NCBI GenBank assembly: GCA_018417955.1
Contig: JACTVC010000028.1
Span: 124,001-188,000, forward strand
DNA length: 64,000 nucleotides
From: Laccaria trichodermophora
Taxonomy: Eukaryota > Basidiomycota > Agaricomycetes > Agaricales > Hydnangiaceae
Direction of reading: 5' to 3'
Both the position numbers and the translations under genes were made by a program. Position 1 is the stretch's first letter. The number at the start of each line of letters is the position of its first letter. Below the pieces are notes generated by a model. That model was not told the DNA's origin and made no database searches. It worked only from the letters and a program-made list of their open reading frames with translations. Of the stretch, positions 1-64,000 are shown one piece after another.

Positions 1-287
1 TTGCTCTCATCTTTAATAAACGCATTCTCTTCTTCAGGCGAGACCGCAATAGACTCCTTGAAGTTATTGAGGCCTGGGGCATTGCTCGATTCCCAAGATG
101 GATGTCGCTCTTTAAGATGACGCCAGATATTGTATTTCCAATGGATATCCGGGCAAAAGGCACACTGAATGGGGACGTTGGTGCATTTCTTGAGTCTTGA
201 GGGTTTTGATGCAGGGCGAATGACGAAATTATAAGCGAACGCGCATCGTGAATCGGCCTTCCCGCTTCGTATGGATATCTTGCAATT
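1..287 (-). CDS. Partial hypothetical protein with C2H2-like finger, cut by left edge
   Basis: An open frame on the minus strand runs from about 287 to the window edge and has no start codon inside it. It contains a C-x2-C pair followed by a His-rich helix (CAFCP, then WRHLKERH), which looks like a C2H2-type zinc finger. An acidic stretch follows, in a style common in basidiomycete hypothetical proteins and transposon-derived genes. The frame is closed upstream by a stop just before a possible AG acceptor near 288, so this is probably an internal or last exon. I do not recognise the family. The rest of the gene lies to the left of the window. Confidence 0.4.
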
Positions 288-1119
288 GCGACCTTCCTAT
301 CCCGGAACAGCCATCGGATTTTATAGAGATGGTAGAATGCGCCGAGGAGATTGAAACGATTGAATATTGAGGCTTGAACACAGACGCTTCGTCGTGTATG
401 GAAAAAGGGTACGTGATGTGCGGCGAACCAAGATCCCACCCGAAAGTCACGCCATGACATCGCGAAACCTGTACAGGGCTCTCAGGATTAACTAACGAAG
501 CAATTAAGATCTCTTGAAAAGGCGTCAGTCAGAAAAATAACATGGCAAATCAGTAAATACGCACCGGCAAACTTCAGTTTGCACTCTTTACTAGATTGGT
601 GATTAAGGAGCGATGTTATAGATTGTTTATGTCGGCCTTGATTGACTTGCTTAGTGCAGCGAGGGCAATACACCGTGGTGGTTGCTCTGTTTGGGGGTTG
701 CTGATGTTAATTAAAGGATTGGGAGTAGAATTCAAGCTATAAACGAATGAATGTGCAGATGTTGAGGCATTAGGGACCGGAGAGGAATATGTAACACTAT
801 TTACAGATTCAAGTGCCCATGATGAGAAGGATATGGTGTTGTCGACGCCTTGTTGATAGAGGCGTCAAGATAGTGGTGGTTAATTAGAGAGCTGATAGCC
901 GACTTGCCGTTTTGAAGATGTTGAAGTTCCGACCATCACGTGTGTTATCCGTATTTGGACAGACCCCTCCCCCCGTCAGTCGTGAGAACGATGTCCGGGA
1001 TCGGAGGATCTGCCACCTCTTGTGATGAGTGTCAGGTTGGACGATCAGATAAGCGCCCTCTAAGCCCGACCGCGCCTGTATGACGGCCAGCGTTCTTTCC
1101 GTATTCTCACAAGCCATCG
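288..1119. other. Intergenic, no supported gene
   Basis: Small open frames on both strands here lack recognisable motifs. The right part (about 1020-1119) is similar to sequence upstream of the other two plus-strand WD40-like copies (about 7300-7390 and 21650-21750), including the shared words gtcaggttggacgatca and gcgccctctaagcccgac. It is therefore probably part of the duplicated 5' flank. Confidence 0.5.
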
Positions 1120-1315
1120 ATGCATGAACCGCCTTCAACGTTCTTTCCGTACTCTGACCTGCCACCAACGGATCGAGGAGACCCGTATTCTTACCTGCCG
1201 TCAACCCCTTCACCCACTGATGGATCACCTTCACCAACAAATGAACCGCCTTCACCATTCTTTCCGTATTCTTACCAGCCACCGACGGATGAACCACCTT
1301 CACGGTTGCTAAAGT
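1120..1315 (+). repeat. Degener t tandem repeat encoding EPPS/FFPYS/PPTD words
   Basis: Within exon 1 of WD40-like copy A, imperfect units of the DNA words ttctttccgta and gatgaaccaccttca recur. They encode a proline-rich low-complexity N-terminus. Copies B and C hold only one such unit, so the array expanded (or was lost elsewhere) after duplication. Confidence 0.7.
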
Positions 1316-2666
1316 CAAAGATTCCCAGAAAGACCATCCTCGTTGACCATGACCCGTGAGAATCTTTTGTATATCTATTGAAGTTTGAACACCATCGTCC
1401 CCTTTGCAGAACCGAAGGTTACTGGGAATCTCGCATTCGCGACGCTCATTGTCCTCTTCGAAAGGGTACCATTTGTTATCACCGGCACGGCACGATATTC
1501 GAGCACAACATACATTCCTCTGGAAAACATGAGGTTGATTCACATGTTGCTCACTGAGAGACTCGCATACAACTAACTATGCTTTCAAGCCACGAATAAT
1601 TGTTCCGAAACATCCGTCGTGGCGTTTAAGAAACATTTCCTTCGTCCCCATCAAAGGCAATCGGATCCTACTATTCGCAAAGTACTCCAATGGCAAGATG
1701 TGGGATCCTCCCAAGTATCTACACCTATCAATCCACGAAATCCGCTCTGATCATCGTGTTGGTTCTGCTCTGTGGTCTTTCAACGGTCGCCATTTCGATA
1801 TTCGTGATTTGGAGCTGATGACATCCACCGAAAATGAATTGGGAATCACTTTTTGGGTTCCATATGACGACCATTGCAAACTGTTCAACATTTCTACTAC
1901 TGAAACTGACACCTCGAATAATTTCCCTCTAATTGAGTCAGGGAGAATTGATTTTGATCTAAAGTTCAAGTCGAAGCCGAAGTACAATGAGAGTCGCGGT
2001 TTGTCCAAACTTTCATGCAGTTGTGTTGAACCTGCTCTGATGTTCTTTTAGTCATACTATCCCCTGACATGCGCATTCTCCTAAATGTGGATTTGGAGGA
2101 GGATCGACACAATGAAACGATTGACATTCACTATTTGGATTCTGGCGGTACAAGGTTCTCCTTCATTACCCGCCTGTCTATTCCCGTCGCAGAAACAGAA
2201 TTTTCACCAGAATTTGCATTTTCTGCCGATGGGTCCAAGTTTGCTGTGGAGCACGGCGGCGTGTTTGTTTGGGATATTCGAAGTAAAGTTCCTTTACAGA
2301 CATTCGCAGGAATCTCCTCCAAGAATCTAGTACATCCTCAACTTGAATTTAGCAGTGGAAATTTAGGAAAAGAAATTCTGGTATTTGTAGAGGTATGTCT
2401 GATGTTCATTTTCTGATATCCCTACCTCTCAAATAGGTGGTCTAAACTTTTAGCATGCTTCATACTCTGAAATTATTCATGTGATCGATGCGACGTCGTT
2501 TGAGATGGAAGAAAGGCTTATCTTAAAGAATGAGCACCGTGATTGGACTAGCCTTTTCTTTGATCCACGCGGGGAAACTCTGTACGCTGCACTTAGGGGA
2601 ACAATCTACGAGTGGGACCTGCGGAAAAAGGAGCCTGGTCCCGAGTGGTGGATTGGGGAGGAGTAG
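1120..2666 (+). CDS. WD40-like repeat protein, copy A
   Basis: Five exons join in phase: 1120-1355, 1410-1533, 1590-1998, 2052-2392 and 2454-2666 (introns 53-61 bp, GT-AG), giving 440 aa. The N-terminus is a proline-rich tandem repeat built from EPPS-FFPYS-PPTD words. The middle carries the family block YLHLSIHEIRSD and the motif VGSALWSF. A WD40-type unit follows in exon 4 (FSADGSKFA, then VFVWDIRSK), and the protein ends with PGPEWWIGEE. It is one of four paralogues in the window and is intact. A beta-propeller scaffold or binding role is inferred only from the WD40-like unit. I do not know a named function. The start is uncertain: ATG 1120 is the first in the frame after a stop at 1081, but an acceptor-like AG at 1089-1090 could extend the protein upstream. 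Confidence 0.75.
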
Positions 2667-4356
2667 GATGTCCACCGTCCGGCTTGACGAAGGTACATTT
2701 TATTACGCCATTTGTAATTCATTTGCATAACTAACGACATCGACTCTAGTGAATACTTCAAGCAAGAGAAGCTTGAAGGAGAAGAGACCGAAGTTGAATT
2801 AACCTCGACTTAGGTATGAGTAAAAAAACATGAATATGACTAAGTGAACAAACTCTTGACAAACTCTGTGAGCTTAGGTGTAGTGCGTTGAACGATCCAA
2901 ATTTTCTTCCAAAAATGCCTGCTGCGTCAAAGGCATAAACACCCATTGTGAAGGGTGGTAATGCAGGCGTGGCAGATACAATGTGAGGACAAGAAGGCAG
3001 ATTCAAGGCAGCCAATGTCTACGCAGGAAAAGAGGTGTGCGCACACATCCAGTGACTGGGCGAAACTGTTTGCTTGCCCATGGCTTAGAAGCCCGATGGC
3101 CATCAAGAGGGGAGTATATTCTTTGATCCCAACAAGGAAAATGTATGATGGAGCAATTCATGAATGAGCCCTGCAAAAACCAGGGACGAGAGTGGTGACT
3201 TGGGAAGGAGGAGTACATTGCGTAGAATGGCACCAGCAACAATTTGGATCAGTTTGGACGGGGCTTTCAGCACCCCAAACAACATGGATACATATCCAAA
3301 CCAATATACTATATATTGCATAAGGCTCGGGTTTAGCAACACCGCGCCACCTTTCAAGTTCCCCATTGCGACATATTCAACTTCATACTATGCAGGGGAG
3401 TGGTGGCCGACGACGAGTTAGAGAAAGACGCTAGAGAGGGAGGGTAGATCCAAGTGGAAAGAATAGATTAGTTCACAGCGGTGGGCAAAAAAACCTGTGC
3501 AAGCAGAGGGCATTGGAAAGCCAACTCACCATCCTCGCAAAATCCAATAATCACTACCGCCAAAACCTCTCCGTTGTGAGCAAGAGAAATAGAGTTGTTA
3601 GATTGGCTATAGCCTTCAGTGTCTGGAATTCGACCATTGAAGGATCACAAAACCCATGTTCAACCTTGGGGGGGACGTTGTGAATTTGTCAGATTGAACT
3701 GGATGATACCCACCTACCCGCCATGTACTGAACGCCCCAGGCCCACTTTTCCTGTCAACGAGGAGAATGTACCTGGCTCGCGAGCCCCGGAACTATGTCG
3801 TTGATGACAACAGCGTTTTCATTCGAGATGGGAAGCTGCATGGTCGGAGATGCTCCCCATATGATTCTCCAGACACCATGCACGTCTCTACTCTCCCACT
3901 GTTGAAGTTGAATGTGTAGAAGAACGGGTGCGGTTGTCATCGGGGTGAAGTAGAAAAGAGGTTAGACATCGAGGGAGCAAAGAGACGATTCCGTGCAGGT
4001 TGAGGGTTGTCATATCGGTCGTGTGTAATGATCGAAGCGACAGAAAAAGAAGAGAACAACGGAGTGGTCCGCCACGTCGACAAGCGTGATAGGCCCCCGC
4101 AAATCCAGTCAGGCACTGTCAAAGGGTACCTGGTGATGAAGAATCAGAATCGAAAACTAGAGAAAACCAAGGGGAAGATTTACTTGGATGAAAACCGATA
4201 AAAAGTGCTCATATTCATTTACCTCGTGTTCGTCACATCCTTCACGAAATGTATCCGACTTCCCTTCACCTATACTCCATTGCCAGTCTAATTTTCGATT
4301 CCTGATGCCCAGATGATACGTTCGGACACGGCCCCGCCTGTCTCTTCTCCGGGTTC

Positions 4357-4432
4357 CCTGCATCTTTGGTGGGTGAGGAGTCCATCTGCATCTTTGGTGG
4401 GTGAGGCGTCCATCTGCATCTTTAACGACTTC
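4357..4432. repeat. Short tandem repeat, about 27-bp unit
   Basis: The word gcatctttggtgggtgagg occurs at 4360 and twice more at about 27-bp spacing, each flanked by gtccatct. That makes roughly three imperfect copies. Confidence 0.8.
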
Positions 4433-4724
4433 GGCTTCTTCATGGGCTCTAAGAGGCGCTTCCGCACCATTGTTTGCTTTTTTAGTTTGGTATTGGAGGT
4501 GTCCGTGGCAGTCAACTTCAGGTTGAGGTTTGGGTGATGACGCATTAACAGGTTGGGGCTGAGTACAGAGTTTGGGAAATCGCATCCTGTTGCAGAGGTG
4601 GGCTAATCTGTGCGAAGGATGGTCATTTGAAACTTACCTGGAGAGTCGAGCACGTACTCCTTTGTTCTCCAGATCTTGTTACAGAGATTTCCCCGTAAGA
4701 CGTCACCATTGGAACGGTAGATCA

Positions 4725-4750
4725 TTCATGAACGTTCAAACGTTCATGAA
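4725..4750. repeat. Perfect inverted repeat (12-bp arms)
   Basis: ttcatgaacgtt, then a 2-base spacer ca, then aacgttcatgaa. The arms are perfectly complementary. It could be a dimeric protein-binding site or a cruciform; there is no nearby gene to assign it to. Confidence 0.8.
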
Positions 4751-5349
4751 CACTGTATCTGGGTTGAGTTCGTGTTGTCAATTTGAGGTTTCTCCATCTG
4801 CCGAGTCAAACGTTCGGCCTTATATATCTTGTAAGAGGTGACAGGCATTTCTTACATATTTGGTTTGTTTCTACCGAAATCCCATCGACTCAAGAGCTGT
4901 CCGGGAGGGAGCATCGGAAGTTCTGGTGATCGGTGAAAGTGATTGTTTACAAAGTCCGTCAAGGTGCTCAGTTCAACTTGTCGTCGCGCCACCATGTCAT
5001 CGCGAACGGTACTCTACGGTGCTCCTCCTTCAAGTTTGTTAGAGCCGCCTTACAACAGCGCTATTCTGCAGGAATTCTTGCATAAGACGTGAATTACGGC
5101 GTATTCTGCTACTAATGTCAAGCGCGTATAATAGAGAACGCCTCGGGGTCAGTTCCCTATTTCGCAACCCAAACACGCGCCTTCTTCCATAAAAACGATA
5201 GCCGAACGGATGAACAGAGCAGGCATCGACACGGGTGCGTCACCCAACCAACCAATCCAACGCACGTCCCCAAAAAGCCGACGAAACCACCGCCCTTCAG
5301 TGCAGACGGGCCTCGACATCGACATCCAGGCCGCTTTGGAGAAGCGGTA

Positions 5350-6760
5350 TAGGTTTTTGAACTGGTGATTTAGTAGTCAGTGGTTGGACATGGATGGGAA
5401 AGAGGGAGGAAATTTAAAAGGGTACCTTGTCGTGCTCATTGTTCTCCTTTACAGAATCAGGCTGGTAGTCCTGTATCCCACCACGAATCTACATCAGTGT
5501 CGTTCAGTGGAAAGATCACAATAGGCAAAATAATGCAAGTACGTTTGTCCTAACAAAAAGCGCATTATACTTCGAGAAACCTAAAAGCATGCTCATCACA
5601 TTGCGCGCCGTGGCAAGTCTTTCCCGAAGCATTGCAATGATCTGGTTCTAGAACAGAGGCACGCGCTCCTTGCGCTTTACCCATATCTCGCTGTCCTCTG
5701 CGTACGGTACCCACATCAGCCGTTACTCAAAGACAAAGCGAGAGCAAAGAAAGAAAAGTACTGACCAACACTAATATCCAGAACATCAACTGTCCGCTCG
5801 ACGACCTCCTTAACCTCCGCCTTCACATCCATCCCCCCTCCCACCCCTCCTTCGCCTCCAAGGCCAACCGTCGATTGTGCGAGGAGACGTTCAAAGGTGG
5901 GGTAAGGTGTGTATGCTAGCCGTTGTGATGTTAAGATCCGCAGAGGAGGTCGTCCAATCAGATTCTTCGACGAGTGGAACATGTCGACGAATTGGGTAGG
6001 AGGACATTTTACGTTTTCGTTTCAGATGAGCGTTGAACGTTGGTGATTGATGCACATTTTTGAGGTCGTAGAGGGGAGGAGATTGCTTAGCGGAAAGTCT
6101 TTCATCAGTTGGTAAACTGCTAGTATACATAAGCTTCATTGATCCCAAAGAAAAGAAGAGAGACCCACCGAGATCCGTAGAATCCATCAACCCGGTATCT
6201 GCGATAGAACTAACAGTGGCTTGTGATGTCTTCGCAGTCTTCGATGCATCCTTGGCATTCCTTACTTCCTCGCTCCTCAACTGCGCCTCTATGCCCTCCA
6301 ACGCCCATTCGAGGCTCAACTAAAGTTGACCTCTTGCGATTGTCGTGCAGGAGGAAACGTCCCTCGTGATCTTCGTCGCCGCTTGAATGGATTTGATCCA
6401 TAAGCTGACATGCTAGTGGATAATCTTGAGGAAAGGCTGTTAATGAGTGGTGTTGAGGAGACGTGAAATATTTTGGGGCGCTGGCCTTCGCGATTGGGCC
6501 TTTTCAAAGTCTTAGTGGGATGCCGCCGCCTCAGAAAAAAACACCCACCAACTCAACAGCCCATTGAATAACAGGATAAACGAAATTCGTCTTCGGATTC
6601 TCCACACTCTTCTGTAAACGCAACAACCTCAACTCGAGCTCTGCAAAGTTTTTCTTCGTCATCGGTTGGCTTCGCGACTTCCACCTCCCCCTCCTGCATC
6701 TTTCCCTACCCATGCCCAGTCTCTACAAACACGTCAAACCGTGGTTTAACACCACGGCTT
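5350..6760 (-). pseudogene. Dynein heavy chain tail fragment, degenerate, copy 1
   Basis: Several minus-strand frames match the N-terminal tail of cytoplasmic dynein heavy chain. In order from 6713 down they are FAELELRLLRLQ, then WALEGIEAQLRSEEV and SSIADTGLMDSTDL, then YPIRRHVPLVEES, then YPTFERLLAQ. They are interrupted by stops, frame changes and in-frame losses, and nothing of the motor domain is present. Functional dynein heavy chains are above 4000 aa, so this is a small dead fragment. A second degenerate copy lies at 19870-21180 in the same orientation relative to a WD40-like gene. Confidence 0.8.
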
Positions 6761-7392
6761 ACCACGACGTGGAAAGACTCGTACGACGTGTCGTCACCGC
6801 CAAGAGGTTGAGAAGGTGAAGCTGCGTAGATGGCGGTACGACCGGGTCGAGGTGCGTTGTTCGTTCTATGAGCGCGAGGGTTCTGATGTGTGTTGGGTGT
6901 TATGTCAGTCGTGAGGTGGTACGGTGTTCCTCCGTCATCTGCGTCGCTTCTATATGAATATACGGATGGAACGACCCAACATCGCGCGGAGCACAGACCT
7001 CGATAAGCTCAGACAATCCGAAGCGGGTGTATACGAACCACGCACTGGGTGCTTGAGAGCCAGGAAGTGCCTTGTTGGTTGAACCTTTCGTGGTGGAAAA
7101 ACGCGGAAGAGGGGCAGAGAGATGGAAGACCATAGGGGAGGGCCTTTAACCTCTTGAATGAGTGGATGAAGGGGCTCGGACACTTAGGCGGCGAGTGATG
7201 AGAGAGACAGAAGCGGAGTGAGACGAGAAGGGACTGGGCGCGAGTGACGATAATTATCGGGAGACAGTTGTCGGAGAAATATGTTCCAGCCCAAAAAGGT
7301 ACAGATTGCGATAAGCGCCCTCTAAGCACGGCCACGCTTATATGCCAGGACATCGTTCTTCCGTATTCTCACCACTGAGTCACCAGCCATCG

Positions 7393-8816
7393 ATGGATGA
7401 ACCACCTTCACCGTTGCTCAAGTCAAGGATTCCCAGAAAGACCATCCTCGTTGACCATGACCCGTGAGAATCTTTTGTATATCTATTGCAGTTTGAACAC
7501 GATCATGATCGCTCATGATCGTCCCCTTTGCACTCCCAAAAGTTACTGGGAATCTCGCATTCGCGACGCTCATTGTCCTCTTCGAAAGGGAATCATTTGT
7601 TATCACCAGCTCGACACGATATTCGAGCACAACATCCATTCCTCTGGAAAACATGAGGTTTGATTCACCCGTCGCTCACTGAGAAAGTCGTATACAACTA
7701 ACTATGCTTTCAAGCCACGAATCATTGTCCCGAAACATCCGTCGCGGCCTTTAAGAGACATTTTGTTCGTCCCCATCAAAGGCAATCGGATCCTACTACT
7801 CGCAAAGCACTGGGACTGGGTCTTGGACGCGGATATCAAGTTAAGGTATCTACACCTATCAATCCACGAAATCCGCTCCGATCATCGTGTTGGTTCTGCT
7901 CTGTGGTCTTTCGACGGTAGCGTTGATGGTCGCTTCGATGTTCGTCATTTGGAGCTGATAAAATCCACCGAAAACGAATTGGGAATCACTTTTTGGGTGC
8001 CATTTGACGACCATTTGAAGCTGTTCGACATCCCTACTACTGAAACTGACACCTCGAAGAATTTTCCTCTAATTGAGTCCGGGAGAATAGATTTTGATCT
8101 AAAGTTCAAGTCGAGGTCGTTGTCTGATGAGAATCCTGGTTTGTCCAAAATTTTCATTCTGTCGTGTTGAACCTGCTCTGATGTTCTATTAGTCATACTA
8201 TCCCCTGACATGCGCATTCTCCTAAACGTGGAGTTTCGACACAAGGAAACGATTGACATACACTCTTTGGATTCTGGTGGTACAAGGTTCTCCTTCATTA
8301 CCCGCCTGTCTATTCCTGTCGTAGAAACAGATTCTTCACCAGAATTTGCATTTTCTGCTGATGGGTTCAAGTTTGCTATGGCTCTGGGTCGCGGCGGCGT
8401 GTTTGTTTGGGATATCCGAAGCAAAGTTCCTTTACGGACATTCAGGGAATCCCCATGGTTCAATCACATGTTCCGGCCTCGGCAATTTCTCCAATTTAGC
8501 TGGGGAAATTTAGGAAAAGAAATTCTCGCATTTGTAGAGGTACGTCTGACGTTCACATTCTGATATCCCTACCTCTGAAATAGGTGGTCTGAATCCTTAG
8601 TACATCTCCCCTAAGTCTGCAATCATTCATGTGATCAATACGATGTCACTCGAGACGGAAGAAAGGCTTTTCTTAAAGAATGAAGGCAATGCTTTGGTTA
8701 AGCTTTTCTTCGATTCACACGAGGGAACTATGTACGCTGAACTTGACGGAACAATCTACGAGTGGGACCTGCGGAAAAAGGAGCCTGGTCCCGAGTGGTG
8801 GATTGGGGAGGAGTAG
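7393..8816 (+). CDS. WD40-like repeat protein, copy B
   Basis: Exons 7393-7463, 7543-7657, 7715-8138, 8193-8539 and 8601-8816 join in phase to 390 aa. Intron positions are identical to copies A and C, although the first intron is longer (79 bp). Family landmarks are YLHLSIHEIRSD, FSADGFKFA with VFVWDIRSK (one clear WD40 unit), and the C-terminus PGPEWWIGEE. The short N-terminus MDEPPSPLLKSR contains only one of the proline-rich words expanded in copy A. The gene is intact, with no stop or frameshift. It lies downstream of dynein-tail debris within a duplicated block. Function is unknown; a propeller-type protein is inferred from the WD40-like unit. Confidence 0.75.
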
Positions 8817-8959
8817 GATGTCCGGCTCGACAAAAGTACTTTTCATTACGCCGTTTGTAGTTCACTGGAACAATTAACAAGTGTTGAAGCAAAAGAAGCT
8901 TTTGAAGCCTGAAGGAGAAGAGACCGAAATTGCATTGACCTCAGCTGAGGTATCGGCAA

Positions 8960-11900
8960 TGAAAAAATCAAGACCCAAGATCAAGTGAACAAAGTCTGTG
9001 AGCCTGCGCAGTGTGTTGAACATTTGCTCCAGAGGAAGGGGAGGAATCCCGCTGCGTTGAATGCATAAAAACCCTTCGCGGCGGATGACATCGCAGGCGT
9101 GGGTACGATACGAGGACAACAAGGCAGATTGAGGTTGCCGAAGTCTACGAGGGGTGGGCGCACACCCAAGGGGGCCCAAGGACCTTAAAATTATCACGGG
9201 GTCGGTAAATCTTTTTAAGCCACCATAGGTGACCTCCCCCCCTCCCCCTCCTGCCTAAAAGGGATATGTTGGACCGAAAAAGGCAATTCCAAGAAAAACA
9301 AATCGTATTTTTCGTTTACAAGAAGCAGGCAAGGTACAAATGATTAAGAAAACAAAGTTACCTTAATCGCGCCGCTTTTTGGAACGCGCATCATTCTGGC
9401 AATGCCAGTTTTTTGGGGCGCAGGTGAAGTTGAAGCAGGCCAAGTGAAACTGTTTAAGTTTGAGAGAACATAGATGTCAGTACACTGAGAGCATGCAGAG
9501 AAATGCAATACCTACTACCCGAGATGTTTCACAGCCTTCATATCCACAACGTATCTCTTGCAATCGGTACGTTCAAGTTGATCCTTTTGGAAGCTTGCCG
9601 GAGTTGGTCAATCAGTTCCCAGCCCAGCAAACACCCCCGACGCTCTTTCGTCCCAAGAATTTCTGGCCGTGACGCATTACTGGAACCCGGCGCTTTGGAT
9701 GGATGAATGATGATGGGTAATGGAGTGACCAGCGCTTTTCGTGTTGATGATGAAACGTCCGGCATCACTGGCCGGCGCCCTTGCAGTACGTCCTTCCCTT
9801 TCTTTACCCCAACGTCGAACAATGTTTGTATCTTGCCTTGTTTCTCTTGTCTCTTCCTGTTCTCAATGTTCTTCCGGCATTTGCTTTTACCTGTATGCTG
9901 ACTGAAGCCAGCAGGCCCCGCAGTCCCTACCAAGTCCCTACGTTGATATCTTTGCCATGCTCGGTACAGCGTGCAGTTGTGTCAATATTGTATTTTATCT
10001 TATCCTTTACAAGTCATCTAGTTCATTAGTTTCAACGTTCAGCAATAGATATCCATACCTTTGCCTTTGCCATCGCGGTATTGCAGCAAGATGAACAGTG
10101 GATTCCATTTTTTTTGACTAATACAGTGTACTGAGGTCTTCGAATGAAGCTCAACGTCAGTCTCGACGAGCTCGGCACGTCAGCCCATTACCAAGGGGTA
10201 CTAAAAATAGAAATTTCATCTACCCTTAGTAAATTTTTTTAAGCTGTCGAAGACCTCCCCCCCCCCCTAACCCCCGGCTCGGCATTCAAATCCCGGGGCC
10301 CCCTTGCGCACACCTCAAGCGGTCACATGCACAGGTGAGTGTACCGACAGGGCCTAGTTCTTTTACCCTGATAGAAATTTGTTGGGGTTCCGAGTCGTCG
10401 AACCCAGAAAACATTGGCATCTTTACAACATTGCGAAGGTTTGAAAGTTAGCCAAAGTCTCATTAACTTCAAGTTTGGGGGGCCTTGAATCTCAGGATGA
10501 CGCGCACCAAGCGAGCGCTGGTGCTCGTCAGATTTACAGCCATAAACTAAGAAGCTCGAGGCGCGAATAAACGCGGGGTAAGTACGTCCCCCCTTAAGCA
10601 CAAATTCCTCAGCCGCCACGAAATGCACCTCCCACCCACCCCCTCAGCGCCTTGGGATTATCTCTGGAGCTCCGAACTTTGATCCTGGCATCTGTATATC
10701 AGTGGAGCTCTCGCAGGTTGTAAATCTCCCCTTACATACCTTCATCTTGGAGTAACTATCCATAAGTATGGGGTTGGCAGGGGAAAGTTCGCAAAGGTCC
10801 TGCACAAATCCCGTCAATATTCAACGAAAACTGTCCGAAAGCTTACCGTATGCACCTTCTCCTATCCGCCAAGCGCAATGTCAGCTAGCACACTACGATC
10901 ATCGCAGCTTCACTTATCCAAGACCAGAGGTTTATTCTGGCTCATCTTCCGTACCAGATTCTGAGGGATGTTCCTCGCCGCCAGTCGTCGCCCCTCCAGA
11001 AGAAAGAAGGGAGTCAAGCCTTGCCTATCGACCAATAATGTCTTCAACTGTGAAGGTACAAGCAAATAACGAAGACACGCTTCGTCCTGATCCAAAAGCT
11101 TTGAGCATCTCAGCTGGTCACCTCCGTGGTGACGTTAGGATGGAAGCGAGAGCGAATCGCTAGAGGGACCCCCACACCCGGATTCTTGTTTGAAGGCGGG
11201 TGTTAGCGATGTCGCTGGCGAGGCATGTTCTGGTTATATTCCAAGGACATTAGCACTCCCATCCACATATTTTGGGAAGCGAGATCGAGAGCAACGATGT
11301 GGACATCACGGTGGAGGCGGAATTGAAATTGGAATGGGAAGGGGACGGCAGGCGAGGAGGTTAAACACATAGTGCTTGGGTTTGTGTCGTTTGTTGGCAG
11401 GTATTTAATGGGTGAACCCTGGGATATACATAATGACGAACGGGTGAATCGACACGCGTTGTCAGCTTTTGGGTGGTGTGGAATGGATGCCTGAGGGAAC
11501 GAATGGTCCATCCTGTAGCAAATCAGCCTCGCTGTCTACCAGCATAGCCTGCACGGGCAGGACCTCTGCAACGTCAGAGTGAAAACTTTCTGGTAGACAA
11601 CGTCAATTGGTAGTCTGAAGAAGGCAGCAAGGAAGGGCTTACTAGCGCAACCGACGGCCAACATGTACTCTTCATTCATGAGCGTCATGTCCTCTTCTAA
11701 TTGTTGAAATCTCTTTTTGCCTGGTTGGTGTCTGAATGTAGACGAAAGATTGAACTGGGAGGACTGACGTGAACCCACTTGTTCTTCCTCAGGTTCTGGC
11801 TCTGGCAAAGAGTCTATAAGACTCTTTCTGCTTGGCTTTCACCATCAAGTCCGTTGATAGCTCCCTCTAGTTCGCTGACCGAACGATGCGTCATTCGTTT

Positions 11901-12215
11901 ATGAAAAAGGAGACGAGGCGGGTCACTCACCTTCAAACACATCTGGGGGGTCATACTTGTTGGCGTTCCGCTGGTTCTTATGAAGATCTACGGGCCAACT
12001 TGAAGAAAGTTGGGTCGCGACGTTAGGTAGCTAATGCTGTTGGCTGAAGCTAAAGACAACAATTGTTCGGTCAGTGCTTGTACTTTTCGTGAAAAAACAA
12101 TACCTGCTACATTTCATCTTGAAGCCGAGTTATCCTGTCCATATGCGATAGTTCCTGCAGCATTGCGCTGCTGGGTAGCTCGCGGTACGGGATTGTGTGA
12201 AGATTGTGACGCTGG
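8960..12215. other. Gene-poor stretch left of the retrotransposon
   Basis: The first 200 bp are copy-B 3' flank. Two similar words, agtaaatttttttaagc-type runs followed by acctccccccc, occur near 9205 and 10228. Open frames at 9538-9933 (-), 10768-11163 (+) and 11536-11808 (-) are of coding length but show no motif. A minus-strand series near 11535-12010 has splice-like boundaries (gtgagtgacc donor near 11930) and may be a broken gene. I see nothing I can name. Confidence 0.5.
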
Positions 12216-12220
12216 ACTTG
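12216..12220. other. Target-site duplication, left copy (acttg)
   Basis: The bases acttg immediately precede the left LTR, and the same five bases follow the right LTR at 16473-16477. This is the 5-bp duplication typical of LTR retrotransposon integration. Confidence 0.9.
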
Positions 12221-12579
12221 TGTGACGATTTCGTGACTCCGTGACTGGGAGGTGACGAAGTGGGGGAATCGGCACACGCGAACAACAGACCGTTTTAATG
12301 ACTCTGTATTCGCTTCTGGGGGATGTATGGGATACAGACAGGTCTTATATACTGTAGGTAGGTAGGGTCAAGGGTAATGGAATAGGGGACTGGTTACTAA
12401 GGCCAAGGGGGAGAAAGTACATGTGAAAAGGGAGGTAGGTAGGAAGGGTGATGTCCAGGGGTATATGACGCATAAGCGTTTGTGGATGGGCCGAAAGGTG
12501 ATGAGCGCGTAAGCGCGAAGACGAGAGGATTGGAACCGAGATCAGGTAGAGAGTGATATTGAGGGTCACGTCCGTTACA
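12221..12579 (-). repeat. 3' LTR
   Basis: This 359-bp direct repeat is nearly identical to 16114-16472. On the element strand it contains the TATA-like word TATATAAG (12352-12345). In this copy it lies downstream of gag and would supply the polyadenylation region. Confidence 0.9.
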
Positions 12580-13222
12580 TACGCCCTCCAGGAATTCCGC
12601 AGGAATTTCTTAAATGTCATAGAATGTGTTGTTGCTGTTGAAGGGAGTGTGGATATGTCGGAGAAAGACGAATGGTGAAATAGAGGTTCGGAAAGGACAG
12701 TTGTGATCCGTGATCGAGAATGGTGATCCGGGGTCTGCAAAATTAAATTAACAAAGGTCGCTTTCGCCGACAGACAAGTGCGCGCTGCACAGTTGTGGAT
12801 GTTTCTTCAAAATAAGGCATTCCAGGTGATAGTGGAGATGCAAGTTCGACGAGGGCCGAGGTGCCAGGAGAAATAATGTGTCAAGCCCGTGATTAAGCGG
12901 TGGTCGGAGATAGTAGGCTCCACACGGATTAAGACAGGGAGAATTGCCGATGAAGTGGGATAGTGGTTAGAGAGTGGAATCAAAGCGATGATATGGTTGC
13001 GTTGACGTCGGAATGTATTATGTTGGAATGTTGGACAACAAAGGCCACACTACTAGAGTGCGGTGTGGTTTGGATGGGCGTCGCGCGAATATTACGTTGA
13101 CTTGGTTGGCAGAGTGGCGACGGTGGTAGAAAAATGGGTTTCTGGGTATGAAAAAATAGTGAAAGGAACGACGGGGGCGGAAACGAAGGGATGTGTGAGG
13201 GTCTTTTGATGGGCGAGAGTTT

Positions 13223-15901
13223 CTAAATTGAATTGGGAATGGTGTGGTAGGTGTTTGACGTGTTCAGCAACGCGCCCTCCGGGTCAGTGCACATCTCCAT
13301 GATGTCATTTTGGTTTCCTGCTGTTTCCGGAGTTTCCTGACATGCGTTTAAGGGTGTGCAGCACACGTCTGCGATGACATTGGAAGTGTGCGTTATTTGC
13401 ATGTGAGTCTCTTCGCTGTTCCTGCCCTCCTTTTGTTCCTCACGGCGGGTGAGAACAAAAAGATCATTGGGTGCATCCATTATGCAACGATTCTTCCGAC
13501 CAATTTCGGACTGCTTATGCGAAATTTTAGCGTCGAGATCCTTAGTGAGTCGGTTATCCATTAGGTGTTCAGCCCAAAATATCGGAGTGAGAGGTCGACT
13601 ACCACAGAGGGTGTTCAATGCGACATTGGGAGCCTCATGCACTTCGGGTGAATGCGCCCTCCAGCCGTTAATTAGAATTCCGCGATCGATTCTGTTTGTC
13701 CAGAGAAGGTTCAAGTCATCGTCGACGAATGGACAGGCCAAAGAAAAATCAATGCAGCCAAGCTCGATGCTTCCTGTGTACAGAAAGTCTACTTCAAGTT
13801 CGTCTTCCTCAACATATTGAATGTTAGAATTTGATAACAAAACTGCGTCGTCAACAGGTTCTGTTTTAATTGATCGTTTAGTCGGACAATCACGAGCCAA
13901 ATGACCACGGCTCTTGCAATTGAAGCAACGGCCGGAGGCCATCAATTCGGTGCGTTCCGCGTCGCTCATTCGAGGAGTGCTGCGCTCTTTTTTGATAAAT
14001 TCGAAATTATCCTTAGATTCCTTCTTAATATGAGGATCCTTCCTATCAGACTGGGAATTTCGGACTGAACCATGGGATTTTCTGTATCCAAAAATTGGTA
14101 AATTCATGGATTCATCACTATCTGTTTCGGGTTCGTCCTCCTCTGTCTCTAATTCAGATTCAGATTTATTTTCGTCATCTCTGTCAGGAACCATTTCCGA
14201 AATTTCAATTGTTTCGGCGCCAGTGCGGACTTCATCCCATGAAGAAACTTCAGGATTATATCCATCACGCCAAAGAGCCATCTGAATGGAAGTGTGCAGA
14301 CCCTCCCAGAGTCTAATGATTTTATCACGCTCATGGATATTCCCTATTATGGTGAAGAGCTCTTCAAGCTCATACACATATTCCGAGACATTTTTCTCAT
14401 CCTGGAAGCATTCATCCAATTTGTTCCGCTGAAGCATCCGATAATTTACAGGGAAGCAATAATTGAATAAGTCTTCAAAGAAATCTTTCAATGACCATTC
14501 TTCGTAGCTCATCGAGACTTTTTGAACATAAAAGTCGTAAGCTTTTCCTTTCAGATAATAGGACAAAACAAAAACTTGTTTTTTACGGCGTACGTTTCCA
14601 GTTTTAACATACTCCGTGCCTTCTGTGACAAAGCGATGATAGGCGCGTGCATCGGCTATCCCATCATACTCTTTCGGCGGGGTGGGTTTCAATTTCGTGT
14701 GAGATTTAGACCGACGGCGCTTATGGCGACGTGATTTGTGCCTAGATCGCCTCGACGTGTGGCGAGTATCCGTCGAGTTGCTGGAAGTTTCAGCATCTGA
14801 GGAATCACTTGAGGACGAGTCCGAACCAGAGTCAGACGATCCAGGATCAAAATTCTTGCGTCCGCGGCGGTGAGAGCGGGCGTTCTTAAGCGCCTGGTCA
14901 TTCTCAGGTACAATCCGGCTGGTTTCTCGAATCATTTTCGCATTCAGATCACCTTTTTCCAAACGAGCCAACCTTTGGCTGTTCACGCGTTTGGGAGTGC
15001 AATTGGCAACTGGGTCAGGCAGACGAGTCTGTTCCTGATAGCGCTTAGATTTCTTTCTGTAAGTTCTCTTTTCCTGATCCGAAATTCCATTGTCTGAATT
15101 CGGTTGAACAGGAATCTTCAAACGATGTATCTTATTGTTTGACTCAAGCGTAGCGTGCTGAGTATCATCAATAAGATCTCCATCGCTTAATTGGGCTGTA
15201 CCCAAATTTCTAGGACGCGCTCCTTCTTCCTTATGGTCGGACGGCCCTTTGCCGCGTGAAGCCGAAGGATGTAACCTTTCACGCGGTTTCAAATCATTTT
15301 CAATTCTTCTCTCATAGCGACGAGCTTGTGAGTCATATTCTTTCTGGGCAACAGGTAGCTGCTTATCAGCCCTAGCTACCACAGTTACTCTTTCTGTTCT
15401 AGACAGTTCACGTGGAGCAATAAATTTATTCTTAATTTTTGCTCTACTAAGGGAGTCCAGGCTACGGACACGCCTGGGGGCTACTTGAATCCAAGGATTG
15501 GGATTCTCGTCAATGTCAGTTGGCTCACTGAGCTCTGACGAATCAGATTTGCGATCAGGAACAAAATTGTTCCTGAAAGCAACGCCAGCCGAAGCTGGGA
15601 TACGCTCCCTAGCCGTTGTGCGATGCACTTGGGCTGTGGGAGGAGTGTGCCGAAGCACTCCTGCCCCGCTAGTAAATACCGGCGAGGAGGATCTGGAGGC
15701 CGCCGCAACCTCGCTATACGAGCGAGTGGCATTCTCCGGGGTGTGTGCAGGTGGGCACGTAGGGGTTGCACCATGCAAACCCCCCAAGGGTATCTGTGAA
15801 CCGAGGACATTAGTTACAAAATTAGAAGAGGCGGGCGTACCAATCTGGGTAGCTAATCCAGAACGGGAAGCTCGCGCACGAAGCTGATAACGAGTAGACA
15901 T
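13223..15901 (-). CDS. gag: Retrotransposon Gag protein with CCHC zinc knuckle
   Basis: A single uninterrupted frame of 892 aa. An N-terminal low-complexity half is rich in Ser, Arg and acidic residues, with an SR/RS-like patch around residues 350-400 (SRRSRHKSRRHKRRR). A Retrotrans_gag-like helical region follows (near residues 410-560, with DFFEDLFNYCFPV and EYVYELEELF). One CCHC knuckle, CFNCKSRGHLARDC, lies near residue 657 and would bind genomic RNA. The last about 200 residues show no protease DTG/DSG motif. Known Gag proteins assemble the cytoplasmic particle in which reverse transcription occurs; here all enzymes must come in trans. The start ATG 15901 lies about 210 bp inside the 5' LTR. 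Confidence 0.9.
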   Translation of the reverse strand: MSTRYQLRARASRSGLATQIGTPASSNFVTNVLGSQIPLGGLHGATPTCPPAHTPENATRSYSEVAAASRSSSPVFTSGAGVLRHTPPTAQVHRTTARERIPASAGVAFRNNFVPDRKSDSSELSEPTDIDENPNPWIQVAPRRVRSLDSLSRAKIKNKFIAPRELSRTERVTVVARADKQLPVAQKEYDSQARRYERRIENDLKPRERLHPSASRGKGPSDHKEEGARPRNLGTAQLSDGDLIDDTQHATLESNNKIHRLKIPVQPNSDNGISDQEKRTYRKKSKRYQEQTRLPDPVANCTPKRVNSQRLARLEKGDLNAKMIRETSRIVPENDQALKNARSHRRGRKNFDPGSSDSGSDSSSSDSSDAETSSNSTDTRHTSRRSRHKSRRHKRRRSKSHTKLKPTPPKEYDGIADARAYHRFVTEGTEYVKTGNVRRKKQVFVLSYYLKGKAYDFYVQKVSMSYEEWSLKDFFEDLFNYCFPVNYRMLQRNKLDECFQDEKNVSEYVYELEELFTIIGNIHERDKIIRLWEGLHTSIQMALWRDGYNPEVSSWDEVRTGAETIEISEMVPDRDDENKSESELETEEDEPETDSDESMNLPIFGYRKSHGSVRNSQSDRKDPHIKKESKDNFEFIKKERSTPRMSDAERTELMASGRCFNCKSRGHLARDCPTKRSIKTEPVDDAVLLSNSNIQYVEEDELEVDFLYTGSIELGCIDFSLACPFVDDDLNLLWTNRIDRGILINGWRAHSPEVHEAPNVALNTLCGSRPLTPIFWAEHLMDNRLTKDLDAKISHKQSEIGRKNRCIMDAPNDLFVLTRREEQKEGRNSEETHMQITHTSNVIADVCCTPLNACQETPETAGNQNDIMEMCTDPEGALLNTSNTYHTIPNSI

Positions 15902-16113
15902 AGTAAAAGGGGTATTGTCTGCGGCGCCAGTAGACAGAGGTTCCGGGTGATCAAGCCGGAGACAGTCGACGGGCGAAGAAGATAAATCAAAAGCAAGAGA
16001 AAGGGGGTAAAATCGAGACGAAGGGGGGTTCAGGGGTTCAAACGTTCAAGTCGAGTGTCGGTGTCGAGAGTCGGGTGTCGATGTCGAGAGTCAAAGTGTC
16101 GGGTCAAAAAATA

Positions 16114-16472
16114 TGTGACGATTTCGTGACTCCGTGACTGGGAGGTGACGAAGTGGGGGAATCGGCACACGCGAACAACAGACCGTTTTAATGACTCTGT
16201 ATTCGCTTCTGGGGGATGTATGGGTTACAGACAGGTCTTATATACTGTAGGTAGGTAGGGTCAAGGGTAATGGAATAGGGGACTGGTTACTAAGGCCAAG
16301 GGGGAGAAAGTACATGTGAAAAGGGAGGTAGGTAGGAAGGGTGATGTCCAGGGGTATATGACGCATAAGCGTTTGTGGATGGGCCGAAAGGTGATGAGCG
16401 CGTAAGCGCGAAGACGAGAGGATTGGAACCGAGATCAGGTAGAGAGTGATATTGAGGGTCACGTCCGTTACA
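16114..16472 (-). repeat. 5' LTR
   Basis: This is the direct repeat partner of 12221-12579. In element orientation it is the promoter LTR, with TATATAAG at about 16245-16238 driving transcription towards gag. Confidence 0.9.
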
Positions 16473-16477
16473 ACTTG
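16473..16477. other. Target-site duplication, right copy (acttg)
   Basis: Matches 12216-12220. Confidence 0.9.
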
Positions 16478-18300
16478 GTAGTCACTTTCTCCTTCACCAC
16501 CACCACCACCTCGTATACAAACCGCATTCCTATCATGGGTAATGACGGTGGAAGTATTCCAGATCGCCGCGACCCCGTTAGAAACAAGCCGAAGGTGAGA
16601 TAAAACCCTTACACGACTTGAAAGATATGGAGCTGACAGAGCGTTAGGCGGAACAAGCTGACAAGGCCAACCCAACCAATTAGACTCGGGCACGGTGGTT
16701 CTTCTGTGCGTTGTCAAAGTTGAGCGAAAACGAGCTCACATTTATTCAATCACAGAGTAAAGTGCAGGAGCCCATCGTCTTAGGCAAATTTGGGGACTCG
16801 ATAATAGACTACTTGCTCTACAAAGCGGCGTATGGAGACGGGGTGGTCATATCCGGTCGCTGAAGGTGAGCTCTGAACGCCCTATTCTGTGCACACAGGC
16901 TAATTTAGCCATGCAATAGGACGTGAAAACCCTAACTCTTGACCCCAATCTTGCGCGTCAATCGTCCGAGCTATCATCAAGTGACACCGAACTTGTCTGA
17001 TCACTTACAACGAAGGACATGAACGGTGCCCAGCCCTTCGTCCACATCTGCGCCTCGTCTACTCCAAAAGAACGGGAGAAAGAAAAAGGCAAAGCAAAAA
17101 CGATAACAACAGACTCTTCGGACGCCGACCTGGAACTCTGCCCCCTCAATGCAGGAAGAAGTCCTCCCAAACCTAGGACGTCGCCCTGCCCAACCCGTCC
17201 CAAGACCACGAAGACGCTATGCGTGAATAAATGGAGCGTAAGCGCCTTCTTGGACCCGTGAAGAAGCTCAAGTCATCAAAGAAGCGGAAGAACGACTCAC
17301 CAACGGACAACGCAGAGCCTCCAACAAAGAAATAGGCGGCAGTGGGGCCGAGGACGAAGATATCCGTGGCGAGTCAAGCGGTGTAAAGAGCTTGTATGGG
17401 AATGGGACGAAGACTCGTCGAAGAGGAAGGAGACATTTGTGACCATGGGCACTTTCACTACAGTACGTCTTCCCTCCGGTTTTGAATACGACGAATCTCT
17501 TCTAATCCAATTCAGCGCGCTTAGATCCACCTATTCCACTCCGTCCACCATCACCAGCAAACAAACCATCCCCCGTAACAGCCGACGAAACCACCGCCCT
17601 TCAGCGCAGACGGGCCTCGATGCCGACGGTCCAAGCTACACGATCTTCATCCTGTCAAGGCTGAAACTGCCGAGAGCGTTTCTGGTTCGCACCTTCCCTC
17701 CAACTCTGGTCACCCACTCACCAATCAGCCGCAATTTTCTCTGATACAGCTATGACCGTTTCGTCTTCAAGACGATCGTCCTGGTGAACGAGCTCTCCGC
17801 CCCGCGATAAAACCCAAGTCTTTGGAACGGGAAATTATGAAGTGAAATATTGCGTTAGAGCAACACATTCAGCTCGGAGCGGAGAGGAGGAGTTGAGAAG
17901 AACCTGCAATTTTAGTAGGATGCGAGCTGTGATATGCGCTCCGCGGATTGGTTCAAAATTACAAATAGTCATTGAATAAGGTGAGGGTGTGTATGCGCCT
18001 TGATATCTTCTCCTCCCCTGATTCTTCAGTTGAATGATAGATCACCTATCGACCACTCTCATCGACCATCCGCCACCAACAATGTCAACCTAACTAACTA
18101 CCGCTTGCGATCAAACAATGTCATACTCATCCATCTACACACGGAACCAAACTATGCCCCGAATATTACCCTGAAAGTTTTTTCGAATATCTCGGCGCAT
18201 TCTGCGGCGGATTTGGAACCCTCCTCCTTGGCTCAAATGGTCAATCTCGAATAACCACCCGTCATATTCCGACAGCTGATGTTGTGCAGCCAGCTTCGAA
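16478..18300. other. Gene-poor stretch right of the retrotransposon
   Basis: On the minus strand an open frame from 16717 to the insertion point continues in frame into 12220-12100 if the element and one duplication copy are removed. Plus-strand frames at 17019-17261 and 17439-17744 have no recognised domain. About 50 bp near 17570-17620 (word gccgacgaaaccaccgccct) recurs near 5275-5330. Confidence 0.45.
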
Positions 18301-18369
18301 GAGGGGTCCGGTGTCTAGGTTTTTGCGGAATGTTGAGGATTCAGGCCCGATTTTTTGACCTTCTGCGCA

Positions 18370-18920
18370 GAGTTCTTGACGTCTTCGACGTGTTTCATAT
18401 ACGTGAGGAGTTGCCCTTCGTTTTGGCGGGCCTAGATAATGGCTCCTGCTATTGGGGGGTAGGTCTCGCATTTGAGAAGCAGTATTGTTTCCCCGCCGCG
18501 ACCTTGCAGTCATTCACGTCCATAGCAATGGAACCATACCCCTCGTTACATTTGCCCTGCGTATGCATTCTCAAATGGCGTCGTCTCTTGACGCAGCTCA
18601 GCCAGACCAAATATCTCACATGGTTGTAAACTTGCTCTCTGCAGAGCAAGCCTCCATTTCTGTCAGATTCTTAAGGCCGGACTTGTACCCAGAACCAATC
18701 TCCTCGATACCTTACCTGCTTTCGAAGGAGGGTCTGCCGATAATCGATGATTCCTTAGGGGCAATATCTTGTAAACTGGTTTCAAAGGCGATACTTATAC
18801 ACGACTTGGAATTGTTGAAAGGGGAAAGCACCGAGGAAATGATGAAACCCTGTAGGAAGATTGTCCGTCTCCAAGGCTCTTCATTGCACATGTCGCAGGT
18901 ATCGAGAGCTCGCTGAGCGG
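18370..18920 (+). pseudogene. Flavin-reductase-like (split-barrel FMN-binding) gene fragment, frameshifted
   Basis: Two plus-strand frames together resemble the fungal flavin reductase-like family: one gives ATLQSFTSIAMEPYPS, the next gives LVTFALRMHSQMASSL and QISHMVVNLLSAEQAS, then SIPYLLSKEGLPIIDDSLGA. The reading frame changes near 18540-18560 and stops occur on either side, so the copy is dead. Living members bind FMN in a split beta-barrel and reduce flavin or use it as cofactor. No start region is recognisable. Confidence 0.6.
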
Positions 18921-18939
18921 CAACGATGACAGTTTATGG

Positions 18940-19565
18940 TTGCTCTACCATCGACGACAATACACGAGTTGTCAAATACCACCCCGTTCGCCGACTATGG
19001 ACCCATGAACTTTTTCTGTAACGACTCTAGGAGATACACAAGGTGAGTTATATTTGCCTCTTGTCAACTTTATACTGAACATAAAGCAGACTTCTACCGG
19101 CGCCTCTCGTCGTTTGCTCTTAATTGCCAACATCTGACCTCAGCAAAGGCTATACCGAGATCCTCAAACGCGGTGACCTCCAACTCGCCTCCGCCGGCAC
19201 TGGCATATCCCACTCCGGAAAAGCACATGGAGGCAACCAAGTCCACTTTTTGCAGATTTGGTCCCTCCCTGTCTGCAGCCTAAGTACTTCACTTTACCGA
19301 CGAGGAGAAGGCGAACAAGTGGACCAAGGTCGTAGCGCCCGTATGGGTGGATGGCATCAAGGATACCAGGGAGGGCGGGGCTTCGGCCCTGGTACTGAGC
19401 GCGTTGACTCTTTACGTGTATCCCTGGAACGGGCAAGGCGCTCAGCCGGCCTTTGCAGGGGAAGAAGGCCTATGTGCATGTTTTTCAGACCAGTGGATAT
19501 AACGGGCGTCAGGCGATCGGCCAGCGTCAAGTTTAGCACGAAGGGCGAGGATGAGGTGGAGTAGA
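18940..19565 (+). pseudogene. Pirin-like (cupin) gene fragment, frameshifted
   Basis: The plus frame from 19124 contains ILKRGDLQLASAGTGISHS and QVHFLQIWSLP, hallmarks of pirin/RmlC-like cupins. Upstream words (TRVVKYHPVRR) and downstream words (VDITGVRRSASVKFS) are in other frames. Family members are iron-binding cupins of about 300 aa. Here the usual catalytic core is broken by frameshifts, so it is called a pseudogene. It follows the flavin-reductase fragment directly on the same strand. Confidence 0.65.
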
Positions 19566-19869
19566 GAGAGAGGGGGACGGTGCTTATGTAGACGTTAAAA
19601 AGGGTGCCGTCTTGGAGGTGGAGAACGTGGGCGACAGCTTTTGGTCTTTGATTTGGAGTGATTGGGAATATATTAGCTGTACCCGACTCCTCGTTTACCG
19701 TGCTTATAATAAGTTTGGCCTTTGATTTGGGCTCTAGAGTGAGCTCAATCTTTTCTCAAGTAGCTCGCCCCGCTGCTTACACTCATTTGGGCTCCAACAG
19801 CGAAAGCGATTGGCAACTTCTGCTCTAATATGTAAACCACGGACATAAGTACTAGGCGCCAGGTTTTGA

Positions 19870-21180
19870 ACTGGTGGTTCAGTAATTAGGTCAACGGTTG
19901 GAAATGGAGGGGAAAGAGAGTGGAAGAGGGTAACTTGTCGTGCTCATTGTTCTCCTGTATACAAAATCAATGAGTTTATGCTAATACTCCTGTACCGCAC
20001 CACGAATCTACATCAGCATCTTTCAGCAGAAAGATCACAACGGGCAAGGAATGCACGCACCTTTGTCCTCACGAAAAAAGCATTAAACTTCGAGAAAACT
20101 CGAAACATCTCATTCACATTGCGCGCCGTGGCAAGTCTATCACGAAGCCTTGCAATGATCTTGTTCTCAACCAGAGACACGCGCTCCTTGTATGCATTAA
20201 CCATGTCTCGATGTGCTCTGCTTATGATTCCTACATCAGCCTTTAATCAAGAGCACAGCGAGAGAAATGAAAGAAAGGGACAGACCAACACTAACATGAA
20301 CTTTCCGCTTAACGACCTCATAACCCTCCTTAACCTCCTCCTCCACCACTCCTTCTCCCCCAGGCCAACCGTTGTTTGTGCGAGGAGACATTCGAAGGTG
20401 GGGTAACTAGCCGGTGAGATATTAGTATCCGCAGCAGGAGGTCGTTAGTCGTCAACGAGTGGGACAGCTCGACAGATTGGGTAAGAGGACAGTTTGCGTG
20501 TTCGTTTAAGATAAGGTTAGTGATTCGTAAACTTTGTCGAGGTCGTGGAGGAGAGGAAATTGTCGTTAGCGGAAAGTCTTCCGATAGTCGGGTGCACTTG
20601 TGGACTGCCAATACCCATCAGCTTCATTTATTCCAAAGAAAAAAAAGAGAGAGCCTCACCGAGATGTAACATCCATCAACCCGGTATCTGCAATAAAGCT
20701 AACAGTCACATGGAATCGCTTTGCATTCCTCGATGCATCCATGACCATCCTAACCTCCTCCCTCCTCAACTGCGCCTCTATGCCCTCCAAAGCCCTCTCG
20801 AGGCTCATCCAAAAGTTGACTCCTTGCGACGCTGTGCCGGATGAAACGTCGCTGGTGAGCTTGGTCACCACTTGGATGGCTTTGATCCACACGTTGACGT
20901 CCGAGTGGAGAGAGTCTAGGAACGTGCGGTTGGTCGGAGCTTCGATGGTTGATCAAGTCGTTGGCCTTGCGATTGGGCTTTTATTCAAGTCAGTAAGACG
21001 TCATCGTCACAGGAAGGGAGAACCCACTCACTCAACAGCCTGTTGAATAACAGGATGAACGGCATCTCCACATTCTGATGTAAGTGCAACGATCTCAACT
21101 CGAACTCTGCAAATGTTTTCTTCACCATCGATATCCCCAACTTTTTCTTCACCTTCACCTCCTGCGTCTTTCCCTGCCCC
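19870..21180 (-). pseudogene. Dynein heavy chain tail fragment, degenerate, copy 2
   Basis: Minus-strand frames match the dynein heavy chain tail more clearly than copy 1: LERALEGIEAQLRREEV with FIADTGLMDVTS (20892-20656), and [18 protein letters not shown] with [13 protein letters not shown] (20204-20013). Frames are interrupted between these blocks, and neither the linker nor the motor is present. It is homologous to 5350-6760, and both lie upstream of a plus-strand WD40-like gene within the duplicated block. Confidence 0.85.
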
Positions 21181-21750
21181 TGCCCTAGTCCCTACAAACG
21201 CGCCAAAGGCCGAGGTAGTACGTGCGTTGGTGTTCCCTCGTCATCTGCGTCGTTTTCATGTGAATATATGAACAGAACGACCCAGCATTGCGCGTAGCAC
21301 AAACCTCATCCAGCTCAGACAATCCGAGGCGCGCATAGTCAGCCGATGGCGCCTATTGACCTCGACTCTTCTCGTGGTGTCATATAGAACCACGCACTCG
21401 GTGCTTGAGGGCCAGGGAGTGCCTTGTTGGTTGCCTGAGAATCGACCTTTCGTGGTGGAAAAACGCGGAGGGCCGGAGAGATGGAAGACCATTGCGGAGG
21501 GCTTAAACCTCTTGAATGGGGGACAAAGGATCTCCGGTACTCGAGTGACGAGGGATGAGAGAGACAGAAGGGGAATGTCACGAAAAGGGACTTGGTGCGG
21601 GATCAGAGTCTGTGTGTTTTCCCAGAGGAGGGCCACAAAAAGGTGATGAGTGTCAGGTTGGACGATCAACAGATTGTGATAAGCGCCCTCTAAGCCCGAC
21701 CGCGCTTATATGCCAGGGCATCGTTCTTTCCGTACTCTGACCAGCCATCG

Positions 21751-23151
21751 ATGGATGAACCACCTTCGCGGTCGCTAAAGTCAAGGATTCCAAGAAAGAC
21801 CATCCTGTACCCCTGGCTGTGAGAATCTTTTGTATATCTATTGTATTCTGAACACCATCGCCTTTGCAGAAACCACTCGGATGAATTTAGCGACTTGGAT
21901 GACAACTCAGATGATTTTAGCATCTACAACCCTCATTGTCCTCTTCGAAGGGGCATCATTTATTATCATCGGAACGGCACGATATTCGAGCACAACATCC
22001 ATTCCTCTGAAAAACATGAGGTTGATTCACGTGTCGCTCACTGAGAAAGTCGTATACAACTAACTATACTTTAAAGCCACGAATCATTGTCCCAAACCAT
22101 CCGTCGTGGTACTTATCAAAAATTTCCTTCGTCCCCATCAAAGGCAATCAGATCCTACTATTCGCAAGGTACGCCGTCAAATGGCACAGAACTCCCGATT
22201 ATCTACACCTATCAATCCACGAAATCCGCTCTGATCTTCGTGTTGGTTCTGCTCTGTGGTCTTTCAACGGTAGCGTTGATGGTCGCTTCGATATTCGTCA
22301 TTTGGAGCTGATAAAAGCCACCGAAAATGAATTGGGAATCACTTTTTGGGCGCTATTTGATGACCATTTGAAGCTGTTCGACATCTCTACTACTGAAAGT
22401 GACACCTCGAACAATTTCCCTCTAATTCAGTCGGGGAGAGTTGATTTTGATCTAAAGTTGAAGTCGAGGTCTGAGAGTCCCGGTTTGTCCAAAAATTTCA
22501 TACAGTCGTGTTGAACCTGCTCTGATATTCTTCAAGTCATACTATCCCCTGACATGCACATTCTCCTAAACATGGATTTGGAGGTGTTTCGACACAACGA
22601 AACGATTGACATTCACTATTTGGATTCTGGTGGTACAAGCTTTTCCTTCATCACCCGCCTGTCTATTCCCGTCGCAGACACAGCATTTCCACCAGAATTT
22701 GCATTTTCTGCCGATGGGTCCAAGTTTGCTGTGGCTATGGAACACGGCGGCGTGTCTGTTTGGGATATCCGAAGCAAAGTTCCTTTATGGACATTTGCAG
22801 GAATCTACTCCGAGGATCCAGTACATCTTCAATTTAGCAGTGGAAATTTAGGAAAAGAAATTCTGGCATTTGTAGAGGTATGTCTGATGTTCACATTCTG
22901 ATATCCCTACCTCTCAAATAGGTGGTCTAAACTTTTAGCATGCTTCAGACTCTGAAATTATTCATGTGATAGATGCGACGTCGTTTGAGACGGAAGAAAG
23001 GCTTATCTTAAAGAATGAGCACGGTGATTGGTCTAGCCTTTTCTTTGATCCACGCGGGGGAACTCTGTACGCTGAACTTCATGGATCAATCTACGGGTGG
23101 GACCTGCGGAAAATTGAGCCTGGTCCTGAATGGTGGATCGGGGAGGAGTAG
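21751..23151 (+). CDS. WD40-like repeat protein, copy C
   Basis: Exons 21751-21818, 21870-22020, 22077-22482, 22537-22877 and 22939-23151 join in phase to 392 aa. Introns are 51-61 bp at positions identical to copies A and B. Landmarks are CPLRRGIIYYHRNG, YLHLSIHEIRSD, FSADGSKFAVAM with VSVWDIRSK (a WD40 unit), and the end PGPEWWIGEE. An acidic stretch (DEFSDLDDNSDD) in exon 2 is absent from copies A and B. The gene is intact. The start ATG 21751 gives MDEPPSRSLK, as in copy B. The role is unknown. Confidence 0.75.
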
Positions 23152-23577
23152 AATGTCTGCATCAATGAAAATACTTTTTATTATGCAGTTTGTCGTTCAT
23201 TACAAAAGAACCTCGAAGGAGAAGGGACTGAAATTGGCTCAACCTCAGCTTAGGTATTGGCAAAGAAACAATGAACACCCAAAATCAGGAGAACAAACTC
23301 TGTGAATATTGTGTTGAACAGTTTTTTGTAAATTGGGTATACACCCAGAATATCATTGAACAAACGGTCACGGCAGGAAAAAATGCTCTATTCCTCCTCA
23401 ACCTACGGTTCTGTAGGTTACACTTGCAAACTTCAAGTGTTCTCCCAGGAGAACCACACATTACCTACACTCGGGTTGAAGGATTATAACATCATTTAGT
23501 TTCAACCTGCGAAAAGAATTTTCTCTTTGTATAGGCAAGCGGGAAGTTTCTTGGGTCTGAAATAAATCTGCTTAACT
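23152..23577. other. Spacer between convergent WD40-like copies C and D
   Basis: The 3' flank of copy C (to about 23325) is shared with copies A and B. The remainder shows no gene. The two genes converge here. Confidence 0.6.
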
Positions 23578-24953
23578 CTACATCTCCCCGAGCCACCATT
23601 CAGGCCCAGTATTTTCCTGCAGGTTCCACTCATAGAGTGTTCCCTCCAATGACGCATACATACTACTGCCCTCAAGGAATAATGTGTTCTCCCCTCGGTT
23701 ACCTCCATAGGAATAGTCAGCTCTAGGTAGGCAGATAGTTTCTTCCGTTTCAAACGATGTTGCATCAATTAGGTGGATGATGTTCGAATCAGTTGAAACT
23801 TGGTTCTAATGGCCATTTATGTCAGAGGTACATAAGAAACAAGAAGCATCAACTCACCTCCATAAATACCAGAACCTCTTTCCCTGATACTCCACTACTG
23901 AATTGAAGATACCATATAGGCCATTCGTGGATGTTTCTGGCCACACCCACCTCAAATACCCTCAAAGGAATCTTACTGCGGACATCCCAAACTGACACTA
24001 CACCGTCAGCCGTCCCCGCAGCAAACTTGGTCCCATCAGCGGAAAACACAAGTAAGGGCGCTCCGAGTAGTCTCTCCTCTTTGCGGTTGGTGCGGTTGGG
24101 ATTTGGAATCGAGACATGAGTAACGAAAGAAAAATCCATATTATTTGTGTCACCCGTGCCGGAGTAGAATATGTTGATTGTTTCGTTTTTCTGGTCTGCG
24201 TTAAGCAGAATACGCCTATCGGGGGATAGTACAACTTCAATAATGCGTGAAGGCAGAACATGATATATTTGAAAATTATGACGGACCGGCGCCGTTGAGC
24301 TGTCGACTGTAATTCAATTGCCCAGCCTCGACTAGAGGGTACCTATCTTCTTTCCCGTCAGTGGAGACGTCAAATAGCTCCATACGACTTTTGGAATCCA
24401 CCCCGAATGTGATTCCTAAAACGTTTGTGGTCGATTTCATTGGCTGCAACTCGAAGATATTCGAGTGACCATAATCGTGGTAAGTCCACAAGGCAGGACC
24501 AACGCGAAAAGAGTGGATCTCGTGAATCGATAGGTGTAGATAGTGCCAGGTTTCGTCAGTGTAATAGCTCTCTTCAAAGGTCATCCCTATGAGAAGAATC
24601 CGATTGCGATTGATTGGAACGAGCGTAAAGCTGATTGCCATTGAAGTATGTTGAAGCGATGCAATCCACCGTGGCTGGGAAGATTGGATATGTAGATGTA
24701 CCCCATCATTGCTGGAAGAATAGAGGTCTTGCTCATAGATTCCATTACTTCGGCTATAGTAAATGATCCCATTTCGAAGAGGACATTGAAGGTTTGACCA
24801 TTTACTATACAGAACAAGTTGTCAAGAGAATTATACTGTTCAACGCAAGATAAGGGGTTCTCACCCTCCTTGATCGAGAGAAAGGATTTTGCTTGGGTGC
24901 CTTGATTTGAGTAACCTCGAGTCGTTCTCATCCGCGGCTACTAGTAGAGACAT
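23578..24953 (-). CDS. WD40-like repeat protein, copy D
   Basis: Exons (minus) 24953-24865, 24804-24287, 24234-23858 and 23805-23578 join in phase to 403 aa. The start MSLLVAADENDSRLLKS is the best start among the four copies. Landmarks are CPLRNGIIYYSRSNG, FTLVPINRNRILL, YLHLSIHEI, FSADGTKFAAGTADG with VSVWDVRSK (the clearest WD40 unit), and the end TGPEWWLGEM. It is the most diverged paralogue. It lacks the intron that A, B and C carry before their PRIIVP block, reading straight through instead. The gene is intact. It is convergent with copy C and lies downstream of the MYND gene on the same strand. Confidence 0.8.
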
Positions 24954-25277
24954 CTGCTAAGTAATTCGATGGATGGAAGTTGAACGTTGAGGCCTGAGGC
25001 CAACCTGACTCTTCGAGGCAAAAGAGGACTTTGTACTTGTTTGCCCACGAAGTTGCACTTCTGAAAGTACTTGCTTGAAACAAGAGTTTCCATTGTACAA
25101 AGACCACAAATTGCCAATCAACGAGGCATCGCTGAGCTATCCCCCTAACCCGACCCTCTAGCCACTCCAATTATTAGAATCTAGAAACACTTGAATCCGA
25201 CTGACCCAAACTTGAAGTGTAGTAGTACTAATTCGGTCGTAAACTAGTATCGCGCGATAATAAGAGGGTAGATCCAT

Positions 25278-26212
25278 TTATTCCGACTCATTTTCCGTAT
25301 CAGATTCCGCCCATGTCCCCTCCGAATCTTCGTCACTGCCAGATTCCTCCGACTCGAATCGTGGTAAATCTCCAATTGCCCTCAAAACGTCCCCATAGCT
25401 AAATATTGCATTAGCCACTCCCTTAAGTATACCCGGCCACTCATGCATATTTCGATGGCCCGCCGGAACAAAGGGATCCGTCAGAGCGTATCTCCGCAAA
25501 ACCACAATATCACGCGGTGCTTCCTGCCTTCCCATACTAGACCCACAAACAAAAAGCGCCAATCCCTGGCCTGTCCCACCGCTATTCCTGATGTTTACTG
25601 AATTTCCGATATCCCTTGTTATGTGCTCTACCGCAGACTTGGAGTCGGGAAAAAGTCGCGCGTAAGTGTCGACAATTTTCGCGACCGAGGCGGATTCGAT
25701 GAGGAAGCTCTGTGGCTCGTTTGGGTCGAGGATGCGATCCCTTTGCATAACTTTTACGATCATGCAGTGGTCCAGGATTTTTGTTGGGTTCGTGTTGACT
25801 TCCATCCCTTCCAAAATGGCCCACTTAAACAGCCATTCATAATCCTGCGGGGAAAAATATGGAACTCGACATCTACTTCTAGATCTGTAAACAGTGAAAG
25901 AATTTGAAATTGGCGTACCTCAAGCCACTCCGCTATATCGACATACGCCGGTGCTCGACAACGAGCTTTATGAAAAGGCCAATGCTGCTCCTGACATTCT
26001 CTGCTCTAGTTTACAAGATCAAAGTAGTGCCTGCAAGATATTCCAGGAATACATACACAATACCTAACGACAGTGCATTTTCCACAATCTCTCATCTTTC
26101 GATGTGCAAAGGCGGCCTCACTTTGACCCAGCGGACAGCGTGGCCAGTGACAGTATTTCAACGGCTTGCCTTCCCCGAAAACGTATTTACTCTTGCTGTC
26201 GAATATTGGCAT
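25278..26212 (-). CDS. MYND-type zinc-finger protein
   Basis: Exons (minus) 26212-26057, 26005-25919 and 25844-25278 give 269 aa. The first two exons together form a MYND finger: CHWPRC, then DCGKC, then YCSRECQ after splicing, then HWPFHKARC. These are the expected Cys/His ligands, and the first intron (51 bp) splits the finger after RYC. MYND fingers bind proline-rich peptides. The remaining about 190 residues are a family-specific region ending in a very acidic tail (SEESGSDEDSEGTW). Agaricomycetes carry many such MYND proteins of unknown role, so no partner is assigned. The second intron is 74 bp; a nearer AG would give only 34 bp and the wrong frame. Confidence 0.8.
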
Positions 26213-28419
26213 TTTCTTGAGAGTGGATAAATTTCAACGTGGTGGGGAAAGGAGAGAATCAAGAGAGAATTCAACTTCAACGATTTTAATTGACCTTGTC
26301 ATGTGACTCACTTCACGTTCTTGCGTGACTAGACGCGAAATTCTGGTCTCCCACTCAACTCCCACTAGTACTCTACCTTGGAACTGCCAATGCTCCCTGC
26401 AACTTCCGCCACGCTTTGCGTACCACTTTTGTGCTTTCATTCCAGGTTGAGGGGTCCCAGAACAAGATTCTTATTGGACGCTGGGGAGACTAGAGCCGAC
26501 GCGCTGACGAACTCAAATGATCTGAACCACCCAACGTCAATAACATGTCCGGTTCTTCGCCTTCAAGGCTGACGGGGAACATTTTACGTTATCGCAAGAG
26601 TTTGTTATCAATTTCCGTCAAAGTCTTCAAACACCCAGACAGAAATGCAAGCTCAGAAAGTGACTGTATAGCAGCGCTCCGTTTTCCCTTTCCAAGACTG
26701 AAGTTTTGTTTGAGTTCAAGGACGATGGCTAGGCGAAACCGGGTATTTATTCATACTTTAATCATTTTATCATGCACGAGATGATCGTCATAGCCAAATA
26801 CCCCTTCTGAGGAGAAGGTCCCATCAGCCGCAACCCTACTTGGTCCCCCACGGCGAGCCTCGAACGAGCTTCCTGTTCATCCCCCGTCCCTGCCCTCTTG
26901 TCAGTGCCCAGAGACCAAGTTTTGCCCAAGATCAGCCGAACCGTCATTCCCATGCACGGCAACAGGACGAATAGGACGAAATCACCGAAGAATCGCAATG
27001 TTGTGTGTATTTCTCGTACCACCGTTGACGTACACGGCGTACAGCGGCCTGGGCAGATCAAGATGTTGTTGAGCTAGACGCACTCCTGAAGAAGCACTCA
27101 CACATTCTATTTTAAATCAGATTTTACTCGTACAGGGATATCGATTGGCCTGCTGGTTATTGACTATATACAGACCAGTCCAGATCTGACTTATGGCCTT
27201 TGTTTCGGTAAAGAAAATCACCACGTTCCTTCCGCGCACCTGGTATTTCTTCGGTGAATATTCATTCATAAAAACAGTTGCGCTCATACACGAAACGTCA
27301 ATCATGGCCATCAAGAAAGTAACAAGGTGGGGGGATCAAGATAAGAAAGTAGGTGCTGTAAAATATATTTAATGCAACGGTACGTATACAAACAAAAAAC
27401 AAGAAAAGTAGGGAGTGAGTGAGGGGAGTAAAAGGAATCAGAGACACGCTTCTTCTTCATCATGCATCTCTCATAAGTACATAGCTCGACCAATCGAAAG
27501 AACCTCACACCCCACCCCCACACATAAGCCCACGGAGCCCCACATCCGCATCGTCAATCCTCGGAGAAATAAAAGGGAATCAACCCTGCACTGCCAGCAC
27601 GGAGAAAAAAGACCGAAGGTCCAAGATAAGTTATTCAACGACTTGTCTGCATAGATAAGCAAGAAAAAAAAAGCGCGAGGAATCAAATGCGACGACGCGT
27701 TGATGGGTGGTGGTGGTGGTGGTGGTGGTGGTGGTGATGTGGGTCGTGACTTGTTGTGATTGATAGCGGTAGCGGGCATGATGGTCGTCGTCCAACTGAC
27801 ATTATTGACGTGTCTGGATGGAGATGGATAGGAGGCGCAGGTGAGCTTGAGTTGTAACTTGTGCGTGTGGAGACGCGCAGCTCATAGCATGATAGTTCGG
27901 ATCTGGGGAAAGGAAAAGACACACGTCAATCAGCCAGCGAATCGAGATGACGGGGACGAGTAAGTAGGAACAGGACTCACATTCTTACTGACAATCGCAC
28001 TGTCAACGCCAAAGGGACGGAAATAGAGCGGCGTAGCGAGGAAACGAAGGTTGGCGCGTTTCCGAGACGGAATTGACAAATTCAGTTTGTGTTGTGCGTA
28101 GTAGAGGCGACGAGCGGAGGGGGCGGAATCATCAATTTGATTTGGTTCAAGTGTGGGATGGATGGATGTGGAAAAAAAAGAGAAAAGGCAGATGTATGAG
28201 TTTCGGTTATTGGATTAGAATTACAAATGCGGAGAAAGAGAGGAGAGAGAGAAAGAGGAATGGTTAAGAAAGAGAAGAAACCAAAAAACCACCCCTGAGC
28301 CGGCAAAAAGCATGAAATAAACAATAATCCAAAGAGAAAAGAAGAAGCGGAAGGAGATTCTGCATAAATGATAATTAGATGTTTAAAAAAAAGTGAAAAG
28401 GTCCAAGCCAAAGCTAGGG
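26213..28419. other. Intergenic, no supported gene
   Basis: Scattered frames (for example 26762-27061 minus) have no recognised motifs. The right part may be 3' UTR of the G-alpha gene. A GGT microsatellite is listed separately. Confidence 0.5.
27705..27737. repeat. (GGT)n microsatellite
   Basis: About eleven consecutive GGT/TGG triplets. Open frames across it (poly-Pro or poly-His on the minus strand) are artefacts of the repeat. Confidence 0.95.
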
Positions 28420-30149
28420 CTAAATCAACGCCGCTATCTCGAGGTTCGAGCGGAGAACAATGCTATAGCAGAAAAAGCAAAAAAGGACGTTGAGCGTACG
28501 GTTGACGTTTGAATTCGAATAGCGAATACGAGAACGGTATCGTCCAAGAAGATTCAAAAAAAGGAAAAAACGGGGAGGGACAAAAAAGGACAACGAAATC
28601 GAACACTCACTCTGTAGAAAGCAGACAAAACCCATAAGCACAAAGTTAACAGTATCGGATAAACGGCGGCGAAACGCACCTTCGACAGCAGCCATTACGA
28701 CCCGGAGCATCGCAGTATCCGTGGCCGTCGTTATACTTTCATATTTCCAAAAATTTCAACCTCTAAATGCAACGAAAGAGGAGATCGGTACGCACTGAAT
28801 ATATATTTCCCGCTCTTTTGATCTACCAGCTTTCTGGGCGAGCCTCCCGAACCGCCGTTTGAAGTACTCCCGACCTGCACGAATGTCACCTGGCTCCCCA
28901 TCGAAATCCTAGTGATGACGTAATGTCAAGAGTTCCATCGTACGAGGCTGTTGATTGAGTTGCTTACGGGGAAGAAGTTCTTGATGTCAGAAGTAGGAAT
29001 CTTCCTCTCGAAAAGGTCGTTCTTGTTTAGGAAAAGAATCTGGCAGCCGGTTCAAGATGCGTGACGGATTGGGTCAAAGAGCAACTCACAATCGATGTTT
29101 GCTTGAACCATTGTGAATGGCATATTGAGTCCCAGATGGTCATCGCATCTTGCATTTGGTTCTAGGCTTCAAGTTAGGGGGAGGCAATAGGATGATGGAT
29201 GGATAGACGTACCGCGTCCTTATCCTCAACTAAGCACTGATCATACCCACTGAGACTGACGAGGAAGAGAATGCTCGTCACGTCCTGGAAACAGTGTATC
29301 CATTTCCGCCGCTCGCTCTTCTGCCCACCAACGTCGACCATAAGCATCTCGTGGTCTCGCAACGTAAATGTCGTTTCTGTGATTCCAATCGTCCGTGCCC
29401 GGCATCTGATGATATCTTGCTCTGTGGGTTGATATTCGCGGTCGAATAGTCGGTCTAGATGTGAGTAGAAGTAAAGTAGACTATGTGCCACCCTTGGTTA
29501 GTATTCGAGACGAAGGGAAGTTGTCGACGAACTTTTCTGGTAAGGCTGCTTCGTTCCCTCTGCCCCAAGCCTTTTGCACATTCGGGTCATTCCAAAGCGA
29601 TTTGAGGGGGATATAGAATGACAGAGGGAATGGCTCCCCATCACGGATATCCCTCGCACCATCCACAAGATCCAAATAAGGGAGGTTTTCGTCCTTAACC
29701 TTTAGATCCATGTCTTCCATAGAATCGAGTAGATACCGCAGACCCCGGGTGATGTTATCAAATACCAATTGCCGATACGATTCGACCTCCTGTGGCGAGA
29801 ACGGGACTTTGTGTATCAGACGCATTTGCTGTGGCTCTAATTAGAAGGGGCCCAGTAACAGGTAAACGATACGTACCTTGAGGATGGTAGACTTTCCAGA
29901 ATCGCCTGATCCTAGGAGTAGCACCTGTTACGATTCAGATGCATGAAGCCACTTGTCTCGGATGAGTGCGTACGAACCTTGACCTGGGATGCCATCTTGG
30001 CCTTTGCCTGCAGAAGGCGGGGTTAGCGTGTAAAGTGAAATTGAGCGATTGCAACGTACCTCCTTTAGCTGTTTCTCTGCTTCTCTGTGCATCGTCTTAT
30101 CTTGCTCAGAGACCTCCAGACCCGCAGGAACTGACATGCATGAGCCCAT
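28420..30149 (-). CDS. Heterotrimeric G-protein alpha subunit
   Basis: Exons (minus): 30149-30060, 30007-29978, 29924-29877, 29828-29533, 29480-29213, 29161-29090, 29039-28968, 28908-28796, 28735-28680, a single base at 28611, and 28462-28420. They total 1089 nt, 362 aa, the normal length. The N-terminus MGSCMS fits myristoylation at Gly2 and palmitoylation at Cys4. G1 is GSGDSGKST (GAGESGKST is usual). The switch region RARTIGITET carries the arginine finger. G3 is DVGGQ, G4 is FLNKND, and G5 is TTATDT. It would couple receptors to downstream effectors at the plasma membrane. The C-terminus reads VEDIVLRSNLEIAALI only if the one-nucleotide exon is used; direct splicing of the flanking exons puts the tail out of frame. 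There is no pertussis-toxin cysteine. Confidence 0.93.
28463..28679 (-). other. Two introns flanking a one-nucleotide exon in the G-alpha gene
   Basis: Intron 28679-28612 (68 bp) begins gtgcgt and ends tttctacag. The single exonic A is at 28611. Intron 28610-28463 (148 bp) begins with the consensus donor gtgagt and ends ctgctatag. Joining G (28680), A (28611) and C (28462) makes GAC (Asp), followed by IVLRSNL, matching the family consensus. Confidence 0.75.
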
Positions 30150-33100
30150 TGTCTTCGCAGGCCACTCTAGCAAAGGTGATGGTGGGTTAAGATTTGAAAA
30201 GAAGCTTGCGGGTGGCCTTCGACAAGCTCTATGATCGTTAAGCCGATTTCTCGGGAGTTTGTTGAGATTAGGCGCTTAAATAAGGATAGGGATTGATTTC
30301 GATAACGAAATAGAGACAACAGAAAGGAATATAGCAGGAAATATGCTGGGAATATGGACAAGAAAAGGAGAGGAGTGTTGAAGAAAAGATGAAACCGCGG
30401 GTTGTGGATAGAATTGGAAATGCGAGCCTGCGGCGTCGGCTCCGGCACACGGCCCCCACCTCCGCTCTTGTACCTCTTTTCTTTCATCAGACTTTCACCT
30501 TTTGTCAACGTATGGCACAACAATCACAAGTCATACAAAAGACCTCTCTTGGCTTTCTTTTCATGAAATACGTACTCCAGCTATTATCACGCCGTCGTGA
30601 ACACTGATTGTGTCACTTTCCGGAGAGGACAGTAAGACAGGCTTCCATTTCCCAAAGACCATCTTCCGCTATCTTTTGTATTTTAAACAAACTTTAGGAG
30701 GGGAATTCGAACATTCCCAACAAAAGATGCCTGGGGCACCATCTGATACAAATCTCCTCCACGAAGCCGGCAACAAAACGACGGAGATCTTCCGAAATAG
30801 TCCCACCAGTTCCTGACATCCTCAGAATTTCGAAGCAGCTGGCAGCACCCCACTTTTACTCCGGTCACATACGGAGACTTCTTCCCAGCTTCTCCCCCAG
30901 GTTCGTCAGGTTTTGGTCAGGTTCCAATGTCTCTCCGGTTCCCCTTTGGCTGCGATATTCACACCAGGTTAGCGTGAACACGCCGGCAACTTCCTTATAA
31001 GCTACGAACGGCCAACGGCATCTCTCTGTTTCGGTCTCTCCCTCGAGGGTTGATATTCCATCGCATTTTGATTGACTCGAAGAAGGACTAACGTGACTCT
31101 CTGGGAAGTGGGCGGCCGGCGAGGGGTATTTTCCTGACCTCCCAGTATTTCTCGCCCCTCACTGGACTCCACCGAGTGCTCCGTACGCCAAACAGTAACC
31201 TCAGGCTGGGGCGAGTTTTTTCTACGTCAGGACTCTTTCTGGACTCCAAAATCAAGCCATAGCGCTTGTCGTTCCAACTGTCCACGCCACCCACTGATTG
31301 ATCGTGTCAAGTCGACATCAGATAGGGAGAAACTTTCCCCCGCACTCTCCATGTTCGCTATCAGCAAAAAACATACTTACAGGAGCGCCCTGATATATTT
31401 TTGGATTTACGGTGCCCGACATCATGACAATAAAATACAGATAGCTGCGAAGGCTTCTCAAGCTGTCCTTACATTCCATGTTGATTGAAAGAATTTTTAG
31501 ACTGGGTTCCTCTGGTGTTTGGGACACTTACCCTCCTCGGGAAGCTCTTGGGGACTTTTCTTTGTAAGTCCCAAGCTGGCTTGACTCCCTCAATCACTAG
31601 TTGGGAATTTTGGGACTTGGGACGTTGTCGGTTTGAATCCCCAATGACCACGAGGTGCTATAAACGGTCTTCTGGTGCAAAAGTTGTTTTCAAAAATCTC
31701 TTGCGATCACTTGTCTCTTCCGGACTTGTACCAGGACTACAGAAGAGACCGTTCTTGTTTTCCTCTCCTTCCATACACATACAACATCGCCTGCATTGCA
31801 AGGCAGCCGTCAATCTACGTCAACCACATTCATAAACTTTCGACACTCATATTGTTCTTCTGCTCCATGAATGTCTCGCAAAGCACCTTTGTAACATACA
31901 GCACACTGTATCGCAGGCGCGACTCTTCAACCACTAAAGATCTTCAGATTAAAATTCTTCACCCCAGGCGGGTAATCTCTCTCTCCCAAAATTGGTTCCG
32001 CACCTCGTCATCTCGCACGTCACCGATACCATTATCCATATAAAGATATGGGGCACCGCTCCACAGTGTCTCCATCCGCTTTGCCGATAACGCGGAGGTA
32101 TCTCATAAACGGCTTTTTCTATTGTCATCTTCCGCCGATCACGTCCAAGGTGGTATCTGGTGGTATGGCTCTGGCTTCTGGCAACGTTCCTCTTCAGCTG
32201 GACTTCCTAGCTAATAGGAGATGACCGTCTAGTCTTTGAGGCTGGCTTGAAGCGATGTTTGGCGACTCTCGCCGCTCGCATCATCTTCCTATCTCCGCCC
32301 GCCTTTGTTACAGATTGCAAAGATAGACACGGAACGAACTCTATAGATGATATTGCTTTGCCGGTCTAGATAAGCCTGTCAGCTTCCTCTAGTCCGTTAG
32401 CGGGGTCGCGTATTGATTGGCGCCAGACACCCGTTTGGAATTTCAAAACTTGGCCATCTTTGTTAACGATCACTCATAAAGGTGTGCAATTTTTTAAAAA
32501 GTCGTTACCAGGTCCCAAGTCTAACATGATTTATAGAACGCACGACTGTGCTCGTTTTGGCGGGTCGGTATGTATTGATTGGCCAATACAAGTGCTTGAC
32601 ACTTACAGTCATTTACAACTTTTAGGCAAACAATTTGAATCCCTGCAATGCAGGGTGCTCCACCGGTGCCATAATAACTGGTCTTATGACGATCAGCACT
32701 TGATCAGCACTGACTAGTACTGACTGTCCTCAAGAACAATGTCCTGTTCAGTGTCAAGAAACGTCATCACATCTTCTCTTTGGAAATTCCCCAAGTTCGT
32801 GGAGGTTTGTAAATACGATGCCAGAATCCTCTTTTTCTTCTTAAATCTCAGCTACACCGTTGTTCATTACACAAGTGACAACATTGTCTCCTGTCTTGGC
32901 GTTCCACATCTTGAGATATCCTTTTCTGGAGTAACCTTTCTCCCTGCTCATTTTTGAAATTTGCGGCTGCAAGGCAATTATCACCTGAATTCGTGGCTGT
33001 GTTGTCCCGCCCAATTTGAAACTCCCATTGATCCCTGCATTTCAATACCTTCGCTTATAACCACCATATACCCTAGAAGAGCCGGGGAGAGCCACTGGCC

Positions 33101-33245
33101 CAAGCCCATCGTAAACGAAATTGTACGCGGGAACCACTGGGCGACGCAGCACGGGGCAGCGACCATCATTTGTTTCACACCCAGCAACGCAACCCACGCT
33201 TTCAAACGCCAAACAGACGCTTAGAGCTCCTGATTATCTTCGCCA
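30150..33245. other. Long intergenic region
   Basis: This is the 5' region of the divergent G-alpha gene on the left and the PH-CRIB gene on the right. Frames up to 122 aa show no motif. About 31862-31925 contains the word atgaatgtctcgcaaagcacc, which recurs inverted near 35213-35233, so some repeat debris is present. Confidence 0.5.
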
Positions 33246-34771
33246 ATGTCAACCTCAACAAGCGCAGTCACGATGGATGCGATGCGCAAGCCAGCGACAT
33301 CGCTGAGACCCGAAACCACATCCATAAGGAGCGGCACCCTTCAAGTCAACGAACCAGGCAAATTCACGAGGCGGGCTTGGAAATCAAAGGGCGTCGTTCT
33401 CGATCCGGAGGCGTTGACCATTCTGCACCAGGTACGTTCGTTATTCCTCTCTCGCGTGGCGTGTCTTTGACCAGTGCCACGCGCCAGTCATCCGCGGAAC
33501 GAAGGACACGGATTCTGTTGCGCGATATTACCGCCCTCGAAAGAACAGATTTGACGCCACATTGTATCTCGCTCACGGCGAAGGGGAGGCAGTATCATTT
33601 TTCGTTTGATACGGACTCGGATCTCTATGATTGGCAGGACGATATCTACGGTAGATGTCCGCTGGGCGGAGCGACGAGCAACCCCTTCAATTTCGAGCAC
33701 AAGGCGCACATTGGCTCGGGGAAGGATTCGTTTGGGGTACGTTTTCAGTCTTTTGCGGGTGGCATGCACCCACTCACTGTAATTGTTCGGCATCAGGATC
33801 AGTCAACGTTCCCGGCATATACGGAGGCGATGATGGGTCGTGCCCCGCCAACCGCTACGGTACCATCAGCACCCATCATCTCCACTTCACGATCTGCGCA
33901 GAGCACTTCCTCACGTCGTCGCTCTGGTCAAAGCATTACCAACAGCCGGCCCAGGTCTGGGCAGTTCCTACCCACAACGACCAGGATATCGCTCATGGGG
34001 AATAATGGCAATACCCTCGAGGGCTGCTACTTTGTCAAAGAAGCGGGGCTGTTCATGGGCTGGTACTGGAAGGAACGCTGGCTGTCATTAAAGGGCGCCA
34101 TTCTGACCATTCATTGCCGAGCGACCAAGGTTCGTCATACATTTCTCTTTGTCACACAGACTCGATCATTGATATGCATCATCATGCAGGCATCGCCACC
34201 CGCTAAGGACATCAAACTATCTACGCTTAAGAGTATAGAACCGGACCCGAAACGACCCAACTGTCTCCTCATCCAAACAACACCAGCAAAGGGCGCTAAG
34301 AAGGGCCTCCACCTCGGCATCCTCTTCCCCAGCTACGCAGAGCTATATACATGGCGCGACGCTATATACCTTTCTAGCGCCATATCAGCGGACATCGGAT
34401 ACCCGTCCAATTGCGTACATAACCTTCATGTCGGGTACGACTCGACGACGGGGGAATACACCGGTCTCCCGGAGCAGTGGAAGAGTGTGCTGTATCCCAC
34501 ATATCACAGGAAGGAGGAGGTCGATGTGAAGGCTAGACGGTCCTCGAAACGGAGATCGCAGCAGAGAGTCGAACCGCCAATCATTGACACCGCGGCTCTT
34601 GGAGTTGGGCTGGGGAGCGCGGGCACGGCTGCTGCATCGCCGGGGTCGCAGTTCCTTGCGGGGGTTTCGGCGTCCTCGGATAATACCCTTGTGGATGTGC
34701 AGACGCCCGTGAATGCGTCGTCTGTGTTGGTGAAGGGGAAGATTGAAGAGTTGGGAGGCGTGAAGGAGTAA
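33246..34771 (+). CDS. Tandem PH-CRIB protein lacking a kinase domain (PAK/Cla4-like regulatory region)
   Basis: Exons 33246-33431, 33488-33736, 33797-34129 and 34190-34771 give 449 aa. Two introns are multiples of three with no stop, so the unspliced frame is also open; I chose the spliced form because the PH and CRIB blocks then align. PH1 spans about residues 30-115 and ends in DLYDWQDDIYGR. A weak CRIB follows (SNPFNFEHKAHIG). PH2 lies at about 217-318 (AGLFMGWYWKERWLSLKG). A strong CRIB follows (residues about 325-357: PSNCVHNLHVGYDSTTGEYT, then GLPEQW). CRIB motifs bind GTP-loaded Cdc42/Rac, and PH domains bind phosphoinositides. Cla4-type kinases have PH-CRIB-kinase, whereas here the module is doubled and the kinase is absent. 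Confidence 0.85.
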
Positions 34772-36599
34772 ATTTATGGAAATTGTAACATCAGGATGGT
34801 ATTATTGGCTTGTTACTTAGCACACGGAAGAGCTCGAGGCTTGTCTGCATTTATGCATTATGATTCATGTAGTTATTTTATGATTTATGTAGCAGGTAGC
34901 TACAGTGGCGAGGTGGGAGTGGAGTGGAGCGCAGGCGACCTGCTTACCCTTGGGTTCGTTATTTTATATGTTTCTGTACGTAGGCCCGGATAGGGTTCAT
35001 GGAATATATTCTTACGGCGGTCTTTATTGGCGTTCTTGGTCCTGCATCGAATACAAGTCCTCCACTGTGTGCTCGGAGAAGGGACGCGGCAGAGAATAAC
35101 AAGCACTGGTGTCGACTCCGGGAGGAACGCAAGTCACTGAAAGACAGTTTATCGACCTGAGAAAAGTTCAGGGAGAAAAGAATCGTCCGCGCCTGAGATA
35201 AGTTATACAAGGTGCTTTGCGAGACATTCATAGGCTCTAGCTTCAGAGATCTATGAATGCGTTGACAAGGATGAATCGCACTGGTGTGCTGACGGTGTTG
35301 CATGTTTCAACCGGAGAAGGGGAAGGGAGCACATACTTTGAGCGGCCTTCTTTCGCGTCCAGCCTGTCCAAGGTTCCAGAACGCAGGTAACAGCACTTGA
35401 GAGAAAGCCCCAATGTTGGCTGAGTACTTAGTCCGACTTTTTCGCAGCCAGAAGCAGCTTTGTCGCCAATAGTATTATTTCCGTACGGTTGTTTGTCCGA
35501 AGTTGGGGGAGTCCGAGTCAAGAAATTTCGCAGAGGCTGTTGGAGGAAAGCGGGGGAGAGTCTGGTGAGATGTCCCATCACGAGTCGCTCGAATTCAGTC
35601 GAATTCCCGCAAATCTTTGTTCCAAAAATACCTTGGACCACGAAGTCATCCTGCATGACGACCTGATGACGACTCTATCTTGCTGACAAGGACGGATTGC
35701 GCTGGTCTGCTGACGGTGTTGCTTGTTTTAAACACGGGAGAACATAACTTGAGGCTTGAGCGGCCTTATTTCGTGTCCAGATTCAAGGTTTAATCTAAAG
35801 CGCCGGTAAGAGCACTGCAAAGAGGGTCACAATGTTGGCTGACTTGTGCTTTTGCAGCCAAAAGCCGCTTTGTCGCTCGATGTTTGACCGCTGGCGGAGC
35901 CCACCAATACGACTGTTTGTCCAAAGTGAAGGGAGTCAAGAAACTTCGCAGAGGTGTCTAGTTGTAGTCGGGGGAAAGCAGGGGTAAGTATGATGCCCCA
36001 TCACGGGTCCAGATTCCCGCAAATCTTTGTTCCAAAAATACTTATCTTCGACCACAAAGAGCCACAAAGTCGTCCTCACGACGACTCTATCCAGAACCGG
36101 CTATGTTTAATTGCTGTCCAGCCTTGACAAGGTCTTCAACCGCATTTTCGGGCCTTGCTATAATTAAAGGTGCCTTGTACTGCGGCCGCACGATTGGAGG
36201 AAACGACAGCTTGGCTGAGCGCCTCGAGAGGTTTGCGTAGTGTGTGCTGAACTGATACGTCCACTGGGGGGTGATTTTTGGTGACTTCCTCGAGGTTCGG
36301 ATTCAAAATAAGCAAACGCTGCCAAGTTGCTTGGACAATTCGTTGTTCTACACGTGCCATGTGCCGATCGCGTCTGATCCGAAAATACATTGCGGCGTCT
36401 TCATCGAATTCCCCTGGGCCTAATTCTGCCTAATTGCAACTTAAAAATACTTTCTTCCTCGCCACTCGGTATCCACATCAGCAGTCCAGGTCCGCGAGAG
36501 ACTTTAGGTAACCCAAAAAAACATAAACTTGCACAGACAACCATCCCAGCACTGCTTGCTTTCTCTTTACGAACCTCCCCCGACCTCGCTGGCAGCAAC
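34772..36599. other. Intergenic with tandem and dispersed repeats upstream of amylase copy 1
   Basis: No gene is supported. About 35260-35685 and 35686-36110 are imperfect tandem copies of a roughly 420-bp unit, each ending near the word cccgcaaatctttgttccaa. A third partial copy lies upstream of amylase copy 2 near 39165. Confidence 0.6.
35260..36110 (+). repeat. Tandem duplication of an about 420-bp upstream unit
   Basis: Shared words between the two units include gctgacggtgttgc, tgagcggcctt, caatgttggctga and cccgcaaatctttgttccaa. A partial third copy lies at about 39160-39240. Confidence 0.7.
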
Positions 36600-38706
36600 A
36601 TGTTCGCCACGCGTTTTTCTGTCTTTTCTGTGCTTCTCCTCGCTGTTCCTACCGCCCTCGCCGCAAGCGCGAGCGACTGGCGTGGAAGAGCTATTTACCA
36701 GGCACGCTGCTCTTTCCTCGTCGAACTCAACACTCACCTGTTCTATTCAGCTTTTAACAGACAGGTTCTCGCTAAGCACTAACCAAGCTACGTCCTGCAA
36801 CACCACGCAGGCAATATATTGTAATGGGACATGGAACGGAATCACGAACCACCTGGATTATATTCAGGGCATGGGGTTCGACTCTATCTGGATCTCGCCC
36901 ATTGTGGCGAACGTTGAGCAGACGACGGCGTATGGGCAGGCGTATCATGGGTGCGTGGTTAACCGCAGCCCTGGCGTGGTATATTTCTGACGCAAAATAG
37001 CTATTGGGTTCAGGATATCACGAGTTTAAACCCCCACTTTGGGACGGCGGACGACCTGAAAGCGTTGAGCGCTGCATTACATAAACGCAATATGTATTTG
37101 ATGGTCGATGTCGTTGTGAACCAGTGAGTCTTTCCCCAACGCGTTTTCAGCTCGTCGACTAAGCCGTCGAACCAGCTTCGTGAGCACATCCAGCGTCGCC
37201 ACATCCAACAACGCAAGCCTCGACTTTTCCAAACTTGTGCCCTTCTCCAATTCATCTGACTTCCACCCCTACTGCCTCATAACTGATTACAACAACCAGA
37301 CCAACGTCGAACAGTGCTGGCTTGGCGACCAATACCTGCCCCTCGCGGACTTGAACACCGAAAATCCCAGTATAGTATCGACTATGAATAATTGGATTCA
37401 GGGACTGGTGAAGAGTTATGGGATTGACGGGCTGCGCATCGATACCGCTAAACACGTTCGCAAGGACTTTTGGCCGGAGTTCGCAAAGTCCGCGGGCGTG
37501 TTTACGATGGGGGAGGTGTTGATTGGGGATGTGGGGTATGCCGCCCCGTATACGGGTGCGTTTCGGGTCATTCTTCGCAACCTACGGCCCTGTGCTAATT
37601 ATGAACGTAATGACAGAGGTATTGGACAGTGTCCTCGACTACCCTAACTACTACACCCTCACATCCGCATTCGGCTCTCAAACTGGGAACTTTTCCGCGC
37701 TAATCAGCACCGTCACGGCTTCCCAGAAATCATACTCTACCCCATCCGTAGTCGGTTCCTTCTTGGAAAATCATGACAATCCTAGGTTCCAGTCTATCAC
37801 TCAAGATATCTCGGTGAGCTATAAATAGACACCTTTTATTGAGGTACGGCATGATGACTTGGATTTAGCTCGTTAAAAACGCTATGACATGGCCCTTTAT
37901 ACAAGATGGAATTCCTATACTTTATCAAGGACAAGAGCAGGGGTTCACGGGGGGTCCGATGCCTGCTAATCGAGAAGCGTGCGTCCGCGTCTCATTTATC
38001 CCCGCGACTGCTTAATTGAATTATTACTGTAGCCTGTGGCCGACAGGGTTCGTCACGTCCAACAAGCCGCTAGTTACGCATGTCACGACGCTCAACGCGG
38101 TGCGGAAAGCTGCTGCTGCTGCTAACAGCACGTTCCTTACCACGCCTGTAGGCTTATCTCCCTTTTTATCTTCTTTTTCTTTCATGCTTAGTATCCACGC
38201 ACTGTAGCTCAAATTCATAACCCAACAAGACCCCTCCCTTCTCGCAGTCTCAAAACCACCCCTTGTAGCGCTCCTCAGCAATCTGGGCAGCAACTCCACC
38301 AAATCGTCGACCTGGGTCGCCGCAGGAGTGGCAAGCGCGAATGAAGTCCTGGTAGACGTGTTGTCCTGTGCTGTCGTCAAGGCGGATGGGAGTGGGGGCG
38401 TTAGCGTGGTTGTTGTTGGTGGGTTGCCTCAGGTATGCATGCCTTTTATCTGAATAGTTCTGGTGATTGGGATATGGTGGCTGATGGTACGCATGTTAGG
38501 TTCTGATACCCGCTTCAGCGCTAGCTAAGAACGGCGCTGTTTGTCCCCCTGTGGCGACGGGATCCAGCAGTAGCACCTCGGGCGGGGGAAAGAAGAGTGG
38601 TGCGATTTCGATTCGGGGTGGATTGGGGTTTGGAGGCATGGGAGATAGGTGGGTCGTGCGCACGCTGGGCGTGGTTCTGGTGGGGTTTTTGGCTCAGGGT
38701 TGGTAG
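36600..38706 (+). CDS. Secreted GPI-type alpha-amylase (GH13), copy 1
   Basis: Exons 36600-36701, 36751-36950, 37001-37123, 37176-37555, 37617-37813, 37869-37978, 38033-38147, 38208-38432 and 38500-38706 give 552 aa. A signal peptide ends at TALA (residue 21). All four GH13 regions are present: DVVVNH (about 137-142), GLRIDTAKH (nucleophile Asp near 231), GEVL (acid/base Glu near 256) and ENHDN (Asp near 323). The family hydrolyses or rearranges alpha-1,4-glucans. A Ser/Gly-rich stretch and a hydrophobic tail ([13 protein letters not shown]) suggest a GPI anchor, as in fungal wall alpha-glucan enzymes. Intron 1 has a GC donor (CAG|gcacgc). The apparent stop near 38013 lies inside intron 6 (37979-38032). 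The gene is a tandem duplicate of copy 2. Confidence 0.92.
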
Positions 38707-39646
38707 GGATTTAGAGTGAGTGTTTATTGGACTCCTTGGACATGAGTAGACGTAGTTGCAATTACTTATAATTATTTAATCACCAATTATTACTTAGTCC
38801 CGCTTACTTAGAGTGTTCTTCGTCGTGTGTTTTCACACTTCGACGGTCCGCTGGTCGAAAAATTTGGGAGATGACCGACAAACGATTTCTTAGTGTCAGA
38901 ACCAGATCCAAAAGGTGGGGAGTAACACTCCCAGTAATGTAGATATGTATTAGTAATATATGTACGCGTGTGTGAGATGTCTGGCTCTGACGCAGACGTT
39001 ATCTTATCCTAAGATGAGTTTTCCATCGTACCTAGTCTCTCGTAGACAGACCACGATACAAGTGAATTTTGTGGATTTGTACGGTTCACGTGTGTAAGTG
39101 CATCGTACCTCAAGGCTTACTCATCACGGAGTCTGAGGAAAGTGCGTCACGAGCCTTGGACCAAGTTCCCGCAAATCTTTGTTCCAAAAATAAGTATCTT
39201 CGACCACAAAGTCATCCTGCATGTCCTAAAACCGGCTATATCGGTTGCTCCAGTCTGTCGACCGCATTTTTGGGCCTTCAAGCTATAATTAGGGATGCCT
39301 TGTACTGCGGCCCGTGGCACACTAGAGCAGGATGGGAGGAAACAAAAGAGTGGCTGAGCGCCTCAAGAGGGCAGTGTGTGCTGCCAAGCTGATACGTCCG
39401 CTGAGGGTTCAATACGCTTGGACAATCCTTGTGTTCTCCACGTGCCATGGGCCGTCGATCCGAGAATATATTGCGGCCTCTTCATCGGACTCCCCTGCCT
39501 AATGTTGCACTCAAAAATACTTCTTCCTCGCCGCTCGGTGCCCACATCAGCAGTCTAGGTCCAGGAGAGACCCAAAAAAAATACAAACTTGCACAGACAA
39601 CCATCCCAGCATCCCTTTACGAACCTTTCCCGACCTCGCTGGTAAC
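38707..39646. other. Spacer between the two amylase genes
   Basis: No gene is supported. From about 39165 it matches the upstream region of copy 1 (36015-36599), consistent with a tandem duplication whose start codons are 3047 bp apart. Confidence 0.7.
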
Positions 39647-41794
39647 ATGTTCGCCACGCGGTTTTATGTATTTTCTGTGCTTCTCCTCGCTGTTCCTACC
39701 AGCTTCGCTGCAAGCGCGAGCGACTGGCGCGGAAGATCTATTTACCAGGCACGCTGCTCTTTCCTCGTTGAATTCAACACTCACCTATCCTATTCAGCTT
39801 TTAACAGACAGATTCTCGCAAACTAACAATCAAGCTACGCCATGCAACCCCACGCAGGCACTATATTGTAACGGGACATGGAACGGGATCACCAATCGTC
39901 TGGATTATATTCAAGGCATGGGGTTCGACTCGATTTGGATCTCGCCCATTGTGGCAAACGTTGAGCAGACGACAGCGTATGGGCAGGCGTATCATGGGTG
40001 CGTGGTTGACCGCAGTCTGGCGTGGTATGTTTTTGACGTAAAATAGCTATTGGGCTCAGGATATCACGAGTTTAAACCCCCACTTTGGGACGGCGGACGA
40101 CCTGAAAGCGTTGAGCAGTGCACTACATAAACGCGGTATGTACTTGATGGTTGACGTCGTTGTGAACCAGTGAGTCTTTCCCCAACCTGTTTTTAGCTCG
40201 TCTACTAAGTCGTCAAACCAGCTTCGTGAGCACATCCAGCGTCGCCACATCCGACAACGCAAACCTGGACTTTTCCAAACTCGTGCCCTTCTCAAATGCA
40301 TCTGACTTCCACCCTTACTGCTTCATAACCGACTTCAACAACCAGACCAACGTCGAACAGTGCTGGCTTGGCGACCAACACCTGCCCCTCGCGGACCTGA
40401 ACACCGAAAATCCCAGTATAGTGTCAACTATGAATAATTGGATCCAGGGGCTGGTGAAGAGTTATGGGATTGACGGGCTGCGCATCGATACCGCCAAACA
40501 TGTTCGCAAGGACTTTTGGCCGGCGTTCGCAAAGTCCGCGGGCGTGTTTACGATGGGGGAGGTGTTGATTGGGGATGTGGGGTATGTCGCCCCGTATACG
40601 CGTGCGTTCCGGGTCATCCTTTGCAAACTACGACCCTGCGCTAATTATGAACGTAATGACAGTGGTATTGGACAGTGTCCTCGACTACCCGAACTACTAC
40701 ACCCTCACATCCGCATTCAGCTCCCAAACAGGGAGTTTTTCCGCACTAATCAGCACGGTCACGGCTTCTCAGAAATCATACTCTACGCCATCCGTAGTGG
40801 GTTCTTTCTTGGAGAATCATGACAATCCTAGGTTCCAGTCTATCACTCAAGATATCTCGGTGAGCTATAAATAGACACCTTTTATTGAGGTACGGCATAA
40901 TGACCGGATTCAGCTCGTTAAAAACGCCATGACATGGCCCTTTATACAAGACGGAATTCCTATACTTTATCAAGGACAAGAGCAGGGGTTCACGGGAGGT
41001 GTGGTGCCTGCTAATCAAGAAGCGTACGACTTCCTCTCATTTATCCCCGCCACCACGGCTAAATTCAATTATTCCTGTAGCCTGTGGACCACAGGGTTCA
41101 ACACGTCCAAGCCGCTAGTTACGCACGTCACTACGCTCAACGCGGCGCGGAAAGCTGCTGCTGCTGCTAACAGCGCGTTCCTTACCACGCCTGTACGCTT
41201 ATCCCCCCTTTTTTGTTCTCTTCTTTCACGCTCATTCAACATTACTGTAGCTTAAATTTGTAACCCAACAAGACTCCTCCCTTCTCGCAGTCTCAAAACC
41301 GCCCCTCGTAGCGCTCCTCAGCAACCTGGGCAGCAACTCCGCCAAATCATCTACCTGGGTCGCCTCAGGAGTGGCAAGCGCGAACGAAGTCCTGGTAGAC
41401 GTGTTATCCTGTACTATCGTCAAGGCGGATGGGAGTGGGGGCGTTAGCGTGCCTGTTGTTGGTGGGTTGCCCCAGGTATGCATGCCTTTTATCTATGGAG
41501 TTGAATAAATTCTGGTGGGATATGGTGGCTGACGTCTGACAATGATACACTTGCTAGGTTCTGATACCCACTTCGGCGCTGGCCAAGAATGGCGCTGTTT
41601 GTCCCTCCGTGGCGACAGGGGCGACACGGGCGACAGGGTCCAGTTCGAGTACAACTTCGGCCACGGCAAAGCCTAGTCCTAGTACTAAGAGCGGTGCGAT
41701 TTCGATTCGGAGTGGCTTGGGGTTTGGAGGCATGGGAGATGGGTGGCGCGTGCTGGGCGTGGTTCTGTTGGGACTTTTGGCTCAGGGTTGGTAG
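39647..41794 (+). CDS. Secreted GPI-type alpha-amylase (GH13), copy 2
   Basis: Exons 39647-39748, 39798-39997, 40047-40169, 40222-40601, 40663-40859, 40914-41023, 41081-41192, 41251-41475 and 41558-41794 give 561 aa. The exon structure is identical to copy 1, including the GC donor of intron 1. The catalytic regions [19 protein letters not shown] and ENHDN are retained. Differences include W-A-Q for W-V-Q after exon 3, Leu for Glu at the exon 4-5 junction, and a longer Thr/Ser/Ala-rich linker ([13 protein letters not shown]) before the hydrophobic tail [13 protein letters not shown]. It is intact and probably acts on cell-surface or external starch-like glucan; the substrate is inferred from the family. 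Confidence 0.92.
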
Positions 41795-41977
41795 GGATTT
41801 AGAGTGAGTATCTATTGGACTTCTTGGACACTGGTAGACGTACATACCACTTACGACTTACTTGACTTGGAGTTGGTACTAAATTATGACTTAGTCACGC
41901 TTACTGTTCGGACGGAGCGTTAGTGGCTTTCAGTTCTATATAATACGGGCTTTGATATCTAATCATCTCACTTCCGT

Positions 41978-42626
41978 AGGACCCCTGAAAGTACCCTTGG
42001 AACCCAGATCCTAATCCGGATAAAAATTCTCAAAAAATTTTGAAAACCCATAGCACTGTCCGGATAGAATTTGGGCCATTTTGGCTGGAACCCGGAGGTG
42101 GATTTCCGGATAGAAATTGGACTGACCAACCAAACCCAGAGCCACTTCCGGATAAAAATTGGTGCAGGTGGGGATCCGAACTCAAGACATACCGAAATGA
42201 GAAGGTCATCAATGGAGACATTAACCACTACACCAACTATAGACATAATATTAGGTTCCCGCTTTGACCACCTTACATCATCTGCATTTCTCTGCACTCT
42301 CAAACATGCTCCAGAGGGGCCACGAAATGGGCACGATTTAGCGTATTTCAGTGTTGTCTTATCTGAGATGCTTGTAGGACGCCTGATAGGGCTCCGGAGG
42401 AGACGCCGAGCGAGAAAATGGCGTTTCAAAGCGAAAATTGGCGTTTTAAAGCGAAAAAAGCGAAAATAGTGGTTTTGGGTAACCCAGATCCGCGTCCGGA
42501 TAAATTTTGCCCATACCTGAACCCAGATCCGCCATCCGGATAGAAATTGTCCAAAACTGTCCGGATAAAAATTTGGAAAATTTCGACTTTTTGGATCTGG
42601 GTTCGAAGGGTACTTTCAGGGGTCCT
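41978..42626. mobile_element. hAT-like MITE with 34-bp terminal inverted repeats
   Basis: The ends 41978-42011 (aggacccctgaaagtaccct...) and 42593-42626 are inverted copies differing at one base. The flanks carry an 8-bp direct repeat, acttccgt (41970-41977 and 42627-42634), the target size of hAT elements. The 649-bp element has no transposase frame. It holds seven same-orientation copies of tccggata(a/g)a near 42016, 42059, 42106, 42148, 42496, 42536 and 42561, reminiscent of subterminal transposase-binding repeats. Confidence 0.85.
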
Positions 42627-43102
42627 ACTTCCGTTCAATGCTGGCTACTTACAGTTTGCGAATCAGGATTCAGGCCCCGGGTCTCCCGGGCCGTCCTTGT
42701 TCTGCTGATAAAGCTTCCGAATCTAGCAAACTCCCCCGTTTGAAATTGCACCGTACAGTGGCCACTTCGAGTTATGCACAACTTCTCTCTCCAACACCCA
42801 ATTCTGTCGATGGGCTTGCGGGTGCGCCATGTTATTGCCTTAGTTACAGCAGCGCTTTTCTTTCGTTTCGATTCGTTGTGAAAAACCTGGAAAGAGACCA
42901 CGGCGAGCTCAAACTGGAGGGTGGCTCGACGTTTGTCAACGGAGTCCTCGTTTTTTATCTGCTATAGCGGCATCATCATTCTTTGTGACGTCTGATTGTC
43001 CACATTCTCGTGGCTTATCATAAGATATCCTGAAAACGCGGCCACAAAGAGATCGAGCAAAGCCACCACTCGAGTCACCTTGAAGCGGTTGGACCCTGCA
43101 GA

Positions 43103-43110
43103 TATAAAAG
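43103..43110 (+). promoter_or_regulatory. TATA-like box of the SNF2 gene
   Basis: tataaaag lies 63 bp before the start ATG 43166, a typical fungal core-promoter distance. It is assigned by position only. Confidence 0.5.
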
Positions 43111-43165
43111 CGCGACTTTCACTCCAGGGTTTCCCAACCTCTTTTCTGGAGACATCTTTTCGACC

Positions 43166-45970
43166 ATGTCCACAGCACAGCCTTCAAGCTCGACACCCAA
43201 ACGAGAGGTCGGTCTTGCTTCGCAAAGCCTTTCCATGAAACTAATCTCGATCAATTTACAGGATCTACGAAGGAAGCCACTCGAGTACGCGCGAAGGACG
43301 CGAAGTCCAGTCAAGCCCTCTAAGCCTCCTCGTCTCAGAAGAGAAGCTACGCTACAAGCTGGTTTGGCGATTGAGAAGTCTTTACTTTCCATCGCGGAGT
43401 CCACTCCGCCGAGTACGTTGGAGAGACGATTTCGCACCGGGATTGCTATGCGGCCTTATCAAGCGGAGGACGCCGCGAAGATCTGCGAAAGGGAAGCCGA
43501 TGTCCGACGACCTGGATATTCTGGACCGATTGGATTTATTCTAGGTTATCATATGGGGTCCGTCATCATCTTTCATTTCCCTCGGTTACTTTATTCATGC
43601 TCGTCTAGGTTGGGAAAGACAGCTGTCGCGCTGCATGTAGCTCAATCTGGAGGTGGTTCGACGCTGTTAGTTTCTAACCTTTTATGGCTCGAGTCTCGCT
43701 GACGGTTCGTTCTCCTCATAGGGTCGTCTGTCCCGGCGGTGGTCTAACCGACCACTGGATCAGGGAAATAGCAAAGTTCACTGATTTGCAAGTTTTCGAG
43801 GCCCGGGGGAAATATACAAAAGAAGGTGAGCGAGTTCCTCCTCTATTCCCCTCCTTTTACTCAAGATTCTTCAGATCTCGAGGCTGCGGATATCGTCGTA
43901 CGTTTGCGTGTCTTCATGTCAAAACTTTGGTATTGAGACCATCATTATAGTTGATCTCTTACTCCAGACTCATGCGTCGATATGCGAAATTGGTGGATTA
44001 TTGGGAACAGCAAGAGGAGGTCGCTCGATTGAGCAAGCTTCCTTTGCCGGATCGTACAAACCCTACAAAGGAACAAGTCGCACATTTAGAAGAGCTGGGG
44101 TGTACAGTGTATCTCGTTCTGTGGGACAGGATTTTCGGAGGTAAACGTGACGGCTTGAACGTGTATGCACTGCTGACATCTTCGGTTTCTAGATGAGGGT
44201 CACCTCATGCGCAATCCGGAGGCTAAAAGTCTCGCTGCGTTTTACGCGTTATTGACGTGGTTTGTGGTTATTATTACTGCGACACCTGCACAGGTACGTT
44301 CGACATATAATTCTTGGATCGTAAAGCTCAGTTTTGTGTGCCGACAGAACAGTCTGCGTGATTTCTACGCCTATTTACGGTTGCTGAGGGTCAAGTACAT
44401 GAACCTGGAGGATCTGGAACATTTCGACCGATATATCACGAAACCGTTGAGTGGCACCAACAAAAGGCTAATTGCGAATGCAACACAGATGCTACAAGTG
44501 AGATTAACTTTGGACCTTTTCATTGTTTCTCTGACATGTCTTTGTTAATAGGATGTCCTCGAAAAGGTGATGCAATATAGGCCACCTTGCACGAGTGACG
44601 GACGAATGCTTCTGAGGCTACCTAACAAGTACCGGCACGACATCGTCGTGACCTTGAATTCCGACGAGCGCGCCGTTTACGACTACATACTTGATTACCT
44701 TCTGCCGAAAAACTTGATAGGTATCTACGCTGCACTAATTCGAGCTCGTCAAGGCACGTATCATTTCCAACTGTGGACGCTTCACCATGCTGACATGATG
44801 AGTCTTTGCTAGTCTGTGACCACCTGCCATTATTGGCTGGATTGCTGCCACCGACCTCAGATATCCCTGTGGACGATGAATTGCTTGATTCACCGCTTTC
44901 AGTAAGGGATCCTCCTTTGGACCCAGATCCGACGTCGGATGAGATGCGCGCGAGGTGATTATTCAGGTGTTATTTACCCGTCAACTTCGCTGACAATACC
45001 AGTTTTGACGACCTGGCGGACTTGTCTATTCCCACTCACCTCACGAGCGACAGGCCGCTCATCAGCGCTGAACGGTTCCCATCTCAGCTTCCCCAGAGTG
45101 TCAAGGATATTTTCAGTCATCCGGAGATTCCTTACACCTCTAGCAAGTTCCAGGCGGTGTATGACATTCTTGAGAATAGGATTCCGGTTGAGGAGAAAGT
45201 TATCATTTTCGTAAGTCCATCTTCTTTGGTTTCTATCTTTTGGATTCACTGAAGTTCTCTTTGTTAGTCCCACTTTGCTCGCACTCTGCATATGCTTGCA
45301 GCTGGCCTTGAACATAGATATGGACAGTATTTCGACTACACCCTTTGTTCGTCGTTTCCTGCTCTTGCTACAGAAGCTTGCTAATCCACCAATTTTAGAC
45401 ACCGGTGCGATGAGCCGGGAAGAACGCCGTGCCGCCTTGAACTGCATTTCTTCCAAGCGTGGCCCACGGCCGTGTAGGGTTATCCTTGTCTCCATTGGTG
45501 CGGGTGGGAGTGGTGCATTCTTTGCCCTACATGACCTAATGATAACGCTAATGGTTCATGGGTGGTTTAGGTCTCAACATCACTGCTTGCAACCATGTGA
45601 TCCTCATGGAACCGTGGTGGAATCCCTATGTTGAGGCAAGCTATCTGATCTTGGCCATAACATCAGACTATTCGGAAAACTAAATCTCTGCTCCAGGAAC
45701 AAGCCATCTCTCGCGCATATCGTTCAGGTCAAAACCGCAATGTTCACACCTACCACCTCGTCGTTCAAGACTCGATTGAGGAGAACATTGTAACTGTGAG
45801 TCCTCGCTCCTGGATGTTGTCGTCTTGTTATTTGACGGCCGCTTTTACAGAGGCAAACGGAGAAGCGGACAATCATTGGGAATTTCATGAGCCTTTGTGC
45901 CATCCCCGACGTTCCTGAGATGCATGACTGGATTAAACTCACGCGCTGGAAATTGAGGGATGTTGAGTGA
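43166..45970 (+). CDS. SNF2-family DNA-dependent ATPase/helicase
   Basis: Fifteen exons join in phase: 43166-43557, 43609-43665, 43722-43825, 43875-43897, 43951-44140, 44193-44293, 44348-44497, 44552-44753, 44813-44954, 45003-45210, 45268-45346, 45399-45512, 45571-45635, 45697-45795 and 45851-45970, giving 681 aa. Helicase motifs are I (MGLGKTA, residues about 130-137), II (DEGH, near 256), III (TATPAQN) and V-VI ([12 protein letters not shown], then [12 protein letters not shown]). Family members translocate on DNA to remodel chromatin or repair intermediates. The residues before motif I read GYHMGLGKT rather than the usual ADEMGLGKT. No RING or chromodomain is seen, and the protein is short for the family. 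Introns 8 and 13 use GC donors (CAAG|gcacgt, GAG|gcaagc). Confidence 0.9.
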
Positions 45971-46291
45971 ATCATGGTCGTCATTCCTCGTTTTGCCATT
46001 CACAGTCCGAACTCACTTCTGCTTTGAGTCTGTAACTTTCCTCAATTGATTTGGTTTTCTCATGCAGTCCTTCAACTACAATTCCTGACATCCTTCCAAG
46101 TACGTGTTATAATCTGAAGACCTCCGAGTCGCTTGTAGTAAGGGTCCCTTTTTGACCCGAGTGCTCACGAAGACTCGGAGATGGGCATTTCAACAAATTG
46201 TCCTTACTTACGAAGCATGTTAGGATTGAATGCATTATACTGTATCCACAATAATTCCCGTTGAATCTCTCCAAATGCCAAATCTAACCAA

Positions 46292-46385
46292 TCTCTGTTA
46301 GTGTCCTGGTTGGTACACGTGCCAGTCATATACAAATCAGCTGTAAATGTCGGCGCGGGAGCTGGGTTCGACTCCCAGACAGAGA
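46292..46385 (+). tRNA. tRNA-like sequence with a probable intron; anticodon uncertain
   Basis: The acceptor arms tctctgt and acagaga pair 7 of 7. The D arm is gtgt-cctggttggt-acac, and the T arm ctggg-ttcgact-cccag pairs 5 of 5. The discriminator is G. The anticodon region is too long and must contain an intron. Reading loop gtcatat gives CAT with a conserved T33 but a poor anticodon stem. Reading cagtca gives GTC (Asp) with a good stem but A at position 33. No run of Ts follows. It may be a real intron-bearing tRNA or a decayed copy. Confidence 0.5.
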
Positions 46386-46486
46386 GTTGGTATCATTTCA
46401 GGTACTTTTATACACATGTTTGACACATCTATCACGCATGTCTTTAAGGACATGTGTACCACAATTATTGTATAGTTGCCAAATAG

Positions 46487-48786
<2,300 letters not shown>

Positions 48787-49075
48787 GATTGAGCGGAATC
48801 TGGAGAGGCGAGCAAGACGAAAGGTACCTGGGCTGGTGTCGTATTCATCAGAAGGGCCAGTCGATGGACTCGCTCTTCCAAAAACGACGGTCACCGCTAT
48901 GCATAACGTGTAGTGATTCGTAAGTACCAGGAAAACAACTCTATCAGCAACAAAAATGTACGTGTACAGCGTGTAAGTGAGTTACAAAAAGACAGATTTC
49001 AACAATCATTGTGTGATATTACAAATGCTTTTAGGATGCGTGTGTTGGATGTGGGGTAAGTCCCTTTCAAAACTT

Positions 49076-52000
49076 CTATAACGACTCCCAGCCGCCTGTA
49101 TCTAAAGAGCCCTCGAGTTTTCTAGCAACGAGTGTGGGGATCCCATGGTTTAGCCAGATCTTGCGGATCTCCTCCCATCGGGCGTGATGGAGGTATTGGC
49201 GTCGTCCGCGCCTAGAAGAGAGGGATCAGAACTTGCTCTGAAGGGGCGGCAGAAAACTCACCTCATCGATAGATCTGCTTCTCCATGTGCGTCTAGGTAA
49301 GGCGATGATGTGAAGCTACCGTTGCCTGCGTTGAGATATAGTATCATGCATCGTTTGACGAGATAGTAAATGCCGACGATACCACCACATCTAATACGAT
49401 CAGCCAAATAGACTCCTAAGATGGAAAAACACTTACTCTCGAGTGTGCATATTACATTCTCCACGCTCACTATAATCCATATCAATGCAGCAATTACTCT
49501 GCAAACAGCACACCGTTCCGCAAATAAGGCAGATAGCAGCATCAGTGGGCTGGGTGTTACATCTATTACACGTCAAGCCCTTGTCTTGTTGAACGAAAAG
49601 GCTGTCGAGAATAAGTGGAAGACGGGCAAGTCGATATACAGCTGGATAGTCCAGCGCAACACCACAGTTCAACTGGGACGCAGCATGCGAGTGCCCATAG
49701 TGTGCACACCATCCAGAGAGTGCGTTCTGGAGCGTATCTTGATTTGGAAGGTCCGATAGTGGGGGAATACCAAGCATGGTTATAAGGCGATTGTATTCGC
49801 ACGGTGCAGGTGAACCAAAGTTCGGAGTGGGAAAAGCTGAAGGTAAAATAGACCGACAAAGAATGGCGGCCCTGCGCAGGAATGGGAGCGTGAAAGCGTA
49901 AAGGAGCTTCTCGATCCTAGCTTCCCCAAACGTCTCAAATGCCAAAGTCGCAGTGTGTTCAAAGACGGGGGAATGGCGGACGACGGACATGAAAAACATG
50001 CGCACATCGCCAAAGACGTCTTCATGTGCGCGACGGGAGATTTGAACGGTGGTGAAGCTGCGGGTCTTGTTGAGCACGTATACCAACCCGATAACAGTTC
50101 GAGCAAGACACGCATAATATGTCAGGACGAGAACGTGTCTGAGCATATCCGGCGCAACTGCAGCTGTTTCCACCAACACCGTGAAAGGATCCCTTAAAAG
50201 CAAAGGATACGAAAACGAAGTCAAAGAGGTCCTGCTCCACTCTGGAAGCAGACGTTTGATAACAGCCTGCCGGACAGCCTCACGCCCTTCATCAGGCCTC
50301 CCTTTAAACTGTTGCCCAACCAGTCTCGTCAAACACGAAAGCAGCCCTCTAACCATGCGCATCTGCGCCTCCGTGAGATTATCAACCATAAGCCCACTTG
50401 GAGCGTCCATCCCCCTCTGGGCCGTCTCGATGGCGGATATCGTATACCCAAGAAGCTCCTCAGGCAAGTATATCCCCGCACCCCTCTCTCCTACCTCAGG
50501 CTCCGGCCGTTCCCGAAGATGTCTAGTTTGCTGGGAAAGTGATTTTGACACGACCATAACGGTGTCGAGCATCTTCGCGCCTTCCATCCCCTCCCCTCCC
50601 CTCACCAACCCCGCATACCCTGGATCCTGGGCGCTCCAAAACACAAACTCTCCCGTGCCGTTCCTGAACTGTAACGACTCTAGCTGCGGGTCCGGTTTAG
50701 ATCTGAGAATGGTGATCCCAGCTGCACGTATCCAATCTGAGAATGGGATACTATTCAGCGTTGTCGGAGAGGGGTCTGTCACGGGGAGAATGACGTTTCC
50801 AAGGCTTTTACATAGAGGACAGATATACTCCTTCCGAGGAATGCTTTCAGGGTGGTTTCTTGTTGCCTGGGCGCGATGTCGTTGACGGATGGAGATGCTA
50901 TACACCTGGAAACACTCCAGATGCATCATATGACTACACACGGACGCATGAAGCCCAAATCGCGTGTACTGAGCTGGGAACCCATCGAAATTGGGGGAAG
51001 ACATGGCTTTAGCATCGAGAGCTGCAGCTTGTGGTGGGGGAAACGTCGTCAGGTTCGACGACGGAGTCGTACGATCCATGGACGGAACGGATTGCAGAAC
51101 CTCATTGAGGTACGAGTTATGGCTATCCGGATGCCTGCGTATAAACCTGCTAGGCTGAATGATGCCCAGCGCACCAAACAATTTGGTAGAGTTCAAATCC
51201 TCCTGACACACAATACACGTCCCATACGACACCTGCTCCTCGCTTGCCTCCTCCATATTCTCATCATCGTCTTCATCAGCATCGTCAAAGTTGATGGCAA
51301 AGCTCGCTTGTTGAGCTTTCATCTGCTGCATGATGGCTTCCTGTCTAGCTTTCGCAGCCCGCTTCTTCATATCCTCCGGGTCAGCAGCAGGCGGCTGCGA
51401 AACGTCCACGACTTTCCTATGACACCTCACTTCATCCGGTACCCGTCCCTCCAGCTGTCCAAGTATCCACTGAACCCTAGGTTTGTACATCTTGTACTTA
51501 TCGTGATGCTCAAACGAACAGATAATGTTCACCAAGCTCTTCTCCTCCTCAAACGTCTTGGACGCCGCAAGATGGCTGAAAATCTCTGGCCGTTCCACGA
51601 TGGCGAGCATAACGAGATGAAGCGTCTGATCCAGGATCGCCTCAGCCGAAGGCGGCGCAGACCCAGCCGACTCTGTCAGGACCAGGATATTGTACAGGGA
51701 ATAGAACATAACCTGGAGCAACGCCTCCGACTCGAACGAGGACGGTATGATCGCAAACGGGCCAAACGTCACGCCAAATGGTTTGGGCACAATCACAGGC
51801 TCAGCGACGCCCGTCTTCTTCTTCAACCTATTCCGTAGAATATTCTCCACCTCTTCCCGCTTATTCCGCGTATAGTGGTAAAAGAACGGGTTGACCTCGT
51901 CATACATCTCTTCTTTCAACTCATACAACCCCGCATCAGTAGCTGTCTCCGGCTGCTTAAAGTTCGCAACCTCGTTCAGCATCCTATCAAAACACACATC

Positions 52001-54777
52001 ATCAGCCAAACGCTCCGCAACCCGCTTGACGAGGTCGGAGAAGGTACAAGGTCCCATGGCCAATGCATGGATGATCTCCCTCCTCACAGTTAGGTGGACA
52101 GGCATCCGTGAGGCATTCGCGTTTTCGCTGAGGATAGTGATGAGGACGTTGAACACCTCCTCGACCATGCTTGACAGTTGTGTGCCCTCGTACGTCGAAT
52201 GTAAGAAGGCGCCAGAGAAGTACCCTAAGAGTCCAAACCGATCAAGGATGGAGACAAAGACGGTATTGGGATCCAGAACGACCAGTGCCGTTTGTAAAAT
52301 GTACAGATCCTGGTCGTAGCAGAGCTCTCGAAGCATGTAATCGCGATAGTGCAGTACCTGCCCTCGAATCGCGAACCCGTTTCGAACCCAAAGACCTGTT
52401 CGGATCTGAGCTATCATAGCCAAAACTTCGTGGAAGATGTCAGCAAAGTAATAAACAAGAAAGGAAAGCAGGGAAAAGTCACCTCGAAGTGGAAAGTCAA
52501 TCAAAGTAAGAATAGCCTGTTCACTAACATTGAACATCATCACCTCTCTCAAGCTATAAAACCCTGCTGGCCTCAACGCCTCCTCCGTGAGCAAATCCAC
52601 ATGCTTAAACAAGTCCGCAAGGAGCCAATGCAACGAATGATGAAAGCTCACCCACCCCTCCAACACATCAAACTCCACAACATGGTACTGCGTATCCCCA
52701 AACGCAACCTGATGGAACGTGATCGGGCTGAACTTTGCTCTATCAAGTCTATCTTCCGCCAAAGTGCACACCATCAAGATGTGGTGCACGACCGTCGTAA
52801 TGGCGAACACCAACTCTGCCGCAGACGCCTTTCTGTACGCCTCCCCATAGACTTTGATGACTCTTGATAGGGACAAGGTGACGTTGAAGACGCTGACCCA
52901 CGCATCGGTCTCGTACTCCACATGGTTCGTCGCAGCCCTTTTGTTAGGGTTCACACACATGAACAGCTGACACGTCCTCGCGAAGCCGACTATATACTCC
53001 GTATCGCGACATATCAAAGCCTGCACCGGGTCCGTGTGGATTAAATACCGCAAATCACTAAACACCGGCATGAATCGCTTCGATTTGAACGGGAAGCTGT
53101 CTGGGTCGAGTTGGGAGGAAGAAGAAGAGGGGTGGAGGACGTGTTTATCGGAGATTTGGTTGGTGAAGAAGGAGTGGAGGATGGAGAGGAGGCGGGAGAC
53201 GAGTTTGTGGTTTTTGACGAGGTGGGCGGAGACGGAGGGGACTGTGAAGAGTTGGAGGGCGAAGTATTTGATGGAGGTTTCTGCGTCCCGATCTACGAGG
53301 AGGTAGGTGTCTAGGACGCGGTGGTAGACGTTTGCGAAGCGACCAGCTGTAGTTGGGGAAATGATGATAGATTCTCAATGATGAAAAAAAAAGAAACATA
53401 CCAATTGTGAGCTTGTGAGTACGACTAAGAGATATAAGCGATGCATATATCTCTTTCAAGCTCAATCTTGGCTTCTTCCATAACCGCGTATGGTACAAAA
53501 AAAGCGTCTCGATCCTCGTAGGGTTCGCGATCTCCGGAAGCGTAATCGCAGACGACGGGCTCATGTTTTTTTCCTTTTTCCGTCTGGGGGACAACAACTC
53601 CGCCGCCAGAATCTCCCTTATCACAAGCGTGTCCGTCGCCAAACGTGCTCGACTAAGGTCCAAAAGCCACTCAATAATCACCACCGCCACCTGTTCGCAA
53701 AACGTATCATACGCTCGCCTAATCGTCACACCCAGATCGATCTGCGTGATAGCCTGCGCCATCTCCAGCAGGCGCGTGACATTCGTGTTCATGTCGACTA
53801 TCTCTCTCCCGTTCTCGTCGATCCTCTGCGTCACCTGCGTAGCGTCTTCTCGACTCCGATTAGTCATGTCGCAAAGCAGCTTGATGACCTCTTCGAATGA
53901 GTGTTTCTCATCGTTCCATAGTATCACGCAGTACTGGTCTTTCATCATCGGGTCGGCAGAGGGCTGAAGGCGGAGATCGGCCTCGTTGGCGGGGACGGAT
54001 GGGTCTTCGGGGGAATAGTCGAGTGTATCCAACAGAAAATCAAGCGCGAACGCGACGGTTTTGCGCATCATGTCGTGTAAATCCGTAGGAACGTGTACGC
54101 GGTATGGGTAGCCTTGCACGGGGGGGACGTCATTTGGGAGTAGGCCTGTGGGTGTGACCATAGGTGAAGGTGTACCCAGCAGTGGGTGGTAAGGACATCC
54201 AATGGGTCTTCGCCATGCTTCCTCGTCGCCGCAGTCACAGCACCCGCCGGACTGCATGGCGATGAAGAAGCTGACATTGTGGCCTGTATGATCCGTCGCA
54301 CGAAAACATCGCGAGCAGACTACACAGCTGTCGTCTAATGCACAGTCTCTGTAGATGGATGGTGGTCAGACGAGCATGAGTGGCATCGGGTAGAGTAACG
54401 CACTTGCACCGATAACAACTCTCCCCTTTCTTGAATATATGCGAACATGGTCGGCCAGGGACAACGGGATCGTCTCTCCCTGCTGCAGAGAAGCCGACCG
54501 ACGCTTGGTACTCACTCAACAGCGCGTGTTGTGGGACTTGCGTCACCCCAGTGGGAAGGAACAACTGAGGGTACGATGCCATGAAAGGCATGTACAATTT
54601 CTTGAGGATCTCGGCTCTAGCAGCGGGAGTGAAGACGTATTTCCTCGAGCCGGGCATAACTTCAAGTGAGAAACGTAGCTCGTCGAGGAGGTCGGGGCGG
54701 TCACGGTCTTGAGTGGCATTGGTGCTCATCGGTGGGTTTGCTCGTCGGGAGGGAAAGAAGGAGGATATACCAGACAT
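49076..54777 (-). CDS. UBR1: UBR1-type N-recognin E3 ubiquitin ligase
   Basis: Exons (minus) 54777-54404, 54348-53402, 53346-49437, 49390-49262 and 49211-49076 give 1831 aa, close to fungal UBR1. The UBR box (about residues 108-180) shows the Cys/His ligands CSHIF, CYRCKDC after splicing, CVVCSRCF, and GGCCDCGDEEAWRR; it binds basic type 1 N-degrons. A ClpS-like region (about 260-340; CVILWNDEKHSFEEV) would bind bulky type 2 N-degrons. A RING-H2 begins near residue 1150 (TCIVCQEDL, later HASVCSHMMHLECF and ICPLCKSLG) and recruits the E2. The C-terminus contains the autoinhibitory-type Cys-rich domain (LTCNRCNTQPTD, CLICGTVCC) and ends with GGWESL. It targets substrates to the proteasome by the N-degron pathway. 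Exon 3 is unusually long (3.9 kb without an intron). Confidence 0.93.
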
Positions 54778-55287
54778 TGTTGATGGTCGTGAGTGAGTGC
54801 AAGTTAGACGGTCATGAGTATAAGTAGTAGCACTTATGTCGACGAATTTACCGGCGCTCTCCGGATTCCTGCCGCATTGGGAAGGCTCAGGGTCAGGCAC
54901 GTGCCTGAGGCGCGCTTGTCCTGGGCACTCCTGCCAAACCGAACAAGCACGCGTCTCGTTTCGTCTCATCTCACATTGTCGCACCTGCTCTGCGCTTCTC
55001 CAAGTCTTCCATGTCCGCTACGTTCCCCGCTTCTGTGGTTACCTTCCTCCCTCTTTCGGTAGTTACAGTTTGTTGTAGATAGATCCAATTTTTGACGCCT
55101 CTCATTTTTCAAGAATCTCGCGCCTGAGGTCTTCATTCCATTTTGTTTGCGTCTGCGGGATAGGAGAGACTAGTAGTGTGTTATTGTAAAAGTAGATTAG
55201 TTTGCATCATGTACATAGTAGCTGTCCTCGAAACCTTCCAAATATCATCTCCTGTATTGTTGCTCACATCTCTCATGCAAACTGTGC

Positions 55288-57690
55288 TCACAAATCATCC
55301 TCGTCACCTGAATCATTTTCTTCTCCTTGGGGTGTCTCAGAAGCCATCCGTTGCTCAGGTGTGCCATTTTTGCTCTTGCGACGTGCCTCCAATTTGACGC
55401 GGATGGCCTTCAAAAGTTCCGCAAAGCTCTTATCAGCATCAGGGTACTCTGTCCGGAACATCGCCGCGCTGCGTCCCAACCTGATTGATGAGATAGGTCA
55501 AAGACATGCTCGGAATTTGTCCAAACTATCAAACTAAATCAATTGACGCACCGCTCGTATTCTTTGAAAACTCGTTTCCTTTGGCTGCGCTTGCTGCCTG
55601 TGAACTCGCGCATCGCCCCTTTGTACCATTCCGCCGGCCAGTCTTTCAGTGCAACTTTTGTGATAGGATCAGTGCTCTCCCACTGCTCAATTGCCCTCAA
55701 CCATGCACCCTGTTTGCGGCCAAGATCAGGGATGTAGACACCAGGTATGGGTGGAACTCGTGCTCTTTTTGATTTCACAGGACGATCACTTTCAATGGAT
55801 GGACGCTCGGGCTCGAGAGGCACCTGTTCAAGAAGAGATGTTGAGATAGGCTGCCATTCAGGAAGCGTGTATGGTGCAGAGGCGGAGCGTGCTTCTTGAG
55901 CTCGAGGGCGTGTTGGAGGTACACGCACTCCTGGCCCTGCACCTGGCGTGTCCATGCATGAGCCTTGGGTGACGCTGCTTTGAGAACAAAGGTGAGGCAC
56001 CATTTGAATTTTCTCAGTGAGCGTGCTCAAAGCCCTCTCGACTGTGCGTGTGATAGTGTGGGTCATCTCCCTCACCTCCCCTGCTGTGACGTGCGCAGTT
56101 GCGATGTGGTCGCCCATGAAACTTTGGTCTGCACCTTTCTGCACAGGGTGGAGAGCATCGCCATGGCCTGTTTCATATGCTTGAAGAGAATCGACAAGGT
56201 ATTTTATCAATGTATCCACCTAATAATAACGTCGATTCATCAGCTGTATAGTACAGACTGGCTGCTCAATAACTCACCTTTTCGCCGATTGCCCAGCCGC
56301 CCCACCATCGGATCGTTGCCAAAGTCCAACGTCGGCCAATAGGCGCAAACATGAATCGATATTGTGCACCTCCACGCCGAAAGCAGTGGGTGGTGTAGTA
56401 ACCTTTCAGCCCGGCTTCCTTCGAAAACTTCTTCAACAGAACTTGAAATTGATCGTAACTCATGGCTCGCTTTGTGTGGATCACACCATTTGGAGCGATA
56501 TATGGAAACAGGAAGTCATTAGCCTCCACAGCTGGAGAACCCAGACTCTCACGGAATTTGAGCCATCTTGGGAGGTGAGAGTTCATATCGATCTCAGGGA
56601 TGTCTTGTGGATAGATGTCATACACGCAACCTGTCAGATATCTTTAGTCAAATCACGGGGAGTTGGGAAAGGAAGGTGTGTACTTGTTCGGTGACCATCA
56701 AATCCTTGCTCATGCTGCCATCCCTTTCTATTCTCAAGTTTAACCTTGAAGTGAGGGATACAGTACGGTTGTGGCCCTGTACAGTCCTCAATGATGTCCT
56801 GTTTCTCCAAAGTGAGTAATTCAAAACATCTGCCATAGACGGGTCAGCTCAAGATTTGTTTGGAAGTGTTACAGTGAGCCCCACCTAGTCCACAAAGTGA
56901 ATGCCGAGGTCACAAATGCTCTCATAAGAGCATGCTCAAGACGGAACATTAGTGTCTCCACATTCGGAACAGGCATTTCCAACAACTCGTTAGGGCATGC
57001 TCTCTCGGACCACTGCATCAAGGTCTGAATCTCCTCAATTGAGATGGCCTCAGCATGCTGGCGCGTTGCTGCTGCTCCCTTCACACTCGCCCTGATCTTG
57101 ATTGCATGAAGCAAGGATGCTACGGCTGGTGCTCGTGCAGGACACCCTTGGACCTGTCCAGTGGACTCATCACAGCAGTAGTTGCCAGTGTATCGATCAC
57201 CATCCCTATCACCGCAATCGTGGTGGTGAGCGGAAGCCTAATTCCAGCTTTTGATCAATGCCACTCACATTGTATCCCAGTACCTCGCAAACGCGCCATG
57301 AATCCCTTCTGCAGTCGACTTGCCGAGGCCATCGGCAAAACACTTCTGCACTATGAACAACTCTAGCGCCTTTGCAGAGTACTGATTTGGTGGGTTTTCA
57401 AAAGCCTTTGCAAGCTCTGACGTCGGAATCCCTTGGCTGCAGATCTCCTCACCATGAAGCTTCCTCTCCTCTATCTGGGCATCTAGGAATGCCTTTCCTC
57501 TCCGAATATACCCGCGGTATCCGTTTTCAGTGTTCTTAACCGTTGTATACTCCTTCACATGTGCTGTTCGAACTTTTTGGAGGGTCGCGAGGCTTGCGGC
57601 TTCTCCAATGGTTTTCTTTTTCACCGACCGACGTTTCGGCTTTCCTGTTTGAGGGATGGGTGATACTCGAGGGCTGGATTTGGGTGCCAT
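55288..57690 (-). CDS. Crypton-like tyrosine recombinase
   Basis: Exons (minus) 57690-57269, 57205-56885, 56829-56696, 56630-56278, 56219-55552 and 55480-55288 give 696 aa. A basic N-terminus (KPKRRSVKKK) precedes a core-binding region. The catalytic part holds THCFRRGGAQYRF (the H-x-x-R box) near residue 380 and a candidate nucleophile Tyr417 in VDTLIKYLVDSL. The C-terminal region (about 560-640; WLRAIEQWES, LKDWPAEWYKGAM) resembles the GCR1_C DNA-binding domain that marks fungal Cryptons. Cryptons move by tyrosine-recombinase chemistry through circular DNA. No terminal repeats are expected, and element limits cannot be drawn. All exons join in frame, so it may be active or domesticated. Confidence 0.75.
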
Positions 57691-57950
57691 AAAGCAGGGC
57701 CTATACGTACAAGAGAGAAAGAAATATATTGTGCATTCCCCAATGACCATGACCATGTTTCAGCTTCAAATTGCCGACAGTCACCTTGTGACCCTGTATA
57801 CATACTATTCCGAACAGGTAACCATGAAATACCCGATCAGCCTTGGAAGGAAGCCAACTAAGGATTTTATAGCGTAAAAATACAAACTAGTAATACAGGT
57901 TAGTTGATACAGAGATTTTAGTTGTACAAGTTTTGATACAGAGCCGCATT

Positions 57951-60058
57951 TTACATTGTGAGGTCGACGAAGCCAAGGAACTTTATACCTTCACCATCCA
58001 CTTCACCGTTGTTGTCCTCATCGTCGTCAATGACGATAGGGTTGCTGCTCGAGCCGGTACCACTCGACCCCGCCACACCAGAACTCGATGCACTTGACGC
58101 GCTTGCCTCCGACGAGCCTGACCCCACCACATCCAACCCTGCCACACTTGATCCTGCCGAACTCACGAATCCCGCTGCACTCAACCCCGCCACAGCCATA
58201 TTCAACCCAGCCATGCTTGAGGTTGCCTGTGATGCACCTGAATCGTGTGTGCTTGTTTCGATGATGGCTCCTTGGCCGACAGTAAATAAAATCTAATGAA
58301 TTTATAATTCACGCAGTCGAGAAAGTAAACGTAAAACTTACTGGTGGTGGAGCATTCGGAGGAGAGGGGCAGGTGACGTAGCTTTGACGACTGGCTGTGT
58401 ATGCCTGGACAAGGTCGGGGAGAGCAAACTCCAAGATGGCACCAGGAACCCAAATGGTATGGGTGTCCTTGAAGCCCTCTTGGAGCATCTTGTTACGAAT
58501 GTCGGCATCGAGAGATGAGAGAGTTGCTTGCAGGAGCAACTCTGTCTTGATGACGATGCTGTAGCCCTGCACATTTGAACCGGTTGAGGGGCCGCCAGGA
58601 CCGACCTTCCTGTGTTGGATGCGAAGTACATTGGCTTGGCTGAAGGGTCCCTGAAAATCGTTGTTCGTTTTCCTGGCCTGGAAACGAATGAGCTCAATCA
58701 AGGGTGGCGATAACGACAAACCTGGATAAGATACTGGATTACAACACCCGGCCATACGTTGTCACAGAAGCGCTTCACTATATTACCTTCCATTCCCCAA
58801 CCAAACAACCTTTCGCTGAGCGAGGCGATGTGTGAAAGATCGGGTTGGCGGGGTGACCAGTGAGAGGTGTCGGGGCCACGGCCAGTTTGAGTCAGCGTCG
58901 TGATGGGCTTTGCGTAAAGGAAAAGGACGTCGATGCTGGGGAAACCATTTGTGATGTTGTGTGCGATCTGAGGGTGCTTCCTGCCCAGGAGATTGTGTGG
59001 ATCCGATGTTAGCTCCTCCCTCAACTTCTCGCGCCATGCGATAAGGAAGGTTTCGAGGGATGCCTTTGAGTAGCGCTGTGAAGCCTGAAACAACGTCTCG
59101 GCAAGGTGACTGTGTGCGAGTTGGTATGCAATCGTTATACCACAGCCCCGCAAACCTTTCTACGTCATATCAGTATCATCATGTTTGTAGAATCCCAAAA
59201 GAGGATCATACCTGGTCGTAATCACCGCCAACAAGAATGGCCGCAAGAAAGAGACCTGCTTGCGAGAGGCCAACACGTGGATCTGCACGTACATTCTCCT
59301 TTGTGTAAGTCACCACTGTGTCGCCATCGTTCTTTGCGTTCCAGCTGGTAGAATACAAGTTAGTGTTGTGAATTCAACCAATACAGAAGAAATACTCACT
59401 TGCGAGTGACCACCAAGGCACCGAAAATGAAGGTGTCGATGTCATCGGTTACAACAACATCAATTTTGTGTGTGGCATTCAACATTGCCAATTCAGCCTC
59501 GGCTTCTCCGGGGGCCTATGAAGCTGTGAGCGAAAAGACTAGACTAAAAAAGCATATACGCAACGGTGTACCAGTGAAATCCAAACGCTTCGATGAGACG
59601 TTGGAAATGCGACGTCATCCAATGAGGTGCATTAGTCTTGACCTTCTTGCCGCGCTTGATAGAAGGACGACCAGGTCCATCGAATACGAAAATGGCAGCG
59701 ATCGAGACGGAGATGAGGCGGCAGAGGCGGAAAAAAAGAACACGAATTGCTGGATTTTCTCCAGCTTGTGTCCCTGGCCCTCGTTGTTGCCCTGTCCATA
59801 AAGTTTGGGCCTGATGCATCCAGATACTAACATCAGTGAGACATCAGCATGAAAGGCAGAGTAAAGAGCATTATACCTGCTGTCGATGCCCACATATACA
59901 ACCCCTTCTCCACGTCGATCACTCTCAAAACCCTCCCTGATAGCAAGCTGGGTGAGAGTTCGTTCTTGGCTGACTGGTTTAAGAAGCTGTCGATGTTATC
60001 AGTGTGGTCCCGCAACGTGAACAGCTTCGTTTACCTCCCATCCACCAGAAAAGCCCAT
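57951..60058 (-). CDS. XPG/FEN1-like (PIN-fold) nuclease with C-terminal SIM-like motif
   Basis: Exons (minus) 60058-60035, 59986-59877, 59826-59565, 59515-59400, 59344-59212, 59159-58722, 58692-58342 and 58292-57951 give about 590 aa. XPG landmarks are MGFSGGWELL, VGIDSSIWMHQAQ after splicing (catalytic Asp), FDGPGRPSIKRGKK, APGEAEAELA (acidic pair), VVTDDIDTFIFG and VGGDYDQ followed by the helix-hairpin-helix GLRGCG. These coordinate metal for cleavage of DNA flaps or Holliday-junction-like structures, as in GEN1/Yen1 relatives. A Ser/Gly-rich tail carries PIVIDDDEDN, a SUMO-interaction-like motif. The exon 6-7 junction is unclear: in-frame joining gives a 29-bp intron, or a 53-bp intron if eight residues are dropped. 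Confidence 0.8.
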
Positions 60059-60740
60059 GATGGCTCGAGTGAGAGATGTGCGAGAATTCCCGAGACATGC
60101 TGAGTCAATTTATAGGAAGGGCCGGCATTGGGGGTAGATTGCAGGGAGAAGAGAAGAGCATTGAACCTCTGAATTTTGCAAGGGGCGCAAAACTCAGCTA
60201 ACAAGGAAAAGAATGGGAGGCGGTGGTCTTCCGTTTTGAAGGTGGAAGGTTGGTGGGAAGCAGTAAACGAAGCCGTTCATCACTGTAAGAGGGAGATCAT
60301 GTGATTTAGACGCGTCGCGTCAAGACGCCAAAACATACCCTTCTGTGGTAGAATACTCGATAAGTGTATCTGTAGGAGGATAAGTGGGCTAAGAACTTAC
60401 TTATGATCAATTTACCGTAAATCAAGTTCAATTTACAGAATTTACGGAGCCTTGATAGCCAACCAGTTCAATTTACAAGTAGTCCTGGCAGGAGAACTGA
60501 GCTGGCAGCCTTTGACTTGATTTACAATGATTATTCGGCTCAGCCCACCCTTAGCTCACCCTTGCCAAGTAGCCGATCAGTCAAAGATCCAGATTTATGT
60601 AGATCTCAGATGACTCTAGGAAGTTCTGTGCTGAAGTTCTGAGGCGAGCAGATATCTTGCAGTGGCATTGTAGGGTGTTTTATCCGAAGTTGTCACAATA
60701 AAATCTTTTGTAAGCTACCATCTATTGTACAGACATCATG
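60059..60740. other. Intergenic, no supported gene
   Basis: AT-rich in the middle, with several caatttac/gtaaat words near 60405-60470. Nothing recognisable. Confidence 0.5.
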
Positions 60741-60744
60741 ACTA

Positions 60745-62539
<1,795 letters not shown>

Positions 62540-62540
<1 letters not shown>

Positions 62541-63140
62541 GCTTGAACGCGGAAACCTCAGAGAAACCCCAGAAAGGAGGGCGAACGCGGAAACACCACC
62601 CTTGAGGTCGATAGCGGAAGGCTTTCTTTGCAACATTTCCGCGCTCGAGGTTTCCCCTCTCACAACGAATGCGGAAATCGTGATCGCACCTTCAGATCCT
62701 CGCACACCCAGCACCCCCGGAGGAAGACCCATCCCCAGTCGCGGAATCCCCGCATCGTCTTGCTCTCGAACGAGGACAGCTTCCTCGATAGCGGAAAGCA
62801 TTTTCCGCTATCAGCGCTTTCCGTTATTGGGGAAACACATGAGGATCCTCGTTTGAAAAAGGTGAAACCATGCTCTTTTCTCATTCTAGGACTCACTGGC
62901 CTCGTTTCAGTGTGATGTCATAGGTGAGACAGAGGTTCAAACAGCTCGATAGCGGATTTGAACCTCCATAGCGGGAAGGGCTCTTAGGCTTTGGATTTCT
63001 CGTTAGCGGAAAATGCTTCTGCTATCGAGGAAACCTCCGATCCCTTTTCCAAAAAACGGTGAGACCTCTCTTCTTTTTCCTCAATCGAGGGCTTGCTTAT
63101 CTGGTTCAGGGTGACATCATGGGTGAGATCGCACTTCAAT
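62540..63140. repeat. TAGCGGAAA-rich repeat zone
   Basis: The words gatagcgga, ttagcggaa and cgcggaaa recur at about 62550, 62585, 62612, 62788, 62952, 62969 and 63003. A perfect hairpin gatagcggaaa/tttccgctatc lies at 62787-62812. Two imperfect units of about 150 bp (62786-62938 and 63000-63139) share tagcggaaa, a gaaac...ggtgagac/gaaacc region and gtgac/gtgatgtcat...gggtgaga ends. Confidence 0.65.
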
Positions 63141-63184
63141 GCTCAGCGCCGCCTTGACATATCTTCTCACAAGCTCACAGCAAC

Positions 63185-64000
63185 ATGTCTGATGCACAGG
63201 GTGACCGACGACCATTTCAGCCAGAGGATTTGAAGTGGGCTGTGCATGCATTCTCTTCTTGCCTTCCTTTCTGATCGTTTTCTAGGCACCTCAAGAAGAA
63301 CGAACTCTACAACCTTGTCAAATCCAAGCCCCTCCCATCCTCCATACATGTGGGTCCCAAAACCAACAAAGCAACGCTGACAGGCTTGCTTCTGGACCCC
63401 ACCTTGGGATATCGTTGCAATCGTCCGCCCACACCTCGACAACCGGAATGCGATGTATCGGAGGGCGGACCTCAGCGGGGCACAACTGCAGAACGACTTT
63501 CGGCCGAGTTGGCGGGCCTTGACGGGAGGCTAGAGAACCTCGGTGGGGAACCAGAGAGCAGACTGGAGAACCTCGATGGGAGACTTGGGAGCGTCGGAGG
63601 GGGGCCTGAGCTTCCTATTGACGAAGGGGACTTTGCTAATGTCGTCACCATGGTGAGCTGCCAGTTCGGATAGGTCGCCGCTTTTAACATTTCGCTTTGC
63701 AGAAGACGATAAGGATTTACGTTGAAGACCGTCGGTTTCAGCATACTTTCCGTGCTAGAACCTGTCAGGAAATTACCGTTCCCGTTGAGCCATGTGGGGA
63801 TAGTGGCTATCAGGTTAGGATCAAGGATGTCCTCTCCCAGCTTCAGGAGAGTCCAGCGGCGATTGTCACAGGACCTGGTATGCCCTCTCATGACTCGAGG
63901 ACCCCTCCACTAACCCATGCAATTCTCAAGACCCTGTTGCAATTGGAACACCTGACCTACTTCATGATGCCAGTTATACACGGTGTCTTGCTGTCGGGAC
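63185..64000 (+). CDS. Hypothetical protein, 3' part beyond right edge
   Basis: Exons 63185-63234, 63286-63652, 63703-63877 and 63931 onward join in phase from MSDAQGDRRPFQPEDLK. The second exon has short internal repeats of the type LDGRLENL / LDGRLGSVGGG. The third encodes a mixed alpha-beta segment (TIRIYVEDRRFQHTF, QVRIKDVLSQLQESP). I do not recognise a family. It begins directly after the TAGCGGAAA-rich zone, which would therefore be its promoter side. Confidence 0.55.

What the first reader, a model, noticed from the sequence alone, without database searches (positions are those of the whole stretch)
28463..28679. Single-nucleotide exon in a G-alpha gene
The exons ending at 28680 and starting at 28462 cannot be joined in frame: G plus CATTG gives a premature, unrelated tail. 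Between them lie a canonical acceptor (tttctacag, ending 28612) and a perfect donor (gtgagt, starting 28610), separated by one base, A at 28611. Including it gives GTC GAA GAC ATT GTT CTC, that is VEDIVL, exactly the conserved G-alpha C-terminal pattern, and 362 aa in total. One-nucleotide exons are exceptionally rare. An alternative history is gain of a second intron one base after an existing acceptor, related to but distinct from nested twin introns.
Basis: partly seen in the sequence, partly recalled or inferred. Interest (0 to 1): 0.92.

Follow-up and report, generated by a model that had tools for sequence, protein, structure and literature searches.

The report
One-letter exon in mushroom G-alpha gene
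A mushroom signalling gene contains an exon of a single DNA letter that is needed to keep the protein in frame, appears conserved across mushroom-forming fungi, is missed in the genome-derived protein models examined, and sits just before two alternative endings that would change the receptor-facing tail of the protein.

Summary
On the minus strand a canonical acceptor (...CTACAG, ends 28612), one base A (28611) and a canonical donor (GTGAGT, starts 28610) lie inside a Galpha gene (362 aa, 11 exons). Without the A the end is frameshifted; with it the alpha-5 helix reads VED-IVLRSNLEIAALI. New here: (1) the gene has a second, distal pair of terminal exons (27999-27981, 27902-27882) encoding DAIVSKNIRTIML, also in phase 2, so both endings need the A. 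A public short-contig protein, 345/348 identical to the window's up to the junction, carries exactly the distal ending. (2) Of 176 listed homologues, 69 of 69 on short, transcript-like contigs read VED plus one of the two endings; 0 of 107 others, nearly all genome-derived, do. Many of their errors (28 end VEE*, 6 frameshifted, 15 Gly for Asp) are what a missed A exon predicts. (3) The two endings do not form two clades (at least 9 forced changes), which favours alternative splicing of one gene. Single-nucleotide exons are known in plants and Fusarium. One shared by two alternative Galpha tails I did not find in ten paper searches. Raw reads were not available.

The parts
30060..30149 (-). Galpha exon 1 (ATG at 30149; MGSC N-terminus)
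   Evidence: assembled model
29978..30007 (-). exon 2
29877..29924 (-). exon 3 (P-loop GSGDSGKST)
29533..29828 (-). exon 4
29213..29480 (-). exon 5 (DVGGQ)
   Evidence: PF00503 match
29090..29161 (-). exon 6
28968..29039 (-). exon 7 (NKND)
28796..28908 (-). exon 8
28680..28735 (-). exon 9, ends ...GTC GAA G (phase 1)
28612..28679 (-). intron 9, 68 nt, GTGCGT...CTACAG, possible branch site TTAAC
28611..28611 (-). single-nucleotide exon A, middle base of an Asp codon in both isoforms
   Evidence: transcript-like homologues 69 of 69 with Asp
28463..28610 (-). proximal-isoform intron, 148 nt, GTGAGT...CTATAG; retained it gives VEE*
28420..28462 (-). proximal terminal coding exon: (GA)C ATT GTT ... 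= DIVLRSNLEIAALI*
   Evidence: same 14-aa tail in P0004
28000..28610 (-). distal-isoform intron, 611 nt, GTGAGT...GTTGACAG, skips the proximal exon
   Evidence: product seen in P0001
27981..27999 (-). distal alternative 19-nt exon TGCGATTGTCAGTAAGAAT = (GA)T GCG ATT GTC AGT AAG AAT
   Evidence: P0001 tail DAIVSKNIRTIML
27903..27980 (-). intron between the two distal exons, 78 nt, GTGAGT...CCCCAG
27882..27902 (-). distal terminal coding exon ATC CGA ACT ATC ATG CTA TGA = IRTIML*

Best explanation
The A at 28611 is a real, apparently constitutive single-nucleotide exon of a GPA4-type (name as in public annotation) heterotrimeric G-protein alpha subunit of an agaricomycete. It is joined to exon 9 (G|A) and, through its own GTGAGT donor, to one of two alternative terminal exon sets. 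The proximal one (28462-28420) gives DIVLRSNLEIAALI; the distal one (27999-27981 plus 27902-27882) gives DAIVSKNIRTIML. Both start in phase 2, so the one base is shared and indispensable, and the switch replaces everything after the alpha-5 Asp. Shown at sequence level: the exon, its sites, both frames; at protein level, conservation and both products. Inferred: that the introns are removed one after the other under intron definition (one base cannot hold both splice-site complexes), that the choice is regulated, and that the two tails couple the same Galpha to different receptors or with different strength.
For: Frame and sites. Both endings need exactly one extra base, and only A gives the Asp. 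P0001, on a 1629-nt contig that is shorter than the 2268-nt genomic span 30149-27882, matches the window's protein at 345 of 348 residues to the junction and then reads DAIVSKNIRTIML. 69 of 69 transcript-like homologues read VED plus a proximal (40) or distal (29) tail; 0 of the 107 others do. In the full-length search alone the transcript-like count is 54 of 54. 28 of the 107 end VEE*, which is what G+A+GTRA read through gives. Six frameshifted models all decode to the proximal pattern when one A is put between exon 9 and the tail: 6 of 6 with only residues seen in transcript-like tails, against 20 of 20000 random peptides and 0 of 17 read-through tails tried of 36 (looser first version). For Pisolithus P0161 against transcript-like P0113 (bodies 329/333) 12 residues fit exactly. 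Bodies near-identical with different tails: Suillus P0071 (proximal, one extra residue) and P0101 (distal) 345/348; Lactarius tabidus P0156 (ends IRDIML, the distal last exon only) and P0068 (proximal) 337/337. Tail type is scattered on the body tree: 16 changes, at least 9 forced by strong branches. No other close copy was found in the genome. Of 20 Galpha loci fetched, the alpha-5 region was found in 4, and all 4 run uninterrupted over the Asp codon.
Against: No raw reads or cDNA of this species were read; transcript-like is my label from short contigs without genome names. P0001 differs at 3 of 348 positions, so it may be a sister species. A proximal transcript of this very species was not seen; the nearest with the same 14-aa tail is P0004, 88% identical overall. 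One VEE* protein, P0030 (Flammulina filiformis, nr only, no contig listed), could come from a cDNA and would then support intron retention. No orthologous genomic DNA was reachable, so the one-base exon in other species is inferred from proteins. Tail labels are somewhat clustered: 2-3 of 500 shuffles as low on the tree, and the nearest body has the same tail class for 34 of 40 proximal and 14 of 29 distal rows. The homologues are capped lists, the best 120 of 1443, 184 and 7965 hits. Receptor function of the tails is untested.
Confidence: 0.92

Rival explanations
1. Assembly or sequencing error: a base is missing from exon 9 or the last exon, and the true gene has one ordinary intron there.
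For: A single indel would make the same phase clash; no raw data were checked.
Against: Two separate downstream exons both need the same base. The same clash is visible in models of other species (28 VEE*, 6 frameshifts). A strong acceptor and donor flank the one base.
Confidence: 0.01
2. [D1,2] spliceosomal twin intron: internal intron GTGCGT...ACAGAG splits the donor G|TGAGT of an outer intron, which removes the A.
For: The string ACAGAGTGAGT can be parsed this way, and models P0032 and P0055 (VEVS...) look like use of the AGAG acceptor (inference).
Against: The product is VEHCSPLEPRDSG..., unlike the Galpha tails; 0 of 69 transcript-like proteins look like it.
Confidence: 0.01
3. The main product is the VEE* form: intron 10 is kept and a Galpha without its last 13 residues is made; the one-base exon is a by-product.
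For: 28 of 107 models end VEE*, one of them (P0030) possibly from a cDNA, and retention gives an immediate stop here too.
Against: 0 of 69 transcript-like proteins end VEE*. Both tails are conserved (mean pairwise identity 0.76 and 0.65), which suggests that both are translated.
Confidence: 0.03
4. The one-base exon is real, but proximal and distal tails belong to different genes or lineages rather than to regulated alternative splicing in one gene.
For: Tail labels are mildly clustered; for most relatives only one tail was seen.
Against: Both exon sets lie behind one gene with no other close copy in its genome. Suillus and Lactarius tabidus bodies at 345/348 and 337/337 carry different tails. 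At least 9 forced changes on the tree.
Confidence: 0.05

Closest known systems
Arabidopsis APC11 and land-plant VPS55 single-nucleotide exons (PMC4674806, part 1 of 3 of the text read; PMC8831610, passages read)
   Same: One base between AG and a GT donor, required for frame, conserved across species, missing from genome annotation; the VPS55 donor is GTRAGT as here, and retention gives a second product in some plants.
   Different: Different kingdom and genes; missing the base alters the N-terminal part in VPS55; in what I read it is not described as the shared donor for two alternative terminal exons.
Fusarium CYP621A single-nucleotide exon (PMC12940212, parts 1-2 of 3 of the text read)
   Same: Fungal, one base (G) in a conserved motif, phase-1 to phase-2 clash, read support, models wrong.
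   Different: Ascomycete P450 in one genus; base G; no alternative tails in what I read. The paper calls itself the first fungal case; this one is in Basidiomycota, with strong signatures in five orders and weaker ones in two.
Vertebrate GNAO mutually exclusive terminal exons 7.1-8.1 / 7.2-8.2 (PMC5896119, passages read)
   Same: One Galpha gene with two alternative C-terminal codings.
   Different: No one-base exon mentioned; the exchanged piece is an exon pair that arose by duplication. Here only the 12-13 residues after the alpha-5 Asp are exchanged, with 18% mean identity between tail classes.
Stwintrons of filamentous fungi (PMC5639578, passages read)
   Same: Two introns in immediate contact that must be removed one after the other.
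   Different: No splice-site consensus is interrupted in the frame-correct parse; one coding base is left between the introns.
Mitochondrial single-base exons, such as placozoan cox1 (PMC5436844, search listing only)
   Same: An exon of one base.
   Different: Organelle gene, not a nuclear spliceosomal gene (from the listing and general knowledge).
Recursive splicing at zero-length exons (recalled, no call)
   Same: Removal of the first intron puts a new donor at the exon end.
   Different: Here a base stays in the mRNA, so it is an exon.

Membership tests
Galpha subunit | Galpha domain and GTP-binding motifs over the full length | tested here: met
   PF00503 over cut-off at this locus; Galpha-o structure 6oik aligned over 14-357, E 8e-85
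Single-nucleotide exon | One base between a canonical AG acceptor and a GT donor, flanked by two canonical introns | tested here: met
Single-nucleotide exon | The base is needed for the reading frame of a conserved protein | tested here: met
Single-nucleotide exon | The base is present in mature transcripts | tested here: met
   Protein level only, in relatives: 69 of 69 transcript-like homologues have the Asp; nearest is P0001, 345/348. Raw reads not seen.
Single-nucleotide exon | Mutation of the base changes the cDNA accordingly | not testable with these tools
   bench test
[quoted passage not shown]
   parse possible, product VEHCSPLEP...
Recursive splice site (zero-length exon) | Acceptor AG directly abuts donor GT and leaves no base in the mRNA | tested here: not met
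   AG-A-GT; the A is in the codon
Galpha with alternative C-termini (GNAO-like) | Two C-terminal codings from one locus | tested here: met
   both codings in the window; distal product in P0001; no other close copy; pairs. Both products from one strain not seen.
Galpha with alternative C-termini (GNAO-like) | Alternative exons arose by local duplication | tested here: inconclusive
   0.18 identity between the tail classes over 12 positions
Galpha with alternative C-termini (GNAO-like) | Tails differ in receptor coupling | not testable with these tools
   bench test

The most novel reading that the evidence does not exclude
The one-base exon is a conserved regulatory node. It cannot be recognised as an exon, so it forces stepwise splicing; after intron 9 is removed its rebuilt donor chooses between two receptor-coupling tails or, if the next intron is kept, a Galpha cut off at the alpha-5 Asp. 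One gene would then give a three-way switch of receptor coupling across mushroom-forming fungi.
Probability: 0.35. Interest if true: 0.9.

Novelty: new variant of a known kind. Interest (0 to 1): 0.78.

Why it matters
Few nuclear single-nucleotide exons are documented in the papers I saw (two conserved plant genes and one Fusarium P450). This one is in a core signalling gene, leaves strong signatures in five orders and weaker ones in two, is rendered correctly in none of the 107 (nearly all genome-derived) models examined, and feeds two alternative tails in the part of Galpha that touches receptors. It gives a natural system for asking how a spliceosome joins a one-base exon. It also means that the C-terminus of this Galpha, the part that sets receptor choice in animals (recalled), is wrong in those models.

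Tried and rejected
Sequencing error, [D1,2] stwintron, intron retention as the main form, and two paralogues were tested and set aside (see rivals). A second allele or near copy in the same genome was sought by DNA and protein: the DNA search gave only the locus itself and two short 73-74% fragments. Orthologous genomic DNA was sought in viral contigs and genome contigs: none. NCBIfam gave only small_GTP below its cut-off. Ten paper searches: in the listings no report of a one-nucleotide exon or alternative C-terminus in a fungal Galpha. Searches listed only 30 of 731 and 12 of 647 papers; one search found no paper with all four terms, and one paper, on phosphatases. This is the open-licence part of PMC only.

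Branch sites: 9 of 12 introns have a YTNAY within about 8-60 nt before the acceptor; introns 8, 10-proximal and 10-distal do not. Both alternatives may thus be weak, but the consensus is crude. Of four poly(A)-like hexamers tested, none lies between the proximal stop and the distal exon; the first are at 27373 and 27369. I draw nothing firm from this.

The homologue labels are mine: transcript-like means the longest contig is at most 3167 nt from jgi, lgn or ena; the rest count as genome-derived, though P0030 has no contig and its origin is unknown. In the tree 66 of the 69 transcript-like rows were used; three fragments (P0135, P0139, P0140) were left out, and P0128 and P0137 are long branches. 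In one search P0161 was first classed as other; one search shows it to be a frameshift, hence 6. The read-through control (0 of 13) was uninformative, because a tail that starts with Gly fails at the first residue, and its pattern allowed two residues (G, H at position 7) not seen in transcript-like tails. One search repeats it with observed residues only and without the first position: 0 of 17 read-through tails (of 36), 20 of 20000 random peptides, 6 of 6 frameshifted tails.

Full report
What is there. On the minus strand the window holds a complete Galpha gene. I assembled 11 exons from 30149 to 28420, all with GT-AG introns, giving 362 aa. It matches PF00503 and aligns with solved Galpha-o over residues 14-357.

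The one-base exon. Exon 9 ends in phase 1 (GTC GAA G, 28680) and the last proximal exon begins in phase 2 (CA TTG, 28462). Between them stand CTACAG | A | GTGAGT at 28612/28611/28610. Leaving out the A gives VEALFSARTSR*; including it gives VEDIVLRSNLEIAALI*. C, G or T would give Ala, Gly or Val in place of the Asp. The solved Galpha-o aligned also has Asp here (residue 341).

A second ending. The nearest public protein, P0001, sits on a contig of 1629 nt, too short for the 2268 nt of genomic gene. It equals the window protein at 345 of 348 residues up to VE and then reads DAIVSKNIRTIML. That peptide is encoded further downstream in the window: a 19-nt exon 27999-27981 after ...TTGACAG, a 78-nt intron and a 21-nt coding end 27902-27882. 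This ending also starts in phase 2, and without the A it reads VEVRLSVRISELSCY. Two different downstream exons therefore demand the same single base. The distal tail is one residue shorter than the proximal one.

Homologues. I took the 176 distinct proteins listed by three searches (the best 120 of 1443, 184 and 7965 hits) and classed their ends. Of 69 on short, unnamed contigs, 69 read VED followed by a proximal-type (40) or distal-type (29) tail. The search was made with the tail region and so favours such tails, but alone, made with the full protein, the figure is 54 of 54. Of the 107 others, nearly all genome-derived, none reads VED plus either tail: 28 end VEE*; 36 run into intron 9 (VEG...); 15 have a correct tail with Gly for Asp; 11 have the proximal tail with extra residues; 2 have an odd distal tail; 2 begin VEVS; 5 are frameshifted; 5 stop earlier; 3 are other, one of which (P0161) is a sixth frameshift. 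P0030, one of the VEE* proteins, has no contig and could be from a cDNA.

What the errors tell. VEE* is what exon 9 + A + GTRA yields, since GA-GTRA reads GAG TRA; in the window it is exactly that. VEVS fits use of the overlapping AGAG acceptor before TGAGT. The frameshifts fit the direct join without A: given the peptide, I asked whether any DNA reading it after G could read the proximal pattern after GA. With only residues seen in transcript-like tails, 6 of 6 could, against 20 of 20000 random peptides starting with Ala; of the 36 read-through tails 17 were tried without the first position and 0 passed (which replaces a poorer control). For Pisolithus orientalis P0161, 12 residues fit the tail of transcript-like P0113 exactly (bodies 329/333). 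In Somion occarium two models with 317/317 identical aligned bodies show both signatures, VEE* and frameshift. The Gly-for-Asp models look like transcripts in which an aligner took the first G of the intron for the lone A; that is inference.

Breadth. One species per order was looked up. Agaricales (Panaeolus, VEE*), Russulales (Bondarzewia, VEE*), Polyporales (Somion, both signatures), Boletales (Pisolithus, frameshift) and Atheliales (Athelia, frameshift) show the strong signatures. Jaapiales (Jaapia, Gly for Asp) and Gloeophyllales (Gloeophyllum, extra residue) show only the weaker kinds. Of 20 Galpha loci of the same genome that I fetched, the alpha-5 region was found in 4, and these are uninterrupted at the Asp codon; for the other 16 I cannot say.

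One gene, two tails. No other close copy of the gene was found in the genome. In Suillus, P0071 (proximal, with one extra residue) and the unnamed P0101 (distal) share 345/348; in Lactarius tabidus, P0156 (which ends in the distal last exon, IRDIML) and the unnamed P0068 (proximal) share 337/337. On a tree of 66 bodies the tail label needs 16 changes, at least 9 forced by strongly supported branches. It is mildly clustered: mean of shuffles 21.7, 2-3 of 500 as low, and the nearest body has the same tail class for 34 of 40 proximal but only 14 of 29 distal rows. This fits one gene sampled in two forms, with close species tending to the same form. Both tails are conserved: mean pairwise identity 0.76 proximal and 0.65 distal, against 0.18 between classes. 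The swap begins directly after the Asp that aligns with Galpha-o residue 341. From established knowledge (recalled), the rest of this helix and the C-terminus make the main contact with activated receptors.

How it most likely works. Fungal introns are short and recognised as introns (recalled; PMC5639578 passages state it for Pezizomycotina). Intron 9 (68 nt) has a pyrimidine-rich acceptor and a TTAAC about 33 nt upstream. Its removal leaves ...GAAGA|GTGAGT, whose donor then pairs with the proximal acceptor (148 nt) or the distal one (611 nt). The order and any regulation are inferred. Skipping the A or keeping the next intron cuts off the tail.

Against what is known. Single-nucleotide exons are documented in APC11 and VPS55 of land plants (PMC4674806, PMC8831610) and CYP621A of Fusarium (PMC12940212); mitochondrial ones appear in search listings. 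Galpha genes with alternative terminal exons are known in vertebrates (GNAO; PMC5896119). The [D1,2] stwintron parse was tested and fails on the product. In the listings of ten searches of the open PMC library I found neither a nuclear one-base exon in Basidiomycota nor alternative tails in a fungal Galpha. The class is therefore known; the combination, the breadth and the absence from the models examined are new as far as I could see.

Limits. No reads, no orthologous DNA, species unnamed, capped homologue lists, and the transcript label rests on contig length and missing genome names.

Noticed in passing
L010 (G000:C21:714589-714716) and L011 (C21:810132-810244) against window 28056-27935: Two degenerate copies (73-74%) of the stretch around the distal 19-nt exon lie elsewhere on the same contig, apparently inside a low-copy repeat whose two copies look alike by eye; the DNA search gave no match to the proximal exon there.
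   Followed up: partly
G000, 66 PF00503 matches on many contigs: The genome holds a large set of Galpha-like genes, many of them divergent; no other close copy of the window gene's type was found.
   Followed up: partly
window 28610-28540, minus strand: A pyrimidine-rich tract (73% C+T) follows directly downstream of the donor of the one-base exon; the translated tails of P0032 and P0041 hint at a similar tract in Armillaria relatives. It may help donor recognition.
   Followed up: no
P0005, P0011 and 26 further models: The VEE* ending is annotated in 28 of 107 models, one (P0030) possibly from a cDNA; whether some cells really make this tail-less Galpha is open.
   Followed up: partly
window about 27705-27737, plus strand: A GGT simple repeat downstream of the gene's coding end.
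   Followed up: no
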